From NCBI RefSeq assembly GCF_017875275.1, contig NZ_JAGGML010000001.1, forward strand, positions 3,865,001-3,929,000: a DNA stretch of 64,000 bases, read 5' to 3'. The DNA comes from Xanthobacter flavus. GTDB lineage: Bacteria; Pseudomonadota; Alphaproteobacteria; Rhizobiales; Xanthobacteraceae. Positions 1-64,000 of the stretch are shown piece after piece. How positions within the stretch are numbered: position 1 is the first letter of the stretch; every line of letters starts with the position of its first letter. A program made the position numbers and the translations under genes. The notes under the pieces were generated by a model, which was not told the DNA's origin, did no database searches, and was given only the letters and a program-made list of their open reading frames with translations.

Positions 1-73
1 AAGCGATACGCGGCGTGACGCGCCGCCCGCTATCGCTCACCCGTACCGGCATCACGAGCGGACGGGTGGAGGC

Positions 74-1720
74 ATGTGGCGCCATTTCTTGCGGAACGTC
101 GTGTTCGGCCTGTGCGGGCTTCTCGCCTGCGCGGGGCTGTCCGGCTCCGCTGCGGCCCATGAAGGCCACGACCATGGAGCACCACCGCCGCCTCAGGTGA
201 CGACGCTCGCCCCCCGTGTCGAGGCCGTCTCCGCCGATTTCGAGCTGGTGGGGGTGCTGCGCGACGGCATGCTCACGATCTATCTCGACCGCTTCGCCGA
301 CAACGCCTCGGTGGACGGCGCCATTGTCGAGGTGGACACGCCGGAAGGCTCGCAGCCCGCGAAGGCCGCCGGACCGGGCACCTACGTGTTGCCCGCGCCG
401 TTCGCGGCGACGCCGGGCGCGCACGATATCGCCTTCACCGTCGCGGCAGGCGACACGTTGGATGTGCTTGCCGGCACCCTGACCATTGGGGCGGAGGCAC
501 CTTCACCCGATGCGGGGCCGTCCGTGCCCGCGGCACTAGCGCTAATCGGTGGCTTGCCATCCGGCGCCCTCGCGGGCGTTGCGGTGGGCATGCTCATCGG
601 TGTCTTCGTCGGGGCGCTCGCCGTATCGCGGCGACGGGCCGGGGCGCTTCTTCTCCTAGGAGCGGTCGGCCTCGCGGCGGCCGGAACGCCGCGCGACGCC
701 TGGGCGGACGCGCCGAAGCCGATCCCACGTGATGCGGCTCAGCGGCTGCCCGACGGCTCAGTGATCGTGCCCAAGCCAACCCAACGCATTCTCGGTGTGC
801 GCACGCTCGTCACAGCTTCGGGCGCCTTCGCAGGCACGGTGGAATTGCCCGGCCGCGTGGTGCCGGACGCCAATGCGAGCGGGCTGGTGCAGAGCGCGGT
901 GGGCGGCCGCCTCGCGCCGCCCGAGGGCGGCTTCAAGCCACTCGGAACCAGGGTCGCGGCGGGCGAAATTCTCGCTTATGTGCATCCCCCCATCGGCGCC
1001 TCCGACCTCAAGGACCTGGAGCAGCAGGGTTACGAGCTGGACCAGCAGATCGCCCTTGTGAAGCGCCGCTACGAACGGCTTTCCGCGATTCCCAACGCCG
1101 TCACCCGCCGCGAGGTGGAGGAGGCGGAAATCGAGCTGAACGGCCTCAAGGTCCGCCGGACCAAGCTGGAGCGGGTACAGCGCGAGCCGGAAGCCCTCCG
1201 CGCGCCGGTCGCCGGAGTCATCGCTTCCGCCGATGCCGTGGCGGGACAGATGGCGGACCCGAACACCGTGGTGTTCCGCATCGTCGATCCCGAGCGGCTG
1301 TGGGTGGAGGCCCTCGGCTTCTCGCCGGATGCGGGCGGATCGGGCGCCACCGGCCGCCTGCCGAACGGGCGCACCGTGGACCTCACCTTTCTGGGGGCGG
1401 GACTACCCGAACGCGCGCAGGCGCTCCCCCTCCTGTTCTCGGTCGCCTCGGATACCAGGGAGCTGCGCCCAGGCCAGTTCCTGACGGTATTCGCCGAGGC
1501 CGGCGCCCCGCGCATTGGCATCGCGATCCCCCGCTCTGCGGTGGTGCGCGGGGCGAACGGCCAATCCATCGTCTATGCGCACATCAGCGCCGAGCGCTTT
1601 GTCCCCCTGGAGGTAAAGACCGCGCCCCTCGATGCCACACGCGTGCTGGTTCTGGCAGGCCTCGCCCCCGGCCAGCGCGTGGTGACCGACGGCGCCGAAC
1701 TCATCGATCAGATCCGCTGA
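74..1720 (+). CDS. RND efflux periplasmic adaptor (HlyD/CusB-like), metal type
   Basis: Periplasmic adaptor that should link the inner-membrane RND pump encoded just downstream to an outer-membrane channel for metal export. The 548-residue protein begins with a signal-like hydrophobic segment (residues 1-28), then a His-rich HEGHDHG motif. A transmembrane-like stretch lies near 155-185 and a second hydrophobic stretch near 188-205, so the N-terminal third is an extra module joined to a classical adaptor. A Glu/Arg-rich alpha-hairpin spans about 315-375 and is flanked by lipoyl and barrel segments up to the C-terminus. The ATG follows GGTGGAGGC at very short spacing; the frame stays open to the window edge, so an upstream start is possible but would lose the signal peptide. 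It ends 9 bases before the pump gene, indicating an operon. Family is clear; the metal (copper suggested by neighbours) is inference. Confidence 0.9.
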   Translation: MWRHFLRNVVFGLCGLLACAGLSGSAAAHEGHDHGAPPPPQVTTLAPRVEAVSADFELVGVLRDGMLTIYLDRFADNASVDGAIVEVDTPEGSQPAKAAGPGTYVLPAPFAATPGAHDIAFTVAAGDTLDVLAGTLTIGAEAPSPDAGPSVPAALALIGGLPSGALAGVAVGMLIGVFVGALAVSRRRAGALLLLGAVGLAAAGTPRDAWADAPKPIPRDAAQRLPDGSVIVPKPTQRILGVRTLVTASGAFAGTVELPGRVVPDANASGLVQSAVGGRLAPPEGGFKPLGTRVAAGEILAYVHPPIGASDLKDLEQQGYELDQQIALVKRRYERLSAIPNAVTRREVEEAEIELNGLKVRRTKLERVQREPEALRAPVAGVIASADAVAGQMADPNTVVFRIVDPERLWVEALGFSPDAGGSGATGRLPNGRTVDLTFLGAGLPERAQALPLLFSVASDTRELRPGQFLTVFAEAGAPRIGIAIPRSAVVRGANGQSIVYAHISAERFVPLEVKTAPLDATRVLVLAGLAPGQRVVTDGAELIDQIR

Positions 1721-1729
1721 GGCCGGCCG

Positions 1730-4700
1730 ATGTTCACCGTCCTCGTCACCCAATCGCTGCGCAATCGACTGCTGGTGCTGGCGCTGGCTCTCGTGCTGGT
1801 GGTCTACGGCGCCTATGCGGTAACGCGGCTGCCGGTGGACGTGTTGCCGGACCTCAACCGCCCCACCGTCACCATCATGACCGAGGCCGAGGGCCTGGCG
1901 CCGGCAGAGGTGGAACAGCTCGTCACCTTCCCGCTGGAGACCGCGGTGAACGGCCTGCCGGGCCTCATCCGCCTGCGCTCGGTGTCCGGCGTGGGCCTTT
2001 CCGTGGTCTATGCGGAGTTCGATTTCGGCACGGACATCTTCCGCAATCGCCAGCAGATCGCGGAACGCCTCGCCCTCGTGCGGGACCGGCTTCCCGCGAA
2101 CGTCTCTCCACAGATGGGCCCCATCAGCTCCATCATGGGGCAGATCCTGATGTTCGCCCTCACCAGCGACACCGCCTCGCCCATGGCGATGCGGGAGGCG
2201 GCGGATTTCGTAATCCGCCCGCGACTTCTCGCCATCCCCGGTGTCGCACAGGTTATCCCCATGGGCGGCGAGGTGCAGCAGTTCCGCGTCGCGCCTGACC
2301 TCGCCGCAATGCGGGCCAATGGCATCACGCTCGATGCCCTGGAAAAGGCGCTCCAGCAGTTCGGCACCAATTCGGGCGGCGGTTTCGCCGACCAGAACGG
2401 GCGTGAGTTCCTGATCCGGAACATCGCGCGCACGCTCAGCCTCGATGACCTGAAAAACCTCGTGCTGCCGCGCCCCGCCGGAGGCAACGTCTTCCTCCAC
2501 CAGATCGCGCAGGTGGATTACGCCGCGCGGCTGAAGCGCGGCGATGCCGGCTATATGGGGCGGCCTGCCGTGATCCTCTCCGTAGAGAAGCAGCCGGAGA
2601 CAGACACCCTTGCCCTCACCAATGCGGTGGAAAAGGCGGTGGCTGACCTCAACCGCATGCTGCCCGACGGCATCCACATCTCCCCGCCGGTGTTCCGGCA
2701 GGCCGATTTCATCGCTGCCTCCATCGGCAATGTGGAGAAGGTGCTGCTGGAAGCCATGGCGGTGGTGGCGGTGGTGCTGTTCCTGTTCCTTCTCAACTGG
2801 CGCACCACCGTCATCTCGCTCACCGCCATCCCGGTGTCGATCCTCACCACCGCCATCGTGTTCCACGCCTTCGGCCTCTCCATCAACACCATGACGCTGG
2901 GAGGCCTCGCCATCGCCATCGGCGAGCTGGTGGACGATGCCGTGGTGGACGTGGAGAATATCTTCCGGCGCTTGCGCGAGAACTCCGCCTCCGCGGCGCC
3001 ACGCCCTCTGTTCGACGTGGTGGTGGCGGCGAGCCGGGAGGTGCGCTCCGGCATCGTCTACGCCACCCTCATCATCGTGCTGGTGTTCGTGCCCCTTTTT
3101 GCGCTGCCCGGCATCGAAGGGCGTCTGTTCGCACCGCTGGGGCAGGCCTACATCGTCTCCATCCTCGCCAGCCTTCTCACTTCCATCACGCTCACGCCCG
3201 TGCTCGCCTTCTATCTGCTCCCGGCCATCAGCCGGCATACGGAGCGGGACGGCGCGCTAGTGCGCATGCTCAAGAGTGGGTACGCGACGGTGCTCTCCAC
3301 CGCCTTCCGCCATCCACGTCTCGTGATGAGCACAACAGCGCTCCTCTTCGTTGCCGCGCTGGCCGCTGCCGCAGGCCTGCCGCGCGCGTTTCTGCCGCCG
3401 TTCAACGAGGGGTCGCTGACCATCTCCATGTCGTTCCGGCCCGGCTTGTCGCTGGCCGAGAGCCATCGCATGGGGCTCATGGCCGAAAAGATCATCCTTG
3501 AGGTGGCGGAGGTGAAGGCGGTGGGCCGCCGCACCGGCCGGGCCGAACTGGACGAGCATGCGGAGGGCGTGCATTCCTCCGAGATCGAGGTGGACCTTTC
3601 CCCCTCCGCCCGCAGCCGGGCCGAGATCACCGCCGATATCCGCGACCGGCTCTCCGTCCTGCCTGCCGCCTTCAATGTGGGCCAGCCCATCTCCCACCGG
3701 CTGGACCACATGCTCTCCGGCGTCAGAGCCGAAATCGCCTTGAAGCTGTTCGGCGACGACCTCGACACCCTGCGGGTCGCGGCCGAAACCCTGCGCCAGC
3801 GTCTGGCCGACATTCCAGGCCTCGCGGACCTGCAGGTGGAGCGGCAGGTCCGCGTGCCAGAAGTCACCGTGCAGGTGGATTATGGCCGCGCCGCCCTTTA
3901 CGGCCTCCAGCCCGCCCAGGTGACGGACGCGCTGGCGCGACTCTCGAACGGCCGCGTGGTCTCGACTCTCGTGGACGGGAACCGGCGCTTCGACCTGATT
4001 GTCCGCCTCCCCGACGCGACGCGGAGCGCCGAGGGCCTGGCCCGCCTCCTCATCGAGACCCCCACCGGCGGGGTTCCCCTCTTGCAGGTCGCGGACGTGA
4101 AGGAGACGGACGGGCCGAACCAGATCCTGCGCGAGGGCGGGCGCCGGCGCATCGTGGTGCTGGCCAATACCTCCGGAGGGCGCGACACGGCGGCCGTCAT
4201 CGCCGACATGCGCCGCGTCATCGCCGCGACCGACCCCCCGCCGGGCATCTCCGCAAGTCTTGAGGGCACCTTCACGGCACAGGAACACTCCATGCGCACC
4301 ATCGGCGGCCTCGCCGCGGTGTCGCTCCTGCTGGTCTTCGCCATCCTCTACAGCCGTTACCGGTCGGTCCTGTTTGCCCTCGTCATCATGGGCAGCGTGC
4401 CGCTGGCGCTTATCGGTGCCGTGGCGGCTCTCTGGCTCGCGGGACAGCCGCTCTCGGTGGCGAGCATGATCGGCTTCGTCACGCTCACCGGCATCGCCGC
4501 GCGCAACGGCATCCTGAAGATCAGCCACATCATCAATCTCGCCATATCCGAGGGCCTGCCCTTCGGCCCGGCCCTCGTCATGCGCGGGAGCCTCGAGCGA
4601 CTGACCCCCGTGCTGATGACGGCGGCTTCCGCCGGCATCGCTTTGCTGCCGCTCATGAGCGGGGCGGAGGTGCCGGGGAAGGAAATCCTCCACCCGGTCG

Positions 4701-4861
4701 CCATCACCATCTTTGGCGGTCTCGTCAGCGCGACGCTGCTGGACGCCGTGCTCACCCCCATCCTCGTCCTCGCCTACGGCCGCCGCCCGCTTGAGCGGCT
4801 GGTGGCTGCTGCCGACGAGGCTTCTCCCCTTGCCGACGCCGCCCGCGCCGACGCCTTCTGA
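1730..4861 (+). CDS. Heavy-metal RND efflux permease (CusA/CzcA family)
   Basis: Inner-membrane proton-driven pump of 1043 residues, the usual size for heavy-metal RND (HME) transporters. It starts with the typical hydrophobic TM1 and the periplasmic motif YAEFDFGTDIFRNRQQI. The proton-relay helix carries GELVDDAVVDVENIFRRLR (near residue 400), the acidic pattern typical of CzcA/CusA rather than of multidrug AcrB. Hydrophobic blocks near 340-540 and 860-1020 match the twelve-helix plan. It sits between the adaptor gene and copper-type periplasmic genes, so copper or silver export is the likely job; zinc, cobalt or cadmium cannot be excluded from sequence alone. No outer-membrane channel gene is inside the window; an upstream frame ending at base 18 may be its tail, but that is too short to claim. 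Confidence 0.93.
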   Translation: MFTVLVTQSLRNRLLVLALALVLVVYGAYAVTRLPVDVLPDLNRPTVTIMTEAEGLAPAEVEQLVTFPLETAVNGLPGLIRLRSVSGVGLSVVYAEFDFGTDIFRNRQQIAERLALVRDRLPANVSPQMGPISSIMGQILMFALTSDTASPMAMREAADFVIRPRLLAIPGVAQVIPMGGEVQQFRVAPDLAAMRANGITLDALEKALQQFGTNSGGGFADQNGREFLIRNIARTLSLDDLKNLVLPRPAGGNVFLHQIAQVDYAARLKRGDAGYMGRPAVILSVEKQPETDTLALTNAVEKAVADLNRMLPDGIHISPPVFRQADFIAASIGNVEKVLLEAMAVVAVVLFLFLLNWRTTVISLTAIPVSILTTAIVFHAFGLSINTMTLGGLAIAIGELVDDAVVDVENIFRRLRENSASAAPRPLFDVVVAASREVRSGIVYATLIIVLVFVPLFALPGIEGRLFAPLGQAYIVSILASLLTSITLTPVLAFYLLPAISRHTERDGALVRMLKSGYATVLSTAFRHPRLVMSTTALLFVAALAAAAGLPRAFLPPFNEGSLTISMSFRPGLSLAESHRMGLMAEKIILEVAEVKAVGRRTGRAELDEHAEGVHSSEIEVDLSPSARSRAEITADIRDRLSVLPAAFNVGQPISHRLDHMLSGVRAEIALKLFGDDLDTLRVAAETLRQRLADIPGLADLQVERQVRVPEVTVQVDYGRAALYGLQPAQVTDALARLSNGRVVSTLVDGNRRFDLIVRLPDATRSAEGLARLLIETPTGGVPLLQVADVKETDGPNQILREGGRRRIVVLANTSGGRDTAAVIADMRRVIAATDPPPGISASLEGTFTAQEHSMRTIGGLAAVSLLLVFAILYSRYRSVLFALVIMGSVPLALIGAVAALWLAGQPLSVASMIGFVTLTGIAARNGILKISHIINLAISEGLPFGPALVMRGSLERLTPVLMTAASAGIALLPLMSGAEVPGKEILHPVAITIFGGLVSATLLDAVLTPILVLAYGRRPLERLVAAADEASPLADAARADAF

Positions 4862-4872
4862 CGGAGCCTGCC

Positions 4873-5247
4873 ATGATTGTCCGCCGCCTCTTTCCCGCCC
4901 TCTTCGCTGTCACCCTCTCGGCCACGCCGCTGCTCGCGCACGAGCCCGGCACCGGCGCCAATGGCGGTGTGCGGGTGGATGCCGGCCACTATCACGCCGA
5001 GCTGGTGGCCGACGGCACGCCCGCCGTCGCGCTCTATCTCAGTGATGGATCCGACATGCCCGTTCCGGCCGAAGGCTTCAAGGCGAACGCGATCCTCGTG
5101 GTGGAGGGCAAGGCCCAGCGCTTTCCCCTGTCTCCTGCTGGAGGCAATAGGCTCGCCGGCACCGCCGCCGTGGCCATTCCCAGGGGTGTGAAGGGCGCCG
5201 TCCAGATCACGGCTCCCGACGGCTCCTCTGCCCAGGCCAAATACTGA
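4873..5247 (+). CDS. Small secreted protein of the metal-efflux operon, function unknown
   Basis: A 124-residue protein with a clear signal peptide (about residues 1-22, ending ATPLLAHE) followed by a short beta-rich domain. A His/Asp-containing stretch (VDAGHYHAEL) near the mature N-terminus could bind metal. It starts 11 bases after the RND permease stop and is followed by the multicopper oxidase, so it is almost certainly co-transcribed and periplasmic. I do not recognise a named family. Its position between pump and oxidase suggests a metal-handling accessory, possibly a chaperone; that is inference. Confidence 0.8.
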   Translation: MIVRRLFPALFAVTLSATPLLAHEPGTGANGGVRVDAGHYHAELVADGTPAVALYLSDGSDMPVPAEGFKANAILVVEGKAQRFPLSPAGGNRLAGTAAVAIPRGVKGAVQITAPDGSSAQAKY

Positions 5248-5304
5248 CATCCCCATCATGCCCGCCTCGCCTCGTCTGCCCGGCGATGTCTCCGAGAGGC
5301 CACC

Positions 5305-6762
5305 ATGACCCGACCAACGCCAATTCCCAGCCTCTCCCGCCGCGCCTTCCTCGCGGGCGGTGCCGCCGCTGGCGCGCTCGCTGTTTCCGGCGGATGGAAC
5401 CGCGCCTTCGCCGCCCCGCTCCTCGCCGTTGAGAGCCTCACCCTCGACGTGAACGGCAAGGCCGCCAAGGTTTTCGCGGTGAAGGGTCCGGCCGGTGAGG
5501 GCATCTTCGCCAAGGAGGGCGACCGCCTCTCCGGCGCCGTGCTCAACACCTCCGACACCCCCGCAGTGATGCACTGGCACGGCCAGATTTTCGCCCCGCC
5601 AGAGCAGGACCGGGCCCGCCCCGACGGCGGTGAATTGGCGCCCGGTGGGACGGACCAGGTGGATTTCCCGCTCACGCCCGGCACCCACTGGATGCATTCC
5701 CACACCCTGAGCGAGCAGCAACTGCTCGCCGCGCCGCTCGTCACCCGCGAGGCCGACGCCGGCGACGTGCAGGACGTGGTCTTGATGCTGCACGACTTCT
5801 CCTTTCGCAGCCCGCAGGAAATCCTCGCCGGTCTCGGCGGGAGCAGCACCCACGGCAGCCACGGCATGGGCGGGACCATGCACGGCATGTCCGGGATCGC
5901 CATGCCGGGAATGAACCATTCCGGGCACGGCATGGGCGGCATGGGCGGCGGGATGATGACCCACGCCAATGATGTGGACTACGACGCCTTCCTCGCCAAT
6001 CGCCGGACGCTCGGCGATCCCGACGTGGTGCGGGTGGAGAAGGGCGGACGGGTACGGCTGCGCATCATCAACGGCGGCACCGCCACCGCCTTCTTCATCT
6101 CGGCACAAGGCCTCTCGCCACGCTGCATCGCGGTCGATGGCGTGCCTTGCGCGCCTCTTCTGGCGGAAGCCTTTCCGCTGGCGCAGGGCCAGCGCATGGA
6201 CTTGATTGTGGACATCCCGGCCAGTGGCGGCGCCTTCCCCGTGCTGGCACAGGTGGAGGCCTCGCCGCGCCGGACTGGTCTCGTCCTTGCGACCGTCGGC
6301 GCGTCCGTCCCGCGCATCCCCGAAACGGCCGGCCGTCCGGCGGGGCTGGTCGATCTCGACTTCGAGGCGCGCCTTTCCGCCCGCAAACCGCTCGCGCGGC
6401 GGCGGGCCGACAAGGTCTTTCCGATCATGCTCGGAGAGGAGCCCGGCTACCGCTGGACCATCAACGGGCGGACCCATGCCGAGGCCGAGCCATTCGTGGT
6501 GAGCCCCGGAGAGCGGGTGGAGATGACCTTCATGAACTCCACCGGCATGAGCCATCCCATGCACCTGCACGGTCATCATTTCCAGGTGGTCGGCATAGGT
6601 GGGAAGCGCTTCCCCGGGGCGGTGCGCGACACGGTAATGGTGCCCCCGCATATGCCCGTCACCATCGCCTTCGATGCCGGGCCGAAGGGCGAGTGGTTCC
6701 TCCATTGCCATCACCTCTACCACATGGCCACAGGCATGATGGCGGTGGTGAAGGTGGCCTGA
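5305..6762 (+). CDS. Met-rich multicopper oxidase, Tat-exported (CopA/CueO-like)
   Basis: Periplasmic multicopper oxidase expected to oxidise Cu(I) or other substrates with O2. The 485-residue protein opens with a twin-arginine signal (SRRAFLAGG, residues 11-19), so it is exported folded. Copper-ligand motifs are visible in order: HWHGQ near residue 90, a HWMHSH motif near 130, HPMHLHGHHF near 418 and HCHHLYHMATGM near 466, which supplies the type 1 copper Cys-His-Met set. Between domains 1 and 2 lies a Met/His/Gly-rich insertion (about 188-225) with repeated HGM and GMGG units, like Met-rich Cu(I)-binding loops in CopA and CueO. It belongs to the RND metal operon. Copper tolerance is the best-supported role. 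Confidence 0.9.
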   Translation: MTRPTPIPSLSRRAFLAGGAAAGALAVSGGWNRAFAAPLLAVESLTLDVNGKAAKVFAVKGPAGEGIFAKEGDRLSGAVLNTSDTPAVMHWHGQIFAPPEQDRARPDGGELAPGGTDQVDFPLTPGTHWMHSHTLSEQQLLAAPLVTREADAGDVQDVVLMLHDFSFRSPQEILAGLGGSSTHGSHGMGGTMHGMSGIAMPGMNHSGHGMGGMGGGMMTHANDVDYDAFLANRRTLGDPDVVRVEKGGRVRLRIINGGTATAFFISAQGLSPRCIAVDGVPCAPLLAEAFPLAQGQRMDLIVDIPASGGAFPVLAQVEASPRRTGLVLATVGASVPRIPETAGRPAGLVDLDFEARLSARKPLARRRADKVFPIMLGEEPGYRWTINGRTHAEAEPFVVSPGERVEMTFMNSTGMSHPMHLHGHHFQVVGIGGKRFPGAVRDTVMVPPHMPVTIAFDAGPKGEWFLHCHHLYHMATGMMAVVKVA

Positions 6763-6781
6763 TCCCGCAGTGGAGACCGTC

Positions 6782-6898
6782 ATGCACTACGATCAGATGA
6801 TGAGCGGCGGCATGTGGGGGATGTGGCTCTTCGGCCTTCTCATCCTGGCACTTGTCGTGCTCGGCATCGCTGCGCTCATCAGGTATCTCGGGCGCTGA
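6782..6898 (+). CDS. 38-residue single-pass membrane peptide
   Basis: Short frame starting MHYDQMMSGGMWGMWLFG, with one hydrophobic helix (about residues 13-34) and a basic end (IRYLGR). It begins 19 bases after the oxidase stop, on the same strand. The Met/His-rich N-terminus (five Met in 14 residues) fits a small Cu-linked membrane peptide seen at the end of copper operons in proteobacteria. No enzyme function is implied. The length is short, but the clear helix and operon placement support a real gene. Confidence 0.6.
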   Translation: MHYDQMMSGGMWGMWLFGLLILALVVLGIAALIRYLGR

Positions 6899-6934
6899 CG
6901 ACGAAGAACTGCCCGAATAGGATTTGGTCGAATT

Positions 6935-7981
6935 GTGAAGCTTGGTATCGCTTTGGCCCTCATCTCGGCTGGACTGTTCGGCGCGAGCACGCCGCTCGCC
7001 AAGCTGCTTCTCGGCGCCATCGACCCGTGGATGATGGCCGGCCTGCTCTACCTCGGGGCGGGCGCGGGCCTCGCGGCCGTCCACCTGTCAAGGGCAGCGC
7101 TCCGGCTACCGGCGGTGGAAGCGCCGCTGCGCCGGACCGATGTGCCATGGCTCGCACTGGTGATCCTCGCTGGCGGCGTCCTCGGCCCGCTGCTGCTCAT
7201 GTTCGGCCTTGCCCGCACCGATGGTGCGAGCGCATCCCTCCTGCTCAATCTGGAAGGTGTGGCGACCATGGCTATCGCCTGGATCGCTTTCCGCGAGCAT
7301 GTAGACAGGCGCCTCCTTCTGGGCGCGCTCGCGATCCTCGCCGGGGCTGCGCTGCTGTCATGGCAGGGCCGGGCGACGCTCGACGTCGGTGCCGCGCTGA
7401 TCGCGGGGGCGTGCCTGTGCTGGGGCGTCGACAACAACCTGACCCGGAAGCTCTCGTCTGCCGATCCCGTGCAGATCGCCATGCTGAAGGGCCTGATCGC
7501 CGGAACCATCAATCTCGTGATCGCCCTCGGCCATGGGGCGGCCTTCCCTTCGGACGCGGCCATCGCCGCGGCTGCCGTGGTCGGCTTCTTCGGCTATGGC
7601 GTCAGCCTCGCCCTTTTTGTGCTCGCGCTCCGCCATCTCGGCACCGCGCGCACCGGCGCCTATTTCTCGCTCGCGCCGTTCGTTGGGGCCGTCCTGTCCA
7701 TTGCCCTGCTCGGCGAGGCCATTACGTTCCAGCTCGTGATCGCGGGTCTACTCATGGCACTCGGCCTCTGGCTGCACCTCTCGGAGCAGCATGAGCACGA
7801 GCACGCACATGAGGCGTTGGAGCACGAGCACCGCCACCGCCACGACGCGCACCACCAGCACGCCCACGATGCGGATACACGCTCCGGCGAGCCGCACACC
7901 CACTGGCACCGGCACGCGCCGATGATGCACCGGCATCCCCACTATCCGGACATCCACCACAGGCACGGACACGGCACGTAG
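6935..7981 (+). CDS. EamA/DMT-family transporter with His-rich C-terminal tail
   Basis: A 348-residue inner-membrane protein with two EamA repeats (about residues 1-140 and 150-285), giving around ten helices. GTG is the start, 36 bases after the small peptide. The last 65 residues are exceptional: dominated by His, with Glu/Asp/Arg (for example QHEHEHAHEALEHEHRHRH), followed by a second His-rich run ending HHRHGHGT. Such tails bind divalent metals in transporters and metallochaperones. DMT carriers usually move small metabolites or drugs; this tail and the preceding metal operon suggest metal sensing or transport. Substrate unknown. Confidence 0.85.
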   Translation: MKLGIALALISAGLFGASTPLAKLLLGAIDPWMMAGLLYLGAGAGLAAVHLSRAALRLPAVEAPLRRTDVPWLALVILAGGVLGPLLLMFGLARTDGASASLLLNLEGVATMAIAWIAFREHVDRRLLLGALAILAGAALLSWQGRATLDVGAALIAGACLCWGVDNNLTRKLSSADPVQIAMLKGLIAGTINLVIALGHGAAFPSDAAIAAAAVVGFFGYGVSLALFVLALRHLGTARTGAYFSLAPFVGAVLSIALLGEAITFQLVIAGLLMALGLWLHLSEQHEHEHAHEALEHEHRHRHDAHHQHAHDADTRSGEPHTHWHRHAPMMHRHPHYPDIHHRHGHGT

Positions 7982-8430
7982 GCGGTCTGCGGGGTTGCAC
8001 GCGCCTCGCCGGTCTGGCTAAGCTGTTCGCAAGGGGTCGCCGCGATCGCCCCGTGAGGCGCCAGCCTGAAATCGCGTCCTTTCTGCCCTCTGCCGAGGGA
8101 TGGACGCTCGTGCCTTCAAACACCGAAATCATAGTGGCGCAGCTCGGACGTCTCGTCGGCCTGCAGAAGGAAGCCGGGCGGTTTGCCATAGGTCGCCTAG
8201 CTCGCCGCGTCAGAGCAATGCCGCGATCCTGTTAGAAGCAAACGTCTGTCCGAACCCTCATTCGGTCAGATACGGGGCCGGGCGCCAGCTGCCCGCATGT
8301 GCGCCCGCTTGCTGCTTTCCTATCTGTCACCTTCCCAAGGCGGGGGAAACACCGTGGAGGTCGCGGTGAAGACGCCGCCGTGGGAGTTGTCGGCACCGCA
8401 TTCGGGCGCGGAGTAATCGGCCTCGCCGCC
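7982..8430. other. Intergenic gap with no recognisable gene
   Basis: About 450 bases between the EamA gene and the 3' end of the LysR gene, which converge here. Short open frames exist (for example 8053-8235) but none shows a domain, a convincing ribosome-binding site or a signal peptide. No repeat, tRNA or clear terminator was seen. It also marks the boundary between the metal block and the nitrilase block. Confidence 0.5.
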
Positions 8431-9351
8431 TCAATCGATCTGGCTTTTGGACCAGTTGATAAGAAACCCCCGCACGAAATCCTGGAAGGTCATTGTCAGT
8501 CGGCGCTTGGCCACGCGTTTCAAGTTAATGAGCACCACCTTGAGAGGGCGCACGCCATCTTCCAGGGCGACGTTGACGATCTGGGTCCCGTCATAGGTGG
8601 TCGTTAGTGCGGGCTTCAGGTTCAGGATCGAATAACCTAGTCCATTACCGACCAAAGTGCGAACGGCCTCGAAGGACGAGGACCGAAAACGAACGTGTGG
8701 CTCAAGCCCGAGAGCATAGAAGAGAGAAAGAAAGTATTCGCGGGTGTGCGGTAAGTCCATCAGGATCATGGGCTCGGGGGCAAGTTCCTCAAGGCGCAAG
8801 CTCGTACGCGTGGCGAGCGGATGGGCATTCGGCAAAACCGCAAAGGCGGGAAGCGTCGCCATCGGCACCGCCTGGAATTGATCGGAAAGGCCAAGATCGA
8901 ATGTCAGTGCAGTTTCGACGCGGCCGCTCTTGAGCCCATCAAGGATCTCCTCCTGATCCCCGATCTCAATGTGGATGCGAATTTGAGGGTAGCGGGCCGC
9001 AAAAGAGCCCATGATGTTGGCGAAAACGACTGGGGCGAGGTTGGTAAAGCAGCCCACCGTCAGCTCCCCCTCCACCGCATTGCCCAGAGCGCCGGCGATG
9101 GACTCAAACTCGTCGGCATGAGCCAACAGGCCCCGTGCCTCCAGCGCAACCAACTCGCCGGACGGCGTCAGCGCCAAGCCCTTGGCAGGCTTTCGCACGA
9201 ACAGTTGGAGGCCGACCTGATCTTCAAATTCGCTAATGGTGGTCGAGACCGAGCCCTGGCTCCGGCAGAGACGCTCCGCGGCTGCGGCGATGGTTCCGCA
9301 TTCGGCCACCGTCACAAAGGTCCGGAGCGCTCGGAGCGTAAAGCGGTTCAT
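8431..9351 (-). CDS. LysR-family transcriptional regulator of the nitrilase cluster
   Basis: A 306-residue LysR protein: N-terminal winged helix (residues 5-65, with the pattern AAAERLCRSQGSVSTTISEFE) followed by the two-lobed effector-binding domain (about 90-295). It is divergent from the nitrilase operon with a 125-base gap, the classical arrangement for a LysR activator that also represses itself. An inverted repeat CCGAA-N7-TTCGG lies just upstream of its start. The effector is likely a pathway nitrile, aldoxime or acid (inference). Confidence 0.92.
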   Translation of the reverse strand: MNRFTLRALRTFVTVAECGTIAAAAERLCRSQGSVSTTISEFEDQVGLQLFVRKPAKGLALTPSGELVALEARGLLAHADEFESIAGALGNAVEGELTVGCFTNLAPVVFANIMGSFAARYPQIRIHIEIGDQEEILDGLKSGRVETALTFDLGLSDQFQAVPMATLPAFAVLPNAHPLATRTSLRLEELAPEPMILMDLPHTREYFLSLFYALGLEPHVRFRSSSFEAVRTLVGNGLGYSILNLKPALTTTYDGTQIVNVALEDGVRPLKVVLINLKRVAKRRLTMTFQDFVRGFLINWSKSQID

Positions 9352-9356
9352 ATTTT

Positions 9357-9373
9357 CCGAACCTCATATTCGG
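9357..9373. promoter_or_regulatory. Candidate LysR operator in the divergent regulator/nitrilase region
   Basis: Perfect inverted repeat CCGAA, 7-base spacer, TTCGG, lying immediately upstream of the LysR start and about 105 bases before the nitrilase start. A further TTCGAA follows at about 9388. Dyads of this size and placement are usual for LysR proteins. It is read from symmetry only. Confidence 0.5.
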
Positions 9374-9476
9374 TTTCTTATGTCTTTTCGAATGCTGCTC
9401 CCGCGATACGATGCTTGCAATAGGGGCACGCCATCGCAATGGCGTAAATTTAAGCAATCAAGAGGAAGCAATTGGG

Positions 9477-10535
9477 ATGCAAGCCGTTTTGAGCGATCGA
9501 GGAAGCCGCAAAGTGGTGGTTGCTGCGGCGCACGTCGCGGCACCCCCCTTCGACTTAGCCGGCGGCGTTGCGAAGGCAATCGAGGTCATTTCGGATGCCG
9601 CTCGGGCGGGTGCCCGTCTCGTGGTGTTCCCGGAGTCGTTCATACCCGGCTTTCCGATCTGGAGCGGCCTCTACCGACCCATAGATGCGCACCGCTTCTT
9701 TCGCCGGTTTGCCGAAAGCGCGCTCCTTTCGGATCGAGGCCCAATAACCGAAATCGCGGCCGCTGCCGCGCGCCACCGAATTTTCGTGAGTCTCGGCTTC
9801 TGTGAAGTTTCTCCGACGAGCCCGGGCTGCATGTGGAATTCGCAGGCGCTCATTTCGGATGCCGGCGAGATCGTGAACCTGCACCGCAAGCTGGTGCCGA
9901 CCTTCTACGAGCAGCTTTCCTGGAACCGCGGAGATGCCGCGGGCCTGCGAGTCGTGGAGACCTCGTTCGCCCGTATCGGCGGGCTGATCTGCGGTGAGAA
10001 CAACAACCCGCTCGCCCGCTACGTGCTGATGAGCGAGGGCGAGGAGATTCACTGCTCCTGCTATCCCGCGATCTGGCCCTTCCGCAATCCGCTGGGCAGC
10101 GCCCCCTATGATCTGAAGGATGCCATCCGCTTCCGCACCGCGGCCCATGCCTTCGAGGCCAAGGTCTTTTGCGTGGTCGCCGCCGGGGTGCTGGACGACG
10201 CCACGGTCGCCGCCGTGAGCGAAGGCGATGAGGAGGTCGCGCAGATGATGCGGGCGTGTCCGCGCGCCTCATCCATGATCGTGGGACCCAACGGCGAGGT
10301 TCTGGCGGAACGGCCACCGGAGACCGAGGGGCTGGTGGTTGCGGAGATCGACCTCTCGACGCTGGTGGAGCTCAAGCAGCACCACGACATGGCCGGTTAT
10401 TACAATCGGCACGAGCTGTTTTCCCTGCGGATACGCCGCGAGCGACCGCGCCTGCTCGACAGCGTGAGCGACGCGCCAGCTGATCTCTATGGCGAGACCG
10501 AGGTGCCGGCTTCGTTCGGCGCCGCCGCGGAATAG
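9477..10535 (+). CDS. Nitrilase-family carbon-nitrogen hydrolase
   Basis: Cytoplasmic enzyme expected to hydrolyse a nitrile to carboxylic acid and ammonia. The catalytic Glu-Lys-Cys triad is complete: Glu53 (FPESFIPGFP), Lys138 (NLHRKLVPT) and Cys172 (GGLICGENNNPLARY). The CGEN context and the 352-residue length match true nitrilases rather than shorter amidases or ureidopropionases. ATG at 9477 follows an AGAGGAAG ribosome-binding site; an in-frame earlier start lacks one. It is the first gene of an operon with an ABC importer and an aldoxime-dehydratase homologue, which supports a nitrile made from, or imported with, an aldoxime. Cyanide hydratase or arylacetonitrilase specificity cannot be told apart by eye. 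Confidence 0.88.
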   Translation: MQAVLSDRGSRKVVVAAAHVAAPPFDLAGGVAKAIEVISDAARAGARLVVFPESFIPGFPIWSGLYRPIDAHRFFRRFAESALLSDRGPITEIAAAAARHRIFVSLGFCEVSPTSPGCMWNSQALISDAGEIVNLHRKLVPTFYEQLSWNRGDAAGLRVVETSFARIGGLICGENNNPLARYVLMSEGEEIHCSCYPAIWPFRNPLGSAPYDLKDAIRFRTAAHAFEAKVFCVVAAGVLDDATVAAVSEGDEEVAQMMRACPRASSMIVGPNGEVLAERPPETEGLVVAEIDLSTLVELKQHHDMAGYYNRHELFSLRIRRERPRLLDSVSDAPADLYGETEVPASFGAAAE

Positions 10536-10544
10536 GAGGAGGCC

Positions 10545-11336
10545 ATGCGCGCCACCCCCCTGCGCCGTTCCCTGCCTGGCGCGCCATTTCTGATCGGCGC
10601 CGCCGCCGTTCTCGCCTTCCTCGCCTGCTGGTGGGTCTCGGCGAGAACATTCGATCCCATGCGCGTTCCGCAGCCGGCGGATGTCTGGGATGCCGCCGTC
10701 CAGCTCGCGACCACGGGCTATGCGGGTGGGACGCTTCTCGATCACACGCTTCATTCCATTCGGCTCGCCTTCCTCGGGTTCGCGGTGGCGGCAGGTTCGG
10801 CCTTGCCCATCGGTCTGGCCATGGGCATGAGCCGGAGCGCGGAAGCGGTGTTCGGCCCCATCATCGCCTTCATACGGCCGATCCCGCCACTCGCCTGGAT
10901 TCCGCTCGCCATCATCTGGTTCGGGCTCGGCGACGGGGCCAAGATCTTCGTGATCTGGTTCACCGCGTTCGTGCCGACACTGATCAACACTTTCACCGGC
11001 GTCCGCAATGTCGACCCCAACATCATTGCCGCCGCCCGCGTGCATGGAGCCGGCACGCGCCGCCTCCTGCTAGACGTGATCCTGCCCGGCGCCGCGCCGA
11101 TGATCTTTTCGGGCCTGCGGGTGTCGCTCCAGGCATCATGGATGGCACTGGTGGCAGCGGAACTGATCGGCGCCTTCTTCGGGCTCGGCCGCGTCCTGAT
11201 GACGGCGGCGCAGGACATCTTCCCGGGCATGATCGTCGTAGCGATGGCCGCGGTGGCGGCCTGCGGGGCGACCATGACCTGGCTTCTCGGCGTCGCCGAG
11301 CGGCGCTGCCTGCCCTGGCTCAAGGTGACGCCATGA
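10545..11336 (+). CDS. ABC transporter permease (SsuC/TauC type), first
   Basis: A 263-residue inner-membrane permease with about six helices. The cytoplasmic EAA loop (INTFTGVRNVDPNIIAAARV, about residues 146-165) contacts the ATPase. The family imports sulfonates, nitrate, taurine, pyrimidine precursors and similar small organics. It begins 9 bases after the nitrilase gene and its stop overlaps the next start (ATGA), indicating translational coupling. Having two different permeases implies a heterodimeric channel. Confidence 0.9.
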   Translation: MRATPLRRSLPGAPFLIGAAAVLAFLACWWVSARTFDPMRVPQPADVWDAAVQLATTGYAGGTLLDHTLHSIRLAFLGFAVAAGSALPIGLAMGMSRSAEAVFGPIIAFIRPIPPLAWIPLAIIWFGLGDGAKIFVIWFTAFVPTLINTFTGVRNVDPNIIAAARVHGAGTRRLLLDVILPGAAPMIFSGLRVSLQASWMALVAAELIGAFFGLGRVLMTAAQDIFPGMIVVAMAAVAACGATMTWLLGVAERRCLPWLKVTP

Positions 11337-12175
11337 GCGTGGACATGCTTTCAAAAAGCGCGACGCGCCTCCCGCCCCGGCGGGCCTCCCGCCCCTGGCT
11401 GCCGCGCGGCGCCCGCCTTCCTCTGCTCTCGGCCGCCAGCATCAGCGTCGTGCTCGGATTGTGGTTCGGCCTCGCCTTGTCAGGGCTGCTGCCGAAGATG
11501 GTCCTGCCATCTCCCTGGGACGTGGCGCAGGCGCTGGTGAAGAACATTGGCGTGCCGTTTGCTGGCGCAACGCTGCAGCAGCACCTCATAGCGAGCCTCG
11601 GGCGCTTCTTCTCGGGCTTTGTCCTCGCGGTGGTGGTCGGTGTGCCGATGGGGCTCGCCATGGGCTGGTTCGCGCCCTTCCGCCACGCCATAGCGCCCTT
11701 CTTCGAGACCTTCCGCTTCATCGCTCCGCTTGCCTGGGTGCCATTTGCGGCGCTGTGGTTCGGCACGGGCATCGGAGGGCCGATCCTCATCGTCTTCTCG
11801 GGTGCTTTCGCGGCCTGCGTCATCAATACGTTCCGTGGCACGCAGATGACCGATGAACGGCTCATCGAGGCATGCCGCACCATGGGGGCGAGCAACTTCA
11901 GGCTCATCGTGGACGTGCTTCTGCCCTCTGCTTTGCCATCCATCATGGCCGGGGTCCGCGTTGCGGCGGCGCTGGGGTGGCAATCGCTGATCGGGGCCGA
12001 GTTGATCGTGGCCTCTTCGGGGGTCGGCTATCTCATCGTGCAGGGGCAGGGCTCGGTGGAAACGCCCATCGTCATGGCCGGCATGGCGACCATCGGCTTC
12101 ATCGGGCTCGTCATCGACCTTGGCCTACGGCAGATCGACGCCCGGATCGGGCGCAACTGGAGGACGGGCGCATGA
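11333..12175 (+). CDS. ABC transporter permease (SsuC/TauC type), second
   Basis: A 280-residue partner permease. A short basic N-terminus precedes the first helix (about residues 32-52), and the EAA-like loop INTFRGTQMTDERLIEACRT lies near residue 163. The chosen ATG at 11333 overlaps the preceding stop; longer upstream versions would run through the previous gene. The stop overlaps the ATPase start in the same ATGA way. Together with its neighbours it forms a complete importer. Confidence 0.9.
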   Translation: MSVDMLSKSATRLPPRRASRPWLPRGARLPLLSAASISVVLGLWFGLALSGLLPKMVLPSPWDVAQALVKNIGVPFAGATLQQHLIASLGRFFSGFVLAVVVGVPMGLAMGWFAPFRHAIAPFFETFRFIAPLAWVPFAALWFGTGIGGPILIVFSGAFAACVINTFRGTQMTDERLIEACRTMGASNFRLIVDVLLPSALPSIMAGVRVAAALGWQSLIGAELIVASSGVGYLIVQGQGSVETPIVMAGMATIGFIGLVIDLGLRQIDARIGRNWRTGA

Positions 12176-12999
12176 GCGGCATCTCATTCAACGACGTCAC
12201 CCGCTCCTTCGAGCGCAAAGGCGGCACCTACCAGGCCCTCGAGCCCGTCTCCCTTCACGTTCCGGATGGCGAGTTCGTGGCCATCGTCGGCCCCTCCGGC
12301 TGCGGCAAGACGACCTTGCTCCGCCTTGCCGCGGGGCTCGACCATCCGACGACCGGCAGCGTGACCGTGGGCGGCCGGACGGTCTCGGGCCCCGGCCCCG
12401 ACCGGGCTGTGGTGTTCCAGCAGTTTGCCCTCCTGCCATGGAAGACAGTGCGTCAGAACATCGGTTTCGGCCTCAAATGCCGTGGTTTGGGCGAAGCCGA
12501 AGCGCGCCCGCTCGTGGACCGCTATCTCGCCACCATGCGCCTCGAAGGCCACGGCGATAGCTATCCCCACCAATTGTCGGGCGGCATGCAGCAGCGGGTT
12601 GCCATCGCCCGCTCCTTCATCCTGGAGCCCGAGGTTCTGCTGATGGACGAGCCCTTCGGAGCGCTCGATGCGCAGACCCGGATCGAAATGCAGGAGGAAC
12701 TCATCCGCCTCACGGCGGGCCAGCGCCGTACCGTGCTGTTCATCACCCATTCCGTGGAGGAGGCAACCTATCTGGCCGATCGCGTGGTGGTGATGGCGGG
12801 CCGGCCTGGTTCCATCCGCGAGATCATCGACGTTGCCGCCCTCCGCAAGTCCGAATGCTGGGCGGAGCGCACTGTCGAGGAGGTTATGGAACTGGACTCG
12901 TTCATCCGCATCCGCACGCGGCTCTGGCGCCTCCTTCGCTCCGCCGGTGCGCACCCGGCGGGCGACGCCACCGACCGCAATCTCTCCATCGCCTCGTGA
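12172..12999 (+). CDS. ABC transporter ATP-binding protein (SsuB/TauB type)
   Basis: A 275-residue ATPase that energises the importer. Walker A is GPSGCGKTT (residues 40-48), the signature is LSGGMQQ (135-141) and Walker B is LLMDEP (156-161), followed by the D-loop GALDAQT and the switch His in FITHSVEEA. The PWKT element near residue 90 is typical of the nitrate/sulfonate/taurine subfamily. It starts by a 4-base overlap with the second permease. All catalytic elements are present. Confidence 0.93.
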
Positions 13000-13058
13000 C
13001 GACGGCGCAAACGACAAAAAACAGCCTTCCAAGAATCCAGGGGACAGGAGTCAAAGCC

Positions 13059-14114
13059 ATGACCAGTCGCAGCCCGACTATCGCCGGCACGCTTTTTGCG
13101 GCCGGATTGATTTTTTCTGCCGTAGTCCCGGCTACTGCCGAAGCCGAGCCCGTGAACATCTCCTATCAGCCGGCTCTCTACTGGTCACTTCCATTCTATA
13201 TCGCCACGGAGCGGGGCTGGTGGAAGGATGTCGGCATCGAGCCGAGCTTCTCCACCTTCCCGGCCGGCCCGCAGCAGATCGCCGCTGCGCCTTCCAAGTC
13301 CTGGGATATCGGCGGCACCGGCTCGCCGCCGGCGGTGCTTGGCGCGGTGCGCTTCAACCTCGTGACCATCGCCCTTGCCGACGATCAGTCCGACACCGCC
13401 TGGGTGGCCGCGCGCGCCAAGGATGCCGACGCTATCCTGAAGGATCCCTCCATCCTGAAGGGCAAGGAAATCCTGCTCACCACCAACTCGACCGGCCACT
13501 ACACCGCGGTGGCCTGCCTGAAGAAGATGGGCCTTGGCCCGAACGAGGTGCGCGTCGTCAATCTCGGCCCGGCCCAGGCCATCGCCGCCTATTCGTCCGG
13601 AAACGGCGCAATTGCCGCCGCGTGGCCGCCCTTCTCCTACACGCTCCAGGAAAAGGCCGACACCAAGACCCTCTGCACCGGCCGCGATGGCGGCGCAGCG
13701 GTGACCGCCGCCGTTGTGGTGCGCGCCGATTACGCGCAGGAGCATCCCGAGACGGTCGCCAAGGTGCTGGCTGTTTACCTGCGCTCCATTGCGTGGCAGA
13801 AGAAGCACCGAGCCGAGACTCTGGAATACATGAAGAAGTTCTATCCCGAGGGCGGTACGACTCTGTCCGACCAATTTATCCAGATCGATTACGATAAGCG
13901 GCCGATCTATACGCTGGACGAGCAGCTGAAGCTGTTCGACCGTTCCAAGGGGCCGTCCGTGATGGATACGTGGCACAACGACCTTGCCGAATATCTAAGG
14001 TCCACCGGGACGCTTCAAAAGACGCCTGACGCCAAGGACTACATCACGGACAAATACCTGAAGATGATCGCCGACGACCCCAAGCTTCACGCGTTTGCGA
14101 TGGACGCGAGCTGA
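13059..14114 (+). CDS. ABC substrate-binding protein (SsuA/NitT/TauT type)
   Basis: Periplasmic binding protein of 351 residues. A signal peptide (about residues 1-30, ending VVPATAEAE) precedes a type II periplasmic fold that opens with VNISYQPALYWSLPFYIATERGWW-like text, as in sulfonate/nitrate binding proteins. The ATG follows GGACAGGAG. It closes the importer set between the ATPase and the aldoxime-dehydratase homologue. The ligand is unknown; the operon suggests an aldoxime, nitrile or related nitrogen compound (inference). Confidence 0.88.
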   Translation: MTSRSPTIAGTLFAAGLIFSAVVPATAEAEPVNISYQPALYWSLPFYIATERGWWKDVGIEPSFSTFPAGPQQIAAAPSKSWDIGGTGSPPAVLGAVRFNLVTIALADDQSDTAWVAARAKDADAILKDPSILKGKEILLTTNSTGHYTAVACLKKMGLGPNEVRVVNLGPAQAIAAYSSGNGAIAAAWPPFSYTLQEKADTKTLCTGRDGGAAVTAAVVVRADYAQEHPETVAKVLAVYLRSIAWQKKHRAETLEYMKKFYPEGGTTLSDQFIQIDYDKRPIYTLDEQLKLFDRSKGPSVMDTWHNDLAEYLRSTGTLQKTPDAKDYITDKYLKMIADDPKLHAFAMDAS

Positions 14115-14122
14115 GCCGGGCG

Positions 14123-15181
14123 ATGAGTGAGCGGCCCGAACGCATCTTCCCTATGAGCCGGCCGGCGGGACATGTCCCGCCGATCGCCCGCTACTCTTCG
14201 CGCTTCGATCACCGCCCCGAGCGGCTCGCGGTGCTCTTCATGGGTATTGCGGCGGAGGAGGGCGGGCGGGCGGCGCTCGCTTTGTCCGACTTCCTGGCGA
14301 TCGCGTGCCGCTCGGCCGATGCTCCGGCCCATTTCGACCGCGCGACGTTCCTCGATGCCAACGGGCGCCGCAACAGCGTGGCGGCGCTCTATTGGCCGGA
14401 CCGCTCCGCATACGGTCGCTGGGTCGAGACGCCCGACGTGGCGGCGTGGCGCGCGGGGCACCGCGCGCTCGCCGAGGATTTCGGCCAATGGTGGGAGCCG
14501 GTGAACGTCGCACCGGACCGCTCCGAAACGATCGCGTTCGCCGAGTATCGCCGCGGCTTGTCCGCATGCCCCTTCTCCCGGCTCGAGCAAATGGGGGAGA
14601 CCGGCTACTGGGGCGCCGCGCGCGACCGCATCCCCGCCTCCGGCTGGGACCGGCTTGCGGGAGAAGTGGCCTCGCTCGTAGCCCTCGGGCGGACGTCGGA
14701 AAGCCGTGGCCTGCGCCTCGCCATCCGCCCGCCGTCGGGACTTGCGGTGATCCGCTCGGGCGTGTCCTGGTCGGCCTGCGGTGCGGAGCAGCGCGAAAGC
14801 TATGAACGCAATGTGCGGCCCAAGCTCGACGCCGGGATGGAGTATCTGCGCCGCAATCCGGTCGAGACCGGCTGCCCCGCTTTGCGGCAGGTGGTGCTGA
14901 CGGATAACGAGGGCGGGGAGCTGGAAGAAGCCTATTCCCTTGGCCTGTTCCTGTCGCTCGGCCACCTGGAGGCCTGGGCGAAGGACCATCCGACCCATCT
15001 TGCCATCTATCACCGGGCGATGGCCGAGCGGCGCAAATATCAGGAGGCGCTGGAGCTTCGCACCTATAACGAGATCTACGTGCTTGATGAGCACGCCGCC
15101 GACTTCGAGTATGTGAACTGCGATCCGTCGGTCGGCCTCATCCCCTATTTCGCCGCCCGGGTGCTGGCGTCGGGCACCTGA
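14123..15181 (+). CDS. Aldoxime dehydratase homologue (haem-dependent OxdA/OxdB family)
   Basis: Members dehydrate aldoximes to nitriles using ferrous haem b. The 352-residue length and conserved blocks match this family: YWGAARDRIP (162-171, holding the active-site Arg), SWSACG (215-220, active-site Ser), GHLEAWAKDHPTH (280-292, with His292 aligned to the proximal haem ligand) and the end block EYVNCDPSVGLIPYF. In characterised members the distal catalytic His lies in an LYHEV or LWHEV block; here the aligned text is TYNEI, putting Asn316 in that place. It follows the ABC binding protein by 8 bases and shares an operon with a nitrilase, the next enzyme of the aldoxime-nitrile pathway. The family call is strong; activity is uncertain because of Asn316. 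Confidence 0.85.
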   Translation: MSERPERIFPMSRPAGHVPPIARYSSRFDHRPERLAVLFMGIAAEEGGRAALALSDFLAIACRSADAPAHFDRATFLDANGRRNSVAALYWPDRSAYGRWVETPDVAAWRAGHRALAEDFGQWWEPVNVAPDRSETIAFAEYRRGLSACPFSRLEQMGETGYWGAARDRIPASGWDRLAGEVASLVALGRTSESRGLRLAIRPPSGLAVIRSGVSWSACGAEQRESYERNVRPKLDAGMEYLRRNPVETGCPALRQVVLTDNEGGELEEAYSLGLFLSLGHLEAWAKDHPTHLAIYHRAMAERRKYQEALELRTYNEIYVLDEHAADFEYVNCDPSVGLIPYFAARVLASGT

Positions 15182-15190
15182 TCACCGCGC

Positions 15191-15952
15191 ATGCCCGATC
15201 CCCATATTCTCACGATGGTGCTCGTCCTGTCAGCGGTGGTGGCCGTCGCAGCCGTGCTGCGCGGCTTTACCGGGTTCGGCTTCGGCCTGTTCGCCATGCC
15301 TTTCGCCTCGTTCTTTATGGATCCGGCGAGTGCAGTGCCGGTCATGCTCCTGCTCCAGCTCGCCTCCGGAGCTGTAACGCTGCGCAGCGATCTTGCGGCG
15401 GTGGACCGGAGCAGCAGCGCGGCGATCTCCGCGGCCGGCCTGCCCTTCGTCGCGGTCGGGGCAGTGCTGCTCCATCTCGCGCCACAGAATGTGGTGCGGC
15501 TGGTGGTGGGCATCGTGACCATCGGCGCAGCGCTGGCTCTGGCCTTTGCGCCGCCGGTGCGCACGCCGCGACCGAGCCTTGTGCTTACGCTTGCGGCGGG
15601 AGCATCGTCCGGATTCCTGCAGGGACTCGTCGCCATGGGCGGGCCGCCGCTCACAGCTTTCTATCTGAGAGGATGGTTTGCTCCAGCGACCGCCCGCGCA
15701 TCGATGACGCTGGTATTTTCGCTGTTCTGCGCCGCGCCCCTGCTGTTCGGCGCCCTGACCGGGCAAGTGGCAGGTCGCGCCTTTGCCCTCGCGCTGGCCT
15801 TGCTCCCGGCGTTGGTGATAGGCACCCTCATCGGAGGCATGGTTTTCAAGCGGCGTCCCAACGGGCACCGGGGCGTAGCGCTGATCGCTCTTGTTCTGGT
15901 CGGAGCGATGGCAGCCATTCGCGCCACGCTTCTCCTGATCTGCCACTGGTGA
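15191..15952 (+). CDS. TauE/SafE (TSUP) family membrane exporter
   Basis: A 253-residue protein with about eight hydrophobic helices in two repeats; the first opens with RGFTGFGFGLFAMP and the second with GLVAMGGPPLTAFYLRG, both typical of TSUP proteins. Characterised relatives export sulfite, sulfoacetate or other anions. As the last gene of the nitrilase operon it could export an acid product or an anion released from the substrate. Substrate unknown. Confidence 0.88.
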   Translation: MPDPHILTMVLVLSAVVAVAAVLRGFTGFGFGLFAMPFASFFMDPASAVPVMLLLQLASGAVTLRSDLAAVDRSSSAAISAAGLPFVAVGAVLLHLAPQNVVRLVVGIVTIGAALALAFAPPVRTPRPSLVLTLAAGASSGFLQGLVAMGGPPLTAFYLRGWFAPATARASMTLVFSLFCAAPLLFGALTGQVAGRAFALALALLPALVIGTLIGGMVFKRRPNGHRGVALIALVLVGAMAAIRATLLLICHW

Positions 15953-16004
15953 GCGCCCGGCATCCTCAACCCGATGCTGGCCGGACGCCTCGGCGCGCTG
16001 CTGA

Positions 16005-16185
16005 CGCTGGGGCCAACGGCCATAAGCCGCCGATCACGTTGCAGAACTCCGGCGGCGCACCCAGCCCACCGCCGTGAGTAGTGCCGGAAACTCTAACTTC
16101 CGGCGCTCCAACGAATGGTCTCGGATCCATGAAACTCAGGACTCTCCCTCAGACCGGAGGAGAAAAGGGGCTTAGGTCAGGGATA
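16005..16185 (+). mobile_element. 3' end relic of an IS3-family element
   Basis: The frame ending at 16077 closes with GHKPPITLQNSGGAPSPPP, like the C-terminus of IS3-family OrfB transposases. The following bases (CCGGAAACTCTAACTTCCGG, then AACTCAGGACTCTCCC, then a purine-rich end near GGTCAGG) resemble the non-coding right end of such elements. No transposase core is present. Identified from memory of such ends, so moderate certainty. Confidence 0.5.
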
Positions 16186-16204
16186 CTGTCGCCCATCGAG
16201 TTCG

Positions 16205-16280
16205 AACTGACCCCCGAAGGCGTCTAGAAAACTCAGCGCGGTTCAGTCCTCGGTGAAGTTCGCTTTGCCCATCGGGGCCT
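16205..16280 (-). mobile_element. Tiny internally deleted IS3-type relic
   Basis: On the minus strand AAGGAGGCCCC precedes ATG at 16272 and codons for MGKANFTED, then stop; this resembles the first residues of IS3-family OrfA. About 40 bases further the minus strand reads TTCGGGGGTCA, like an IS3 terminus. The pieces look like the start and end of one element joined after deletion of the middle. Confidence 0.35.
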
Positions 16281-16388
16281 CCTTGCCTCAAAATTAGGGA
16301 AGAAGGCGTCCGGGAATCTGAGGGGCTCAATCCGACCGCACGCTTGGAAGCCGATCAGGGGCGTACGAACGTCCATATCCCACCCTCC

Positions 16389-16790
16389 TCACGCTCGACC
16401 AGCCGAAACACACACGGACATTGCCTTCGGATGGATGCTGGCGACGGACTCGCTTGGCTCGGTGAGGAACCCGAACAGGTCTACTGTCTCGACACCCGTC
16501 TTCATCTTGCGGACGCACGTCCATCCCGGCGTCCAGATCCCGGCGAACAGGGCCAGCGGCCGCGCCTCTGAGAGTGCGAACCAGACGTCGCTGCCCCCGG
16601 CCTTGTTGAACTCGCTGAAGCTGGTGAACGGCACGAGGCAGCGGTTCGCGGGCCCCAGCCATCGCTGCCAGTGCTTGCTCGACGTGTTGCGGATGTTGGT
16701 CGTGCCGCGGTCCCGGCTCCAGGCGCAGCAACTGCGGAACGACCGCTTTCGGACGATGCCGCAATTGATGCCAGAATACGTCAAGCGCAT
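16389..16790 (-). pseudogene. Broken SRAP (SOS response-associated peptidase, YedK-like) gene
   Basis: Intact members protect abasic DNA sites through an N-terminal Cys2. The frame ending at 16389 carries family text: TNIRNTSSKHWQRWLGP, CLVPFTSFSEF and IHPKAM. Upstream, LLRLEP-type text lies in another frame, so there is a frameshift near 16705. The start with Cys2 and the C-terminal third after IHPKAM are missing. It is non-functional debris next to IS relics. Confidence 0.7.
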
Positions 16791-16906
16791 AATGCAATTT
16801 GAAATTATTATGAGAACGCATAGCGTGCGTGCCCTATGCTTCCGACAAGGCCGAAGTTCAATGACCGCAGCGGCCGAAAAATAAGAACATAGGGAGCAAT
16901 CGCGCC

Positions 16907-18136
16907 ATGGTCGGCCAGCACACGCTTGGGCGTGCCCTTTTCTCTGCCTTGTGCCTTGCGACGCTAGCCCCAGCCGGGACGGCTCGGGCCGAGGACGTGA
17001 AAATCGCTCTCATTGCCCCGGTCTCCGGACCGATGGCCCGGCAGGGCGACCTCATGCGCAAGGGCGCAGAGCTGGCCATCGAGGACATCAACGCCGCGGG
17101 CGGCATCAAGGCGCTTGGCGGTGCCAAGCTGTTGCTCATGGTCGAGGATGCCGGCGACAAGGTGGAGACCGCCAAGAACGCAGCCCAGCGCCTTGTCGCG
17201 AACCGCGCCGGCGTGGTGGCCGGCACTGGCGCCTGGAGTTCTTCGCTCACCCTCGCCGTGACCGAGGTCACGGAGCGGGCGGAACTGCCGTGGCTCACCC
17301 TCTCCTATGCCGACCAGATCACCAGCCGCGGCTTCAAATATGTCGTCCAGACTGTACCGGTGGCGAGCCAGCTCGCGCTCAGTTCCATGCCCACCGTGCT
17401 CGACATGGCGCAAGCCGCCTCCGGCAAGCGCCCCACCAAGGTGGCCATCATCTCCGACAGCACGGCGGCCTCGCAGGCGTTCGTGACGCCGCTACGCGAC
17501 GGCGGCTTCCAGAAGCTCGGCGTCACCGTCGTTTCCGATGACGTGTTCACGCCGCCGCTGACCGACGCCACCGCTATGATCCAGAAGCTCAGGGCCACCA
17601 GACCGGACTTCCTCCTGTTCTATTCCACCAGCTTTCCCGACGCGAAGCTGGTGCTCAACAAGATGAACGAGTTCGGTTTGGGCAAGGGCAAGCTGCCGGC
17701 AGTCACCGTGGGGGTGCAGCTCGCCAGCCCAGAGATCCTGAAGGCAGTGGGTCCCGAGTTGCTGGAAGGGCTCGTGGTGGTGGCGCCGAACTGGCCATCC
17801 AAGGCGCAGGAGGCCGCGCTGCCGGGCCTCACCCGTCGCAGCGGTGAGCCGTGGCTGGGGCAGGACACGATCAGCACCTATGGCGACGTATGGCTCATCA
17901 AGGATGCGCTGGAACGGGCCGGGTCCACTGACGGCGCCAAGCTGATGGCGGCGCTGCGCGCGACCAACCGCAGCGACGGACCGGCCGATTACTATCTCGG
18001 GGATCGCCTCGCCTTCGACCACAATGGCCGCCGGGTGGGAGGCGCCGTCGGCCTCGTCCAATGGCAGGCGGGCCTGCCCTACCTGATCTGGCCCAAAGAG
18101 GACGCCGTACGCACACCGCTTTGGCCGAAATCGTGA
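16907..18136 (+). CDS. Branched-chain-amino-acid-type ABC binding protein (LivK family)
   Basis: Periplasmic type I binding protein of 409 residues. Signal peptide about 1-28 (APAGTARAED), then VKIALIAPVSGPMARQGD, the usual opening of Leu/Ile/Val/amide-binding proteins. ATG at 16907 follows AGGGAGC. It begins an operon with LivH-, LivMG- and LivF-like genes and a cyclase-family hydrolase. In alphaproteobacteria such systems often import aromatic acids, amides or other organics; the ligand here is unknown. Confidence 0.9.
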   Translation: MVGQHTLGRALFSALCLATLAPAGTARAEDVKIALIAPVSGPMARQGDLMRKGAELAIEDINAAGGIKALGGAKLLLMVEDAGDKVETAKNAAQRLVANRAGVVAGTGAWSSSLTLAVTEVTERAELPWLTLSYADQITSRGFKYVVQTVPVASQLALSSMPTVLDMAQAASGKRPTKVAIISDSTAASQAFVTPLRDGGFQKLGVTVVSDDVFTPPLTDATAMIQKLRATRPDFLLFYSTSFPDAKLVLNKMNEFGLGKGKLPAVTVGVQLASPEILKAVGPELLEGLVVVAPNWPSKAQEAALPGLTRRSGEPWLGQDTISTYGDVWLIKDALERAGSTDGAKLMAALRATNRSDGPADYYLGDRLAFDHNGRRVGGAVGLVQWQAGLPYLIWPKEDAVRTPLWPKS

Positions 18137-18194
18137 GAGCCGGGCGGCGGATCATCCCGCCGCCCCCCGCATTCCCGAACGAGGCGGGGTGCCC

Positions 18195-19154
18195 ATGCCT
18201 TTCTATCCTTCAGGCCTTGAGGCCTTCTTCCAGGCCGTGGCCACCGGGCTTCTGGTCGGCGCGACCTACGGCCTGATGTGCGTCGCTCTCGGCCTCATCT
18301 TCGGCATCATGCGCCTGATCAATTTCGCGCAGGGCGACTTCCTTATGCTGGGAATGTACTTCGCACTGGCGATCATGTCAGGGCTTGGGCTCGCTTCCCT
18401 GTTGGGATCCCTGCCTGCGCTCGTCCTGGCGGCGGTCGCAGCGGTGCCGATCTTCTTCGCAGTGGGTTGGCTCATGCATCGCCTGCTTCTCGGCCGCATC
18501 GGCCGGGACCGTCCGGACATGACAGAAGGCGAGATGCACCAGACCCAGCTCATCATGACCCTTGGCATCTCCCTCGTTCTTTCCAACGGCGGACTAATGG
18601 CGTTCGGCTCTACGCCTGTCTCCCTGAACACGCCTATGGCCTCGCAAGCCCTGGTGCTCGATGCCTTCGGCGGTGACATGATGGTGTTCCTCAACGAGGC
18701 GCGCATTCTGGCGGCGGTAGCGGCGCTCGCCGCATGCGGCGGGCTTTATGCCTTGCTCCACCGCACCGATCTCGGCAAGAAGCTGCGGGCGGCGGCGGAC
18801 AATCCGCTCGCCGCGATTTACATGGGCGTGGACGTGGCGCGCTGCCACCGGGTCACGTTCGGGCTCGGCTTCGGCCTCACTGCCCTCGCCGGCGCGATGG
18901 TCGCGAGCTATTACCCCTTTCAGCCCTATGTGGGCCTCGACTTCGTTATCGTGATGTATGCCGGTGTTGTGCTGGGCGGTCTCGGCTCGATCATGGGCTC
19001 GTTCTGGGGCGGGCTGGTCATCGGGCTGGTGCAACAGCTCTCCACGCTCGTGCTGCCCATGCAGCTCCAGAGCACCACTGTGTTCGTGGTCTTCCTGCTT
19101 ATCCTCCTCATCCGCCCGCAGGGGCTGTTCGGCCGCAGCGTGGAGCGCGCCTGA
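18195..19154 (+). CDS. Branched-chain-amino-acid-type ABC permease (LivH family)
   Basis: A 319-residue inner-membrane permease with about eight helices. The conserved start (LLVGATYGLMCVALGLIFGIMRLINFAQGDFLMLG, residues about 20-55) marks LivH. ATG at 18195 is chosen because GAGGCG lies 8 bases upstream; an in-frame GTG at 18189 has no space for a ribosome-binding site. The next gene follows after 3 bases. It should pair with the permease half of the fused downstream protein. Confidence 0.92.
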   Translation: MPFYPSGLEAFFQAVATGLLVGATYGLMCVALGLIFGIMRLINFAQGDFLMLGMYFALAIMSGLGLASLLGSLPALVLAAVAAVPIFFAVGWLMHRLLLGRIGRDRPDMTEGEMHQTQLIMTLGISLVLSNGGLMAFGSTPVSLNTPMASQALVLDAFGGDMMVFLNEARILAAVAALAACGGLYALLHRTDLGKKLRAAADNPLAAIYMGVDVARCHRVTFGLGFGLTALAGAMVASYYPFQPYVGLDFVIVMYAGVVLGGLGSIMGSFWGGLVIGLVQQLSTLVLPMQLQSTTVFVVFLLILLIRPQGLFGRSVERA

Positions 19155-19157
19155 GCC

Positions 19158-20913
19158 ATGTTCAGCATGCACCCTCGCTTCGCCTTTGCCGGCATAGCCG
19201 CCCTCGCTATCGGGTGGGCACTCGCCGTCCTCATGACCACGAATTCCTACTACCAGCTCATGCTGGCGCTGGTGCCGGTCTGGGCGGTGATGGGCCTCTC
19301 CTGGAATGTCTTCTCGGGCTACTCCGGGCTCGTCTCCTTCGGTCATGCGGCCTTCTTCGGGATCGGCGCCTACACCACGACCCTTCTCTTCGCAAAGGGC
19401 GGGATAACGCCCTGGATCGGCATTCCCGCCGCGGCCGTGGCGGGCAGCATCGCCGGCGTCGTCATCGGCGCGATCACCTTCCGGCTGCGCGGGCATTACT
19501 TCGCCCTCGCCATGCTCGCCTATCCGCTGGCCATGCTTTACGTGTTCGAATGGGCCGGTTTTCAAGAGGTGTCCTTTCCCATGAAGCGGGAGGATCCCGC
19601 CCTCTTCATGCAGTTCGCCGACCAGCGCTGGAACGCGCTCATCGGTCTTGGCCTGCTCGTCCTGGCCATGCTGGTCTCGCTAATGGTGGAGCGCTCGCGC
19701 TTCGGCATGTCGCTGCTCGCCATCAAGCAGAACGAGATCGCGGCCGAGGTTGCAGGGATCGACAGCTTCCGCTGGAAGCTCAAGGCCATTGCCCTCTCCG
19801 GCGCGCTGGCCGGGGCAGCGGGGGGCTTCTATGCCGTCGTGCTGCTGGTGGTTACCCCATTTACCGTCTTCGGCCTCGCGACCTCTGCCCAGGCGCTCAT
19901 CGTCACCATGTTCGGCGGAGTGGGAACCCTGTGGGGCCCGGTTGTGGGCGCGGCGATTCTCGTCCCCGTCTCCGAAATTCTCCATGCCGAGCTAGGTGGC
20001 ATGCTGCCTGGAATTCAGGGCGTGGTGTTCGGCATCGCCATCATCCTGGTCATGCTTAAAATGCCTCAAGGCATCGTCTGGGGGCTCAGGGACCGGCTGT
20101 TTGCCCGCCGCGAGCGGCCGGCCCGTTCGAGAGAGAGAGTGGATCGGAGCGTCGAGCGGCTAGCGACGCCATTTCAACTGCCTGCCCATGCCGCTGTGAT
20201 GCTCGAGGCCGAGGGCATCTCCCGCAGCTTCGGCGGCGTACGGGCGCTGACCGATGTGAGCTTCCGGGTTCGCACTCAGGAAATCCTCGGCATCATCGGT
20301 CCCAACGGAGCCGGAAAGACCACGCTGTTCAATATCCTCAACGGTCTCGTCGCTCCCGGCAGCGGCGCCGTGCGGCTGAGAGGGCGCGACATATCCGGCC
20401 TGAAGCCCAGCCGCATATGTGCCCGTGGCGTTGGACGAACTTTCCAGGTCGCACGGGTATTCGCCCGCATGTCGCTTCTGGAGAACGTCGTGGTGGGTGC
20501 CTTCGTAGACACCGCGAGCGACGCGGACGCCGCCGAACGCGCCCGCGAGGCGCTGGGGCGTGTCGGCCTTGCTGACCTTGCTGAGGCCCCCGCCGAAGCC
20601 CTCACGAACCACGAGCTGCGCCTCCTAGAGGTCGCCCGTGCCCTTGCCTCCCGCCCTACGCTGCTGCTGATGGATGAGCCATTCGCCGGTCTCGATGCCG
20701 GCGAGATTCGCGCTTTCATTGGCCTGATCCGCGGCTTGCGGGACGATGGTATGACCATCGTCATCATCGAGCATACTATGCACGCGATGGTGAAGCTGGT
20801 GGACCGCTTCGTTGTCCTCGACCGCGGCAGCGTGATCGCCGATGGCGCGCCACAGGACGTGGTGCGCGACCGCACCGTAATCTCTGCCTATCTCGGCGAC
20901 AAATGGGTGGCCG

Positions 20914-20927
<14 letters not shown>
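19158..20927 (+). CDS. Fused ABC permease-ATPase (LivM-LivG)
   Basis: One 589-residue chain joins a LivM permease (residues about 1-315, with the [13 protein letters not shown] block near 70) to a LivG ATPase (about 346-589). A charged linker ([19 protein letters not shown], about 316-334) separates them. The ATPase has Walker [10 protein letters not shown] near 381, the LivG Phe/Asn-rich loop, a variant signature ([15 protein letters not shown]) and Walker B LLLMDEP near 504. The classical LSGG is replaced by TNHE, common in LivG of this type. It overlaps the LivF gene by 14 bases. Fusions of this pair occur elsewhere but are less common than separate genes. Confidence 0.9.
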
Positions 20928-21621
<694 letters not shown>

Positions 21622-21648
21622 CCCCGGTGCTCCGATCCGAGGCTCTCC

Positions 21649-22386
21649 ATGTGCGATATCTGTGTGAACCCGAAGTCGGGCTGGCGCGGCTTCATGGAGC
21701 TGCCACCCCGCCGTACGCTGGTCGCGACGGGGGATTGGATCGACCTCTCCCATCCGGTCGGTCCCGAGATGCCCTGCGCGTCCATTTTCCCGGCCCCCCG
21801 TTTCGAGCGGCTGCGGCAGGTGCCGCATGACCCGTTCAACGTCACCGAGATCCACATGGTGGCCCATGCCGGGACGCATGTGGATTCGCCGCTCCATTTC
21901 TTCAACGACGCGCCCGGCTTCGAGGACATCCCGCCCGAGCGGCTGTCGGGCCCCGGCGTTGTCTGGCACCTGCCGCAGCCGCCGGATGCCGTGATCGGCG
22001 TCGGCACGCTGCAGCGGGCGCGTCCGCTGCTCCAGCCCGGGGATATCCTCGCCATCGACACCGGCTGGGCCGCACGGGTGGGCACGCCGCTCTATGAGCG
22101 TCATCCAAGCCTCTCGGTGGAGGCGGCCCGGTGGCTGGTGGAGCAGCGCATCAAGCTGCTCGCCTGTGATTTCGCCACGCCCGACCTCGTCTACCACCTG
22201 CGGCCGGCGGGCTTCGACTGGCCGGTCCACCACGCGCTGCTGGGCAACGGCGTCCTCGTCTGCGAGCATCTGACGGGCCATGCCGCGCTGGCCGGGCAGC
22301 GGGTCGAGTTCATGTTCGGCGCGTTGAACATCGTCGGCTGCGACGGCGCGCCCGCGCGCGTGCTGGCCCGCCCGATCGCCGACTGA
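21649..22386 (+). CDS. Cyclase/kynurenine-formamidase-family metal hydrolase
   Basis: A 245-residue enzyme with the diagnostic metal motif HAGTHVDSPLHF (near residues 74-85), found in kynurenine formamidases, isatin hydrolases and related putative cyclases. The reaction is usually Zn- or Mn-dependent hydrolysis of an amide or lactam-like bond. The N-terminus MCDICVNP carries a CxxC pair ahead of the fold. It lies 27 bases after LivF in the same direction, suggesting that it acts on the imported compound. Substrate not deducible. Confidence 0.85.
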   Translation: MCDICVNPKSGWRGFMELPPRRTLVATGDWIDLSHPVGPEMPCASIFPAPRFERLRQVPHDPFNVTEIHMVAHAGTHVDSPLHFFNDAPGFEDIPPERLSGPGVVWHLPQPPDAVIGVGTLQRARPLLQPGDILAIDTGWAARVGTPLYERHPSLSVEAARWLVEQRIKLLACDFATPDLVYHLRPAGFDWPVHHALLGNGVLVCEHLTGHAALAGQRVEFMFGALNIVGCDGAPARVLARPIAD

Positions 22387-22407
22387 GCGACCGGGCGGGC
22401 CACGGTG

Positions 22408-23898
22408 TCACACCCGGACGGCGAAGGGGTCGCGGACGTCGTCGGAAAAATCCACCATCACGTTCTTGGTGCGCAGGAATTCATAGAGGCCCGCCTCCCC
22501 GCGCTCGCGTCCGAAGCCGCTTTCCTTCACTCCGCCGAACGGCGTCTGCGCGGCGGAGGCGCGATAGGTGTTGACCCAGACCATGCCGGAGCGGATGGCC
22601 CGGCTCACCCGCATGGCGCGGTTGAGGTCCTGCGTCCAGATGCCGGAAGCGAGGCCGAAGCGGACATCGTTGCCGATCGCTACCGCCTCCCCCTCGTCGT
22701 CGAAGGGGAGGATGGAGAGAACCGGTCCGAACACCTCCTCCTGCGCGATTCGCATGGAGTTCCGGACATTGGCGAATATGGTGGGCTTCACGAAGAGCCC
22801 GCGGGCGAGGTCGCCCTCCCGCGCCGCCTCGCCGCCGGCCCGGAGCTCGGCCCCCTCCGCCTTCGCCGAGGCGATGAAGTCAAGGATCATGTTGAACTGC
22901 GGCTCGTTGGCCGCGGTGCCCATCTCGGTGGCCGGATCGAGCGGGTCGCCGAGCCGGATATCGCCGGCGCGCGCCACCAGCCGCTCGACCACCGTGTCAT
23001 AGACCGGGCGTTGCACCAGCAACCGCGAGCCGGCGATGCAGGTCTGTCCCGTCGCGGCGAAGATGCCGGCGAGGGCGCCCACCACCGCCCGGTCGAGATT
23101 GGCGTCGGAGAAGATCATGTTGGGCGACTTGCCGCCCAGCTCCATGATGACCGGCACCAGCGCCTTGCCCGCGGCGGCGGCCACCTTGCGGCCGGTATGG
23201 CCGCTGCCGGTGAAGGAGACCTTGTCGACCCCCGCCTCGATCAGCGCCTGCCCGGTGCGGCCATCGCCCGTGACCACGTTGAACACGCCGGGCGGAAAGC
23301 CGGCCTGCTCCACCAGCTTGGCGAACTCCAGCGTGGTAATGGACGCGTGCTCGGACGGCTTCACCACCACGCAGTTCCCGGCCGCCAGCGCGGCCGGGAG
23401 CTTGTTCGCGAGGAGCGCCATGGGCGAGTTCCAGGCGGTGATCAGCGCCACCACGCCGAACGGTTCATAGGCCGCGTAGTCGAATACGTTCTGCTGGTCG
23501 AGGGGGATGACCTTGCCCCAGATCTTGTCCGCATAGCCTGCGAAGAAGCGGTAGAGGCGCGCCGAGAACAGCATCTGCGGGCCGGTCTCGCGAATCACCT
23601 TGCCGTTGTCCGTGGTCTCCAGCCGCGCCATGCGGTCGGCGTTCTCTTCCAGGAGCTCCGCGAGGCGCAGCATCAGGCGCCCGCGCTCGAGCCCGCTTGT
23701 GTGCCGCCAGGTGCTCTCGAAGGCGCGGCGGGCGGCGGCGACGGCCTCCTCCACGTCGGCGGGGGCGGCCTGGGAGACGAGGGCCCAGGGCTCCTGCGTG
23801 TAAGGATTGTAGGTGGGGAAGGTCGCATCGCGTTGCGCCGGCGTCCAGCGGCCGTCGATATAGAGTTGGTAGGTCTTGAGCTGGCCGAGGGCGTTCAT
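22408..23898 (-). CDS. NAD(P)-dependent aldehyde dehydrogenase
   Basis: A 496-residue soluble dehydrogenase, full length for the superfamily. The catalytic Glu lies in MELGGKSPNMIFSDANLDRA and the nucleophilic Cys in GQTCIAGSRLLV. The oxyanion Asn lies in ALITAWNSPMALL. It converges with the cyclase gene and is divergent from the GMC oxidoreductase, sharing a 300-base intergenic region that has two copies of a GCATACTGG motif. The pairing with an alcohol-oxidising GMC enzyme suggests alcohol to aldehyde to acid conversion. Confidence 0.93.
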   Translation of the reverse strand: MNALGQLKTYQLYIDGRWTPAQRDATFPTYNPYTQEPWALVSQAAPADVEEAVAAARRAFESTWRHTSGLERGRLMLRLAELLEENADRMARLETTDNGKVIRETGPQMLFSARLYRFFAGYADKIWGKVIPLDQQNVFDYAAYEPFGVVALITAWNSPMALLANKLPAALAAGNCVVVKPSEHASITTLEFAKLVEQAGFPPGVFNVVTGDGRTGQALIEAGVDKVSFTGSGHTGRKVAAAAGKALVPVIMELGGKSPNMIFSDANLDRAVVGALAGIFAATGQTCIAGSRLLVQRPVYDTVVERLVARAGDIRLGDPLDPATEMGTAANEPQFNMILDFIASAKAEGAELRAGGEAAREGDLARGLFVKPTIFANVRNSMRIAQEEVFGPVLSILPFDDEGEAVAIGNDVRFGLASGIWTQDLNRAMRVSRAIRSGMVWVNTYRASAAQTPFGGVKESGFGRERGEAGLYEFLRTKNVMVDFSDDVRDPFAVRV

Positions 23899-24198
23899 TC
23901 CGTCTCTCCCTGACGCTGGCGAACCGGCGGGCCTTCACGCCCGCACATGCTTTGACGGCGCCGACGCTAGAAGCGCCGACCATAGGGGAAAAATACCTTC
24001 TTTCGCTGCCGGGATGCGGCAAGGGCATACTGGCTTCCGGCAGCCGACAATGCGCAAGGCGCATACTGGAGGTCGTTTCGTGATTATCTTTCGATGGTGA
24101 AGGCTCCTAAGGTCGGCGCACGGGCCGGGAACGCGAGGCGCACGGCGCATTTCCGGGATGAAGCTCGACGGTCAAGCAAGACCGCAAGGGACGGTGGG
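23899..24198. promoter_or_regulatory. Divergent promoter region with two GCATACTGG boxes
   Basis: The 300-base region between the aldehyde dehydrogenase and GMC oxidoreductase starts. Two copies of GCATACTGG occur at 24025-24033 and 24061-24069, 36 bases apart, each preceded by GCAAGG. The same motif occurs upstream of the flavoprotein gene (28092) and of tctC (34251). Spacing of 36 bases is about 3.4 helical turns. Likely bound by the CysB-like regulator encoded at 27091-28038 (inference). Confidence 0.5.
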
Positions 24199-25881
24199 AT
24201 GATGGGAACGCCAGAAAAGGAGGCCGCGGTCGCGGCAGCGGAAGTCCACGTGTTTGATTTCGTCATCGTCGGAGCGGGTTCGGCCGGCTGCGTGCTGGCG
24301 AACCGCCTGTCGGCGGACGGCAAATTCAAGGTGCTGCTGATCGAGGCCGGGGGACGGGACACCTCCATCAACATCCATGTGCCCCTGATGGTCGTGAACC
24401 TGCTGCGGGACGAGCGCTATACTTGGCCGTTCATGACCGAGAAGCAGGTCCACCTGAACGGGAAGGAGCAGCTGTGGGCCCGCGGCAAGGTGCTGGGCGG
24501 ATCAAGCTCCATCAACGGCAACGTCTATGTCCGCGGCGACCCCGCGGAGTTCAACAGCTGGACCAGCATGGGCTGCCCCGGCTGGGGCTGGGAGGACATG
24601 CTGCCCTTCTTCAAGCGCATGGAGAATTTTGCCGACGGCAATCCCGACACCCGCGGCAAGGGCGGACCCATCAACGTCACGCAGCTGAAGAATTTCGACA
24701 AGCTCGCCGACGCTTATCTCGCCGCCAACCGGGAGGCCGGATTCGAGCTCGTCAACGACTACAACGACGGCCATTACGAAGGCGCGTCCTACCTGCAGTA
24801 TTCGACCCGCCGCGGCTTCCGCTGCTCCTCGTCGGTCGGCTACCTGCGGCCGGCGCGCGGGCGCGCGAACCTCACGGTGTGGACCAACACCATGGTCGGG
24901 CGGGTCCTGCTGGAGGGCCGGCGCGCGGTGGGCGTGGAATGCCTGAGGGAGGGCAGGGCGGTCCACGCGCGGGCGAGCCGCGAGGTGATCCTCTCCGCCG
25001 GTCCGCTGCAGTCGCCCAAGATCCTGGAGCTGTCCGGCATCGGGCGGCCGGACGTGCTCGCTCCGCTCGGCATCGCGCTGCGCCACGAGCTGCCGGGCGT
25101 GGGCGAGAACATGTCGGACCATCCCAACGTCCGGCTCACCTTCGAGTGCGCCCAGCCCATCACCATCAACGACGTGCTCCAGCGCCCCACCAGCAAGCTG
25201 AAGGAGGGGTTGCGCTACATCCTGTTCGGCAAGGGCCTGCTCTCCATCTGCTCCGCCACCGCGCACACGGTGATGCGCAGCAATCCTGGAGAGAACCAGC
25301 CGGACCTGAAGCTCCAGCTGCAGCCTTTCTCCGGCAAGGACCGGTACGCGCGCCGGCCCAAGGACGGGCTCGATCCCTATTCGGGCTTCACCATCGGCAT
25401 CATGGCCCTGCGGCCCCGCTCACGCGGCTACGTCCACGTCGCCTCGGCCGACCCGATGAAGCACCCGAGGATCGACCCGAACTACCTGGCGGAGGAGGAC
25501 GACGCGCGGGTGCTGATGGCCGGCATCCGCGCCGTGCGGCGCCTTGCCGAGGCGCCGTCGCTCAAGCGCCTGATCGTGCGCGAGACGCGGCCGGGGCCCG
25601 AGGTGCAGAGCGAAGCGGACATCATCGCCTACATCCGCTCGACGGCGCAGACCACTTGGCATGTGGTCGGCTCCTGCAAGATGGGGATGGACCCTCTCGC
25701 CGTGGTCGATCCGGACCTCAGGGTCCACGGCATCGAGGGGCTCAGGGTCGTGGATTCCTCGGTGTTCCCGACCATTCCCTCGTCCAACACCAATGCGCCG
25801 ACCATCGCGCTCGGGGAACGGGGCGCCGATCTCATCCTGCGCGCCGCGGAACGAGGCACCGAAATGAGCCGGGCGGCCTGA
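24199..25881 (+). CDS. GMC-family FAD oxidoreductase (alcohol dehydrogenase/oxidase)
   Basis: A 560-residue flavoenzyme that should oxidise an alcohol. FAD motif DFVIVGAGSAGCVLANRLS (about residues 22-40), GMC signature 1 GKVLGGSSSINGNVYVRG (about 95-112), signature 2 GPLQSPKILELSGIG (about 270-284), and C-terminal catalytic WHVVGSCKMG plus NTNAPTIALGERG, supplying the His and Asn. Start 24199 (ATGATG) is chosen because it lies close before the FAD motif; an open extension to 24094 has low-complexity basic text. Seven bases separate it from the next gene. Choline, PEG or other alcohol specificity cannot be decided. Confidence 0.9.
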   Translation: MMGTPEKEAAVAAAEVHVFDFVIVGAGSAGCVLANRLSADGKFKVLLIEAGGRDTSINIHVPLMVVNLLRDERYTWPFMTEKQVHLNGKEQLWARGKVLGGSSSINGNVYVRGDPAEFNSWTSMGCPGWGWEDMLPFFKRMENFADGNPDTRGKGGPINVTQLKNFDKLADAYLAANREAGFELVNDYNDGHYEGASYLQYSTRRGFRCSSSVGYLRPARGRANLTVWTNTMVGRVLLEGRRAVGVECLREGRAVHARASREVILSAGPLQSPKILELSGIGRPDVLAPLGIALRHELPGVGENMSDHPNVRLTFECAQPITINDVLQRPTSKLKEGLRYILFGKGLLSICSATAHTVMRSNPGENQPDLKLQLQPFSGKDRYARRPKDGLDPYSGFTIGIMALRPRSRGYVHVASADPMKHPRIDPNYLAEEDDARVLMAGIRAVRRLAEAPSLKRLIVRETRPGPEVQSEADIIAYIRSTAQTTWHVVGSCKMGMDPLAVVDPDLRVHGIEGLRVVDSSVFPTIPSSNTNAPTIALGERGADLILRAAERGTEMSRAA

Positions 25882-25888
25882 GGAAACC

Positions 25889-27061
25889 ATGATCGAGCGC
25901 ATTGAGGTCTTCGTCACCGAGCTGCCCATCCGATTGAAGCGCATCTTCTCCAGCGGAAGCTACGACACCGGTCCCGCCGGGCAGCTGCTCGGCAAGCCGG
26001 TGTTCGTGAAGATCCACGCCGACGGCGTCGTGGGCTGCGCGCAAATCCGGCCCATCAGCCCCGGCCACTTCGTGGCGGATACGACCCATTCTGTGGTGGC
26101 CGCCATCAGGGAGATCTACGGCCCGAATCTTCTCGGCCGCAGCATCTTCGACATGGAGGCCATCACCGAGATGTTCGACCTGCGCCTCGCCGGCAATCCG
26201 GCGGCGCGGGCGGTGCTCGACATCGCCCTCCACGACGCCATGGGCAAGGCGCTGGGCGTTCCGGTCTACTCGCTCCTCGGGGGACGCAGCCAGGGCGTCA
26301 TCCCGCTCGAATGGTCGGTGAGCCTTGCTGACGACGTGGCGGTGATGATCGCCGAGGCGAAGCGCGCGGTGGACGAGTTCGGCATCAGGGTGATCTGCCT
26401 CAAGGCGGCGGGCCGCAAGGGCTGGCGCGAGGACGTGCGGAACTTCGAGGCGGTGCGGCGTGCCGTGGGTGACGACATCGTTATCGGCGTCGATCCCAAC
26501 ACCGGCTGGACCGTGCCGGATTGCATCGCCGCTATGGAGGCCATGCGGCCGTTCGACGTGGGCTATGTGGAGCAGCCGGTGGGCCGGCGCGACCTCGCTG
26601 GGCTGGCGGAGATCCGTCGGAACGCCCGCGGCGTTCCCCTCATGGCCGACGAGAGTCTGTTCACCATCGAGGATGCGACCGCGCTCGCCGAGGTGAAGGT
26701 AGTAGATGTGTTCTGCATCAAGCTCTACAAGGTGGGCGGGCTGACGCCGGCGCGAAAGATATCCGCCATCGCGCAAGGCGCCGGCATTCAGCTGAACTGC
26801 GGCGGCCTTGCCACCGTCTCGACCTTCGAGGCGGCGGCCTCGGCCCATTTCTGCGCCACGATTCCGGCGCGGCGGACCTTCGGCGCGGCGGAGTTCGTGT
26901 TCGGCCTCGGGCCGCTTGGGCGGGACCCGCTGGCGGCGAACGAGGCCCTGGCCATCAAGGACGGCGCCGTCGCCGTGCCGGAAGGGCCGGGCCTCGGCAT
27001 CGTCCTCGACGAGGCCGCCCTGGAGAAGGCGACGTTGCTCAAGGAGGTCGTCGCCCGCTGA
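25889..27061 (+). CDS. Enolase-superfamily enzyme (mandelate racemase/muconate lactonizing type)
   Basis: A 390-residue enzyme with capping domain (about 1-130) and TIM-like barrel. Metal ligands are visible in order: Asp in IGVDPN, Glu in YVEQPVG and Asp/Glu in MADES. The second-strand base motif, usually KxK, reads ICLKAAG, so only the second Lys seems retained; the opposite Lys lies in CIKLYKVGG. This resembles the muconate cycloisomerase subgroup with a changed first base. Expected chemistry is proton abstraction next to a carboxylate: cycloisomerisation, dehydration or racemisation. It is cotranscribed with the GMC gene. Confidence 0.85.
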   Translation: MIERIEVFVTELPIRLKRIFSSGSYDTGPAGQLLGKPVFVKIHADGVVGCAQIRPISPGHFVADTTHSVVAAIREIYGPNLLGRSIFDMEAITEMFDLRLAGNPAARAVLDIALHDAMGKALGVPVYSLLGGRSQGVIPLEWSVSLADDVAVMIAEAKRAVDEFGIRVICLKAAGRKGWREDVRNFEAVRRAVGDDIVIGVDPNTGWTVPDCIAAMEAMRPFDVGYVEQPVGRRDLAGLAEIRRNARGVPLMADESLFTIEDATALAEVKVVDVFCIKLYKVGGLTPARKISAIAQGAGIQLNCGGLATVSTFEAAASAHFCATIPARRTFGAAEFVFGLGPLGRDPLAANEALAIKDGAVAVPEGPGLGIVLDEAALEKATLLKEVVAR

Positions 27062-27090
27062 TCCGGGCGGCGCGCTCCTCTCGCCGGTGT

Positions 27091-28038
27091 TCAGGCTTCG
27101 CCGGTCCGCCCGGCATTGGCGTCCCGCAGGGCGCCGCGCACCACCGCGGACGTGAGCTTCGGCGCCACGGCGCGGATGAAGTCCAGCATGTAGCCGCGTA
27201 GGTAGGTGTTGGCGCGCAGGCTGATGAAGATGGTGCTCGGATCGAACAGGTGGCTGGCGTCCCGCGCGCCGAGCTCGGAATCCCGCTTCGGGTCGAAGGT
27301 GATGGTGGTGAGGACGCCGATGCCGAGGCCGAGCTCGATATAGGTCTTGCAGACGTCGGCATCGATGGCGCTGAGGATGATCTTGGGATCGAGCCCGGCG
27401 TCCTTGAATGCCTTCATCACCCGCCAGCGGCCGCTGTAGCGCTGGTCGTAGGAGATGATGGGATAGCCGGCGATGGCTTCCAGCGTCAGCTCGGGCACCT
27501 GGAGGATGGGATGGTCCCGGCGCGCAACCACCGAGCGCGGCAGCGCGAAGCAGGGTAGCTTCACGAGGTTCGGCAAGGCGTTGACCGTATCCGTGCCGAT
27601 GGCGATGTCGGCCTCGGCCGCGTCCACCATGGCGCAGATGTCTTCCGGATTGCCCTGGCGCAGCACCAGCTGCACGTCGGGATGGCTGCGCACGAACTCC
27701 TCGATGACGCGAGGCAGCACATAGCGCGCCTGGGTATGGGTGGTGCCGATGGTCAGCGTGCCGTGCGCGCCGGAATTGACGTCGTCCTTCAGCGCCTTGA
27801 GCGCCGCCATGTCGGTTACGACGCGCTTGGCGATGTCCAGCACCAGCCGCCCTGGCTCGGTGGGGCCTATGATGCGGTTGCGGGTGCGTAGGAAAACCTC
27901 GAATCCGAGCTCCGCCTCCAGGAGCTGAACCTGCCGGCTGACGCCCGGCTGGGACGTGTGCAGCGCCTCCGCCGCGGCGGACAGGTGGTTGTTCTGGCGC
28001 ACGATTTCGAGAATGTAGCGGAGCTGCTGCAGTTTCAT
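27091..28038 (-). CDS. CysB-like LysR-family regulator
   Basis: A 315-residue LysR protein closest by eye to CysB/Cbl: N-terminus MKLQQLRYILEIVRQNNHLS, helix-turn-helix TSQPGVSRQVQLLEAELG and the effector-domain opening LTIGTTHTQARYVLP, all characteristic of that subgroup. It is divergent from the tricarballylate-dehydrogenase-like gene. A GCATACTGA box lies in the shared region, and the same box occurs before the other operons of the cluster. Likely effector: a cluster intermediate rather than acetylserine (inference). Confidence 0.92.
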   Translation of the reverse strand: MKLQQLRYILEIVRQNNHLSAAAEALHTSQPGVSRQVQLLEAELGFEVFLRTRNRIIGPTEPGRLVLDIAKRVVTDMAALKALKDDVNSGAHGTLTIGTTHTQARYVLPRVIEEFVRSHPDVQLVLRQGNPEDICAMVDAAEADIAIGTDTVNALPNLVKLPCFALPRSVVARRDHPILQVPELTLEAIAGYPIISYDQRYSGRWRVMKAFKDAGLDPKIILSAIDADVCKTYIELGLGIGVLTTITFDPKRDSELGARDASHLFDPSTIFISLRANTYLRGYMLDFIRAVAPKLTSAVVRGALRDANAGRTGEA

Positions 28039-28091
28039 GGCGCCTCATCATGCGCAATTAATATGCCAGAATAACATCATATTCTGTGCGC

Positions 28092-28100
28092 GCATACTGA
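28092..28100 (+). promoter_or_regulatory. GCATACTGA box upstream of the flavoprotein gene
   Basis: Copy of the recurring GCATACTG(G/A) motif in the divergent region between the CysB-like regulator and the tcuA-like gene. An imperfect dyad AGAAT-N6-ATATTCT lies just left of it (about 28069-28086). Confidence 0.45.
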
Positions 28101-28166
28101 AGATGGCTCTATGTGTTTCCCGACGGAGCGGGGCGTATCAGTCCCGGCGCCAGGGAGATACGCTCG

Positions 28167-29708
28167 ATGTCGGAGCACGCTTCAAAGAAATACGATGTAA
28201 TCGTCGTGGGTGGCGGCAATGCCGCCTTGTGCGCCGCGCTCTCCGCCCGCGAGCAGGGGGCGAGCGTTCTGGTGCTGGAGCGCGCGCCGTTCGAGGAGCG
28301 CGGCGGCAATTCGGCCTACACCGACGGGCTGATGCGGGTCGTCTACGAGGGCGCCGACGACATCCGCGCCCTGGCCCCGGACCTCACTGACGAGGAGATG
28401 GCGAACTCGGATTTCGGCAGCTACACCGAGGACGATTTCTTCGACGACATGGCCCGGATCACCCAGTACCGCACCGACCCGGACCTGTGCGAGATCCTGG
28501 TCCGCCGCAGCAAGGAGACGCTGCTGTGGATGCGTGACCAGGGCGTGCGCTTCATGCCAAATTTCGGCCGCCAGGCCTTCCGCGTGGACGGCCGCTTCAA
28601 GTTCTGGGGCGGCGCCACCATCGTCGTGGCCTCGGGCGGCCCCGGGCTGGTGGATGCGCTGTTCGCGACCGCCGAAAAGAAGGGCGTGGAAGTGATGTAC
28701 GAGGCCTGGGTGCGCGGCCTCATCCACGACGATGCGGGGGTGCACGGCGTCAGTGTCCAGCATGACGGCAAGACGGTGGAGTTCAGGGCCAGTGCCGTCA
28801 TCCTCGCCTGCGGCGGTTTCGAGGCCAATGCCGAGTGGCGGGCGCGCTATCTCGGACCCGGCTGGGACCTCGCCAAGGTGCGCGGCACCAGGTTCAACAA
28901 TGGCGATGGCCTCGCCATGGCGCTCGCCATCGGCGCCCAGCCGTACGGCCACTGGTCGGGTTGCCACGCCACCGCCTGGGAGCGCTACGCCAGCGAGTTC
29001 GGCGACCTCGCCGTGACGCCCCAATACCAGCGCCATTCCTATCCGTTCGCCGTGGTGGTGAACAAGGACGGCAGGCGCTTCATCGACGAGGGGGCGGACT
29101 TCCGCAACTACACCTATGCCAAGTACGGCCAGGCCGTGCTCCAGCAGCCCGGGCAGGTGGCCTGGCAGATCTACGATGCCAAGACCCGCCACCTGCTGCG
29201 CGACGAGTACCGCACGCGCACAGTGACCAAGGTGAGCGCGGACACGCTGGAGGAGCTGGCCGACCGGATCGAGGAGATCGACAAGGACCAGTTCCTCGCC
29301 ACCATTCGGGAGTTCAACGGGGCGGTCCAGCAGGACGTGCCCTTCAATCCCAACGTCAAGGACGGGCGCGGGGCGCCGGGGCTGCCAGTGCCGCGCTCGA
29401 ACTGGGCCTGCACGATCGATACGGCGCCGTTCGAGGCCTATGCCGTCACTTGCGGCGTCACCTTCACCTTCGGCGGGGTGCGCGTCACCACCAGGGCCGA
29501 GGTCGTGAACACGGCGCAGGAGGTCATCCGCGGCCTCTACGCGGCTGGCGAGATGATCGGCGGGATCTTCTACTTCAACTATCCGGGCGCGAGCGGCCTC
29601 ACCAGCGGCGCCGTGTTCGGCCGCCTCGCCGGCCGCAGCGCCGCGCTGTTCGCCTTGGGGGCGCGGACCACGGCGACCCCGCTCGAAGAGACCCGCAAGT
29701 ACGGGTGA
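28167..29708 (+). CDS. FAD-dependent tricarballylate dehydrogenase-like flavoprotein (TcuA family)
   Basis: A 513-residue flavoprotein of the fumarate reductase/succinate dehydrogenase flavoprotein superfamily. FAD motif YDVIVVGGGNAALCAALSAR (about residues 9-28) followed by ERGGNSAYTDG and the C-terminal GGIFYFNYPGASGLTSGAVFGRLAG. The overall text resembles TcuA, which oxidises tricarballylate to cis-aconitate. ATG at 28167 is preceded by CAGGGAGA; a longer start at 28113 has no such site. It heads an operon with two MmgE/PrpD genes, an aldehyde dehydrogenase and probably a tricarboxylate transporter, supporting a polycarboxylate substrate. Exact substrate unproven. Confidence 0.85.
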   Translation: MSEHASKKYDVIVVGGGNAALCAALSAREQGASVLVLERAPFEERGGNSAYTDGLMRVVYEGADDIRALAPDLTDEEMANSDFGSYTEDDFFDDMARITQYRTDPDLCEILVRRSKETLLWMRDQGVRFMPNFGRQAFRVDGRFKFWGGATIVVASGGPGLVDALFATAEKKGVEVMYEAWVRGLIHDDAGVHGVSVQHDGKTVEFRASAVILACGGFEANAEWRARYLGPGWDLAKVRGTRFNNGDGLAMALAIGAQPYGHWSGCHATAWERYASEFGDLAVTPQYQRHSYPFAVVVNKDGRRFIDEGADFRNYTYAKYGQAVLQQPGQVAWQIYDAKTRHLLRDEYRTRTVTKVSADTLEELADRIEEIDKDQFLATIREFNGAVQQDVPFNPNVKDGRGAPGLPVPRSNWACTIDTAPFEAYAVTCGVTFTFGGVRVTTRAEVVNTAQEVIRGLYAAGEMIGGIFYFNYPGASGLTSGAVFGRLAGRSAALFALGARTTATPLEETRKYG

Positions 29709-29762
29709 GCGCCGATGCCCGGCCCGCGCCGGTCCAGAAGACATCCAGGGAGCCAAAGCACC

Positions 29763-31160
29763 ATGAACGTCGCCGTTTCCGTCTCGTCCCCCACCCGGGC
29801 ACTCGCCGAGTTCGCCGCGAGCTTGAAGTACGAGGACTTGCCGCCGGATCTCGTCACCCTCGCCAAGCAATGCATCCTCGACAGCCTCGGCTGCTCCGTC
29901 TTCGGTTCCGACAAGCCCTGGACGAAGTCGGTCGCGCGGGTGGTCTCCCGCCTCGGCCAGAAGGCGAGCGCCAGCGCCTTCGGCATGGGCCTGAAGGCCG
30001 ATCCCACCGGCGCGGCCCTCGTCAACGGGACCTCGGCGCAGGGATTCGAGCTCGATGACTGCCACGACCAGTCCATGTCGCACTACGGCGCCGGCGTGGT
30101 GCCCACCGTGCTCGCCATGGCCGAGGCCTTCGGTCCGTTCAGCGGCAAGGACATCATCCTCGCCACCGTGGTCGGCTACGAGCTCGGCACCCGGATTGGC
30201 AACACGGTGAGCCCGCACGCCTTCAACCGCGGGTTTCACCCCTGCGGCCTTACCTCCACCTTCGCCGCCGCCGCCACCGCCGGCAAGCTGCTGAAGCTGG
30301 ACGCGGAGCAGTTCGTCAGCGCCATCGGCCTCGCCGGATCGCAGGCGGCCGGCCTGATGGCGTCGCAGTACGGCGCCATGGCGAAGCGCTTCCATTCCGG
30401 CAAGGCGTGCCAGAACGGCATCCTCGCGGCCATGTCGGCGCAGGAGGGGCTCACCGGCGTGCGCAACGTGCTGGAGGCGCCCTATGGCGGCTTCTGCTCC
30501 ACCTACGCCGAGACGTACGACCTCGGCTATGCCACCAACGGGCTCGGCACCGAGTTCGAGATGCGCCACAACGGGTTCAAGCGCTATTCCTCGCTCGCCT
30601 CCAGCCAGACCTCGGTGGACGCCCTGCGCGCCATCATCGCCGAGCACCGCATCAAGGGCGCGGACGTGGCCAAGGTGTTCATCGAGACCACCGCCATGGT
30701 CCACCGCCACTGTGGCTGGCCCTACGTGCCCGCCGAGACCATCACCGCCCAGATGAACCTGCCCTATACGGCGGCGGTGACGCTGCTGGAAGGCAACGCC
30801 TTCATCGACCAGTACACCGACGAGAAGCTGCGCGATCCCACCATCATCGACCTCGCCAACCGGGTGGAGGTGGTGGTCGCCCCCGACCTTGACGCCCTCG
30901 GGCCGCACGAGATGCGCGCGGTGCGCGTCACTGTGACCATGAAATCGGGCGAGACCTTCTCCCACGCCCAGACCTACCGCTCGGGCCACTGGAAAAATCC
31001 CATGTCCGACGAGGTGCTCAGGGCCAAGTTCCGCGATCTCGCCGGGCGTGTCCTCGCGCCGGAGGCGGTCGAGGAGGTGGAGCACATCGTCTCGACCCTC
31101 GACGACCAGGCCGAGCCTGCCCCCCGCCTTGGCGCGGCCCTCCAGAAGCTGCGGGCCTGA
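29763..31160 (+). CDS. MmgE/PrpD-family protein, first copy
   Basis: A 465-residue enzyme of the 2-methylcitrate dehydratase/cis-aconitate decarboxylase superfamily. The family core is visible: LAKQCILDSLGCSVFG, NGTSAQGFELDDCHDQSMSHYGA (near residues 90-110), and the helical-domain text SGKACQNGILAAMSAQEGLTG. Start at 29763 sits after GGGAGCC. The chemistry in the family is dehydration or decarboxylation of tricarboxylates. It lies between the TcuA-like gene and a second, divergent copy. Confidence 0.88.
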   Translation: MNVAVSVSSPTRALAEFAASLKYEDLPPDLVTLAKQCILDSLGCSVFGSDKPWTKSVARVVSRLGQKASASAFGMGLKADPTGAALVNGTSAQGFELDDCHDQSMSHYGAGVVPTVLAMAEAFGPFSGKDIILATVVGYELGTRIGNTVSPHAFNRGFHPCGLTSTFAAAATAGKLLKLDAEQFVSAIGLAGSQAAGLMASQYGAMAKRFHSGKACQNGILAAMSAQEGLTGVRNVLEAPYGGFCSTYAETYDLGYATNGLGTEFEMRHNGFKRYSSLASSQTSVDALRAIIAEHRIKGADVAKVFIETTAMVHRHCGWPYVPAETITAQMNLPYTAAVTLLEGNAFIDQYTDEKLRDPTIIDLANRVEVVVAPDLDALGPHEMRAVRVTVTMKSGETFSHAQTYRSGHWKNPMSDEVLRAKFRDLAGRVLAPEAVEEVEHIVSTLDDQAEPAPRLGAALQKLRA

Positions 31161-31221
31161 CGCCGCGTGCGGCGCGCGGTCGCCTGCGCGCCGGCCTCCC
31201 CCATCACGAAGGATGCCAAGA

Positions 31222-32661
31222 ATGGGACAGCCCACCCCCGAGCGCACGCTCGCCACCGAACTCGCCGCCTTCACGGCCGGGCTGCGGCCCGAGCAAATCC
31301 CCGCCGAGGTGCGCGAGGCCGCCCTGTGGCACGTGGTGGATTCCATTGGCGTGTGCATTGCCGGCGCAAATCCGCGCGAGGAGAGCGGCATGGTCGCCCA
31401 CCGGCTCGCCACCAAATGGGCGGCGCCGGCCGGCGCGACGGTGCTGGGCGTCGGCTCGAGCGTACGCGCGGAGATGGCCGCCCTGCTCAATGGCGCGCTC
31501 GCCCAGGCGCTGGAGATGGACGACAAGCACGGGTCGTCCCTCGCCCGTCCCGGCTCCACGGTGACGCCTGCGGTGCTCGCGGTCGCCCAGGCGAACGGCC
31601 TCGGCCTCGCCGACGTCGTGACGGCGGTGACGGTCGGCTACGAGGTGATGATCCGCCTGGGCTTCGTCGCTGGGGAGCGGTTCCTCGAGCGCGGCTACCA
31701 CACCAGCTCGCTGCTCGGCGCGTTCGGCACGGTGGCGGCGATCGGCGCCCTGATCCGCGCCACGCCGGCGCAGATCGCCGACGCCCTCGGCATCGCAGGA
31801 ACCTTCGCCGCCGGCATCCAGGAGGCGACCCGCACCGGCTCCACCTCCAAGATCCTGCACGGGGGCTGGGGCGCCCATTCCGGCATCGTGGCGCTCGACC
31901 TGGCGCAGGCGGGTATCACCGGTCCGGCCAGCGTGTTCGAGGGCAAGTTCGGCTTCTTCAGCTGCTTCCTTACGCCCATCAGCGGCCAGCTCGACTTCGC
32001 CCGCGCCGCTGAGGGCCTCGGCACGCGCTGGTATCTGCCGGAAACGGCCTACAAGCCCTATCCCTGCTGCCAGCTGCTGCACGCCTTCATCGAGGCGGGC
32101 AAGCAGATCCGGGCCGAGATGGCGCGGGACGGGGTGGCCCTCGACGCGGTCGAGGCCATCCACTGCCGGCTCGCCGAGCCGGGGCTGACCCTCGTCACCG
32201 AACCGAAGGAGAGGAAGCGCGCGCCGCAGCATCCCCACGAGGCCCGCTTCAGCCTGCCGTACGGGGTTGCGGCCACCCTAGTGCATGGCGACGTGGACGT
32301 GGAGACGTTCCGCCTGGAGCGTCTCGGCGATCCAGTGGTGCGCCGCCTCTCGGCGCTGGTGGACGCGTCCGTGGACCCCGAATCGGACTATCCGCAGCAT
32401 TGCCCGGCGCGGCTCGAGGTCCGCGCGGGCGGACGGCGCTATTTCCGCCATGTGCCGTACCATCCAGGGTCTCCCGAAGCGGCGCTGTCCCATGACGACG
32501 TGCTCGACAAGTTCGCCCGGAACACCGGATGGCTGTTCGGGCCGAACGCACGCGCGGTCGGCGCGGCGCTCGCCGAGACTCCGGAAGGTGCGCCGGCCGA
32601 CGCCCTGTTCCGCCGCCTAGCCGCCGAAGCGACGCGGCACAAGGTGGCGCAGGCGGTCTGA
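31222..32661 (+). CDS. MmgE/PrpD-family protein, second copy
   Basis: A 479-residue relative of the preceding gene, with EAALWHVVDSIGVCIAGANP, NGALAQALEMDDKHGSSLARPGS and a GGWGAHSGIVALDLAQAG block. Overall identity to the first copy looks low, so it is a functionally distinct paralogue rather than a recent duplication. ATG at 31222 is spaced 9 bases from GAAGG; an in-frame ATG 9 bases earlier abuts that site. Two such proteins could act on successive intermediates or as a heteromer. Confidence 0.87.
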   Translation: MGQPTPERTLATELAAFTAGLRPEQIPAEVREAALWHVVDSIGVCIAGANPREESGMVAHRLATKWAAPAGATVLGVGSSVRAEMAALLNGALAQALEMDDKHGSSLARPGSTVTPAVLAVAQANGLGLADVVTAVTVGYEVMIRLGFVAGERFLERGYHTSSLLGAFGTVAAIGALIRATPAQIADALGIAGTFAAGIQEATRTGSTSKILHGGWGAHSGIVALDLAQAGITGPASVFEGKFGFFSCFLTPISGQLDFARAAEGLGTRWYLPETAYKPYPCCQLLHAFIEAGKQIRAEMARDGVALDAVEAIHCRLAEPGLTLVTEPKERKRAPQHPHEARFSLPYGVAATLVHGDVDVETFRLERLGDPVVRRLSALVDASVDPESDYPQHCPARLEVRAGGRRYFRHVPYHPGSPEAALSHDDVLDKFARNTGWLFGPNARAVGAALAETPEGAPADALFRRLAAEATRHKVAQAV

Positions 32662-32664
32662 GCC

Positions 32665-34179
32665 ATGGCGCCGGCGGCACACTCTCCCTCTCCCGCGCCG
32701 GCGCCCGAGCCGCGCCGCTATGACCGGCTGTTCATCGGCGGCGCGTGGGTCGCGCCCCGCTCGGGGCGGATGATCCGCTCCATCGATCCGTCCACCGAGG
32801 AGGTCTGGGCGGAAGTCGCGGAAGCCGACGCCTCCGACGTGGACGACGCGGTCGCCGCGGCCCGGTCGGCCTTGCGCGGGCCGTGGAGCCGCCTGTCTCC
32901 TACCCGGCGCGGCGAGCTTTTGGCCCGCCTCGCCACCCTCATGCGTCGGGATGCCGATCGCCTCGCCGAGGTGGAAAGCCGCGACAACGGCAAGCCTTTG
33001 CGCGACACCAGGGGGGAGGTCCTGCGGGCGGCGGACTGGATCGCCTTCTTCGCGGGGGCCGCCGACAAGATCAACGGCGAGCAGATCCCGTTCCGCCCGG
33101 ATGCCCTCGCCTATACCCGCCGCGAGCCGGTGGGCGTGGTGGCGGCCATCCTGCCGTGGAACTCGCCCATCTCCCTGTGCTCGTGGAAGCTGGGCCCCGC
33201 CCTTGCCGCCGGCAACACGATGGTGCTGAAGCCGGCCGAGCAGACGCCGGCGAGCCTCATCGAGCTGGCGCGACTCGTGGAGGAGGCGGGCTTTCCGGAC
33301 GGCGTCGTCAATGTGGTCCCGGGCTTCGGGGCCATCGCGGGAGCCGCCCTTGTCGCCCACAAGGGCGTCGCCAAGGTGTCCTTCACCGGCGACCACCGCA
33401 CCGCGCGCAAGATCATGGTCTCGGCGGCCGACACGCTGAAGCGCTGCACCTTCGAGTGCGGCGGCAAGTCCCCCTACATCGTCTTTGCCGATGCGGACCT
33501 CGACAAGGGGCTCACGGTGGCGACCCACAGCGCCTTCCGCTCCACCGGGCAGTCGTGCTCGGCGGGCTCGCGGGTGTTCGTGGAGCGCCCGGCCTATGAG
33601 GCCTTCGCCGAGCGGCTCGCCGCGCGCGCCGGGCGCATCCGCGTGGGAATGCCGCTTGACCCGCGCACTCACATCGGACCCCAGACCTCGGCGGAGCAGC
33701 GCGAGAAGACCGAGCGCTACATCGCGCTGGGACTGGAGGAGGGCGGACGCGCGCTCTGCGGCGGCGGGCGGCCCGCGAGCCTTCCGAGGGGCTATTTCGT
33801 GGAGCCCACCGTGTTCGTGGACCTTCCCAACACGGCGCGCCTCGCCCGCGAGGAGGTGTTCGGCCCGGTGGCGCTGGTCATCCCGTTCGACGACGAGGAG
33901 GAGGCCGTCGCCCTTGCCAACGACACCGACTACGGCCTCGTCGGCGGCCTCTGGACGTCCGACGTGACGCGCGCTCACCGGGTGGCGGGCCGCATTGAGG
34001 CCGGCCTCGTCTCGGTCAACACCTTCCGGCCGGTCCACCATATGCTGCCCTATGGCGGCTTCAAGATGAGCGGCATCGGGCGGGAGAACGGCCTCGAGGT
34101 GCTGAAGGAATATACGGAGGTGAAGACGATCGTGGTCGAGCTTTCGTCGGAGCCGCCCGGCGACCCCTTCGCCGACTGA
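32665..34179 (+). CDS. NAD(P)-dependent aldehyde dehydrogenase, second
   Basis: A 504-residue aldehyde dehydrogenase with the catalytic Glu in FECGGKSPYIVFADADLDKG, the nucleophile in GQSCSAGSRVFVE and the Asn in LPWNSPISLCSWKLGPALAAG. It starts 3 bases after the second MmgE/PrpD gene. It differs clearly from the other aldehyde dehydrogenase at 22408, so the cluster has two aldehyde-oxidising steps or two substrates. Confidence 0.93.
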   Translation: MAPAAHSPSPAPAPEPRRYDRLFIGGAWVAPRSGRMIRSIDPSTEEVWAEVAEADASDVDDAVAAARSALRGPWSRLSPTRRGELLARLATLMRRDADRLAEVESRDNGKPLRDTRGEVLRAADWIAFFAGAADKINGEQIPFRPDALAYTRREPVGVVAAILPWNSPISLCSWKLGPALAAGNTMVLKPAEQTPASLIELARLVEEAGFPDGVVNVVPGFGAIAGAALVAHKGVAKVSFTGDHRTARKIMVSAADTLKRCTFECGGKSPYIVFADADLDKGLTVATHSAFRSTGQSCSAGSRVFVERPAYEAFAERLAARAGRIRVGMPLDPRTHIGPQTSAEQREKTERYIALGLEEGGRALCGGGRPASLPRGYFVEPTVFVDLPNTARLAREEVFGPVALVIPFDDEEEAVALANDTDYGLVGGLWTSDVTRAHRVAGRIEAGLVSVNTFRPVHHMLPYGGFKMSGIGRENGLEVLKEYTEVKTIVVELSSEPPGDPFAD

Positions 34180-34250
34180 GGGCGCCCCTGACAGGGCAGG
34201 TTGCGGGGCTGCGCGGGGATTATAGCTGAGCCCCAAGTCATATCGTTCCG

Positions 34251-34274
34251 GCATACTGGAGTCGCAATCAGTAT
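34251..34274. promoter_or_regulatory. GCATACTGG box with palindromic partner upstream of tctC
   Basis: The recurring motif is here part of a dyad ATACTG-N10-CAGTAT, the most symmetric copy in the window. It lies about 120 bases before the tctC start, in the 212-base gap after the aldehyde dehydrogenase. This suggests that the transporter genes have their own promoter under the same regulator. Confidence 0.5.
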
Positions 34275-34391
34275 TTGAAACGCACATGGCGCCCCATAAT
34301 CTCGGCGCGTCAGACCCGATCGAGGACCGCGTCGGCCGCCACGGGCGGCCGGAACCAGACGGCCCGGCCAAGAAAATCTAGGGAGCATCCC

Positions 34392-35357
34392 ATGAACCGT
34401 CGCAGTGGCATCGCTTGCGCCGCGGCCCTCCTTCTCGCCCTCGGCGTGCCTGCGGCGCGGGCGGAGCAGCCTATTTCCATCGTGGTCGCCTATCAGGCCG
34501 GTGGCACCACCGACACCCTCGCGCGGGTGCTCGGCTCCCGCCTGTCGGAAAAGCTCGGGACGCCCGTGATCATCGAGAACAGGGCGGGAGCGACCGGGCA
34601 GATCGGCTCGAAATACGTGGCGAAGGCAGCGCCAGACGGGCGCACGCTCCAGCTTGCGACCCAAACCACCCACGCGGTGGCGCCGGCGCTCTATCCCAAC
34701 GTGGGCTACGATCCGCAGAAGGACTTCACCCCCATCAGTCTGGTCGCCTGGTCGCCCCTGGTGCTGGTGAGCAACCCGTCCTTCGCGCCGGCTTCGGTCA
34801 AGGATCTCATCGCCTATGCCAAGGCCCATCCCCGCGACCTCAGCTACGCCACCGGGGGGCGCGGGGACGGCTCGTTCATGGCGGCCATGTTCTTCAACAC
34901 CATGGCGAAGATATCCCCCGTGGCCGTGCCGTTCCCCGGGGAGGCGCCGGCCCTACCGCAGGTGCTCGGCGGCCAGCTGCCCTACATGTTCTGCAGCGCC
35001 CCCACCGTCGCCGCCGCCATCGAGGCTGGCCAGCTCAAGGGCCTGGCCGTGACCAGCAAGGTGCGCGCCGCCAACCTGCCGAAAATCCCGACCATGGCGG
35101 AGGAGGGGCTGCCGGGGTACGAAATGGTCAACTGGTGGGGCATCTTCGGGCCTGCCGGCATGTCTCCCGAGCTCGTCGCCAGGCTGAACACGGCGTTCGT
35201 CGAGATTCTCAAGGAGCCCGAGACGCGGGCGAAGCTGCAGCAGCTCGGCTACGAACTCACGGGCACCTCCGCCGCCGAGTTCAAGACCTATCTCTCGAGC
35301 GAGAACGAGAAATGGGCGGCCCTCGTCAAGTCCGAGGCCAGCGTGCCGGCTCAGTAG
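34392..35357 (+). CDS. tctC: Tripartite tricarboxylate transporter binding protein (TctC/Bug family)
   Basis: Periplasmic solute-binding protein of 321 residues with signal peptide (about 1-24, ending PAARAEQ), then ISIVVAYQAGGTTDTLAR and VIIENRAGATGQIGSKYVAKAAPDG, the standard Bug/TctC opening and ligand loop. It delivers carboxylates such as citrate to the TctAB membrane pair encoded next. ATG follows AGGGAGC. The family is often orphaned, but here the full system is present. Confidence 0.92.
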   Translation: MNRRSGIACAAALLLALGVPAARAEQPISIVVAYQAGGTTDTLARVLGSRLSEKLGTPVIIENRAGATGQIGSKYVAKAAPDGRTLQLATQTTHAVAPALYPNVGYDPQKDFTPISLVAWSPLVLVSNPSFAPASVKDLIAYAKAHPRDLSYATGGRGDGSFMAAMFFNTMAKISPVAVPFPGEAPALPQVLGGQLPYMFCSAPTVAAAIEAGQLKGLAVTSKVRAANLPKIPTMAEEGLPGYEMVNWWGIFGPAGMSPELVARLNTAFVEILKEPETRAKLQQLGYELTGTSAAEFKTYLSSENEKWAALVKSEASVPAQ

Positions 35358-35430
35358 CGGCGGCCGCTCGAGATGGCGGTCCATGGGGCCGCCGCTGCCA
35401 TGCCGCCCGCGACCTGGAGAGATCCCCCAC

Positions 35431-36105
35431 ATGGATGTGTCCCCGTCCCACGCCCGCCGGGCCCTCGTGCGCGATCCGCAGAATCTCGCCGCCGGCCTCG
35501 TTCTGTTCGGCTTCGCCGTGGTCGGCTGGATCGGCTCGGCCGACCTGGAGGTGGGCCGGCTCACCGCCATGGGGCCGGGGCTCGTCCCCCGCTTCCTCAT
35601 GCTGTGCCTCGCCGGCTTCGGCCTGTTCCTCGCCGCCAACGCCTGCTTCCAGGACGGTCCGCGCATCGCCCTCGCGGACTTCAGCGGCACCCTCGTCATC
35701 GTGGCGCTGGCCGCGGCCGCGGCGGGGATCGGCGCGATCCTGCCCGAGGGGCCGTTCGGCTGGCCTTCGGCCGGCTTCGCCTTCTGCGTGCTCTACCTTG
35801 CCGTGATGGTGGTGCTCGTGATCCTCGCGGCGGGGCGCTCCACCTTCCTGGACCGGAGCGGCCTGCGCGGGCCGGTCTTCGTGGTCGGCGGCATCCTCGC
35901 CTTCGCCCTCACGGTGCGCTCGGCGGGGCTGCTGGTGGCGGGACCGCTCCTCGCCATGATCAGCGGCGCCGCGGCCTCCGACACCAGGTTCGGCGAGCTC
36001 ATCTTGTTCGCCATCGGCATGACGCTCGTCAGCATCGGGCTGTTCCGCTACCTGCTGCAGCTGCCCATGCCCGTCCTGGTCATCCCCGGCGTGCTCTATC
36101 TGTGA
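35431..36105 (+). CDS. tctB: Tripartite tricarboxylate transporter small membrane subunit (TctB)
   Basis: A 224-residue protein with about four to five helices; the N-terminal MGPGLVPRFLMLCLAGFGLFL element is the conserved TctB signature. Start at 35431 follows CTGGAGAGA; the longer upstream frame lacks a site. It is poorly conserved in general but is found by its place between TctC and TctA. Confidence 0.87.
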   Translation: MDVSPSHARRALVRDPQNLAAGLVLFGFAVVGWIGSADLEVGRLTAMGPGLVPRFLMLCLAGFGLFLAANACFQDGPRIALADFSGTLVIVALAAAAAGIGAILPEGPFGWPSAGFAFCVLYLAVMVVLVILAAGRSTFLDRSGLRGPVFVVGGILAFALTVRSAGLLVAGPLLAMISGAAASDTRFGELILFAIGMTLVSIGLFRYLLQLPMPVLVIPGVLYL

Positions 36106-36111
36106 GGGGTC

Positions 36112-37653
36112 ATGGACGTCCTCGCCAACCTCGGACTCGGCTTCTCCACCGTCCTCAACCTCGTGGACGTGCAGCTGCCGCTCGTCGGCGTGGTGCCGCT
36201 GCCGACCAACATCCTCCTGTGCTTCGTCGGCTGCCTCGTGGGCACGCTCATCGGGGTGCTGCCGGGGGTGGGGCCGATCGCCACCATCACCATGCTGCTG
36301 CCCATCACCTTCGGGCTGCCCCCGACCGGGGCACTCATCATGCTGGCGGGCATCTATTACGGCGCGCAGTACGGCGGCTCCACCACGGCGATCCTCGTCA
36401 ACATCCCCGGCGAGGCGACCTCCGTCGTCACCGCCATCGACGGGCATGAGATGGCCAAGCAGGGCCGTGCCGGCGCGGCCCTGGGCGTCGCCGCCATCGG
36501 CTCGTTCTTCGCCGGCTGCGTCGCCACGGTGGTGATCGCCGCGCTGGCCGCGCCGCTGACCCACATGGCGCTGCTGTTCGGTCCCGCCGAATATTTCTCC
36601 CTCATGGTGATGGGCCTCGTCTTCGCCGTCGTGCTTGCCCACGGCTCGCTGGTGAAGGCCATGGCCATGATCTTCCTGGGCCTGCTGCTCTCGACGGTGG
36701 GCACGGACCTCGAGACGGGCCAGGACCGCCTCACCTTCGGCTTCGCGCCGCTCTCCGACGGCATCGACTTCGCGATCCTCGCCATGGGCGTGTTCGGCTT
36801 CGCCGAGGTGCTGCGCAACCTTGGCATCGACGAGAGGCGCGACCTCGTCTCGAAGCCCATCGGCCCGCTCCTGCCCTCGCGCCGGGACTTCCGGGATTCA
36901 GCCATGCCGGTGGTGCGGGGCACCTTGGTCGGCTCCATCCTCGGCATCCTCCCGGGCAACGGAGCGGTGCTCGGGCCGTTCGCCTCCTACACGCTGGAGA
37001 AGCGCATCTCCCGATCGCCCCAGCGTTTCGGACACGGCGCCATTGAGGGCGTCGCCGGACCGGAAAGCGCCAACAATGCGGGGGCCCAGACCTCCTTCAT
37101 CCCGCTGCTCACCCTCGGCGTGCCGCCCAATGCGGTGATGGCGCTGATGGTCGGCGCCATGACCATCCAGGGCATCATTCCCGGCCCGCAGGTGATGACC
37201 AAGAACCCCGACCTGTTCTGGGGGATGATCGCCTCCATGTGGATCGGCAATCTGATGCTGCTCGTCATCAACCTTCCGATGATCGGCATCTGGGTGCGGC
37301 TGCTGCAGGTGCCCTACCGCCTGCTGTTCCCGACCATCCTGGTGTTCTCCTGCATCGGCATCTATTCCATCAACAACTCGCCGATGGACCTGGTGATGAC
37401 CGCCGGCTTCGCGCTGGCCGGCTACACCCTCATCAAGCTCGGCTTCGAGCCCGCACCCATGCTGCTCGGCTTCGTGCTGGGCAAGCTGATGGAGGACAAT
37501 CTGCGGCGCGCGCTGCTCATGTCGCGCGGCAGCCTCCTCGGCGTGGTGGAGCGTCCGCTCAGCGCCGCGCTGCTGATCCTCGCCTTCGCCATCCTGTGCG
37601 CCGCGGTTCTCCCGAACCTGCGGCGCGGCCGCGATCGGGTATTTGCGGAATAG
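36112..37653 (+). CDS. tctA: Tripartite tricarboxylate transporter large membrane subunit (TctA)
   Basis: A 513-residue protein with about twelve helices. Characteristic glycine-rich motifs: VGTLIGVLPGVGPIATITML (near residues 44-63), GIYYGAQYGGSTTAILVNIPGE and the second-half NAGAQTSFIPLLTLGVPPNA. It is the ion-coupled channel of the TTT system. It begins 6 bases after tctB. The likely cargo is the polycarboxylate consumed by the TcuA and MmgE/PrpD enzymes. Confidence 0.93.
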   Translation: MDVLANLGLGFSTVLNLVDVQLPLVGVVPLPTNILLCFVGCLVGTLIGVLPGVGPIATITMLLPITFGLPPTGALIMLAGIYYGAQYGGSTTAILVNIPGEATSVVTAIDGHEMAKQGRAGAALGVAAIGSFFAGCVATVVIAALAAPLTHMALLFGPAEYFSLMVMGLVFAVVLAHGSLVKAMAMIFLGLLLSTVGTDLETGQDRLTFGFAPLSDGIDFAILAMGVFGFAEVLRNLGIDERRDLVSKPIGPLLPSRRDFRDSAMPVVRGTLVGSILGILPGNGAVLGPFASYTLEKRISRSPQRFGHGAIEGVAGPESANNAGAQTSFIPLLTLGVPPNAVMALMVGAMTIQGIIPGPQVMTKNPDLFWGMIASMWIGNLMLLVINLPMIGIWVRLLQVPYRLLFPTILVFSCIGIYSINNSPMDLVMTAGFALAGYTLIKLGFEPAPMLLGFVLGKLMEDNLRRALLMSRGSLLGVVERPLSAALLILAFAILCAAVLPNLRRGRDRVFAE

Positions 37654-38080
37654 TCCCGATCGTAGGTACGGCCCAGCCTTGCCGCGGAAAAATTTAAGAT
37701 CGGACGTCGCCTCCGCCGAGCGGATCCTTCTGAAGCATGGAGTTCATGCCCCCCCCGAACCCGCTGCGGGTCATCTTCTCTTCAAAGGGGAAGCCGTCCG
37801 CCGATGCAGCACCGAATATTTTCTGGCCGCAAGGGCACGCGCCGATGGCCAGACCAGGCGAGCCCGCGGCTCAGCCGGCGAGTTTATGCCCCGAGGGTTA
37901 CTGCCCCACGGCATCCTTTCACGCGCTTCGTGGTGAAGCTGGTTGGGGAAGCGCAGGGGGCGGTCGCAATTCCTTCGCCAACCGCGCTGCCTGCTCGCGC
38001 TTTTTGTGCCGGCTGCCCCCTTGCGGATCGCGTCAACGCCTCCATATACCATCCATACAGATGGTCCTGGGATGGTTATC
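37654..38080. other. Intergenic region with candidate RHH operator at its right end
   Basis: About 430 bases between tctA and the ribbon-helix-helix regulator gene. Open frames through it (for example 37737-38105) show no domain and unusual composition. The only structure seen is the inverted repeat just before the regulator. Confidence 0.5.
38048..38076. promoter_or_regulatory. Candidate autoregulatory operator of the RHH regulator
   Basis: Perfect dyad ACCATC-N6-GATGGT at 38048-38065, followed by a third half site GATGGT at 38071-38076, ending 5 bases before the chosen start. Short repeated half-sites overlapping the start region are usual for CopG/Arc-type autorepressors. Confidence 0.5.
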
Positions 38081-38500
38081 ATGTCGAAAAGGGTGCGCGA
38101 ACTGAGGCCCCATTCTCCCGAGAGCGAGAAGATCACCATCAATCTCGGCTATGTCGATTTGGGTCAGGTGGACCTCCTGGTCCGTGAAGGCTTCTATTCG
38201 AACCGGACGGATTTCATCCGCACGGCCATCCGCAACCAGATTGACCGCCACGACGAAGCCCTCAGGAAATCGCTGGCCCGAAATCAACTCGACCTTGGCC
38301 TTCGCCGCTATAGCCGTGCGGACCTCGAGACCGCGCGTGCTGCGGGCGAGATGCTCCATATCCAGGTCCTTGGCATGGCCGTTATCGCCGAGGATGTTCC
38401 CGCGGACCTCGCCCGAGCAACCATCGCGTCCGTTCAGGTGCTCGGCGCCCTTCAGGCCAGCCCCGAGGTCAAGGCGGCATTGGCCGACCGCACCCGCTGA
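38081..38500 (+). CDS. Ribbon-helix-helix (CopG-type) transcriptional regulator
   Basis: A 139-residue protein with an N-terminal RHH domain: beta strand EKITINLGYVDLGQVDLLVREG (about residues 14-35), then FYSNRTDFIRTAIRNQI, the helix pair. A C-terminal part of about 80 residues has no clear match. ATG at 38081 is taken; an in-frame ATG 9 bases earlier is possible. It stands 91 bases before the PHB-depolymerase-family gene in the same direction, so it may regulate that gene. A dyad operator lies directly upstream. Confidence 0.8.
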   Translation: MSKRVRELRPHSPESEKITINLGYVDLGQVDLLVREGFYSNRTDFIRTAIRNQIDRHDEALRKSLARNQLDLGLRRYSRADLETARAAGEMLHIQVLGMAVIAEDVPADLARATIASVQVLGALQASPEVKAALADRTR

Positions 38501-38591
38501 GCGCGAAGCCAAATTTTGCGATCCCTTTTTGCGCTCCGTGCGAGGAGCACGCAGCGCATTGCCAAATTGAACCCTTGAGGAGGCCCACCAA

Positions 38592-39818
38592 ATGGCCAGA
38601 CGATCCAAGATCGACGTCCTGGAGGCCACACGTCTCACGCGCCAGGGCCGTCTTCAAGAAGCGATGGACGTTCTGCGGCGCGGCTTCGCCCGCTCCCGTG
38701 ATGTGGACGACCATCCCACCGGGGACGATAGCGCAACGGCGTTTGTCGATCTGGCGCCCCCCTCGGCTGCCACCGGAAACACTTGGACAGTGCCGTCGCC
38801 GCCCATGAGACAGCCCCGCCAAGCAAAGCCTGCTCCAGTTCCTTTGGCGGGCGGGATGCTCGACCGCCTCCGCAGCCACCAGGCGGGAGGCGAGCTCGAC
38901 CTCAGGATCGCCAGCGTCGCACCGAAGGCCTTCGTCGGCGAGGGTTCGCGCTTCGAGGAGCACAGCTTTGCCAATGACGCAGGGCGCCGGACCTACAAGC
39001 TCTATGTGCCCGGGCGGTTCGACGAGCAGCCGCTGCCGCTACTGGTGATGCTGCACGGTTGCACCCAATCCCCCGATGACTTCGCGGCCGGAACGCGGAT
39101 GAACGAGCTTGCGGAGGAGCACGGATTTCTCGTTGCCTACCCGGCCCAGAGCCGCGACGCCAATGCTTCGGGGTGCTGGAACTGGTTCAATGCCGGGGAT
39201 CAGCGGCGCGACCGGGGCGAGCCCTCGCTTATCGCAGGCATCACGCGGAAGATCATGGACGAATACCCTGTGGATTCCGCGCGGGTCTTCGTCGCGGGAC
39301 TCTCCGCCGGAGGCGCGACGGCGGCGATCATGGGTGCGACCTATCCGGATATCTTTAGCGCCGTCGGCGTGCATTCCGGCTTGGCCTGCGGGGCCGCCCG
39401 CGACATGCCGTCCGCATTCGCCGCAATGCGCCAGGGGGGTACTCCGTCCGCAACCGCCCCGCATCGTGTCGATGGACGGACAGTCCCCACCATCGTGTTC
39501 CACGGGGACGGCGACAGGACAGTCAATCCGCTGAACGGTGAGCAGGTGATCGCGCAGGTGGCTGCACAAGCCAATGCCGAAGTGGAACGGGTTGTCACCG
39601 TCACGTCTGGCAAATCTGCTGGCGGCACCAGCTTCACCCGCCGGGTGCAGAGCGACGCCGACGGCCGACGCTTGCTAGAGCACTGGGTAGTCCATGGCGT
39701 TGGCCACGCCTGGTCCGGCGGCAGTCCCTCGGGCTCCTACACCGATCCCCGAGGTCCAGACGCCAGCCGAGAGATGGTGCGTTTTTTTCTCGATAACGGA
39801 CCTTCGGCAGGCGAGTGA
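38592..39818 (+). CDS. PHB-depolymerase-family esterase
   Basis: A 408-residue alpha/beta hydrolase. No signal peptide; an N-terminal region (1-110) of mixed charge precedes the catalytic domain. Oxyanion motif LVMLHGCTQSPDDFAAGT (about 151-168), lipase box GLSAG with Ser238, and a His near the C-terminus in VVHGVGHAWSGG. This is the Esterase PHB family; members act on PHB oligomers or on feruloyl-like esters. Lack of a signal suggests an intracellular substrate. ATG follows TGAGGAGG. Confidence 0.88.
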   Translation: MARRSKIDVLEATRLTRQGRLQEAMDVLRRGFARSRDVDDHPTGDDSATAFVDLAPPSAATGNTWTVPSPPMRQPRQAKPAPVPLAGGMLDRLRSHQAGGELDLRIASVAPKAFVGEGSRFEEHSFANDAGRRTYKLYVPGRFDEQPLPLLVMLHGCTQSPDDFAAGTRMNELAEEHGFLVAYPAQSRDANASGCWNWFNAGDQRRDRGEPSLIAGITRKIMDEYPVDSARVFVAGLSAGGATAAIMGATYPDIFSAVGVHSGLACGAARDMPSAFAAMRQGGTPSATAPHRVDGRTVPTIVFHGDGDRTVNPLNGEQVIAQVAAQANAEVERVVTVTSGKSAGGTSFTRRVQSDADGRRLLEHWVVHGVGHAWSGGSPSGSYTDPRGPDASREMVRFFLDNGPSAGE

Positions 39819-40695
39819 TGACGAAGCCGTCCCCGTGGGTCTCTTGCGGCTCAGTACCCGCGCACTGGTCGGAAGATTGCACGCGGAATGACACCGCAAG
39901 GACCGGCTGCTGATCCGTGTCGACCTGATCGCGGCGGTCAAACATCCCTTCGCTTGTCCGGACAGCTCGTGCCTGGCGGCGACTTGACTCTGGGCAAGCT
40001 GATGTGGCTCACCATCGCATCGATGGCGCTGGTGCACGTTTTTTTGCCGGTGGGAGACACGTGGCATTGCCATGAGCAGAACCAAACGCTTCAGATGGCG
40101 ACCTCCTGCTTGATTGGGTCTCAGCTCAAGTTGCTTAGATTTTAATCGGCATGGAGGCTTGGATCTGACGAAGTTGTTGTGAAGAGTATCTGAGGCACGC
40201 TAACAAAGCACGCCCACTGACAATATTTCGGTTCAAGAATGACCGCCGGCTGATTGGCAAAATTGCTCCTCATTGCGGCTTCGCCAGGCTCATCTGCTCC
40301 GCCACCGCTAGCACAATCGCGTCATCGCCCTTTCGCGCCACCATTTGAAAAGTCGCTGACGCGCCATTCTCGGCCAGCGGCGGCACAGTTACGGCGGGAT
40401 GTCCCGACAGGTTGAAGGGGCGCACGAACGTCGTCATGCCTACGGCCAAAAGGTCTGCCCGCGCAACCGCCACGGAAGATTCAGCGCGACTGCGACAGCA
40501 TCGTCTTCGTGGTGCTAGAGAAGCTCTCGCGCGTGAGGCGGGAGCCGCCGCGCGCGACGTGCAGCGGACGTGAAGCTCCATCTCGGGGTTGTCTTCATCG
40601 GCCACGGTCCCCATCGGCATCAGTGCCAGAGAATTTACCTTGAAGTCGCCCGCTGCCAAGAAGAGGTGCCTTATCTTGAGGGGAGGTTGGTCGAC
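39819..40695. other. Non-coding stretch with an amidase relic
   Basis: About 880 bases between the esterase and integrase genes. The left 450 bases show no gene, with several stop-interrupted frames; the right part holds a decayed amidase C-terminus (40270-40659). Composition is less GC-rich than the neighbours around 40130-40260. It looks like the inner edge of an integrated element. Confidence 0.5.
40270..40659 (-). pseudogene. Decayed amidase C-terminal fragment
   Basis: The frame ends with TTFVRPFNLSGHPAVTVPP and a GDDAIVLAVAEQM end, matching the C-terminus of amidase-signature enzymes (the FNLSGHPA block). Upstream of about 40465 the text is Arg/Ser-rich and unlike the family, and the Ser-Ser-Lys catalytic core is absent. 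It is a truncated remnant beside the integrase. Confidence 0.55.
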
Positions 40696-42054
40696 TTATG
40701 CGGCGAGATGCACGCTCTGGTCCGGTTCCGCCTCCTCATCGCCAGCCGCCCTCTGGAGAAACCCGGCCAATGCCGCTTTCCGGGAGCCGCGATCCAACGC
40801 ATAGGCGGTCTGCTTGAACTCGACTCCGTCGAGCAGCCCCTGAATGTAGCCGGAGATCTTATCGGCGGCCATGATCAGGGCGGTATCGAGCGTATGGATG
40901 TAGTTGCTAGTCACCGATCCCTTCGCATGGCCAACCAGCGCGGCGATGGTGACCTCCGTGAAACCGAGATCGTTCGCGACGCTGGCGAAGCTGTGGCGCA
41001 GGATGTGCGGGGTGATATCGGCCAGGGGCGAGTCCGCGAAGATCTTCCTCCAGTGATTGGGGAAGCTGCCGAACGCATTTTCGCCGTCACGGCCGGGGAA
41101 GACATAGTCCCCGATCTCCTCTTTCCGGCGCTTCTCCAGATATTCCACCACGGGTAGCCCGATGGGCCGGACGGAGCTTCCTTCCTTGGTGTCGATCAGG
41201 CGGAGACAGCTCGCATCGGTATCGACTTCCGCCCATCGCAGCGTGACCATCTCCATGCGACGGCAACCGGTGAGCGCGATCTGGCGGATGATCTCGACGG
41301 ACACCCGGTAGCTCTCGTTCTCGGCCGCCGCCTTGAGCAGGTCGCCGAGGACCCGATATTCGACTTCGCTCAGCCGCCGGGCTCGGACATTGTCCTTTGG
41401 CCGCCGCACACCGTGCGCGGGGTTCGTCTCGATGATCCCGGCTTCGACCGCATAGGTGAGGATGCCGCCGAGCAGACCGATGGTCCGCGTCGCTGTGCCG
41501 GCACCGCCTCTCACGATGGACTTGCCGCGCAGGTTCTTTGTCATGACGGAGATACGGGTTTTCCCTGCCATGATGTCTTTCATGGCCTTCGTGATGTCGG
41601 CCTTCGTCAGATCCCTGACGCGACGCGAGCCGAGGAGGGGAACGATATGACGGTGGATGCGGCCGAGATCGGAGGCGATCGTGCCCGGCTTCTTGGGGCG
41701 GCCGCCTTTTCCGAGGATCAGACCCGTTTGCAGGTCGGCGAGGTAGAGGTCACAGAGTTCCTTGACCGTGAGCGCCTTGCGATCAAGCAGCCGTTCTTCG
41801 GCCGGGTCGTCGCCTTGCGCGATCCGGCCCAGTTGCGCCTTGGCTTCCTGGCGCGCGCGTTCTGGTGTCCAGACTCCGTGCAGCCCGATCGTGAACCGGC
41901 GCGATCGACCAGCCGACCGATACTGAAGGACGTAGCTTCGCTTGCCGGACTTGAACACGCGCAGCCCAAAGCCAGGGAGCTCGTCGTCCCAGATCACGTA
42001 ATCCTTGGCGCCGGCTTCCGCGGCATCGACGGTCCTTTTGGTGAGCTTAGCCAT
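40696..42054 (-). CDS. Tyrosine recombinase/integrase with Arm-DNA-binding domain
   Basis: A 452-residue island-type integrase (P4/DUF4102 class). N-terminal arm-binding domain (about 1-85, IWDDELPGFGLRVFKSGKRSYVLQYR region), SAM-like core-binding domain (about 95-205) and catalytic domain. Catalytic residues: Arg265 or 266 (TGCRRMEM), His350 and Arg353 (PHILRHSFAS), His376 (VGHAKG) and Tyr385 (SNYIH), all present, so it may be active. It is followed at its 5' side by a tRNA-Arg 3' half at 42231-42279, a plausible attachment site. Confidence 0.92.
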   Translation of the reverse strand: MAKLTKRTVDAAEAGAKDYVIWDDELPGFGLRVFKSGKRSYVLQYRSAGRSRRFTIGLHGVWTPERARQEAKAQLGRIAQGDDPAEERLLDRKALTVKELCDLYLADLQTGLILGKGGRPKKPGTIASDLGRIHRHIVPLLGSRRVRDLTKADITKAMKDIMAGKTRISVMTKNLRGKSIVRGGAGTATRTIGLLGGILTYAVEAGIIETNPAHGVRRPKDNVRARRLSEVEYRVLGDLLKAAAENESYRVSVEIIRQIALTGCRRMEMVTLRWAEVDTDASCLRLIDTKEGSSVRPIGLPVVEYLEKRRKEEIGDYVFPGRDGENAFGSFPNHWRKIFADSPLADITPHILRHSFASVANDLGFTEVTIAALVGHAKGSVTSNYIHTLDTALIMAADKISGYIQGLLDGVEFKQTAYALDRGSRKAALAGFLQRAAGDEEAEPDQSVHLAA

Positions 42055-42230
42055 GGAGATTCTCCGCCCAGATCGCTTCGTCTCGCGTAAGCGCCACGTA
42101 AGCAGCAGGAAGAAAGTGGTGGCGGAGAGAAGGATAGTCTCGGCTAGGGTGCGCTACACAATATTTTTCAGTAACAGTATGATGTCGCATTTCGTCGCGC
42201 TCCATCGTAAATTCGACGGAACTACCAGTA

Positions 42231-42279
42231 CTCCCTCCGAAGGCGGAGGCCACACGTTCGAATCGTGTCGGGTGCGCCA
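42231..42279 (+). other. tRNA-Arg(CCG) 3'-half fragment, probable attachment site
   Basis: The sequence contains an anticodon-loop-like CTCCGAA, then a T-arm ACACG-TTCGAAT-CGTGT with a perfect 5-pair stem and an acceptor end CGGGTGC-G-CCA. The 5' half (D-arm and GCACCCG acceptor strand) is absent and the anticodon stem has mismatches, so it is not a functional tRNA. Fragments of this kind are the distal repeat left after integration into a tRNA 3' end; tRNA-Arg(CCG) is a known target. It lies 177 bases upstream of the integrase start. Confidence 0.7.
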
Positions 42280-42641
42280 TTTCAATTAACAGTTGTCTTG
42301 GTGTGTGGGTGGCAGACGCCCGTTTTGGTCCTTGCGCCGAAAGCTGATTGGCCGCCTTGGTAGGGTCGTAAAGCGGCTCCTACCTGCATACGAATTCCGA
42401 CTTTCATCCCACCGTCCAGCCCTCGCCTTCACTTCCCGCTCGTTGGCGACCGATCTGAACACGCCCTGTGACGGATGCGTCGTGCGAGGGCGGGGCTATC
42501 CCACCGTACTGAACCACGGGCACAACAACCGCAGCAGGGGCTCCCCTCTCCGCTTCAAACGGGACTGTGCTCCAGGATTTGTCGAGCCCTAACGATCGGG
42601 CCGAAGGGAGTAGCCCTGTTTGCAAGGGCAAAGGTGACCCA
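42280..42641. other. Gap between attachment fragment and trbG relic
   Basis: About 360 bases without a recognisable gene. The trbF gene that normally precedes trbG is missing, so a deletion breakpoint must lie in or near this stretch. Confidence 0.45.
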
Positions 42642-43654
42642 TTGCCGACCTTCGACTGCCCTTTCAGCGACGTCCGCTTGCCGCTTCTCCTCATCTGCAC
42701 GTCAGCCCTCGCCGGCTGCGCCACCTTCGAGAAGCCGCCGCAGATCGAGTATGACGATGCCCCGCCCGCCGTCTTCAAGGCCGAGCCGCCGGGGCCGGTG
42801 CGCATCGTCGAGCTGCCGAAGCCTTTGCCGCTGCCTGGCCAACTGAAGCCTGTGGGGAAGGACGGCAAGGCAGAACCGGAAGCGACCGACCCTGCAGCTC
42901 GCGTGAACCAGGCCAATGCCGCCGCGCGCGTGCAACCCGTCCGCAACGGCTTCATAACTCCATGCAGGTCTATCCCTTCGTGGAAGGCGCGCTCTATCAG
43001 GTCTATGCCGCGCCTGGCCAGATCACCGACATCGCCCTGCAGCCCGGTGAGCAACTGGTGGGCACGGGGCCGATCGCCGCCGGCGACACGGTGCGCTGGA
43101 TCATTGGCGACACCGAGAGCGGGGCGGGCGGAGCGAAGCAGGTCCACATCCTGGTGAAGCCCACGCGGCCCGACCTCACCACGAACCTCGTCATCAACAC
43201 CAATCTGCGCACCTATCACATGGAGCTGCGCTCCACCGAGAAGACCTACATGGCCTCGGTCTCCTGGCAGTACCCGCAGGACCAGCTCATCGCGCTGCGG
43301 CGCCAGAATGCCGAGGCGGCAGTCGTGCAACCCGTTGCCACCGGCATCGACCTCACCAAAGTGAATTTCCGCTACGAGGTCACCGGTGACCGGGCGCCGT
43401 GGCGACTGCTACGTGCGTTCGACGATGGGCAGCAGGTGTTCATCGAGTTTCCCCGCGGGATCGCCCAGGGCGAGATGCCACCGCTGTTCGTCGTCGGCCC
43501 CCGGGGCGACACCTCCGAGCTCGTGAACTACCGTGTGCGCGGCACCTATATGATCGTCGACCGCCTCTTCGCGGCAGCCGAGCTGCGCTTCGGTGCCGAC
43601 AAGGACCAGAAGCGCGTCCGCATCTCCCGCACCGATGGGAGGCCGGTCCTATGA
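42642..43654 (+). pseudogene. trbG: Frameshifted trbG (VirB9-like conjugal transfer protein)
   Basis: TrbG is the outer-membrane-associated part of the Trb type IV secretion channel. The 5' frame carries a lipoprotein-like signal LLLICTSALAGC, then EKPPQIEYDDAPPAVFKAE and ends ...VQPVRNGF; the 3' frame (from about 42956) continues NSMQVYPFVEGALYQVYAAPG and runs to the family end RISRTDGRPVL. A single missing base near 42955 breaks the reading frame exactly within the conserved FINSMQVY block. The TTG at 42642 is only a guess at the start, since the upstream trbF gene is lost. Confidence 0.8.
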
Positions 43655-44095
43655 GCGGCAATGAATCCGGGAGGGAGAAAGGGCCGGACCCGGCCGATAA
43701 CGCCAGACCATTGACGGGCGAAGCTGTGGCGGCCATGCGGCTGCGCCCCGAGCCGCCACGGGTGACGCGCCTGTCCCGCAAGGTGCTGGCCGGGCTGGGG
43801 CTGGTCGCGGGCCTTGGGATCGGCGGAGCGCTGATCTACGCTCTTCAGGCGCGCAAGGACCGTGGGCCGGGACAGGAACTCTACGCGACCGAAGTCAAGT
43901 CGACGCCGGACGGGCTCGCCAGTCTGCCGAAGGATTACGCCGGAATCCCGAAGCTCGGACCGCCGCTGCCCGGCGACCTCGGTCGGCCGATCCTCAATGC
44001 GCAGACCGCAGTGCAGCCGATAGTGCCGACGATGGGAGGCATGCCCAATCCGGCTCTGAGCCCAGAGGAGCAGAGGGCGGCAGGCGTTCCATTGG
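43651..44095 (+). pseudogene. trbI: Truncated trbI (VirB10-like) fragment
   Basis: It starts at ATG overlapping the trbG stop (ATGA), as in intact trb operons. The text shows the cytoplasmic N-terminus, one transmembrane helix (VLAGLGLVAGLGIGGALIYAL, about residues 46-66) and the proline-rich KLGPPLPGDLGRPILNAQ block. After about residue 145 the family text stops and the sequence becomes the end of a hydrolase gene on the other strand. The periplasmic beta-barrel domain is missing. Confidence 0.75.
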
Positions 44096-44846
44096 TATCG
44101 TCGGTCAATCCGACCGACAGGATGGGTGCGGTGACTGTCGTGAACCGTCGGCGCAGCTGTTCCGACTCCCGCACGCCGCCCACGAACATGTCATGGCGCA
44201 GCGTATCCTCGAAACGGGCTTTCATGCGGCTCCAGTCGCGGACCACGCCGGCGGGGGTGTCCTCCATCCAGCCAAGCCGCCGCGCAGGGAAATAGCCGAA
44301 GAGACCGGTCATTATCGGCATGAGGATGTGCCACTTGAGATACATGCGCCGACGATGCGACGAATCGTAGTCGCGCCAGTAGGCATATTGCGCGCCCACC
44401 GTGAATATGCGTCCGATCAGGTGATTGGAGGTGGCAAGACCGATTGCGAACCCGCCGATCGAGTGGCCGACCGCATGGATCGGATGCCCCGGGAATTCAG
44501 CTTGCGCAAGCCGGAGGGCCGCCTCGAGATCCTTTTCCCCCCAGTCCACCCAGTCGGCCTGGAATCCGCGCAGGGAGCTGGGCCTCGACTCGCCTATGCC
44601 GCGGTAGTCATAGATGAGGACGTTGAACCCATTGGCGTAGAGATAGTCTGCAAACCGCGAATAATATCGGCACCGAACCGAAGTGGCGGGCGAGATCACA
44701 ACCACCGGGTGTCGGGGATCACTATGGCCATGACTCCAGATGAAGCCGCCAAGTACGACGTGATCCGGCGCGGCAAACCGCACCGGCTCACCCCTGCGCT
44801 GTGCTGTGACGTCCCCCGGCCGAGTGCAACTTGCTTGCTGACGCAC
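44096..44846 (-). pseudogene. Alpha/beta hydrolase truncated at its C-terminus
   Basis: About 250 residues of a hydrolase with VLIYDYRGIGESRP and nucleophile elbow GHSIGG (HAVGHSIGGFAIGLATS) are preserved. The sequence runs normally to APILSVGLTDD, where intact relatives continue through the last strand and catalytic His; here it reads into antisense trbI and ends 50 foreign residues later at 43935. Start is a GTG at 44846. The catalytic His may therefore be lost, so function is doubtful. Confidence 0.7.
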
Positions 44847-44859
44847 GCTGTCGGCTCCG

Positions 44860-44893
44860 ATCCATCATCCTCGCCAATCCATCATCCTCGCCA
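44860..44893 (+). repeat. Two tandem copies of a 17-base unit
   Basis: ATCCATCATCCTCGCCA occurs twice in direct succession (44860-44876 and 44877-44893), in the gap between the truncated hydrolase and the cupin gene. No further copies were seen next to it. Confidence 0.8.
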
Positions 44894-44920
44894 GTTGATA
44901 TTCTCGATGCTTCGCCGATG

Positions 44921-44937
44921 CTGTCGAATGAGGATGC
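44921..44937 (+). repeat. 17-base motif shared with 52131-52147
   Basis: CTGTCGAATGAGGATGC is identical here and at 52131-52147. In both places CGCCGATG lies just before and a TTGCGCC follows 20-30 bases later, so the similarity is about 55 bases long with small gaps. Here it lies about 90 bases upstream of the cupin gene. Confidence 0.6.
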
Positions 44938-45028
44938 CTCCGTATGACGTGAGAAGCCTTCAGTTGCGCCGGCGGCGAGCCCGGCCTTTCCTCGTCGCCT
45001 GGATGGCGGGAGAGGCGGGGCGGGTGTC

Positions 45029-45523
45029 ATGGGTCCAGTCGTGAAGCTTTGTGAGCTGCCGCTTGCGCGACAGTCCCATGGCGAGACGTTCGAAGCGGCC
45101 TTTGCCGCCGTGGCGGCGCCGCTGGGGGCAAGGCGCATGGGCGCGCGCTACATCGAGGTTCCGCCCGGCAAGAAGGCCTGGCCCTACCACTGCCACCACG
45201 CCAACGACGAACTGTTCGTCATTCTGGGAGGCCGCGGCCGCCTGCGCCACGGGGGACGGGCATATCCGGTCGCCCCCGGCGACGTGATCGTGTGCCCGGC
45301 CGGCGGGGCGGAAACCGCGCACCAGCTGATCGCCGAAGGGGACGAGCCCCTGAGGTATCTGGCCGTCAGCTCCATGCACGAGCCCGACGTGCTCGAATAT
45401 CCCGACTCCGGCAAGATGACGGTCTTTGCCGGATCGCCCCCCGGCGGCGACAAGGCGGCGCGGCGCGTCGACATCACCGTGCGCGCGGACAGCCGGGTCG
45501 ACTATTGGCAGGACGAGCGCTGA
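45029..45523 (+). CDS. Cupin-domain protein
   Basis: A 164-residue single-cupin protein. Metal motif 1 is visible as PYHCHHANDELFVILGGRG (residues about 51-69: His, His, Glu), and motif 2 as PGDVIVCPAGGAETAHQL with its His. It has the layout of sugar-isomerase/mannose-type or regulatory cupins. Located before an HCCA-isomerase-like gene, on the same strand with a 70-base gap. No specific reaction can be named. Confidence 0.82.
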   Translation: MGPVVKLCELPLARQSHGETFEAAFAAVAAPLGARRMGARYIEVPPGKKAWPYHCHHANDELFVILGGRGRLRHGGRAYPVAPGDVIVCPAGGAETAHQLIAEGDEPLRYLAVSSMHEPDVLEYPDSGKMTVFAGSPPGGDKAARRVDITVRADSRVDYWQDER

Positions 45524-45592
45524 ACATAACCGTGCAAGAGGCCGCGCATGCGAAGCGGCCGCAGGTGATCGGCGCGTGCATGCGAGGGACCC

Positions 45593-46201
45593 ATGACCGG
45601 TGATCGGCCCATCGACTTCTGGTTCGACTTCGCGTCCGGCTATGCCTATTTCGCCGCGCTGGAGATCGAGGATCTCGGCCGCCGGGTGGGCAGGCCGGCC
45701 CGCTGGCGCCCCTACACGCTCGGCACCGCGTTCAAGGCGACCGGTTCACGCGGCCTGTCCTCGACCCCGCTCAAGCGCGACTACGCCAGGACCGATTGGC
45801 ACCGCATCGCGCGGCTGCGGGGCGTGCCGTTCGCGCTGCCGGATCACCACCCTTCGGTGGCGCTGGCGGCCACCCGGGTGTTCTATCTCATCGACGCGCA
45901 GGACCCGGAGGCAGCGAAGCGCTTCGCGAGGGCGCTATTCGATGCCTATTTCACCCGCGGCATCGACAGCGGCAACCTGGAGCATGTGCTGGCGGTGGCC
46001 GCCGCGCTTGGCCTGGACACGGACGCGCTCGCCGCCGACGCCGTGGCGCCCGACATCAAGCAGAAGGTGAAACTCATCTCCGAGCAGGCGGTGGCCCTCG
46101 GGGTGTTTGGCTCTCCCTTCTTCTTTGTCGATGACGAGCCGTTCTGGGGCTGGGACCGGATGGCAATGATGGAAGCGTGGATCGGGCGCGGCGGCTGGTG
46201 A
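45593..46201 (+). CDS. DsbA-like 2-hydroxychromene-2-carboxylate isomerase family protein
   Basis: A 202-residue kappa-class-GST-like protein. The N-terminus IDFWFDFASGYAYFAALE corresponds to the glutathione-activating DFxSP loop, with Ser kept but the usual Pro replaced by Gly. C-terminal LGVFGSPFFFVDDEPFWGWDR is the diagnostic block. Relatives isomerise aromatic-degradation intermediates using glutathione. No naphthalene-type genes are nearby, so the true substrate is open. Confidence 0.85.
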   Translation: MTGDRPIDFWFDFASGYAYFAALEIEDLGRRVGRPARWRPYTLGTAFKATGSRGLSSTPLKRDYARTDWHRIARLRGVPFALPDHHPSVALAATRVFYLIDAQDPEAAKRFARALFDAYFTRGIDSGNLEHVLAVAAALGLDTDALAADAVAPDIKQKVKLISEQAVALGVFGSPFFFVDDEPFWGWDRMAMMEAWIGRGGW

Positions 46202-46240
46202 TGGCGCCAGCACGAGCCGAAGCCGGCCGATGCGGAATCC

Positions 46241-47020
46241 CTAGCTCCCGGCGCCTTGGCTCTCGCCGGAGGTCCCGAACAGGCGCCGGTTCCAGTTCTC
46301 CACCTGCCCGGTGGTGAGGCGGCGCTCCGCAAGGCGGCGCCAGCTCTCGGGCAGGAGAGGCAGCGCGGCCATCGCGGAAAGCTCGTCGCGCGCGAGCCGG
46401 TCGGAATAGAGCACCCGCCAGAGGCGCTGCAGCGGCCAGTCGGGCGCGCGCCGCTCCAGGCGCACGAGGCTGTCCCCCGGCGCGACGCGGCCCTCCTCCA
46501 GAACGCGGTAATACCACCCCGTCCGCCCGCTGCGCTGCACGCGCGCGGCCATGTCGGTCACGGCAAAGCGGTGGTTGAGCTTGAAGCACGGCTGGCGGCC
46601 CTGAGACACCTCGACCACCGCGCCGCCGAGCCGGAACACGTCCCCGAGGGCCACGTCCGCTTCGGTCATCCCGGCGCAAGACAGGTTTTCCCCGAAGGCG
46701 CCCGGCTGCTCGAGAACGGCGTGCGGGCCGATCTCCTGCGTCCAGGCGGCATAGTGGTCGAAGGGGTAGTGATGCACGGCCTTGTCCGGTCCGCCATGGT
46801 GGCGCCGGTCGCCCTGGCCGTCGCCGGCGAAGCCCTCGCGCCCGAGATGGACCGGGCCGGCCACCGGCTGCTTGGCGATGCCGCTGGGCACGCCGCCGGG
46901 GCCGAACGGCTTCACGGTCCCGACCAGAAGGGCCTTCAGGGGAAATGCCATGGCGTCAGGCGCCGCGCCATTCGGTTCCGGCGGCGGGCCGGCGGACGTG
47001 TCTGCGGTGCGCGCACCCAT
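46241..47020 (-). CDS. MOSC-domain protein (YiiM-like)
   Basis: A 259-residue MOSC protein: core text GREGFAGDGQGDRRHHGGPDKAVHHY (near residues 58-83) and the conserved Cys in GRQPCFKLNHRF, plus a C-terminal YiiM helical tail. Members bind the molybdenum cofactor and can reduce N-hydroxylated compounds. Start at 47020 is chosen because AGGGAGCAGGAG precedes that ATG; the open extension upstream is Arg/Ser-rich and probably untranslated. Confidence 0.85.
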   Translation of the reverse strand: MGARTADTSAGPPPEPNGAAPDAMAFPLKALLVGTVKPFGPGGVPSGIAKQPVAGPVHLGREGFAGDGQGDRRHHGGPDKAVHHYPFDHYAAWTQEIGPHAVLEQPGAFGENLSCAGMTEADVALGDVFRLGGAVVEVSQGRQPCFKLNHRFAVTDMAARVQRSGRTGWYYRVLEEGRVAPGDSLVRLERRAPDWPLQRLWRVLYSDRLARDELSAMAALPLLPESWRRLAERRLTTGQVENWNRRLFGTSGESQGAGS

Positions 47021-47144
47021 CTCCTGCTCCCTCGACATTCTGCGCCTCGGCGCCTCGCCGGCCCTGTGGGCGGAGGAGTCCGGGCAGCCGGGCGAACTCC
47101 CAGACGACGGGCGGTGCCACGGCTTCGCCCTATGCCATGCGCAC

Positions 47145-47747
47145 CTATCGTCTCGAGCGATCATCAATGACGATCAGGAATGAAACCTGCTCGTTGGTCT
47201 CATTGCGAAATTCATGTCCGCAATGGGATGGAAAAAACAGGGTGTCGCCCGCGGACACACTGAAGGATCTGTCCTCCAGGACCACCTTCAGCGTCCCCTC
47301 CTGGACAACGAGATATTCTTCCACGCCTGCGTGATGGGGCGGGAACGAGACGGCGCGTCCCGCCGGCAGGCAATTGAAGGCGACGTCCACGGCGCCGTCC
47401 GCGAACAGCGGCGACAAGGCGCGGCGCTGAAAGCCGGTTTTCGGATCGCGGAAGATCGACTGGTCCTCCCGTCTGATCAATTGCGGCTCGCGGGGCTGGA
47501 ACCGACCCAGCAGGTGCGAAAGGCTGACCTTGAGGGCGCCGGCAAGCTTGCCGAGCACGGTGGCGGTCGGCACGGACACGCCGCGCTCGATCTTGGAGAT
47601 CATGGCGCGGCTGACGCCGGACAGCGTCGCGAGCTGGTCCAATGTCAGCCTGGCCTCCTGGCGCATCCGGCGCAGATTGGCGGCGAGGTGCGCCTCTTCG
47701 GCGGCCGGATCGTCGCTTTGCGCTGGGGGTTCGCTCTGTCTGGGCAA
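47145..47747 (-). CDS. XRE-family regulator with cupin sensor domain
   Basis: About 200 residues: helix-turn-helix (residues about 25-80, LDQLATLSGVSRAMISKIERG) followed by a C-terminal cupin (about 110-190, with PPHHAGVEEYLVVQEG). Such regulators respond to small ligands bound by the cupin. No ATG fits; TTG at 47747 has GGTGGAG five bases upstream and is the best start. It is divergent from the ketopantoate-reductase-like gene, which it probably controls. Confidence 0.85.
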   Translation of the reverse strand: MPRQSEPPAQSDDPAAEEAHLAANLRRMRQEARLTLDQLATLSGVSRAMISKIERGVSVPTATVLGKLAGALKVSLSHLLGRFQPREPQLIRREDQSIFRDPKTGFQRRALSPLFADGAVDVAFNCLPAGRAVSFPPHHAGVEEYLVVQEGTLKVVLEDRSFSVSAGDTLFFPSHCGHEFRNETNEQVSFLIVIDDRSRR

Positions 47748-47832
47748 CGCGACTCCACCGGGTGCTCGCTTCCGCCCGCCGAACCTACCGGCCGCGCGCG
47801 GCGCGAACAAGCCAACGCATTGCACCGGCACG

Positions 47833-47862
47833 CTCTCTACTATAGTGGATAATCTGCGAGAG
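47833..47862. promoter_or_regulatory. Candidate promoter/operator between XRE-cupin and reductase genes
   Basis: The 128-base divergent region holds ACTATAGT (perfect 8-base palindrome, 47839-47846) inside a larger CTCTC...GAGAG dyad, with TATAGTGGATAAT resembling a -10 element. It lies 14 bases before the reductase start. Good candidate for XRE-cupin binding. Confidence 0.4.
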
Positions 47863-47875
47863 AAGGAGGGCCGCG

Positions 47876-48799
47876 ATGCGCATACTCGTGATGGGGGCCG
47901 GAGGCATCGGAGGCTATTTCGGCGGCAGGCTGGCCGCAGCCGGGGTCGACATCCGCTTTCTGATCCGGCCGGCACGCGCCGAATGGCTGGCGCGCCACGG
48001 GCTGGTCATCACCAGTCCGCTGGGCGACCTGCGCATCCCGGTGGCGACGCTGACGGCGGCGGACGCTCCGTTCGATGCGGTGCTGCTCGCCTGCAAGGCG
48101 TACGATCTCGAGGGCGCGATGGACGCCGTCGCGCCTGCGGTGGGGCCGGCCACACTCGTCCTGCCGCTGCTGAACGGAGTGCGCCAGCTCGATCGTCTTG
48201 ACGCCCGCTTCGGCCGGGAGCGCGTGCTGGGCGGGCTGTGCCATATCGGCGTATCCCTGACCGAGGCCGGAGAGATCCAACATCTGAACAGGTTGCAGCG
48301 GTTCGTCCTCGGCGCGCGGACATCGGCGCAGGTCCCGGCCGCCGCGGCCTTGCACAAGGTGCTGGAGCGCGGGGGATTCGCACCCGTCCTCAGCGAGGAC
48401 GTCATGCAGGACATGTGGGAGAAGTTCACCTTCCTCGCCACCTATGCCGGCATGACGACGCTGATGCGGGCACCCGTCGGCGGCATTCTTTCGGCCGAGG
48501 AGGGCGAGGCGATCCTGCGCGACATGCTGGCGGAATGCGTCGCGACGGCGACGGCCGGCGGCCACCCGCCACGCCCCGAGGCCATGGCTCAGATGGTTGC
48601 CTCGCTCACCGAGCGCGGCTCGGCGGGGACGGCGTCGATGCTGCGCGACATGATGCGCAACGGCCCGACCGAGCATGACCATATCCTGGGCGACATGCTG
48701 GCCCGCGCGCGGGCGGCGGGGCTGTCCGCCCCTCTGTTGCGCGTCAGCCTTGCCCACATGCAGGCCTACGACGCAACCCGCGCGCGCGGTGCGCCATGA
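47876..48799 (+). CDS. Ketopantoate reductase-family NADPH reductase (PanE/ApbA-like)
   Basis: A 307-residue 2-dehydropantoate-2-reductase family protein. Rossmann motif MGAGGIGGYFGGRLA (residues 6-20), the conserved Lys in LLACKAYDLEGA (near 73), and the C-terminal KFTFLATYAGMTTLMR block. ATG follows GAGAAGGAGG. Many members are not pantothenate enzymes but reduce other 2-keto acids; the context does not favour pantothenate synthesis. Confidence 0.87.
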   Translation: MRILVMGAGGIGGYFGGRLAAAGVDIRFLIRPARAEWLARHGLVITSPLGDLRIPVATLTAADAPFDAVLLACKAYDLEGAMDAVAPAVGPATLVLPLLNGVRQLDRLDARFGRERVLGGLCHIGVSLTEAGEIQHLNRLQRFVLGARTSAQVPAAAALHKVLERGGFAPVLSEDVMQDMWEKFTFLATYAGMTTLMRAPVGGILSAEEGEAILRDMLAECVATATAGGHPPRPEAMAQMVASLTERGSAGTASMLRDMMRNGPTEHDHILGDMLARARAAGLSAPLLRVSLAHMQAYDATRARGAP

Positions 48800-48802
48800 G
48801 GC

Positions 48803-49297
48803 TCAACGCGCGCCGTGCCGGCCCTCGGCCGGCACATCGGGGCGGCCGGCCATGCAGATCAGGGTCTGCTGGCCGATGGCGACGAGGGACCGGCCCTTGG
48901 CGCTGTCAGCGAACACCTCCAATTGGCAGATGGTGAGGGTCTTTCCCGCCTTGACCACTTTGCCGACCGCCTCCAGCGCATCGCCCTGGGCCGGATTGAG
49001 CAGATTGACTTTGAGTTCCACGGTGAGCACCGAGCTGTCTTCGGGAAAGAGGGTAAAGCCCGCATAGCCGCCGGCCGAATCGGCGATCGCCGAGGTGCCG
49101 CCCGCGTGGAAATAGCCGTGCTGCTGCGACAGCTCCGGACGGAACGGCATGCGGATGGTCACGAGGCCGTGCCGAACCTCCGATATGGTCGCGCCGAGAT
49201 GGGCCATGAGCCCTTGCCGCTGGAAGCTGCCCCGGATCCGTTGTTCCACGTCCGAACCCACCGGGCTGCCGATCTCCGGCCGCATGTGTGCACTCAT
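48803..49297 (-). CDS. PaaI-type hotdog-fold thioesterase
   Basis: A 164-residue hotdog protein with the PaaI pattern HGYFHAGGTSAIADSAGGYAG (near residues 60-80) and ELKVNLLNPAQGD. It would hydrolyse acyl- or aryl-CoA thioesters. It converges with the reductase gene (3 bases apart) and is divergent from the LysE gene. Substrate unknown. Confidence 0.88.
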   Translation of the reverse strand: MSAHMRPEIGSPVGSDVEQRIRGSFQRQGLMAHLGATISEVRHGLVTIRMPFRPELSQQHGYFHAGGTSAIADSAGGYAGFTLFPEDSSVLTVELKVNLLNPAQGDALEAVGKVVKAGKTLTICQLEVFADSAKGRSLVAIGQQTLICMAGRPDVPAEGRHGAR

Positions 49298-49550
49298 GGC
49301 GTTCTCCCGCTTGGTGGCCCTGCCCGGCGAAAGCTAGTGAGGGGCGGCGGCGAACCGGAGTGAGAAGCTTTCCCCCCAAGCTGAGAAAATCTCGGCCTTG
49401 CCCGAACACCCGGCTCTGCCGGCTTTTGCAGGCGGGAGAACGGCTCATCCTTGGCTGACGAAATCTCAGCAGCGCGCAGCATCTCCCCATGCCAATTCTT
49501 GCCATCCGGCTGCATTCGACGGCGAGGCCGCCAAGGAGAGAGGCCACAGG

Positions 49551-50144
49551 ATGGAAACACCATCATTGAGCGCGCTGGCCATGTACGCCTTCGTGATGTC
49601 CATAACGCCCGGCCCTAACAATCTGATGCTGACCACCTCCGGCCTCACCTTCGGCCTGACCCGCACCTGGCCTCACATTCTCGGGATACCGTGCGGCGTC
49701 GCAATCCAGCTTGCTGCGGTTGGCGCCGGCCTCGGCGCGATATTCGCGCTGGAGCCTCGCATCCAGATCGGCCTGAAGCTCGTGGGCACGCTCTACCTCC
49801 TTTGGCTCGCGTTCAAGCTCTGGCGTGCGGCGGCGCCAAGCGATGCCCCCATGGCGAAGCCAATCGGCTTTCTCCAAGCTGCGGCCTTCCAGTTGGTCAA
49901 CCCAAAGGCTTGGCTCATCGCGGTGACGGCCGTGTCCGCTTTCGTCGGTCCCGGCGAGGGCTATGTCGTGCGCATAGTCCTGGTGGGCGCCGTATTCACT
50001 TTGGTCGGCCTGCCGTGCATGGCGGTGTGGGCCGCATTCGGGGCCGGGCTAAGGCAGTGGCTCAGCAGTCCCGGCAAGCTTCTCGTCGTCAATCGAACCA
50101 TGGCTGCTCTTCCAGCCATCACAGCAGGACAGTTCTGGCTATGA
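49551..50144 (+). CDS. LysE-family amino-acid exporter
   Basis: A 197-residue membrane protein with about six helices; the N-terminal MSITPGPNNLMLTTSG is the conserved LysE/RhtB motif. ATG follows AAGGAGAG. Its stop overlaps the start of the NTF2-like gene (ATGA), so the two are coupled. Substrate could be an amino acid or a related metabolite. Confidence 0.9.
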   Translation: METPSLSALAMYAFVMSITPGPNNLMLTTSGLTFGLTRTWPHILGIPCGVAIQLAAVGAGLGAIFALEPRIQIGLKLVGTLYLLWLAFKLWRAAAPSDAPMAKPIGFLQAAAFQLVNPKAWLIAVTAVSAFVGPGEGYVVRIVLVGAVFTLVGLPCMAVWAAFGAGLRQWLSSPGKLLVVNRTMAALPAITAGQFWL

Positions 50145-50530
50145 AACATCTGACCCGAGTAGAACTCGAGCACCATGCCCTGGCTTGGATCGATGCCTGG
50201 AACCGGCAGGACCTGGACGCCGTCCTGGTGCCATTTGTCGACGATGCGGTGTTTGTCAGTCCGCGCGCAGAGAGCATCACCGGGAATGCGACGGTGCGCG
50301 GACGCAGCGCCCTGCAGAACTATTGGAAGAAGGCGCTTGCCGCAGTACCCGACCTGCGCTTCGAGATTGAAACCGCCGTCTGCGACGAGTCCTCCCAGGT
50401 GCTTCTCGTCCATTATGTTTCCAGGGCGGGCGGCCGCACTGTTCGAGCCTGCGAGCTGATGCGGTTTCGCGATGGGCGGCAGGTTTATGGCGAAGCCTTC
50501 TATGGCGCGGAAATTGGGCCGAACTTGTAA
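50141..50530 (+). CDS. NTF2/SnoaL-like small protein
   Basis: A 129-residue cone-fold protein: WIDAWNRQDLDAVLVPFVDDAVFVSP is the usual opening of SnoaL-like/NTF2-like proteins, with a RGRSALQNYWKKALAAVPD helix and beta strands after it. Members include small isomerases, hydrolases and stress proteins. Coupled to the LysE exporter, function not known. Confidence 0.8.
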   Translation: MKHLTRVELEHHALAWIDAWNRQDLDAVLVPFVDDAVFVSPRAESITGNATVRGRSALQNYWKKALAAVPDLRFEIETAVCDESSQVLLVHYVSRAGGRTVRACELMRFRDGRQVYGEAFYGAEIGPNL

Positions 50531-50626
50531 GGCAGGAATGGCGGAAGGGGGCGTCTCTGGCCTGAAGACTGCCACGTGATGGGCGCGCGCATGCCCTCCA
50601 TCGCCAGCTGAGCCTTCATGCCGCTT

Positions 50627-50794
50627 CTATTGACAGAAGGGCCCTGCGAGCGCCCAAAGGCTCCACTTGTCCATGTGCGTCCAGGCCATGACAACGGGCA
50701 CGCAGGCGATAAGCAGCCCTGCCAACGCGAGCCCGCAGGCGGGCCTGGCGGCCTGGTCCGAGGTTCGATCGGCACTGCAATCATCGGGGATCAT
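50627..50794 (-). CDS. 55-residue membrane peptide coupled to the MFS gene
   Basis: The ATG overlaps the stop of the MFS gene by four bases (ATGA). The peptide has one hydrophobic helix (residues about 20-38, ACGLALAGLLIACVPVVMAW) and a C-terminal aromatic segment with MDKWSLWALAGP. I recognise no family. The overlap, helix and lack of a rival frame make it a likely real gene, possibly an accessory of the carrier. Confidence 0.6.
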   Translation of the reverse strand: MIPDDCSADRTSDQAARPACGLALAGLLIACVPVVMAWTHMDKWSLWALAGPFCQ

Positions 50795-52038
50795 GCGGAG
50801 GCTCGCGCAATGGGCAGCCGAGCCACGGCCCGGTCGTCGATCGGCCAATGGACCAATGCAGCGAGCAGGCCAACGGCCATGGCGATCAGCCAAACGGCCT
50901 GATAGGAGCCGGTCGTCACGAACAGATACCCGCCCAGCCAGACGCCGAAGAATGATCCCAGCTGGTGGCCGAAGAAGACGAAGCCGAACAGGGTGGTGAT
51001 GTAGCGCACGCCGAAAACCTGGGAGACGATCCCGTTGGTCAACGGCACCGTTCCGAGCCAAAGGAAGCCCATGACGGCCGCGAACAGGTATGTGCTGACG
51101 ACACTGAGCGGCATGAAGACGAAAAGCGCCATGGCGATGATGCGCACGAGATACAGCACAGCCAGCAGATACTTGCGGCGCATGACGCCGCCCCAGACGC
51201 TGAGCAGATAGGTGCCGGCCACGTTGGTCAAGGCGATGATGGCGAGCGCTGCCACGCCCTGCGCGGCACTCAGGCCCCGGTCGAACAGATATGCGGGCAG
51301 GTGGGTGGCGATGAAGGCGAGCTGGAAGCCGCACGCCAGGAAGCCCAGGTTGAGCAGCCAAAAGCCCCGGTGCCGGAAGGCCTCGGCTATGGCGGCCGAC
51401 ATGGAAAGGCCGGCATCGGAAGCGTCGGCGCCGGCACTCTGGTCTCGCATAAGGAAGGCTAGAGGCAGCAGAAGCATCATGCCGCCGGCCAGGATGACCA
51501 AGGCGCCCGTCCAACTCCACCCGCCGATAAGTCCTTGTGCGGCGGGCACCATGGCGAACTGGCCAAGGCCGCCGATGGCGCCGGCGAGCCCCAGCGCCCA
51601 GCTGCGCCGTTCTGACGGCATGATCCGGCTAAGCGCCCCGTAAATGGCTCCGAAGGCGGTTCCCGACAAGGCGATGCCGATCGTGATGCCGGCGCCGAGC
51701 ACGAAGTTGGTTGCGTTCGCTGCGTGGGCCATGGACACCAGACCAAGTGCGTAGGCTACGAGGCCAACAGCGATCACCTTGGCCGATCCGAACTTGTCCG
51801 CAAGCATTCCGGTGAACGGCTGGGCAAGACCCCACACGAGGTTCTGCAACGCCATGGCGAATCCGAACGTCTCGCGCGACCATCCTCGGTCGAAGGTCAC
51901 GGGCAGCAGGAACAGGCCCTGCACATGCCGGACGCCGAGCGCCATTCCCATGATAAGGCCGCCCGCAATCACGGGAATCCAGAGGCTCCTGGGCCACCCG
52001 GCGCGCGTTCCGCCAGAGTTCCGATCGGCTTGTGCCAT
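50791..52038 (-). CDS. Major facilitator superfamily transporter
   Basis: A 415-residue twelve-helix carrier. The loop 2-3 motif reads GMLADKFGSAKVIAVG, matching the MFS GxxaDrxGrrxxl pattern. The overall type resembles monocarboxylate/oxalate-formate-like carriers (VRHVQGLFLLPVTFDRGWSRETFGFAMA). It is transcribed toward the coupled small peptide, with a LysR gene upstream on the same strand. Substrate unknown. Confidence 0.9.
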   Translation of the reverse strand: MAQADRNSGGTRAGWPRSLWIPVIAGGLIMGMALGVRHVQGLFLLPVTFDRGWSRETFGFAMALQNLVWGLAQPFTGMLADKFGSAKVIAVGLVAYALGLVSMAHAANATNFVLGAGITIGIALSGTAFGAIYGALSRIMPSERRSWALGLAGAIGGLGQFAMVPAAQGLIGGWSWTGALVILAGGMMLLLPLAFLMRDQSAGADASDAGLSMSAAIAEAFRHRGFWLLNLGFLACGFQLAFIATHLPAYLFDRGLSAAQGVAALAIIALTNVAGTYLLSVWGGVMRRKYLLAVLYLVRIIAMALFVFMPLSVVSTYLFAAVMGFLWLGTVPLTNGIVSQVFGVRYITTLFGFVFFGHQLGSFFGVWLGGYLFVTTGSYQAVWLIAMAVGLLAALVHWPIDDRAVARLPIARASA

Positions 52039-52130
52039 GTGTACCTCCCAGGCGCCGGATGAGAAAGCCAGTCCAAAGTCATCTCATGCGCGGACCAGAC
52101 CCTTGCGCATTGGGCGGTCGCCGATGCCGC

Positions 52131-52147
52131 CTGTCGAATGAGGATGC
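52131..52147 (+). repeat. 17-base motif shared with 44921-44937
   Basis: Second copy of CTGTCGAATGAGGATGC, about 95 bases upstream of the MFS start, in the 143-base gap after the LysR gene. Presence before two unrelated transport/metabolic genes makes it a candidate regulatory site or diverged repeat. Confidence 0.55.
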
Positions 52148-52181
52148 TTGGCGTCCGGATGAGGTCTTCTCATTTGCGCCT

Positions 52182-53093
52182 TCATGCGGATGGGGCGGCC
52201 CCTTTCGCCACCTCAGCGTGCATCCAGGCCCTGAGGTTTCGGATGCGGCGGTCCCGATCCAGCGCTGGCGGATAGCACAGATAATAGCCGCCATTACCCG
52301 GCACCTGGTGGCCGAGAAGCGGGGTGAGCCGCCCGGCCGCGATATCCCACCCCGCGATCTCCAGGCCCGCGAGCGTGAGGCCGGCGCCGTCAATGGCAGC
52401 CTTCAGGCCCAGGCCTGCCGAGTCCACGATCGTGATCGCCGCAGGCTTCACCGGCCCGCCCGGCAACGTCCCGTTCCAGCGCGCGAAATCCTCGCGGCGA
52501 TGCTGGGAGAGGAAGAGATTGGTCCGCGCGATGCCCGCGCGCAGGCCCGCCTCGCCGTGCCGGAGCCAATCCGCCCGCCCCAGAAGACCGACGGTCTCCT
52601 CGAACAGCCGTTCGGAGACGACCCCCGGCCAGACGCCACCACCATGGCGGACGGCGGCATCGGCGACCCCCGCGTTCAGGTCCACGGCCGTCTGCGTGGT
52701 CGAGATCAGCAACTCGAAGCCCGCGCGCGCGAACGGATAGCGGGTCAGCCGCGGCGACAGCCAATGGACCGCGAAGGTGGGCAGCATGGACAGGCGGAGC
52801 GGACCGGCCTTGCGTTCCTTCTTCAGGCTGCCGACGGCCTCGACGATGCGACCGAAACCAGCCGTCAGCTCCGGTGCCAACGCCTTTCCGGTCTCGGTCA
52901 GTTCGAGGCGCGGTCCGACCCGCCTCATGAGCTCGACACCCAGCAACTCCTCCAAGATGCGCAGCTGGTGACTGACCGCGGACGGCGTAACGCCGATTTC
53001 GCCCGCCGCGTCCTTGATCGACAGATGGCGCGCGGCCGCCTCGAAAGCGCGCAACGCATTCAGGGGAACGGTCAGGCGCATGGCCTCGGTCAT
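52182..53093 (-). CDS. LysR-family regulator (GcvA-like)
   Basis: A 303-residue LysR protein of the GcvA group: N-terminus TVPLNALRAFEAAARHLSIKDAAGEIGVTPSAVSHQLRILEE, then the effector domain with a ISTTQTAVDLNAGVADAAVR block typical of this group. Start at 53093 is preceded by CGGAGC; the longer frame to 53201 overlaps the divergent promoter. It may control the MFS carrier downstream or the aminotransferase homologue divergent from it. Confidence 0.88.
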   Translation of the reverse strand: MTEAMRLTVPLNALRAFEAAARHLSIKDAAGEIGVTPSAVSHQLRILEELLGVELMRRVGPRLELTETGKALAPELTAGFGRIVEAVGSLKKERKAGPLRLSMLPTFAVHWLSPRLTRYPFARAGFELLISTTQTAVDLNAGVADAAVRHGGGVWPGVVSERLFEETVGLLGRADWLRHGEAGLRAGIARTNLFLSQHRREDFARWNGTLPGGPVKPAAITIVDSAGLGLKAAIDGAGLTLAGLEIAGWDIAAGRLTPLLGHQVPGNGGYYLCYPPALDRDRRIRNLRAWMHAEVAKGAAPSA

Positions 53094-53255
53094 CGTGGGC
53101 TCCGTGTCTGCTCTCCCGCGCTTGTCGCCGTGCGATAGAGGCGTATTCGGCGGTACAATGGACCAAATCTCACGTCGCTCTGAAGATTGCTCATTCGCCA
53201 TCTACAATGCCTTGGGAGGACAGTGGCGCTCAATAGCTGCGAATGGCTAAGAGCA

Positions 53256-54176
53256 ATGCGCCACATGTTCTCCTTCGATGACGGCGACGGTCTTATCTGG
53301 CTCGACGGCGCGCTGGTGCCCGTGCTCGAGGCACGCATCCACTGTCTGACCCCTTCTCTGCACAGAGGGGATGCGGTCTTCGAGGGGATTCGCGCCTATG
53401 GCGGCGAACTATTCTTGGGCGACGCGCATTTCGAGCGCCTCGCCCGCTCGGCGTCGGCGATGGGCTACGCCATTCCGCGCTCGCCGATCGAGCTCGCCAA
53501 GGCGGCGGAGGCGGTGCTGTGGGCCAATGAGCTGAAGGATGCCTGCATCCGCGCCATCGCATGGCGCGGCAGTGAAAACCTGTCCGCCACGGATAGCGAT
53601 GGCAACATTCATATGGCGATTGCGGCCTGGCACCAGCCCGCTCCGGCGGCCCAAGGCGAACGGGGCGTGCGTCTCCATCTGTCGCTCTGGCGGCGGCCGC
53701 ATCCTGAGACCGCGCCCATTGCCGCCAGATGCGCCGGCCTTGAGCTGATCGGCGCGCTGGCGCGGCGGGCCGCGCGCGACGCCGGCTTCGACGACGCGCT
53801 GCTGCTCGACCTTCAGGACCAGGTGGCGGCGCCCACCACTGGCAACATTGTCCTGGTGGACATGCAGACGCTAGTCTCGCCTGTCGCCGATTGCTTCCTC
53901 GACAGCATAGCCAAGCGCCATGTCTTCGCGCTGGCGCGAAAGCGCGGCCTGGCAGTCGTCGAGCGAAAGGTTTCGCTGGCGGACCTGCGTGCCGCCGACG
54001 AGGTGTTCATGGTCGGAACGACCGTGGAGGTCGCGCCAATTGTCGCGCTTGAAAACGGCGCCTGCCGCGCGCGCTGGGCCGTCGGCCCGGTGACGCGCGA
54101 CCTCGCGGACGATTTCCGGGCCTCGACCGGGGTGCGCATACCCGTAAGCAGCCGGTTCAAAATCACGGGATTCTGA
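53256..54176 (+). CDS. Class IV aminotransferase homologue lacking the PLP lysine
   Basis: A 306-residue fold-type IV protein related to branched-chain and D-amino-acid aminotransferases: HCLTPSLHRGDAVFEGIRAYGG (30-50), DAHFERLARSA, EVFMVGTTVEVAPI and GPVTRDLADDF near the C-terminus. In IlvE the Schiff-base Lys lies in AAKAGGNYL; here the aligned text is AARCAGLEL, putting Arg158 (codon AGA, 53727-53729) at that place. The EGAGEN block is also changed to APTTGN. Ordinary transamination is unlikely unless another Lys serves. Start ATG at 53256 is tentative; a GTG at 53223 near GGAGGA is an alternative. Confidence 0.8.
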   Translation: MRHMFSFDDGDGLIWLDGALVPVLEARIHCLTPSLHRGDAVFEGIRAYGGELFLGDAHFERLARSASAMGYAIPRSPIELAKAAEAVLWANELKDACIRAIAWRGSENLSATDSDGNIHMAIAAWHQPAPAAQGERGVRLHLSLWRRPHPETAPIAARCAGLELIGALARRAARDAGFDDALLLDLQDQVAAPTTGNIVLVDMQTLVSPVADCFLDSIAKRHVFALARKRGLAVVERKVSLADLRAADEVFMVGTTVEVAPIVALENGACRARWAVGPVTRDLADDFRASTGVRIPVSSRFKITGF

Positions 54177-54584
54177 GTGTAGGCCGCGGGGCGGCTGAGG
54201 GTTTATGCGAGCGCAGAAGATTCAAATTTATAATAATATTGAGTTTTTGCAGAGCAGGGTAGCGCAGTCAGCTTCCTTTTAGACACGCCGCGAGCTGCTT
54301 TCCTCCATCGGACCTATGCTCGTGGTCCTTTCGCTCGGCTAAAAGGGGCCACGGCATTTCGACCATTGACCTCTAACGCTAGAATAACCCTCAGCAATGT
54401 GCGGACCCAATTGCGCAATACGGGGCAAGGTCATCGAGTGGCTCTTGGCCCATGAGCTCGGGCCATTCCTAGAACCCCCTTGGATGACTTCTAGATCTCG
54501 ACTGGGATGCACATAACGGCATCTAGCCGGTTTAAATCATGGGGCCTAGGTGCAAGCCTCGACGTGGATGAGGGTGCCGGACGG
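54177..54584. other. Intergenic gap with an AT-rich patch
   Basis: About 410 bases between the convergent aminotransferase homologue and LysE genes. A strikingly AT-rich patch (ATTCAAATTTATAATAATAT) lies near 54219-54240; the rest shows no gene, hairpin terminator or repeat that I could support. Confidence 0.45.
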
Positions 54585-55235
54585 TCAGCCTTTCCGATCC
54601 AGAGCCAGCGTGACGCCGAAGGCCACCAAAGCCGCCCCGGTTGCACCGTCGATCGCACGCACGAGGCCCGGACGGACAAGCAACCGGCCGAGCGGACGCG
54701 TCGCCGCCGTGAGAGCCGCGAACCACGCAAGGCCCATAGTGGCATGAATGGCCGCAAGGGCGAGGCTGAAGGGCACCACGGGGACCCCTGCGGGGATGAA
54801 CTGAGGCAAGAAACTGACGTAGAAGACGCCCACTTTCGGGTTGAGCATGTTTGTCAGGAATCCGCGCCAAAACCATCCAGGGAGGAACCGGCGCCGGTAG
54901 CCTACAAACGCGGCGTCGGCCGGAGGCGGCAGTTTGGGCTCTGCAACCATGGCGCTCCGGATCATTTGTCCGCCGAGCCAGAGGAGATAGGCCGCGCCGA
55001 CACCTTGCAGCATCTGAAAGGCTAGTTGCGAGACCGAGAGAATGGCGCCCAGCCCCAAGGCGGCAAGAAAGCCCCAGGTCAGCACGCCTGCTACGATGCC
55101 GGTCCCGGCGGCCATGGCCTGCTTTGCGCCTTCCACCGTCGCGGTGCGCAACACCAAAGCAGTGTCGAGGCCCGGAGTGATGGTGAGCAGCCCGGCCACG
55201 AGGGAGAAGGCAGTGAGTGCAGCGACGGCGTCCAT
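54585..55235 (-). CDS. LysE/RhtB-family exporter, second
   Basis: A 216-residue membrane protein with about six helices and the family motif LLTITPGLDTALVLRTA near the N-terminus, where the usual PGPN is PGLD. The FLTNMLNPKVGVFYVSFLPQF block is the conserved central motif. Distinct from the LysE protein at 49551. It is flanked by IS debris upstream. Confidence 0.88.
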   Translation of the reverse strand: MDAVAALTAFSLVAGLLTITPGLDTALVLRTATVEGAKQAMAAGTGIVAGVLTWGFLAALGLGAILSVSQLAFQMLQGVGAAYLLWLGGQMIRSAMVAEPKLPPPADAAFVGYRRRFLPGWFWRGFLTNMLNPKVGVFYVSFLPQFIPAGVPVVPFSLALAAIHATMGLAWFAALTAATRPLGRLLVRPGLVRAIDGATGAALVAFGVTLALDRKG

Positions 55236-55241
55236 TTCAGG

Positions 55242-55391
55242 TCAGAATCCCTGCGCAACCGGTCGGACAGATACGGCTTTTCTCAGCTCTTCGACCGGAA
55301 CCATCGAAGGAACGCTTCCATCGCTTCCCAGTAGTCTGACAGTGATCCAATCTTGAGGCACCCATGCGTGGAAAATGATGCCAGCCGCCAT
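55242..55391 (-). CDS. 49-residue frame abutting the LysE gene, possibly a fragment
   Basis: A short frame (MAAGIIFHAWVPQDWITVRL and 29 more residues) ends 6 bases before the LysE start on the same strand. The amino-acid text is balanced rather than Arg/Ser-rich, which favours real coding, but no family is recognised. It may be the remaining end of a gene cut by the adjacent ISL3 insertion. Confidence 0.3.
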   Translation of the reverse strand: MAAGIIFHAWVPQDWITVRLLGSDGSVPSMVPVEELRKAVSVRPVAQGF

Positions 55392-55450
55392 CGGCCACCC
55401 TGTTGGCTACGTTTGCTACTGGAAAATCTAGGATCCCTCTTTAAATCGTT

Positions 55451-55993
55451 CTACGGGTCGCTGGCCTGAGTAATCTTCAGTTGAGAGTCAACTTTCCTCA
55501 CCCGCGAGACGCATGCTAAGCGCTTCCCGATTGACCTGTGACATTTCTCAAGCGTGTCGCCAGCGAGGTCCGCTTCTTCGCGAAGCGTCTCCAGCATCGA
55601 GGAGAGGAGCGCGCCGGTGGTTGGCGCCCGTCCGCCCAGCGCCAGCCCGAGGTGGTGAACGATGTGGTCGAGCCGGGCAGTCCGCCGTGCCCACGGCGCC
55701 AAAACCTTGGCGTCGAAGCGCTCGGCAAAGATGCGCTGGCCGCAGAGCACCGCGTCGCAGTGGAAACGCCGCGCCCGGACAACGAGCCGAACCGGTTTGC
55801 CCGCCATCGGCAGATCCGCCAGATGCCGATGATAGCGACTGTGTATCCGCTCCGAGGTTCTCCCGCATCCCGGGCACGAACTCGCCTTGCCAACCGCGCG
55901 AACCGTAATCAGCGTGCCGGCGCTGTCGCTGCTGACATCGTCCACCACGAATCCGCGCGGGACCAGAGTCGAAGGTCGGAGAGAGGGCTGCAT
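55451..55993 (-). pseudogene. Truncated ISL3-family transposase
   Basis: The first 115 residues match ISL3 transposases: zinc-finger text SCPGCGRTSERIHSRYHRHLADLPMAG and FHCDAVLCGQRIFAERFD, then LDHIVHHLGLALGGR. After about residue 120 (near 55640) the text changes to an unrelated in-frame sequence, and the DDE catalytic core is absent. Non-functional. Confidence 0.8.
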
Positions 55994-56137
55994 GGTGTTG
56001 ATTCCAATCTCAGAATCAACGCCAGCCGAATCCCAAACTCCATCAAAAATGAGTCAGACCCAATATTCGGCGCCGATAGGGGGGCAGGTTTCAACGCCGA
56101 TTGACAGATTCCGCCAAAGTAGTGCTAGGGGGCGGAC

Positions 56138-56395
56138 TCATAATGCGTTGATCCAGATGCGGACGGCGGCGAGCTTGAGCGCGGCGAGGAAATTGTCCGG
56201 GCGCCTGTCGTAGCGGCTTGCGAGGCCCCGCATCTGCTTGATCCTGTTGACGAAGCGCTCGATAAGGTTCCTTTGGCGGTACAGCCGCGGACTGAAGGCG
56301 AAGGTGCGCTTGCGGATCGTACGAGGCGGTACATTGGCAAATCCGCCGCGCTCCGCCGTCTCGGCTCGAATGGCGTCGGTGTCAACCGAAGCACC
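56138..56395 (-). pseudogene. IS5-family transposase C-terminal fragment
   Basis: Minus-strand reading gives FAFSPRLYRQRNLIERFVNR, then IKQMRGLASRYDRRPDNF and LAALKLAAVRIWINAL before TGA at 56138. The RNLIERFVNRIKQ block with its Glu is the last part of the IS4/IS5 DDE domain. Upstream parts are missing beyond about 56395. The AGGGGGCGGACTCATAATG at the end is probably near the element terminus. Confidence 0.75.
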
Positions 56396-56755
56396 TGCAG
56401 GCGCGCTGCTGACGCAGACGGCGTCGCAACGGGCTCATTGGCCCGGCTATCAGTGCCTTGTGGGCAGCGGGGGCCGGGAGCAGAAGGGCTTCTGGTCTGT
56501 CCAGACCTAGCCAGCCTGGTCAGGACCGAGCCGCACCGCCGCGGAGGACGAGCCCCTCATCCTGCAACCATGATCCATTGGGGTAGCCCCATCGGCTGAT
56601 TTCCAGGCAATTTGTGCCGAAAAATTGATCTTGCTTAAGCCGGGGGCTGCGGGCGATTGTGGTCAGGCCAGTCAGAACTGTTGGCACTTCGCTTGAGCCA
56701 GATCGCAGGGTCGGCCCCAGGCAGGCCTCCTCGCCGGACGGACGGACCGCACGCA
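56396..56755. other. Gap upstream of the amino-acid ABC operon
   Basis: About 360 bases between the IS5 fragment and the binding-protein gene. No coding feature was recognised. It should include the promoter of the ABC operon; TTGATC-TTGCTTAAG near 56625-56640 is a weak candidate. Confidence 0.4.
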
Positions 56756-57619
56756 ATGACCAAAATACGGAGCACTTCCATCGTGACCAAGATGCTGGTC
56801 CCGGCCCTGGCATTGGCCGTCCTGGGCGCAAGTGCGCTTCAGGCCTCGGCCGCCTGCGTGGCTGAAATCAAGGCCGCAGATCTGGTGGCGCCGGGCAGCG
56901 TGCAGCTCTCCATCAATCCCACCAATCCGCCCCAGCAGTATGTCGATTCCGACGGCACGCTGAAGGGCCTCAATGTGGAGTTGGCAGACGAGATCGCCAC
57001 CCGCATCTGCACGTCCGTCACTCTCGTCCGCATGGACTTTCCAGGCATGATCCCGGCGGTGAAGGCCGGCCGGATCGACGGCATGAACACCGGCATGTTC
57101 TGGAACGAGGAGCGCTCCAAGATCCTCTTCATGGTGCCCTATGGCGTGCAGAGCCTGTCCATCGTGGTGGCTGCGGACAAGAATGTAGCGGTCAAATCCG
57201 CCGCAGATCTGGCCGGCACCGCGGTCGGCGTCGAAACCAACAGCTATCAGGAAAAGTGGCTGACGACCTATAGCGAAAAGCTGGTCGCAGAGGGTGCCAA
57301 GCCCATCACCATACGCGCCTTCAAGACCGCGACCGACGTCACGGGCGCGCTTCTGGCCGGCCAGGTGGACAGCGCCCTCCTGATCGACAGCGTCGCCCGC
57401 AGCCTCGTGGAAAAGGGCCGGGTGCGCGAGACCGTTACCGGCTTGGGCGAGAACCGTATGTCCATGGCCTTTCGCAACAAGGCGGTGGCGGATTCGGTGG
57501 TGAAGGCCCTCGTGTCCATGCAGGAAGACGGAACTTACAAGAAGCTGTTCGACAAGTTCGGTCTCCGCGGCCTCCCCGCTGGTCAAATGGTCGCCATCGT
57601 CGGTCCAGGTCCGCAGTAA
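56756..57619 (+). CDS. Polar amino-acid-type ABC binding protein, first copy
   Basis: Periplasmic type II binding protein of 287 residues with signal peptide (about 1-32, ending LQASAACVA). The ligand domain reads QYVDSDGTLKGLNVELADEIA and GRIDGMNTGMFWNEERSKI. It shares high similarity with the protein at 59810 (same GMFWxEERSK and SYQEKW/TYQEKQ blocks). It heads an operon with permease and ATPase genes. The ligand is a small organic, not necessarily an amino acid. Confidence 0.9.
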   Translation: MTKIRSTSIVTKMLVPALALAVLGASALQASAACVAEIKAADLVAPGSVQLSINPTNPPQQYVDSDGTLKGLNVELADEIATRICTSVTLVRMDFPGMIPAVKAGRIDGMNTGMFWNEERSKILFMVPYGVQSLSIVVAADKNVAVKSAADLAGTAVGVETNSYQEKWLTTYSEKLVAEGAKPITIRAFKTATDVTGALLAGQVDSALLIDSVARSLVEKGRVRETVTGLGENRMSMAFRNKAVADSVVKALVSMQEDGTYKKLFDKFGLRGLPAGQMVAIVGPGPQ

Positions 57620-57630
57620 AGCGACACCAC

Positions 57631-58311
57631 ATGCATTACTTCAAAGTCGATGCCTTCATCGGATACCTTAGCAACTGGTTTCTCATCGGTGGCGTCGGCG
57701 TTACCGTCGCATTGACGATTGCCGGGGTGATCGGGGGGCTCGTGCTCGGCATGGGCATCGCGCTCCTGAAGGTGGCGGATGCACGGCCCCTCAACTGGAT
57801 CGCCGGCTTCTACATCTGGCTGTTCCGGGGCACGCCGCTTCTAGTCCAACTGGTGGTGATCTACACCGGCCTGCCTCAGCTCGGCATCAAGCTCGGCGCC
57901 GTGGAATCGGCTCTTCTTGGACTCGTATTGCATGAAGCTGCCTACATGGCGGAAATCATCCGCTCGGGCTTCCTGTCGGTTCCCGTGGGCCAGCGGGAGG
58001 CGGCTTGGGCGCTGAGCCTTGGCCGGGGCACCGCGTTCTGGCGCGTGATCCTGCCTCAGGCCTTCCGCCTTATGATCCCGCCGCTCGGCAATTCCATCAA
58101 CGGCCTCCTAAAGGCGACGTCGCTGGCCTCGGTGATTTCGGTGGAAGAGCTCATGCGGCGCTCCGAGATGCTGATGCAGGAGCAGTTCCTGACGCTGGAA
58201 GTCTATGCGGCGGCCGCCGTCTACTATCTGGCGCTCACGACGCTCTGGGACCTGGTCCAGCGCCCGCTGGAGAAACATTTCGGCCGCTCCATCAAGAAGG
58301 GAGGCCGCTGA
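57631..58311 (+). CDS. Polar amino-acid-type ABC permease
   Basis: A 226-residue permease of the HisMQ/GltJK type, with about five helices, the [22 protein letters not shown] motif (near 60-82) and the EAA loop [22 protein letters not shown]. It starts 11 bases after the binding protein. Only one permease gene is present, so a homodimer is expected. Confidence 0.93.
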
Positions 58312-58312
58312 C

Positions 58313-59101
58313 ATGCCCTCAAGGGAGACGCCGGCTGCGATGAAAACGACCACGCGATCCGCCGGGCCGGCCGGTGAATGGGCGGTGCGCATGGAGGGCG
58401 TCTACAAGCGCTTCGGGGATTTCACCGCGTTGCGCGAGGTCGATCTCACCGTGAAGAAGGGGGAGACCGTGGTGATCTGCGGGCCTTCGGGCTCTGGAAA
58501 ATCCACGCTCATCCGCTGCGTCAACGGCACCGAGAGACACGATGACGGGCTGATCTACGTGAACGGCATCGAGATGACCAAAGCCAACGTGGACAAGGTC
58601 CGGCGCGAAACCGGCATGGTCTTCCAGAATTTCAACCTATTCCCGCACATGACGATCCTGGAGAATTGCGTGCTCGCCCCCATGAGCACGCTCAAAATGC
58701 CGCGCAAGGAGGCCGAGGCGTTGGCCATGGCCCTCCTGCAGAAGGTGCGCGTGGAGGATCAGGCGCGCAAGTTTCCGAGCCAGCTGTCCGGTGGTCAGCA
58801 GCAGCGCGTCGCCATCGCGCGGGCGCTGGCGATGAATCCGAAGGTCATGCTGTTCGACGAACCCACCTCCGCCCTCGACCCCGAAATGGTGAAGGAGGTT
58901 CTGGAAACCATGAAGTCCCTGGCCCAGGAGGGCATGACCATGATGTGCGTCACGCACGAGATGGGATTTGCGCGGGAAGTCTCCGATCGCGTGATCTTCA
59001 TGAACGAGGGGCAGATCATGGAGATCGAGAAGCCCGAGGCATTCTTCAGCAATCCGAAGTCGGAGCGGGCCCGGCTCTTTCTCAGCCAGATCATCCATTG
59101 A
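58313..59101 (+). CDS. Polar amino-acid-type ABC ATPase
   Basis: A 262-residue ATPase with Walker [10 protein letters not shown] (near residue 58), signature [20 protein letters not shown] (near 158-177), Walker [17 protein letters not shown] and switch His [11 protein letters not shown], all typical of the GlnQ/HisP group. Start 58313 follows AAGGGAGG with good spacing; it lies just after the permease stop. Confidence 0.94.
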
Positions 59102-59133
59102 TGGCCCGGTCGCTCGTGCCGGAAGGACCTCCC

Positions 59134-59682
59134 ATGCCAGATGTCGAATCCCGCCCGCTCACCGGCGGGACAGGGCTCAGCGGAACCGCCATGGGCGCAG
59201 CCCTGGTCCGGACGCAGATCCCGCGCGACGTCTATTACGAGGACGTGGAGATCGGTGCACGGTATCGCACGCCGGCACGTACCATTTCGGCCGCCGACAT
59301 CGCTGCCTTCTGCGCGGTGACAGGCGACCATCACCCCCTTCACACCGATGCCACCTACGCCCGCAGCCAGGGCTTCGCCGACGTCATCGTGCACGGGCTC
59401 TTCTGCCTTTCCATCATGGAGGGGCTGAAGACCGCGAGCGGCCTTTACGAGCACACCTCGGTCGCCTCCCTCGGCTGGGATGCGGTGAAGTTCCGTGCGC
59501 CCGTGGTGGCGGGGGATGCCGTGCACGTGGAGTTCGCCTTCACCGCCAAACGGCCCACCTCCCGAGGGGACCGCGGCGTCGTCACCGAGGACGTTCTGCT
59601 CCTCGACCAGACCGGCCGCGTGGTGGTCAGCGCCGTCCACGCGGCTCTCGTGATCATGCGTCCAAACGCAAACCAGGACTAG
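59134..59682 (+). CDS. MaoC-family (hotdog) dehydratase
   Basis: A 182-residue enoyl-CoA-hydratase-type protein. Catalytic text: DIAAFCAVTGDHHPLHTDATYARSQGF, with the Asp/His pair, then DVIVHGLFCLSIMEGLK. ATG at 59134 follows GGAAGG; an earlier in-frame ATG overlaps the ATPase stop but has no ribosome-binding site. Such enzymes hydrate 2-enoyl-CoA. It links the importer with CoA-thioester catabolism. Confidence 0.87.
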   Translation: MPDVESRPLTGGTGLSGTAMGAALVRTQIPRDVYYEDVEIGARYRTPARTISAADIAAFCAVTGDHHPLHTDATYARSQGFADVIVHGLFCLSIMEGLKTASGLYEHTSVASLGWDAVKFRAPVVAGDAVHVEFAFTAKRPTSRGDRGVVTEDVLLLDQTGRVVVSAVHAALVIMRPNANQD

Positions 59683-59723
59683 AACATTTCCGGTGAACTC
59701 CGGTTCACCGGAAATGTTCTAGT
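59678..59723. repeat. Perfect 21-bp palindrome, 4-base loop
   Basis: Arms 59678-59698 and 59703-59723 are exactly complementary over 21 bases (ACTAGAACATTTCCGGTGAA plus C) with loop TCCG. The left arm overlaps the MaoC stop codon. The sequence resembles the ATTTCCGGT-type palindromes dispersed between genes of Rhizobiales. It could act as a terminator or RNA-stabilising stem but has no T-run. Confidence 0.9.
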
Positions 59724-59736
59724 CATCTGATTTTAC

Positions 59737-59780
59737 GCAATTCCTTTCGCAAAACCGCGATGCGCTTTTGCGGGAATTGC
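59737..59780. repeat. Second module of the same intergenic element (imperfect hairpin)
   Basis: GCAATTCC (59737-59744) pairs with GGAATTGC (59773-59780) and CGCAAAA (59748-59754) with TTTTGCG (59766-59772), giving a 15-pair hairpin with a 3-base bulge and an 11-base loop. This GCAATTCC...GGAATTGCTCTA layout is common in Rhizobiales intergenic repeats. Together with the preceding palindrome it forms a composite of about 100 bases. Confidence 0.8.
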
Positions 59781-59809
59781 TCTAACCGCAAGGAACCGGA
59801 GCTTCTCCA

Positions 59810-60646
59810 ATGCGCAAATTCATGGCTCTCTCTATCCTGCTCGGTGCCCTTGGCGCCGCCCAGGCGGCCGCTGCCGCAGACTGCACGCCCAAGGTTTCGG
59901 CCGATCACTTGGTCACGCCCGGCAAGCTGCAGATGTCCACCAATCCCACCCTGCCGCCGCAGCAGTTCATAGATGAGAAGGGCGAGCTTCAAGGCCTCAA
60001 CGTGGAACTCGGCAAGGCCATCGCCAAGAAGCTCTGCCTGGACATGGAATTCGTACGCATGGATATGCCCTCGATGCTTCCCGCGCTGAAGGCCAAGCGC
60101 TTCGACGGCATCGACACGGGCATGTTCTGGACCGAGGAACGCTCTAAGCTGATGTTTATGATCCCCTATGCCCAGCAGGCGGTGAGCATCTACACGTCGC
60201 CTGACAGCAAGCTGGAGATCACCAAGTTCGAGGATCTGGCTGGCCACACGGTGGGCATCGAGACCGGAACCTATCAGGAGAAGCAGGCCAAGATCCTGAA
60301 CGAGAAGATGGTCGCCGCCGGCATGAAGCCCATCGAGTTCCGCTCCTTCAAGACGGCGTCCGAGACCACCGCCGCCCTGAAGGCAGGTCAGGTCGAGGCC
60401 GGCATCAACATCGATGAGACCGCGCGCGTGCTCGAGGAAAAGGGCCTCGCCAAGATCAAGGTGCAGGGGCTGAACGGCACCGACATCACCATCGACTTCA
60501 TCGATCGCACGCTGGCGGAGGCCGTGGCGAAGGCACTGGTCGAGCTCAATGCCGACGGCACCTACGACAAGCTCTTCGACACCTTCAAGATGACCCGCCT
60601 GAAGGACCGCAACTTCGCCATCCGCGGTCCCGGCCCCGCGCTGTGA
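59810..60646 (+). CDS. Polar amino-acid-type ABC binding protein, second copy
   Basis: A 278-residue periplasmic binding protein with signal peptide (about 1-23, AAAAADC). Text closely parallels the first copy: QFIDEKGELQGLNVELGKAIA, RFDGIDTGMFWTEERSKLMF and TYQEKQAKIL. No permease or ATPase follows, so it probably works with the membrane subunits encoded at 57631-59101, giving the system two ligand specificities. The palindromic repeat lies in its upstream region. Confidence 0.9.
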   Translation: MRKFMALSILLGALGAAQAAAAADCTPKVSADHLVTPGKLQMSTNPTLPPQQFIDEKGELQGLNVELGKAIAKKLCLDMEFVRMDMPSMLPALKAKRFDGIDTGMFWTEERSKLMFMIPYAQQAVSIYTSPDSKLEITKFEDLAGHTVGIETGTYQEKQAKILNEKMVAAGMKPIEFRSFKTASETTAALKAGQVEAGINIDETARVLEEKGLAKIKVQGLNGTDITIDFIDRTLAEAVAKALVELNADGTYDKLFDTFKMTRLKDRNFAIRGPGPAL

Positions 60647-60794
60647 TCTGCGGGCGGCTGGCGTGTTCCTGGCCCCGGGGCCGGGGAGCGGCAGCCGCCT
60701 TTCCGGCCCCGCCCGCCACGTCCTCGGTTTCGTTCCGGCCCGCGGCGGGAGGGGCGGGGACTTCGCAGGGCCAGGCTTACCAACGGGACGCGGG

Positions 60795-61499
60795 TCAGCG
60801 CTCGTCGTCACCCAGCTGCGCGAACAGGTCCTCAAGCACGGCGGCCTGCTGCATGCGGATGATGGCTTCGGCCATCTGGAGATCCTGCCGGCGCAGCGCA
60901 TCCAGCAGCAACCGATGCTCGCGCACCAAGCCGCGCTCGCGGCCCGGCCCGTAGCCGTAGCGCAGGCGGAAGGCGCCGATGAGTTCCCAGCCGCGCAGGA
61001 ACATGCGCAGCGCTTCCCGGTTGCCGCCGAACTCGACCATGCGGGCGTGCAGGTCGCGGTTGAGACGCACGCCGCGCTCCCGGTCGCCCGCCGCCACGGC
61101 TTCCGCATAGGCCGTCGCCCGCGCCTCCAATTCGTCGAGCTTGTCCAGCGTCATTACGCGCAGGAAGCGGCGGATGGCGAGCAGCTGCAATTCGGCGTTC
61201 AGCTCGAACAGATCCTCGATGAAGCTGCGGTCAAGCCTGCGCACCGTGGCGCCGCGATTGGGCTCGATTTCCACCAGCCCCTCGCCTTCCAGCTTGCGCA
61301 GGGCTTCGCGCAGGGGCATGGCCGAGAAGCCGAAGCGGCTGGAGAGGTCCGCCACCTTGATGCGGGCGCCGGGACCAAAATGACCGGAGAGAATGTCCTG
61401 CCGGATCAGCAGGCAGGCCTGCTCGACCGAATTGCTGGCGGCGTCTTCGCCATTTTCCCCGGTCGGGGTCTGTCGGCCGGTGCGGGGGGAAAGTGTCAT
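60795..61499 (-). CDS. GntR-family regulator with FCD domain
   Basis: About 234 residues: winged helix (about 20-85, LIRQDILSGHFGPGARIKVADLSSRFG followed by PLREALRKLEGEGLVEIEPNRGATV), then an all-helical FCD effector domain (NRDLHARMVEFGGN, REHRLLLDALRRQD). ATG at 61499 is taken; a GTG three codons upstream is possible. It probably regulates the flanking transport and catabolic genes in response to a carboxylate. Confidence 0.9.
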   Translation of the reverse strand: MTLSPRTGRQTPTGENGEDAASNSVEQACLLIRQDILSGHFGPGARIKVADLSSRFGFSAMPLREALRKLEGEGLVEIEPNRGATVRRLDRSFIEDLFELNAELQLLAIRRFLRVMTLDKLDELEARATAYAEAVAAGDRERGVRLNRDLHARMVEFGGNREALRMFLRGWELIGAFRLRYGYGPGRERGLVREHRLLLDALRRQDLQMAEAIIRMQQAAVLEDLFAQLGDDER

Positions 61500-61625
61500 G
61501 GAATCCACCGCAGGAAGGGAACGGGCGGACGAAACCGGCCGCCCCGCTCCTTACACTCTGCACTGAAGCGTTTGTAAGGGGAGGGGGCGCCGGTCCGGTC
61601 GCATTTGGGTGGCCTCCGGCGCCGA

Positions 61626-62570
61626 TCAGGCGGAGAGGAGACGGGCAAGGCCGGCGGCATCCACGGCCTGGCCCACCCGCGCCGCCACGTCGGCAGGCAC
61701 CGGCAGCAGCGGGCGGCGGGGCACGGCGGAGCTGATCAGGCCCAGATGCCGAAGCGCCACCTTGATGCGGGTATGCATCTCGATCAGCGGCGGCGCGCCG
61801 TAGATGGTCCGCACGATGGGGTACAGCTGGTCGTTCAGCGCCCGCAGGGTATGCAGGTCGCCGGCCTCGGCGGCGGACCAGAGGTCGCTGAGAAGGTCCG
61901 GAATGAGGCTTGCCATGCCCGAGAGGATGCCATCGGCGCCGATCGCCACCTGCGCCACCAGCCAGTGATAGTTGGAGGGCAGCATGTAGCAGCCCGGCGC
62001 TACGGCCTTGATGCGGCGCAGGTTGTCCTCATAGAGGCCAATATCGCCGCTGCCTTCCTTCACCGCGATCACGCGCGGACGGGCGACCAGTTCGCCGAGA
62101 ACGGATGATGAGAAGCCGTAGCCCGACGCCACCGGCTGCTGGAAGATGGAGAGGGGCAACGAGGTGGCGGCGAGCACGCTGTCCACATAATCCAGCGCAT
62201 AGCGTGGATCCGTACCCGCGCCGCCGGAGAATTGTGGCAGGGGGAAGAGCACGGCGGCATCCACGCCGGCCGCTTCGGCCATCTGTGCCTGGGCCACGGC
62301 CTCGGCAGTGGACCAGGCGATGATGCCGCTCAGGAGCGGAACGTCCGGGCCGATGAAGGCACGGGTGCGTCGGATCACCTCGATGCGCTCGGCATCGTCA
62401 AGGGTCGCGCCCTCGCCGGCATGGCCGTTGACGAAGACGGCGCGAATGCCCTTCGGCCGGGTGCAATAGGCCAGCACCCGCTCATAGCTCGCCCAGTCGA
62501 TGGAGAAATCATCGTGAAAGGGCAGGATGGTGGCGACGGTGACGCCGGACAGGTCAACAGATCGGGTCAA
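61626..62570 (-). CDS. DHDPS/N-acetylneuraminate-lyase-family enzyme
   Basis: A 314-residue class I aldolase/dehydratase-type barrel. Schiff-base Lys is in RVIAVKEGSGDIGLYEDN. The GxxGE-like substrate loop is VNGHAGEGATLDDAER. The catalytic Tyr of DapA (LYNVP) is replaced: text here is LSIFQQPVASGYG, so Phe/Gln occupy the region. TTG start at 62570 has GGAG eight bases upstream. It is not a lysine-biosynthesis enzyme on context; more likely a catabolic lyase or dehydratase of a keto acid. Confidence 0.85.
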   Translation of the reverse strand: MTRSVDLSGVTVATILPFHDDFSIDWASYERVLAYCTRPKGIRAVFVNGHAGEGATLDDAERIEVIRRTRAFIGPDVPLLSGIIAWSTAEAVAQAQMAEAAGVDAAVLFPLPQFSGGAGTDPRYALDYVDSVLAATSLPLSIFQQPVASGYGFSSSVLGELVARPRVIAVKEGSGDIGLYEDNLRRIKAVAPGCYMLPSNYHWLVAQVAIGADGILSGMASLIPDLLSDLWSAAEAGDLHTLRALNDQLYPIVRTIYGAPPLIEMHTRIKVALRHLGLISSAVPRRPLLPVPADVAARVGQAVDAAGLARLLSA

Positions 62571-62612
62571 GAGGCAGGCTCCTTGCGTCGGTAGGGCGGG
62601 CGCGCGGCGGGC

Positions 62613-63755
62613 TCAGCCGTGCGCGCGGGCGAGCTGGCGGGCGATGATCAGCCGCTGGATCTGGTTGGTGCCTTCATAGATCTGGGAGAGGCGGACATCC
62701 CGGTAGAGCCGCTCCACCCGGTAGGCGCGGGAATAGCCATTTCCCCCATGGATCTGCAGGGCGTTGGAGATGGCGCGGTTGGCCATGTCGGTCGCGAACA
62801 GCTTGGCCTCCGCCGCCTCCCGGGCGATCTCGTGGCCGGCATCCATCAGCCGCGCCGCGTGCTGGATGAGCAGCCGCGCGGCGGAGATGTCCGTGGACAT
62901 GTCCGCCAGCATGAACTGAACCGCCTGGAAACTGGCGATGGGCGCGCCGAACTGGATGCGACTGTGGGCATAGGCCAGGGCGTCCTCAAGCCCGGCCTGC
63001 GCCATGCCGAGCGCCATGGAGGCCATCATCAGCCGCGAGAAGTTGAAATTGGCCATGGCCATCTTGAAGGCGCCGTTCTCCGGCCCCAGGCGGTTGGCGA
63101 TGGGCACCCGCACACCATCAAAGCTGAGGCCGCATTCGGCCAGGCCGTGCATGCCCAGAAGCTCCTCGGCCTTGCCGCGGCTGATGCCGGGGCGGTCGGT
63201 CTCCACCATGATGCAGCTGAGGCCGCGCTGGCCCGCCTGGGGGTCGGTCTTGGCGAATACCAGAACCACATTGGCGATCTCGCCGAAGGTGACCCAGGCC
63301 TTGGTGCCGGTGATCACATAATCGTCTCCGTCACGCACCGCCTGGGTGCGCAGGCCCGCCACGTCAGACCCGTAGTCCGGCTCGGTCGCGGCGGTGGCGA
63401 CGATGACATCGCCAGCCAGCACTCCCGGCACGAGGGCGTGATGCACCGCCCCGCCGTGCTCGGCGAGGAAGCGCGCGGCCTCCACCGGAATGGCGAAGGC
63501 ATTGCCCACGGCGCCCGAGCAGCGGGCGATCTCCTCCATCACCAGACAGGCGGTGGCCGCATCCATGCCCGCGCCGCCCTTCTCCTCAGCAAGGCCGATG
63601 CCGAACAGGCCCAGATCCGCCAGCCCGCGATACAGCTCCCGCGGGAAGCGGTTGTCCCGGTCGATGGCGGCGGCGGCCGGCAGGATCTCGGCCTCGGCAA
63701 AGCGGCGGGCCGTGTCTATCACGAGGCGCTGGTCGCCGGTGAGCAAGCGATGCAC
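62613..63755 (-). CDS. Acyl-CoA dehydrogenase
   Basis: A 380-residue flavoprotein with all family landmarks: ATEPDYGSDVAGLRTQAVRD (acyl/FAD loop), ITGTKAWVTFGEIANVVLVFAKTD, and the C-terminal GGNGYSRAYRVERLYRDVRL followed by IYEGTNQIQRL, with the catalytic Glu in YEGTN. Start is GTG at 63755, preceded by GGGAGA. It should introduce a 2,3-double bond into an acyl-CoA, feeding the MaoC-type hydratase. Confidence 0.93.
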   Translation of the reverse strand: MHRLLTGDQRLVIDTARRFAEAEILPAAAAIDRDNRFPRELYRGLADLGLFGIGLAEEKGGAGMDAATACLVMEEIARCSGAVGNAFAIPVEAARFLAEHGGAVHHALVPGVLAGDVIVATAATEPDYGSDVAGLRTQAVRDGDDYVITGTKAWVTFGEIANVVLVFAKTDPQAGQRGLSCIMVETDRPGISRGKAEELLGMHGLAECGLSFDGVRVPIANRLGPENGAFKMAMANFNFSRLMMASMALGMAQAGLEDALAYAHSRIQFGAPIASFQAVQFMLADMSTDISAARLLIQHAARLMDAGHEIAREAAEAKLFATDMANRAISNALQIHGGNGYSRAYRVERLYRDVRLSQIYEGTNQIQRLIIARQLARAHG

Positions 63756-63795
63756 GGTCTTTGATCTCCCGATTTCCGAATTGGCTATGATTTGA

Positions 63796-64000
63796 TCAAG
63801 TCATGTGGCCTGTGCCGCCTTCAAGCACGCCGCCATGGGCGATTTCGCTCACCGTGCGCTCGAAGAAATAGATCACGATGGCCTTGTCCGGCACGTCGTA
63901 GCTCTGCGCCGCAGCACGGGTGACGGCCGCCGCGGCCGCCCGCCGCATATCTGCCGTGCGGGCGATGGCATGGAGCTTCACAAAGATCCGCCGCGTGTCC
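63796..64000 (-). CDS. Partial tautomerase-family protein (runs past the window edge)
   Basis: The frame is open to base 64000 and shows about 68 residues: RIFVKLHAIARTADMRRAAA, then YDVPDKAIVIYFFERTVSEI and AHGGVLEGG. The layout resembles the 4-oxalocrotonate tautomerase superfamily, where the C-terminal strand reads IYFFE and is followed by a Gly-rich tail. The start lies outside the window. It is 40 bases from the acyl-CoA dehydrogenase, same strand, so probably the upstream gene of that operon. Confidence 0.5.
   Translation of the reverse strand, partial: DTRRIFVKLHAIARTADMRRAAAAAVTRAAAQSYDVPDKAIVIYFFERTVSEIAHGGVLEGGTGHMT

Follow-up and report, generated by a model that had tools for sequence, protein, structure and literature searches.

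The 64,000-nucleotide stretch of Xanthobacter flavus DNA analysed here (the window) encodes an aldoxime dehydratase (Oxd) homologue in which asparagine replaces the distal catalytic histidine. The haem ligand and the active-site Arg, Ser and Glu residues are kept. Together with the Oxds of two other species the protein forms a single clade, in which the gene lies in the same nitrilase operon and is under purifying selection. We propose, with a probability of about 0.5, that it is a folded, functional, haem-binding member of the Oxd family that exchanged its distal His for Asn once and that would catalyse a nitrile-forming N-O elimination, feeding the nitrilase. Since evolution has retained it next to the gene for the following pathway step, the protein probably has an altered mechanism or another substrate. 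We infer its haem binding, reaction, proton route and substrate, and the choice among an altered mechanism, an altered substrate and an altered reaction is likewise made by inference.

The open reading frame has no internal stops. Its product matches the Pfam family PF13816 (Dehydratase_hem) with E = 2e-68 and 231.5 bits (cut-off 25) and covers profile positions 17-310 of 310, which is nearly the full length. A phmmer search of the PDB returned aldoxime dehydratases only, namely 7f2y (OxdB), 3a15 (OxdRE) and 3w08 (OxdA), with E = 1e-43 to 1e-50. No match to an IsdG-type haem monooxygenase family was obtained, with PF13816 the only Pfam hit and Oxds the only PDB hits. By these searches the window protein clearly belongs to the Dehydratase_hem family, in line with the aldoxime dehydratase homology of the original prediction.

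In all three phmmer alignments, the Asn of TYNEI stands opposite the catalytic His of the L[YW]HEV block (LYHEV or LWHEV) of OxdB, OxdRE and OxdA. The family alignment, in which OxdRE residues are numbered as chain number minus 20, pairs OxdRE H320 with N316, R178 with R169, S219 with S212, H299 with H292 and E143 with E135 (Table 1). A profile HMM built from His-type members only aligned residues 285-340 of the window protein without gaps, each of the columns shown having the maximal posterior. The original prediction had placed Asn at the distal position, read its codon as AAC, a single base away from the His codon CAC, and named His292 as the proximal haem ligand and the Arg of YWGAARDR as a family residue, all of which holds. 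Its choice of Ser217 was mistaken, the substrate-binding residue being Ser212.

That the Asn reflects a misalignment or a sequencing error, with the true distal His elsewhere, is hardly credible. We found nothing in support of this reading; the segment 285-340 is gapless at maximal posterior, and the AAC codon is present in independent genomes of two genera. No other His occupies the distal position. When the His residues conserved in all three Asn proteins were checked, no replacement specific to the clade was found. Only H17, H281, H289 and H292 are common to the three, and each also occurs in part of the His-type family; H17 is kept throughout the Asn clade, but 24% of the remaining homologues have it as well. 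An AlphaFold2 model made from three sequences (pLDDT 41, pTM 0.32) was too poor for a structure search or superposition.

Table 1. Features of the Asn-type Oxd gene and its operon (positions in the window).
Feature	Position	Strand	Basis or remark
LysR-type regulator, divergent	8431..9351	-	Pfam; conserved in the X. tagetidis (L009) and G1248 (L087) loci
Nitrilase (CN_hydrolase)	9411..10535	+	Glu/Lys/Cys residues FPESF, RKL and CGEN present; conserved start probably 9477
ABC permease 1 (BPD_transp_1, SsuC/TauC-like)	10545..11336	+	
ABC permease 2 (BPD_transp_1)	11333..12175	+	
ABC ATPase	12172..12999	+	
Periplasmic substrate-binding protein (SBP), NitT/TauT (SsuA/NMT1) type	13059..14114	+	
Asn-type aldoxime dehydratase homologue (Dehydratase_hem), 352 aa	14123..15181	+	ORF, PDB search, Pfam, family alignment
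Glu135 codon (OxdRE Glu143)	14525..14527	+	Family alignment
Arg169 codon (OxdRE Arg178, distal His partner)	14627..14629	+	Family alignment
Ser212 codon, in VIRSG (OxdRE Ser219, binds oxime OH)	14756..14758	+	Family alignment
His292 codon, proximal haem ligand (OxdRE His299), in HPTH	14996..14998	+	Family alignment
Asn316 codon AAC, site of the distal acid-base His320 of OxdRE/OxdA	15068..15070	+	Alignments, codon reading
TauE/SafE-family exporter	15191..15952	+	In both Xanthobacter operons, absent from the third

Aldoxime dehydratases are rare among haem enzymes in that they act directly on an organic substrate, and the distal His is central to the mechanism described for them. The amide side chain of Asn is a poor acid or base, and an acid-base role is not expected of it. 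In OxdA, Ser219 is proposed to fix the oxime OH, His320 to act in acid-base catalysis and the haem iron to bind the substrate, with Arg178 as a proposed proton relay to His320 (PMC5391958). The H320A variant of OxdA was reported to be without dehydratase activity, and in H320D catalase, peroxidase and peroxygenase activities rise, a shift towards redox reactions (PMC5391958). Both variants are altered at the position that differs in the window protein, but they are engineered single changes without the clade-specific residues. The original prediction that catalysis must be altered or lost, or that the substrate differs, follows from these variants; its option of simple loss is the part that the evidence weighs against.

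At the defining catalytic residue, His320, the protein departs by alignment from the standard definition of an aldoxime dehydratase, and all three clade members have Asn there; the Ser219, Arg178 and Glu143 of that definition are present as Ser212, Arg169 and Glu135. OxdRE (Rhodococcus, PDB 3A15-3A18) and OxdA (Pseudomonas chlororaphis, 3W08) are aliphatic aldoxime dehydratases of the same family and domain layout. Like them, the window protein also keeps the proximal His, and its gene lies beside that of a nitrile-converting enzyme. Unlike them, it has Asn316 for His320 and a different set of pocket residues (A147 to F139, M29 to R23, F306 to A299 and L318 to T314), it scores 198.4 bits against the cut-off of 600 of the NCBIfam OxdA equivalog for aliphatic aldoxime dehydratase (NF050090), and its partner is a nitrilase instead of a nitrile hydratase. 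The best-scoring solved relative is OxdB, the phenylacetaldoxime dehydratase of Bacillus sp. OxB-1 (PDB 7F2Y, E = 9.5e-50). OxdB likewise works with a nitrilase and aligns without gaps around the distal site, but it has LWHEV, with His, and a Thr at the Ser219 position.

Among 76 aligned homologues, the distal residue is His in 71, Asn in three, which form one clade, and Val in two, which form another; on these sequences the distribution of the distal Asn is far from chance. The Asn-bearing relatives found in the survey as scoped are only two, an Oxd of Xanthobacter tagetidis (genome G013; 77% identical to the window protein) and one of genome G1248, from another genus of the same family (L068; 54% identical). 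Both carry LRTYNEI, and the Asn codon is AAC in all three genes. In each of these two genomes the Asn protein is the sole Dehydratase_hem protein. Whether the variant forms a clade had been named as a check on the original prediction, and the tree of the 76 homologues is clear on this point: the Asn trio is monophyletic with a support of 100, and in a careful tree with the columns of window-protein residues 310-322 removed the clade stands at 100/100. State changes on the 76-homologue tree are at their minimum of two, one to Asn and one to Val. As the tree reads, the distal His was replaced by Asn once, in the ancestor of a small Xanthobacteraceae clade, which gives the Asn a single ancient origin. 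A chance mutation or decay in one strain is ruled out, as two further species share both the Asn and the operon.

The survey covered genomes from the genus, family, order, class and phylum, 34 plasmid records (ten of them read) and 85,000 species scanned by pattern. Further Asn-bearing members may exist, since the pattern scan is limited to close relatives and the residue-level reading does not include about 65 Bradyrhizobium-type matches (30-34% identical to the window protein). In the literature searched, we found no report of natural Asn variants of aldoxime dehydratase and no paper that links X. tagetidis with nitriles.

The genes of the window operon are separated by short gaps or overlap. 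A seven-gene order, in which a divergent LysR gene is followed by nitrilase, permease, permease, ATPase, SBP and Oxd genes, is common to all three Asn genomes; the X. tagetidis operon (L009) matches the window including TauE and the G1248 operon (L087) matches it without TauE. Oxd-nitrilase gene clusters are a known arrangement of the aldoxime-nitrile pathway (PMC8955678), and all three loci have this arrangement. The operon nitrilase is apparently intact by sequence. Its nearest kin in 199 family genomes are exactly the nitrilases of the two other Asn operons, at 85% and 71%, with the next at 52% or below. The operon is patchy in its distribution, occurring in 2 of 14 genomes of the genus, the window's included, and in 1 of 16 genomes of the other genus.

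Downstream of the operon, positions 16907-27061 of the window resemble a further catabolic cluster. A complete ABC cluster of the branched-chain amino acid type comes first, and behind it lie cyclase, aldehyde dehydrogenase, GMC oxidoreductase and mandelate-racemase-type genes. That the ABC genes at 16907-21621 belong to the Oxd system is not supported, because unrelated genes follow the X. tagetidis operon. There, the next genes encode an AraC-like regulator, a sulfatase-maturation protein (FGE) and a sulfatase (L009 11185-13652).

In two genomes, the only Oxd that has been retained is the Asn protein, next to a nitrilase; this makes a nitrile-forming function the most likely one, with about even odds for an aldoxime-type reaction. 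The NitT/TauT-type ABC transporter of the operon would import the substrate, with the LysR protein as the putative regulator. Haem-iron-assisted N-O elimination by the Asn-type Oxd would then yield a nitrile, to be hydrolysed to an acid by the operon's nitrilase. Asn316 may hold the oxime oxygen by a hydrogen bond. As Asn is a poor acid-base, protons would have to be delivered and removed through Arg169/Glu135, through water or through a group on the substrate; otherwise the leaving group would need no proton, the reaction would have changed or activity would have been lost. Against our preferred reading count the inactivity of OxdA H320A, the fast evolution of the Oxd gene within its operon and a proton route that is a proposal only.

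From the inactivity of OxdA H320A, loss or a changed reaction is possible for the Asn-type protein. A catalytically dead haem protein, either retained for sensing or scavenging aldoximes or nitriles or simply in slow decay, seems rather improbable. The essential His is gone, and the Oxd is the fastest-evolving gene of the operon, with dN/dS of 0.26 in the closest pair versus 0.06-0.14 for the other core genes and 0.19 for TauE. Against this reading, the ORF is intact in three species and dN/dS among the three Asn proteins (0.23-0.41) is well below 1. These values are not above those of His-type pairs at similar dS (median 0.53-0.62, many probably saturated), a control that is weak because dS saturates and from which no more follows than that dN/dS is not raised in the Asn clade. 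Conservation among the Asn proteins is highest in the active-site segments: between the window and X. tagetidis, 105 of 115 residues (91%) are identical there and 161 of 229 (70%) elsewhere, and for G1248 the counts are 84 of 115 (73%) and 88 of 224 (39%). The single ancient origin, purifying selection, active-site conservation, the strict operon linkage to the nitrilase and the absence of any further Oxd from two of these genomes thus all argue against simple loss.

The Asn-type protein may instead have changed its reaction, becoming a redox haem enzyme (a peroxidase, a peroxygenase or an O2-dependent enzyme) or forming a nitrile from a substrate other than an aldoxime. We regard this as unlikely. 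It would be consistent with the redox activities gained by OxdA on replacement of His320 with Asp (PMC5391958), and with the distal Asn used by the IsdG haem-degrading enzymes of the same fold superfamily (PMC4835899), although the latter is an analogy only. Positions private to the clade include F139, V214, T160 and I318, which also fit a changed reaction. F139 corresponds to Ala147 of OxdRE, a pocket residue (PMC8456930), so the substrate pocket has probably been reworked together with the catalytic residue. However, the remaining residues of the dehydratase site (Ser212, Arg169 and Glu135) are unchanged, and the strict linkage to the nitrilase points to a nitrile product.

In another scenario, the nitrile would arise from an O-substituted oxime, for instance an O-sulfonated or O-acylated one. 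Here, the leaving group would need no protonation and the acid-base His would be dispensable. The operon's transporter is of the taurine/sulfonate type, a TauE-type exporter is present in both Xanthobacter genomes, and genes for sulfatase maturation and a sulfatase follow the X. tagetidis operon. But transporter families are poor predictors of substrate, TauE is absent from the third operon and the sulfatase genes are seen in X. tagetidis only, and we hold this scenario to be a long shot.

We put forward tentatively, and at somewhat less than even odds, a further-reaching reading: the clade may represent a nitrile-forming haem N-O lyase of natural origin that has no distal acid-base His, relies on Asn together with proton transfer by the substrate, Arg, Glu or water, and possibly acts on O-substituted oximes. 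If so, this clade, with its dedicated transporter and nitrilase, would make up a subclass of aldoxime dehydratases with a distinct mechanism. Since this natural lineage has lost the His and kept the haem ligand, the remaining site and the nitrilase partner, it allows a direct examination of how far the His is needed. It may also be a source of biocatalysts with other substrates or redox activity, given the gain of redox functions already documented for OxdA H320D.

The window genome also encodes a His-type Oxd paralogue of another clade (L001, G000:C1:791091-792107), 38% identical to the window protein. Like the window Oxd gene, it is clustered with nitrilase, ABC transporter and LysR genes; unlike it, it has LRTWHEV, with His, and a transporter of the branched-chain amino acid type. 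This second aldoxime-nitrile cluster (L102, G000:C1:784799-793300) comprises a nitrilase, a branched-chain-type ABC transporter, the His-type Oxd, a LysR gene and an amidase-like gene.

The two Val-type homologues, L057 (G417:C7:21180-22103) and L058 (G569:C66:8584-9426), make up a second clade without the distal His. They differ from the window protein in having Val at position 320 and Glu at the Ser219 position, and are of separate origin. L057, like the window Oxd gene, lies beside CN_hydrolase and ABC transporter genes, and also beside an aldehyde dehydrogenase gene; L058 contains an in-frame TAG. In-frame stops were also seen in Oxd copies of other genomes (L044, TGA; L059, TAA; L070, TGA; L071, two TAG), which suggests that this accessory gene decays frequently. 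On a contig classified as viral in IMG/VR (L088, 461-3385), a nitrilase gene is followed by genes for a His-type Oxd and an outer-membrane-like protein; this contig may be a misclassified bacterial element. Finally, Oxd genes were found on plasmids NZ_CP021881.1 (H13) and NZ_CP020902.1 (H14) of Escherichia coli and Klebsiella pneumoniae, unexpected hosts for an aldoxime pathway.
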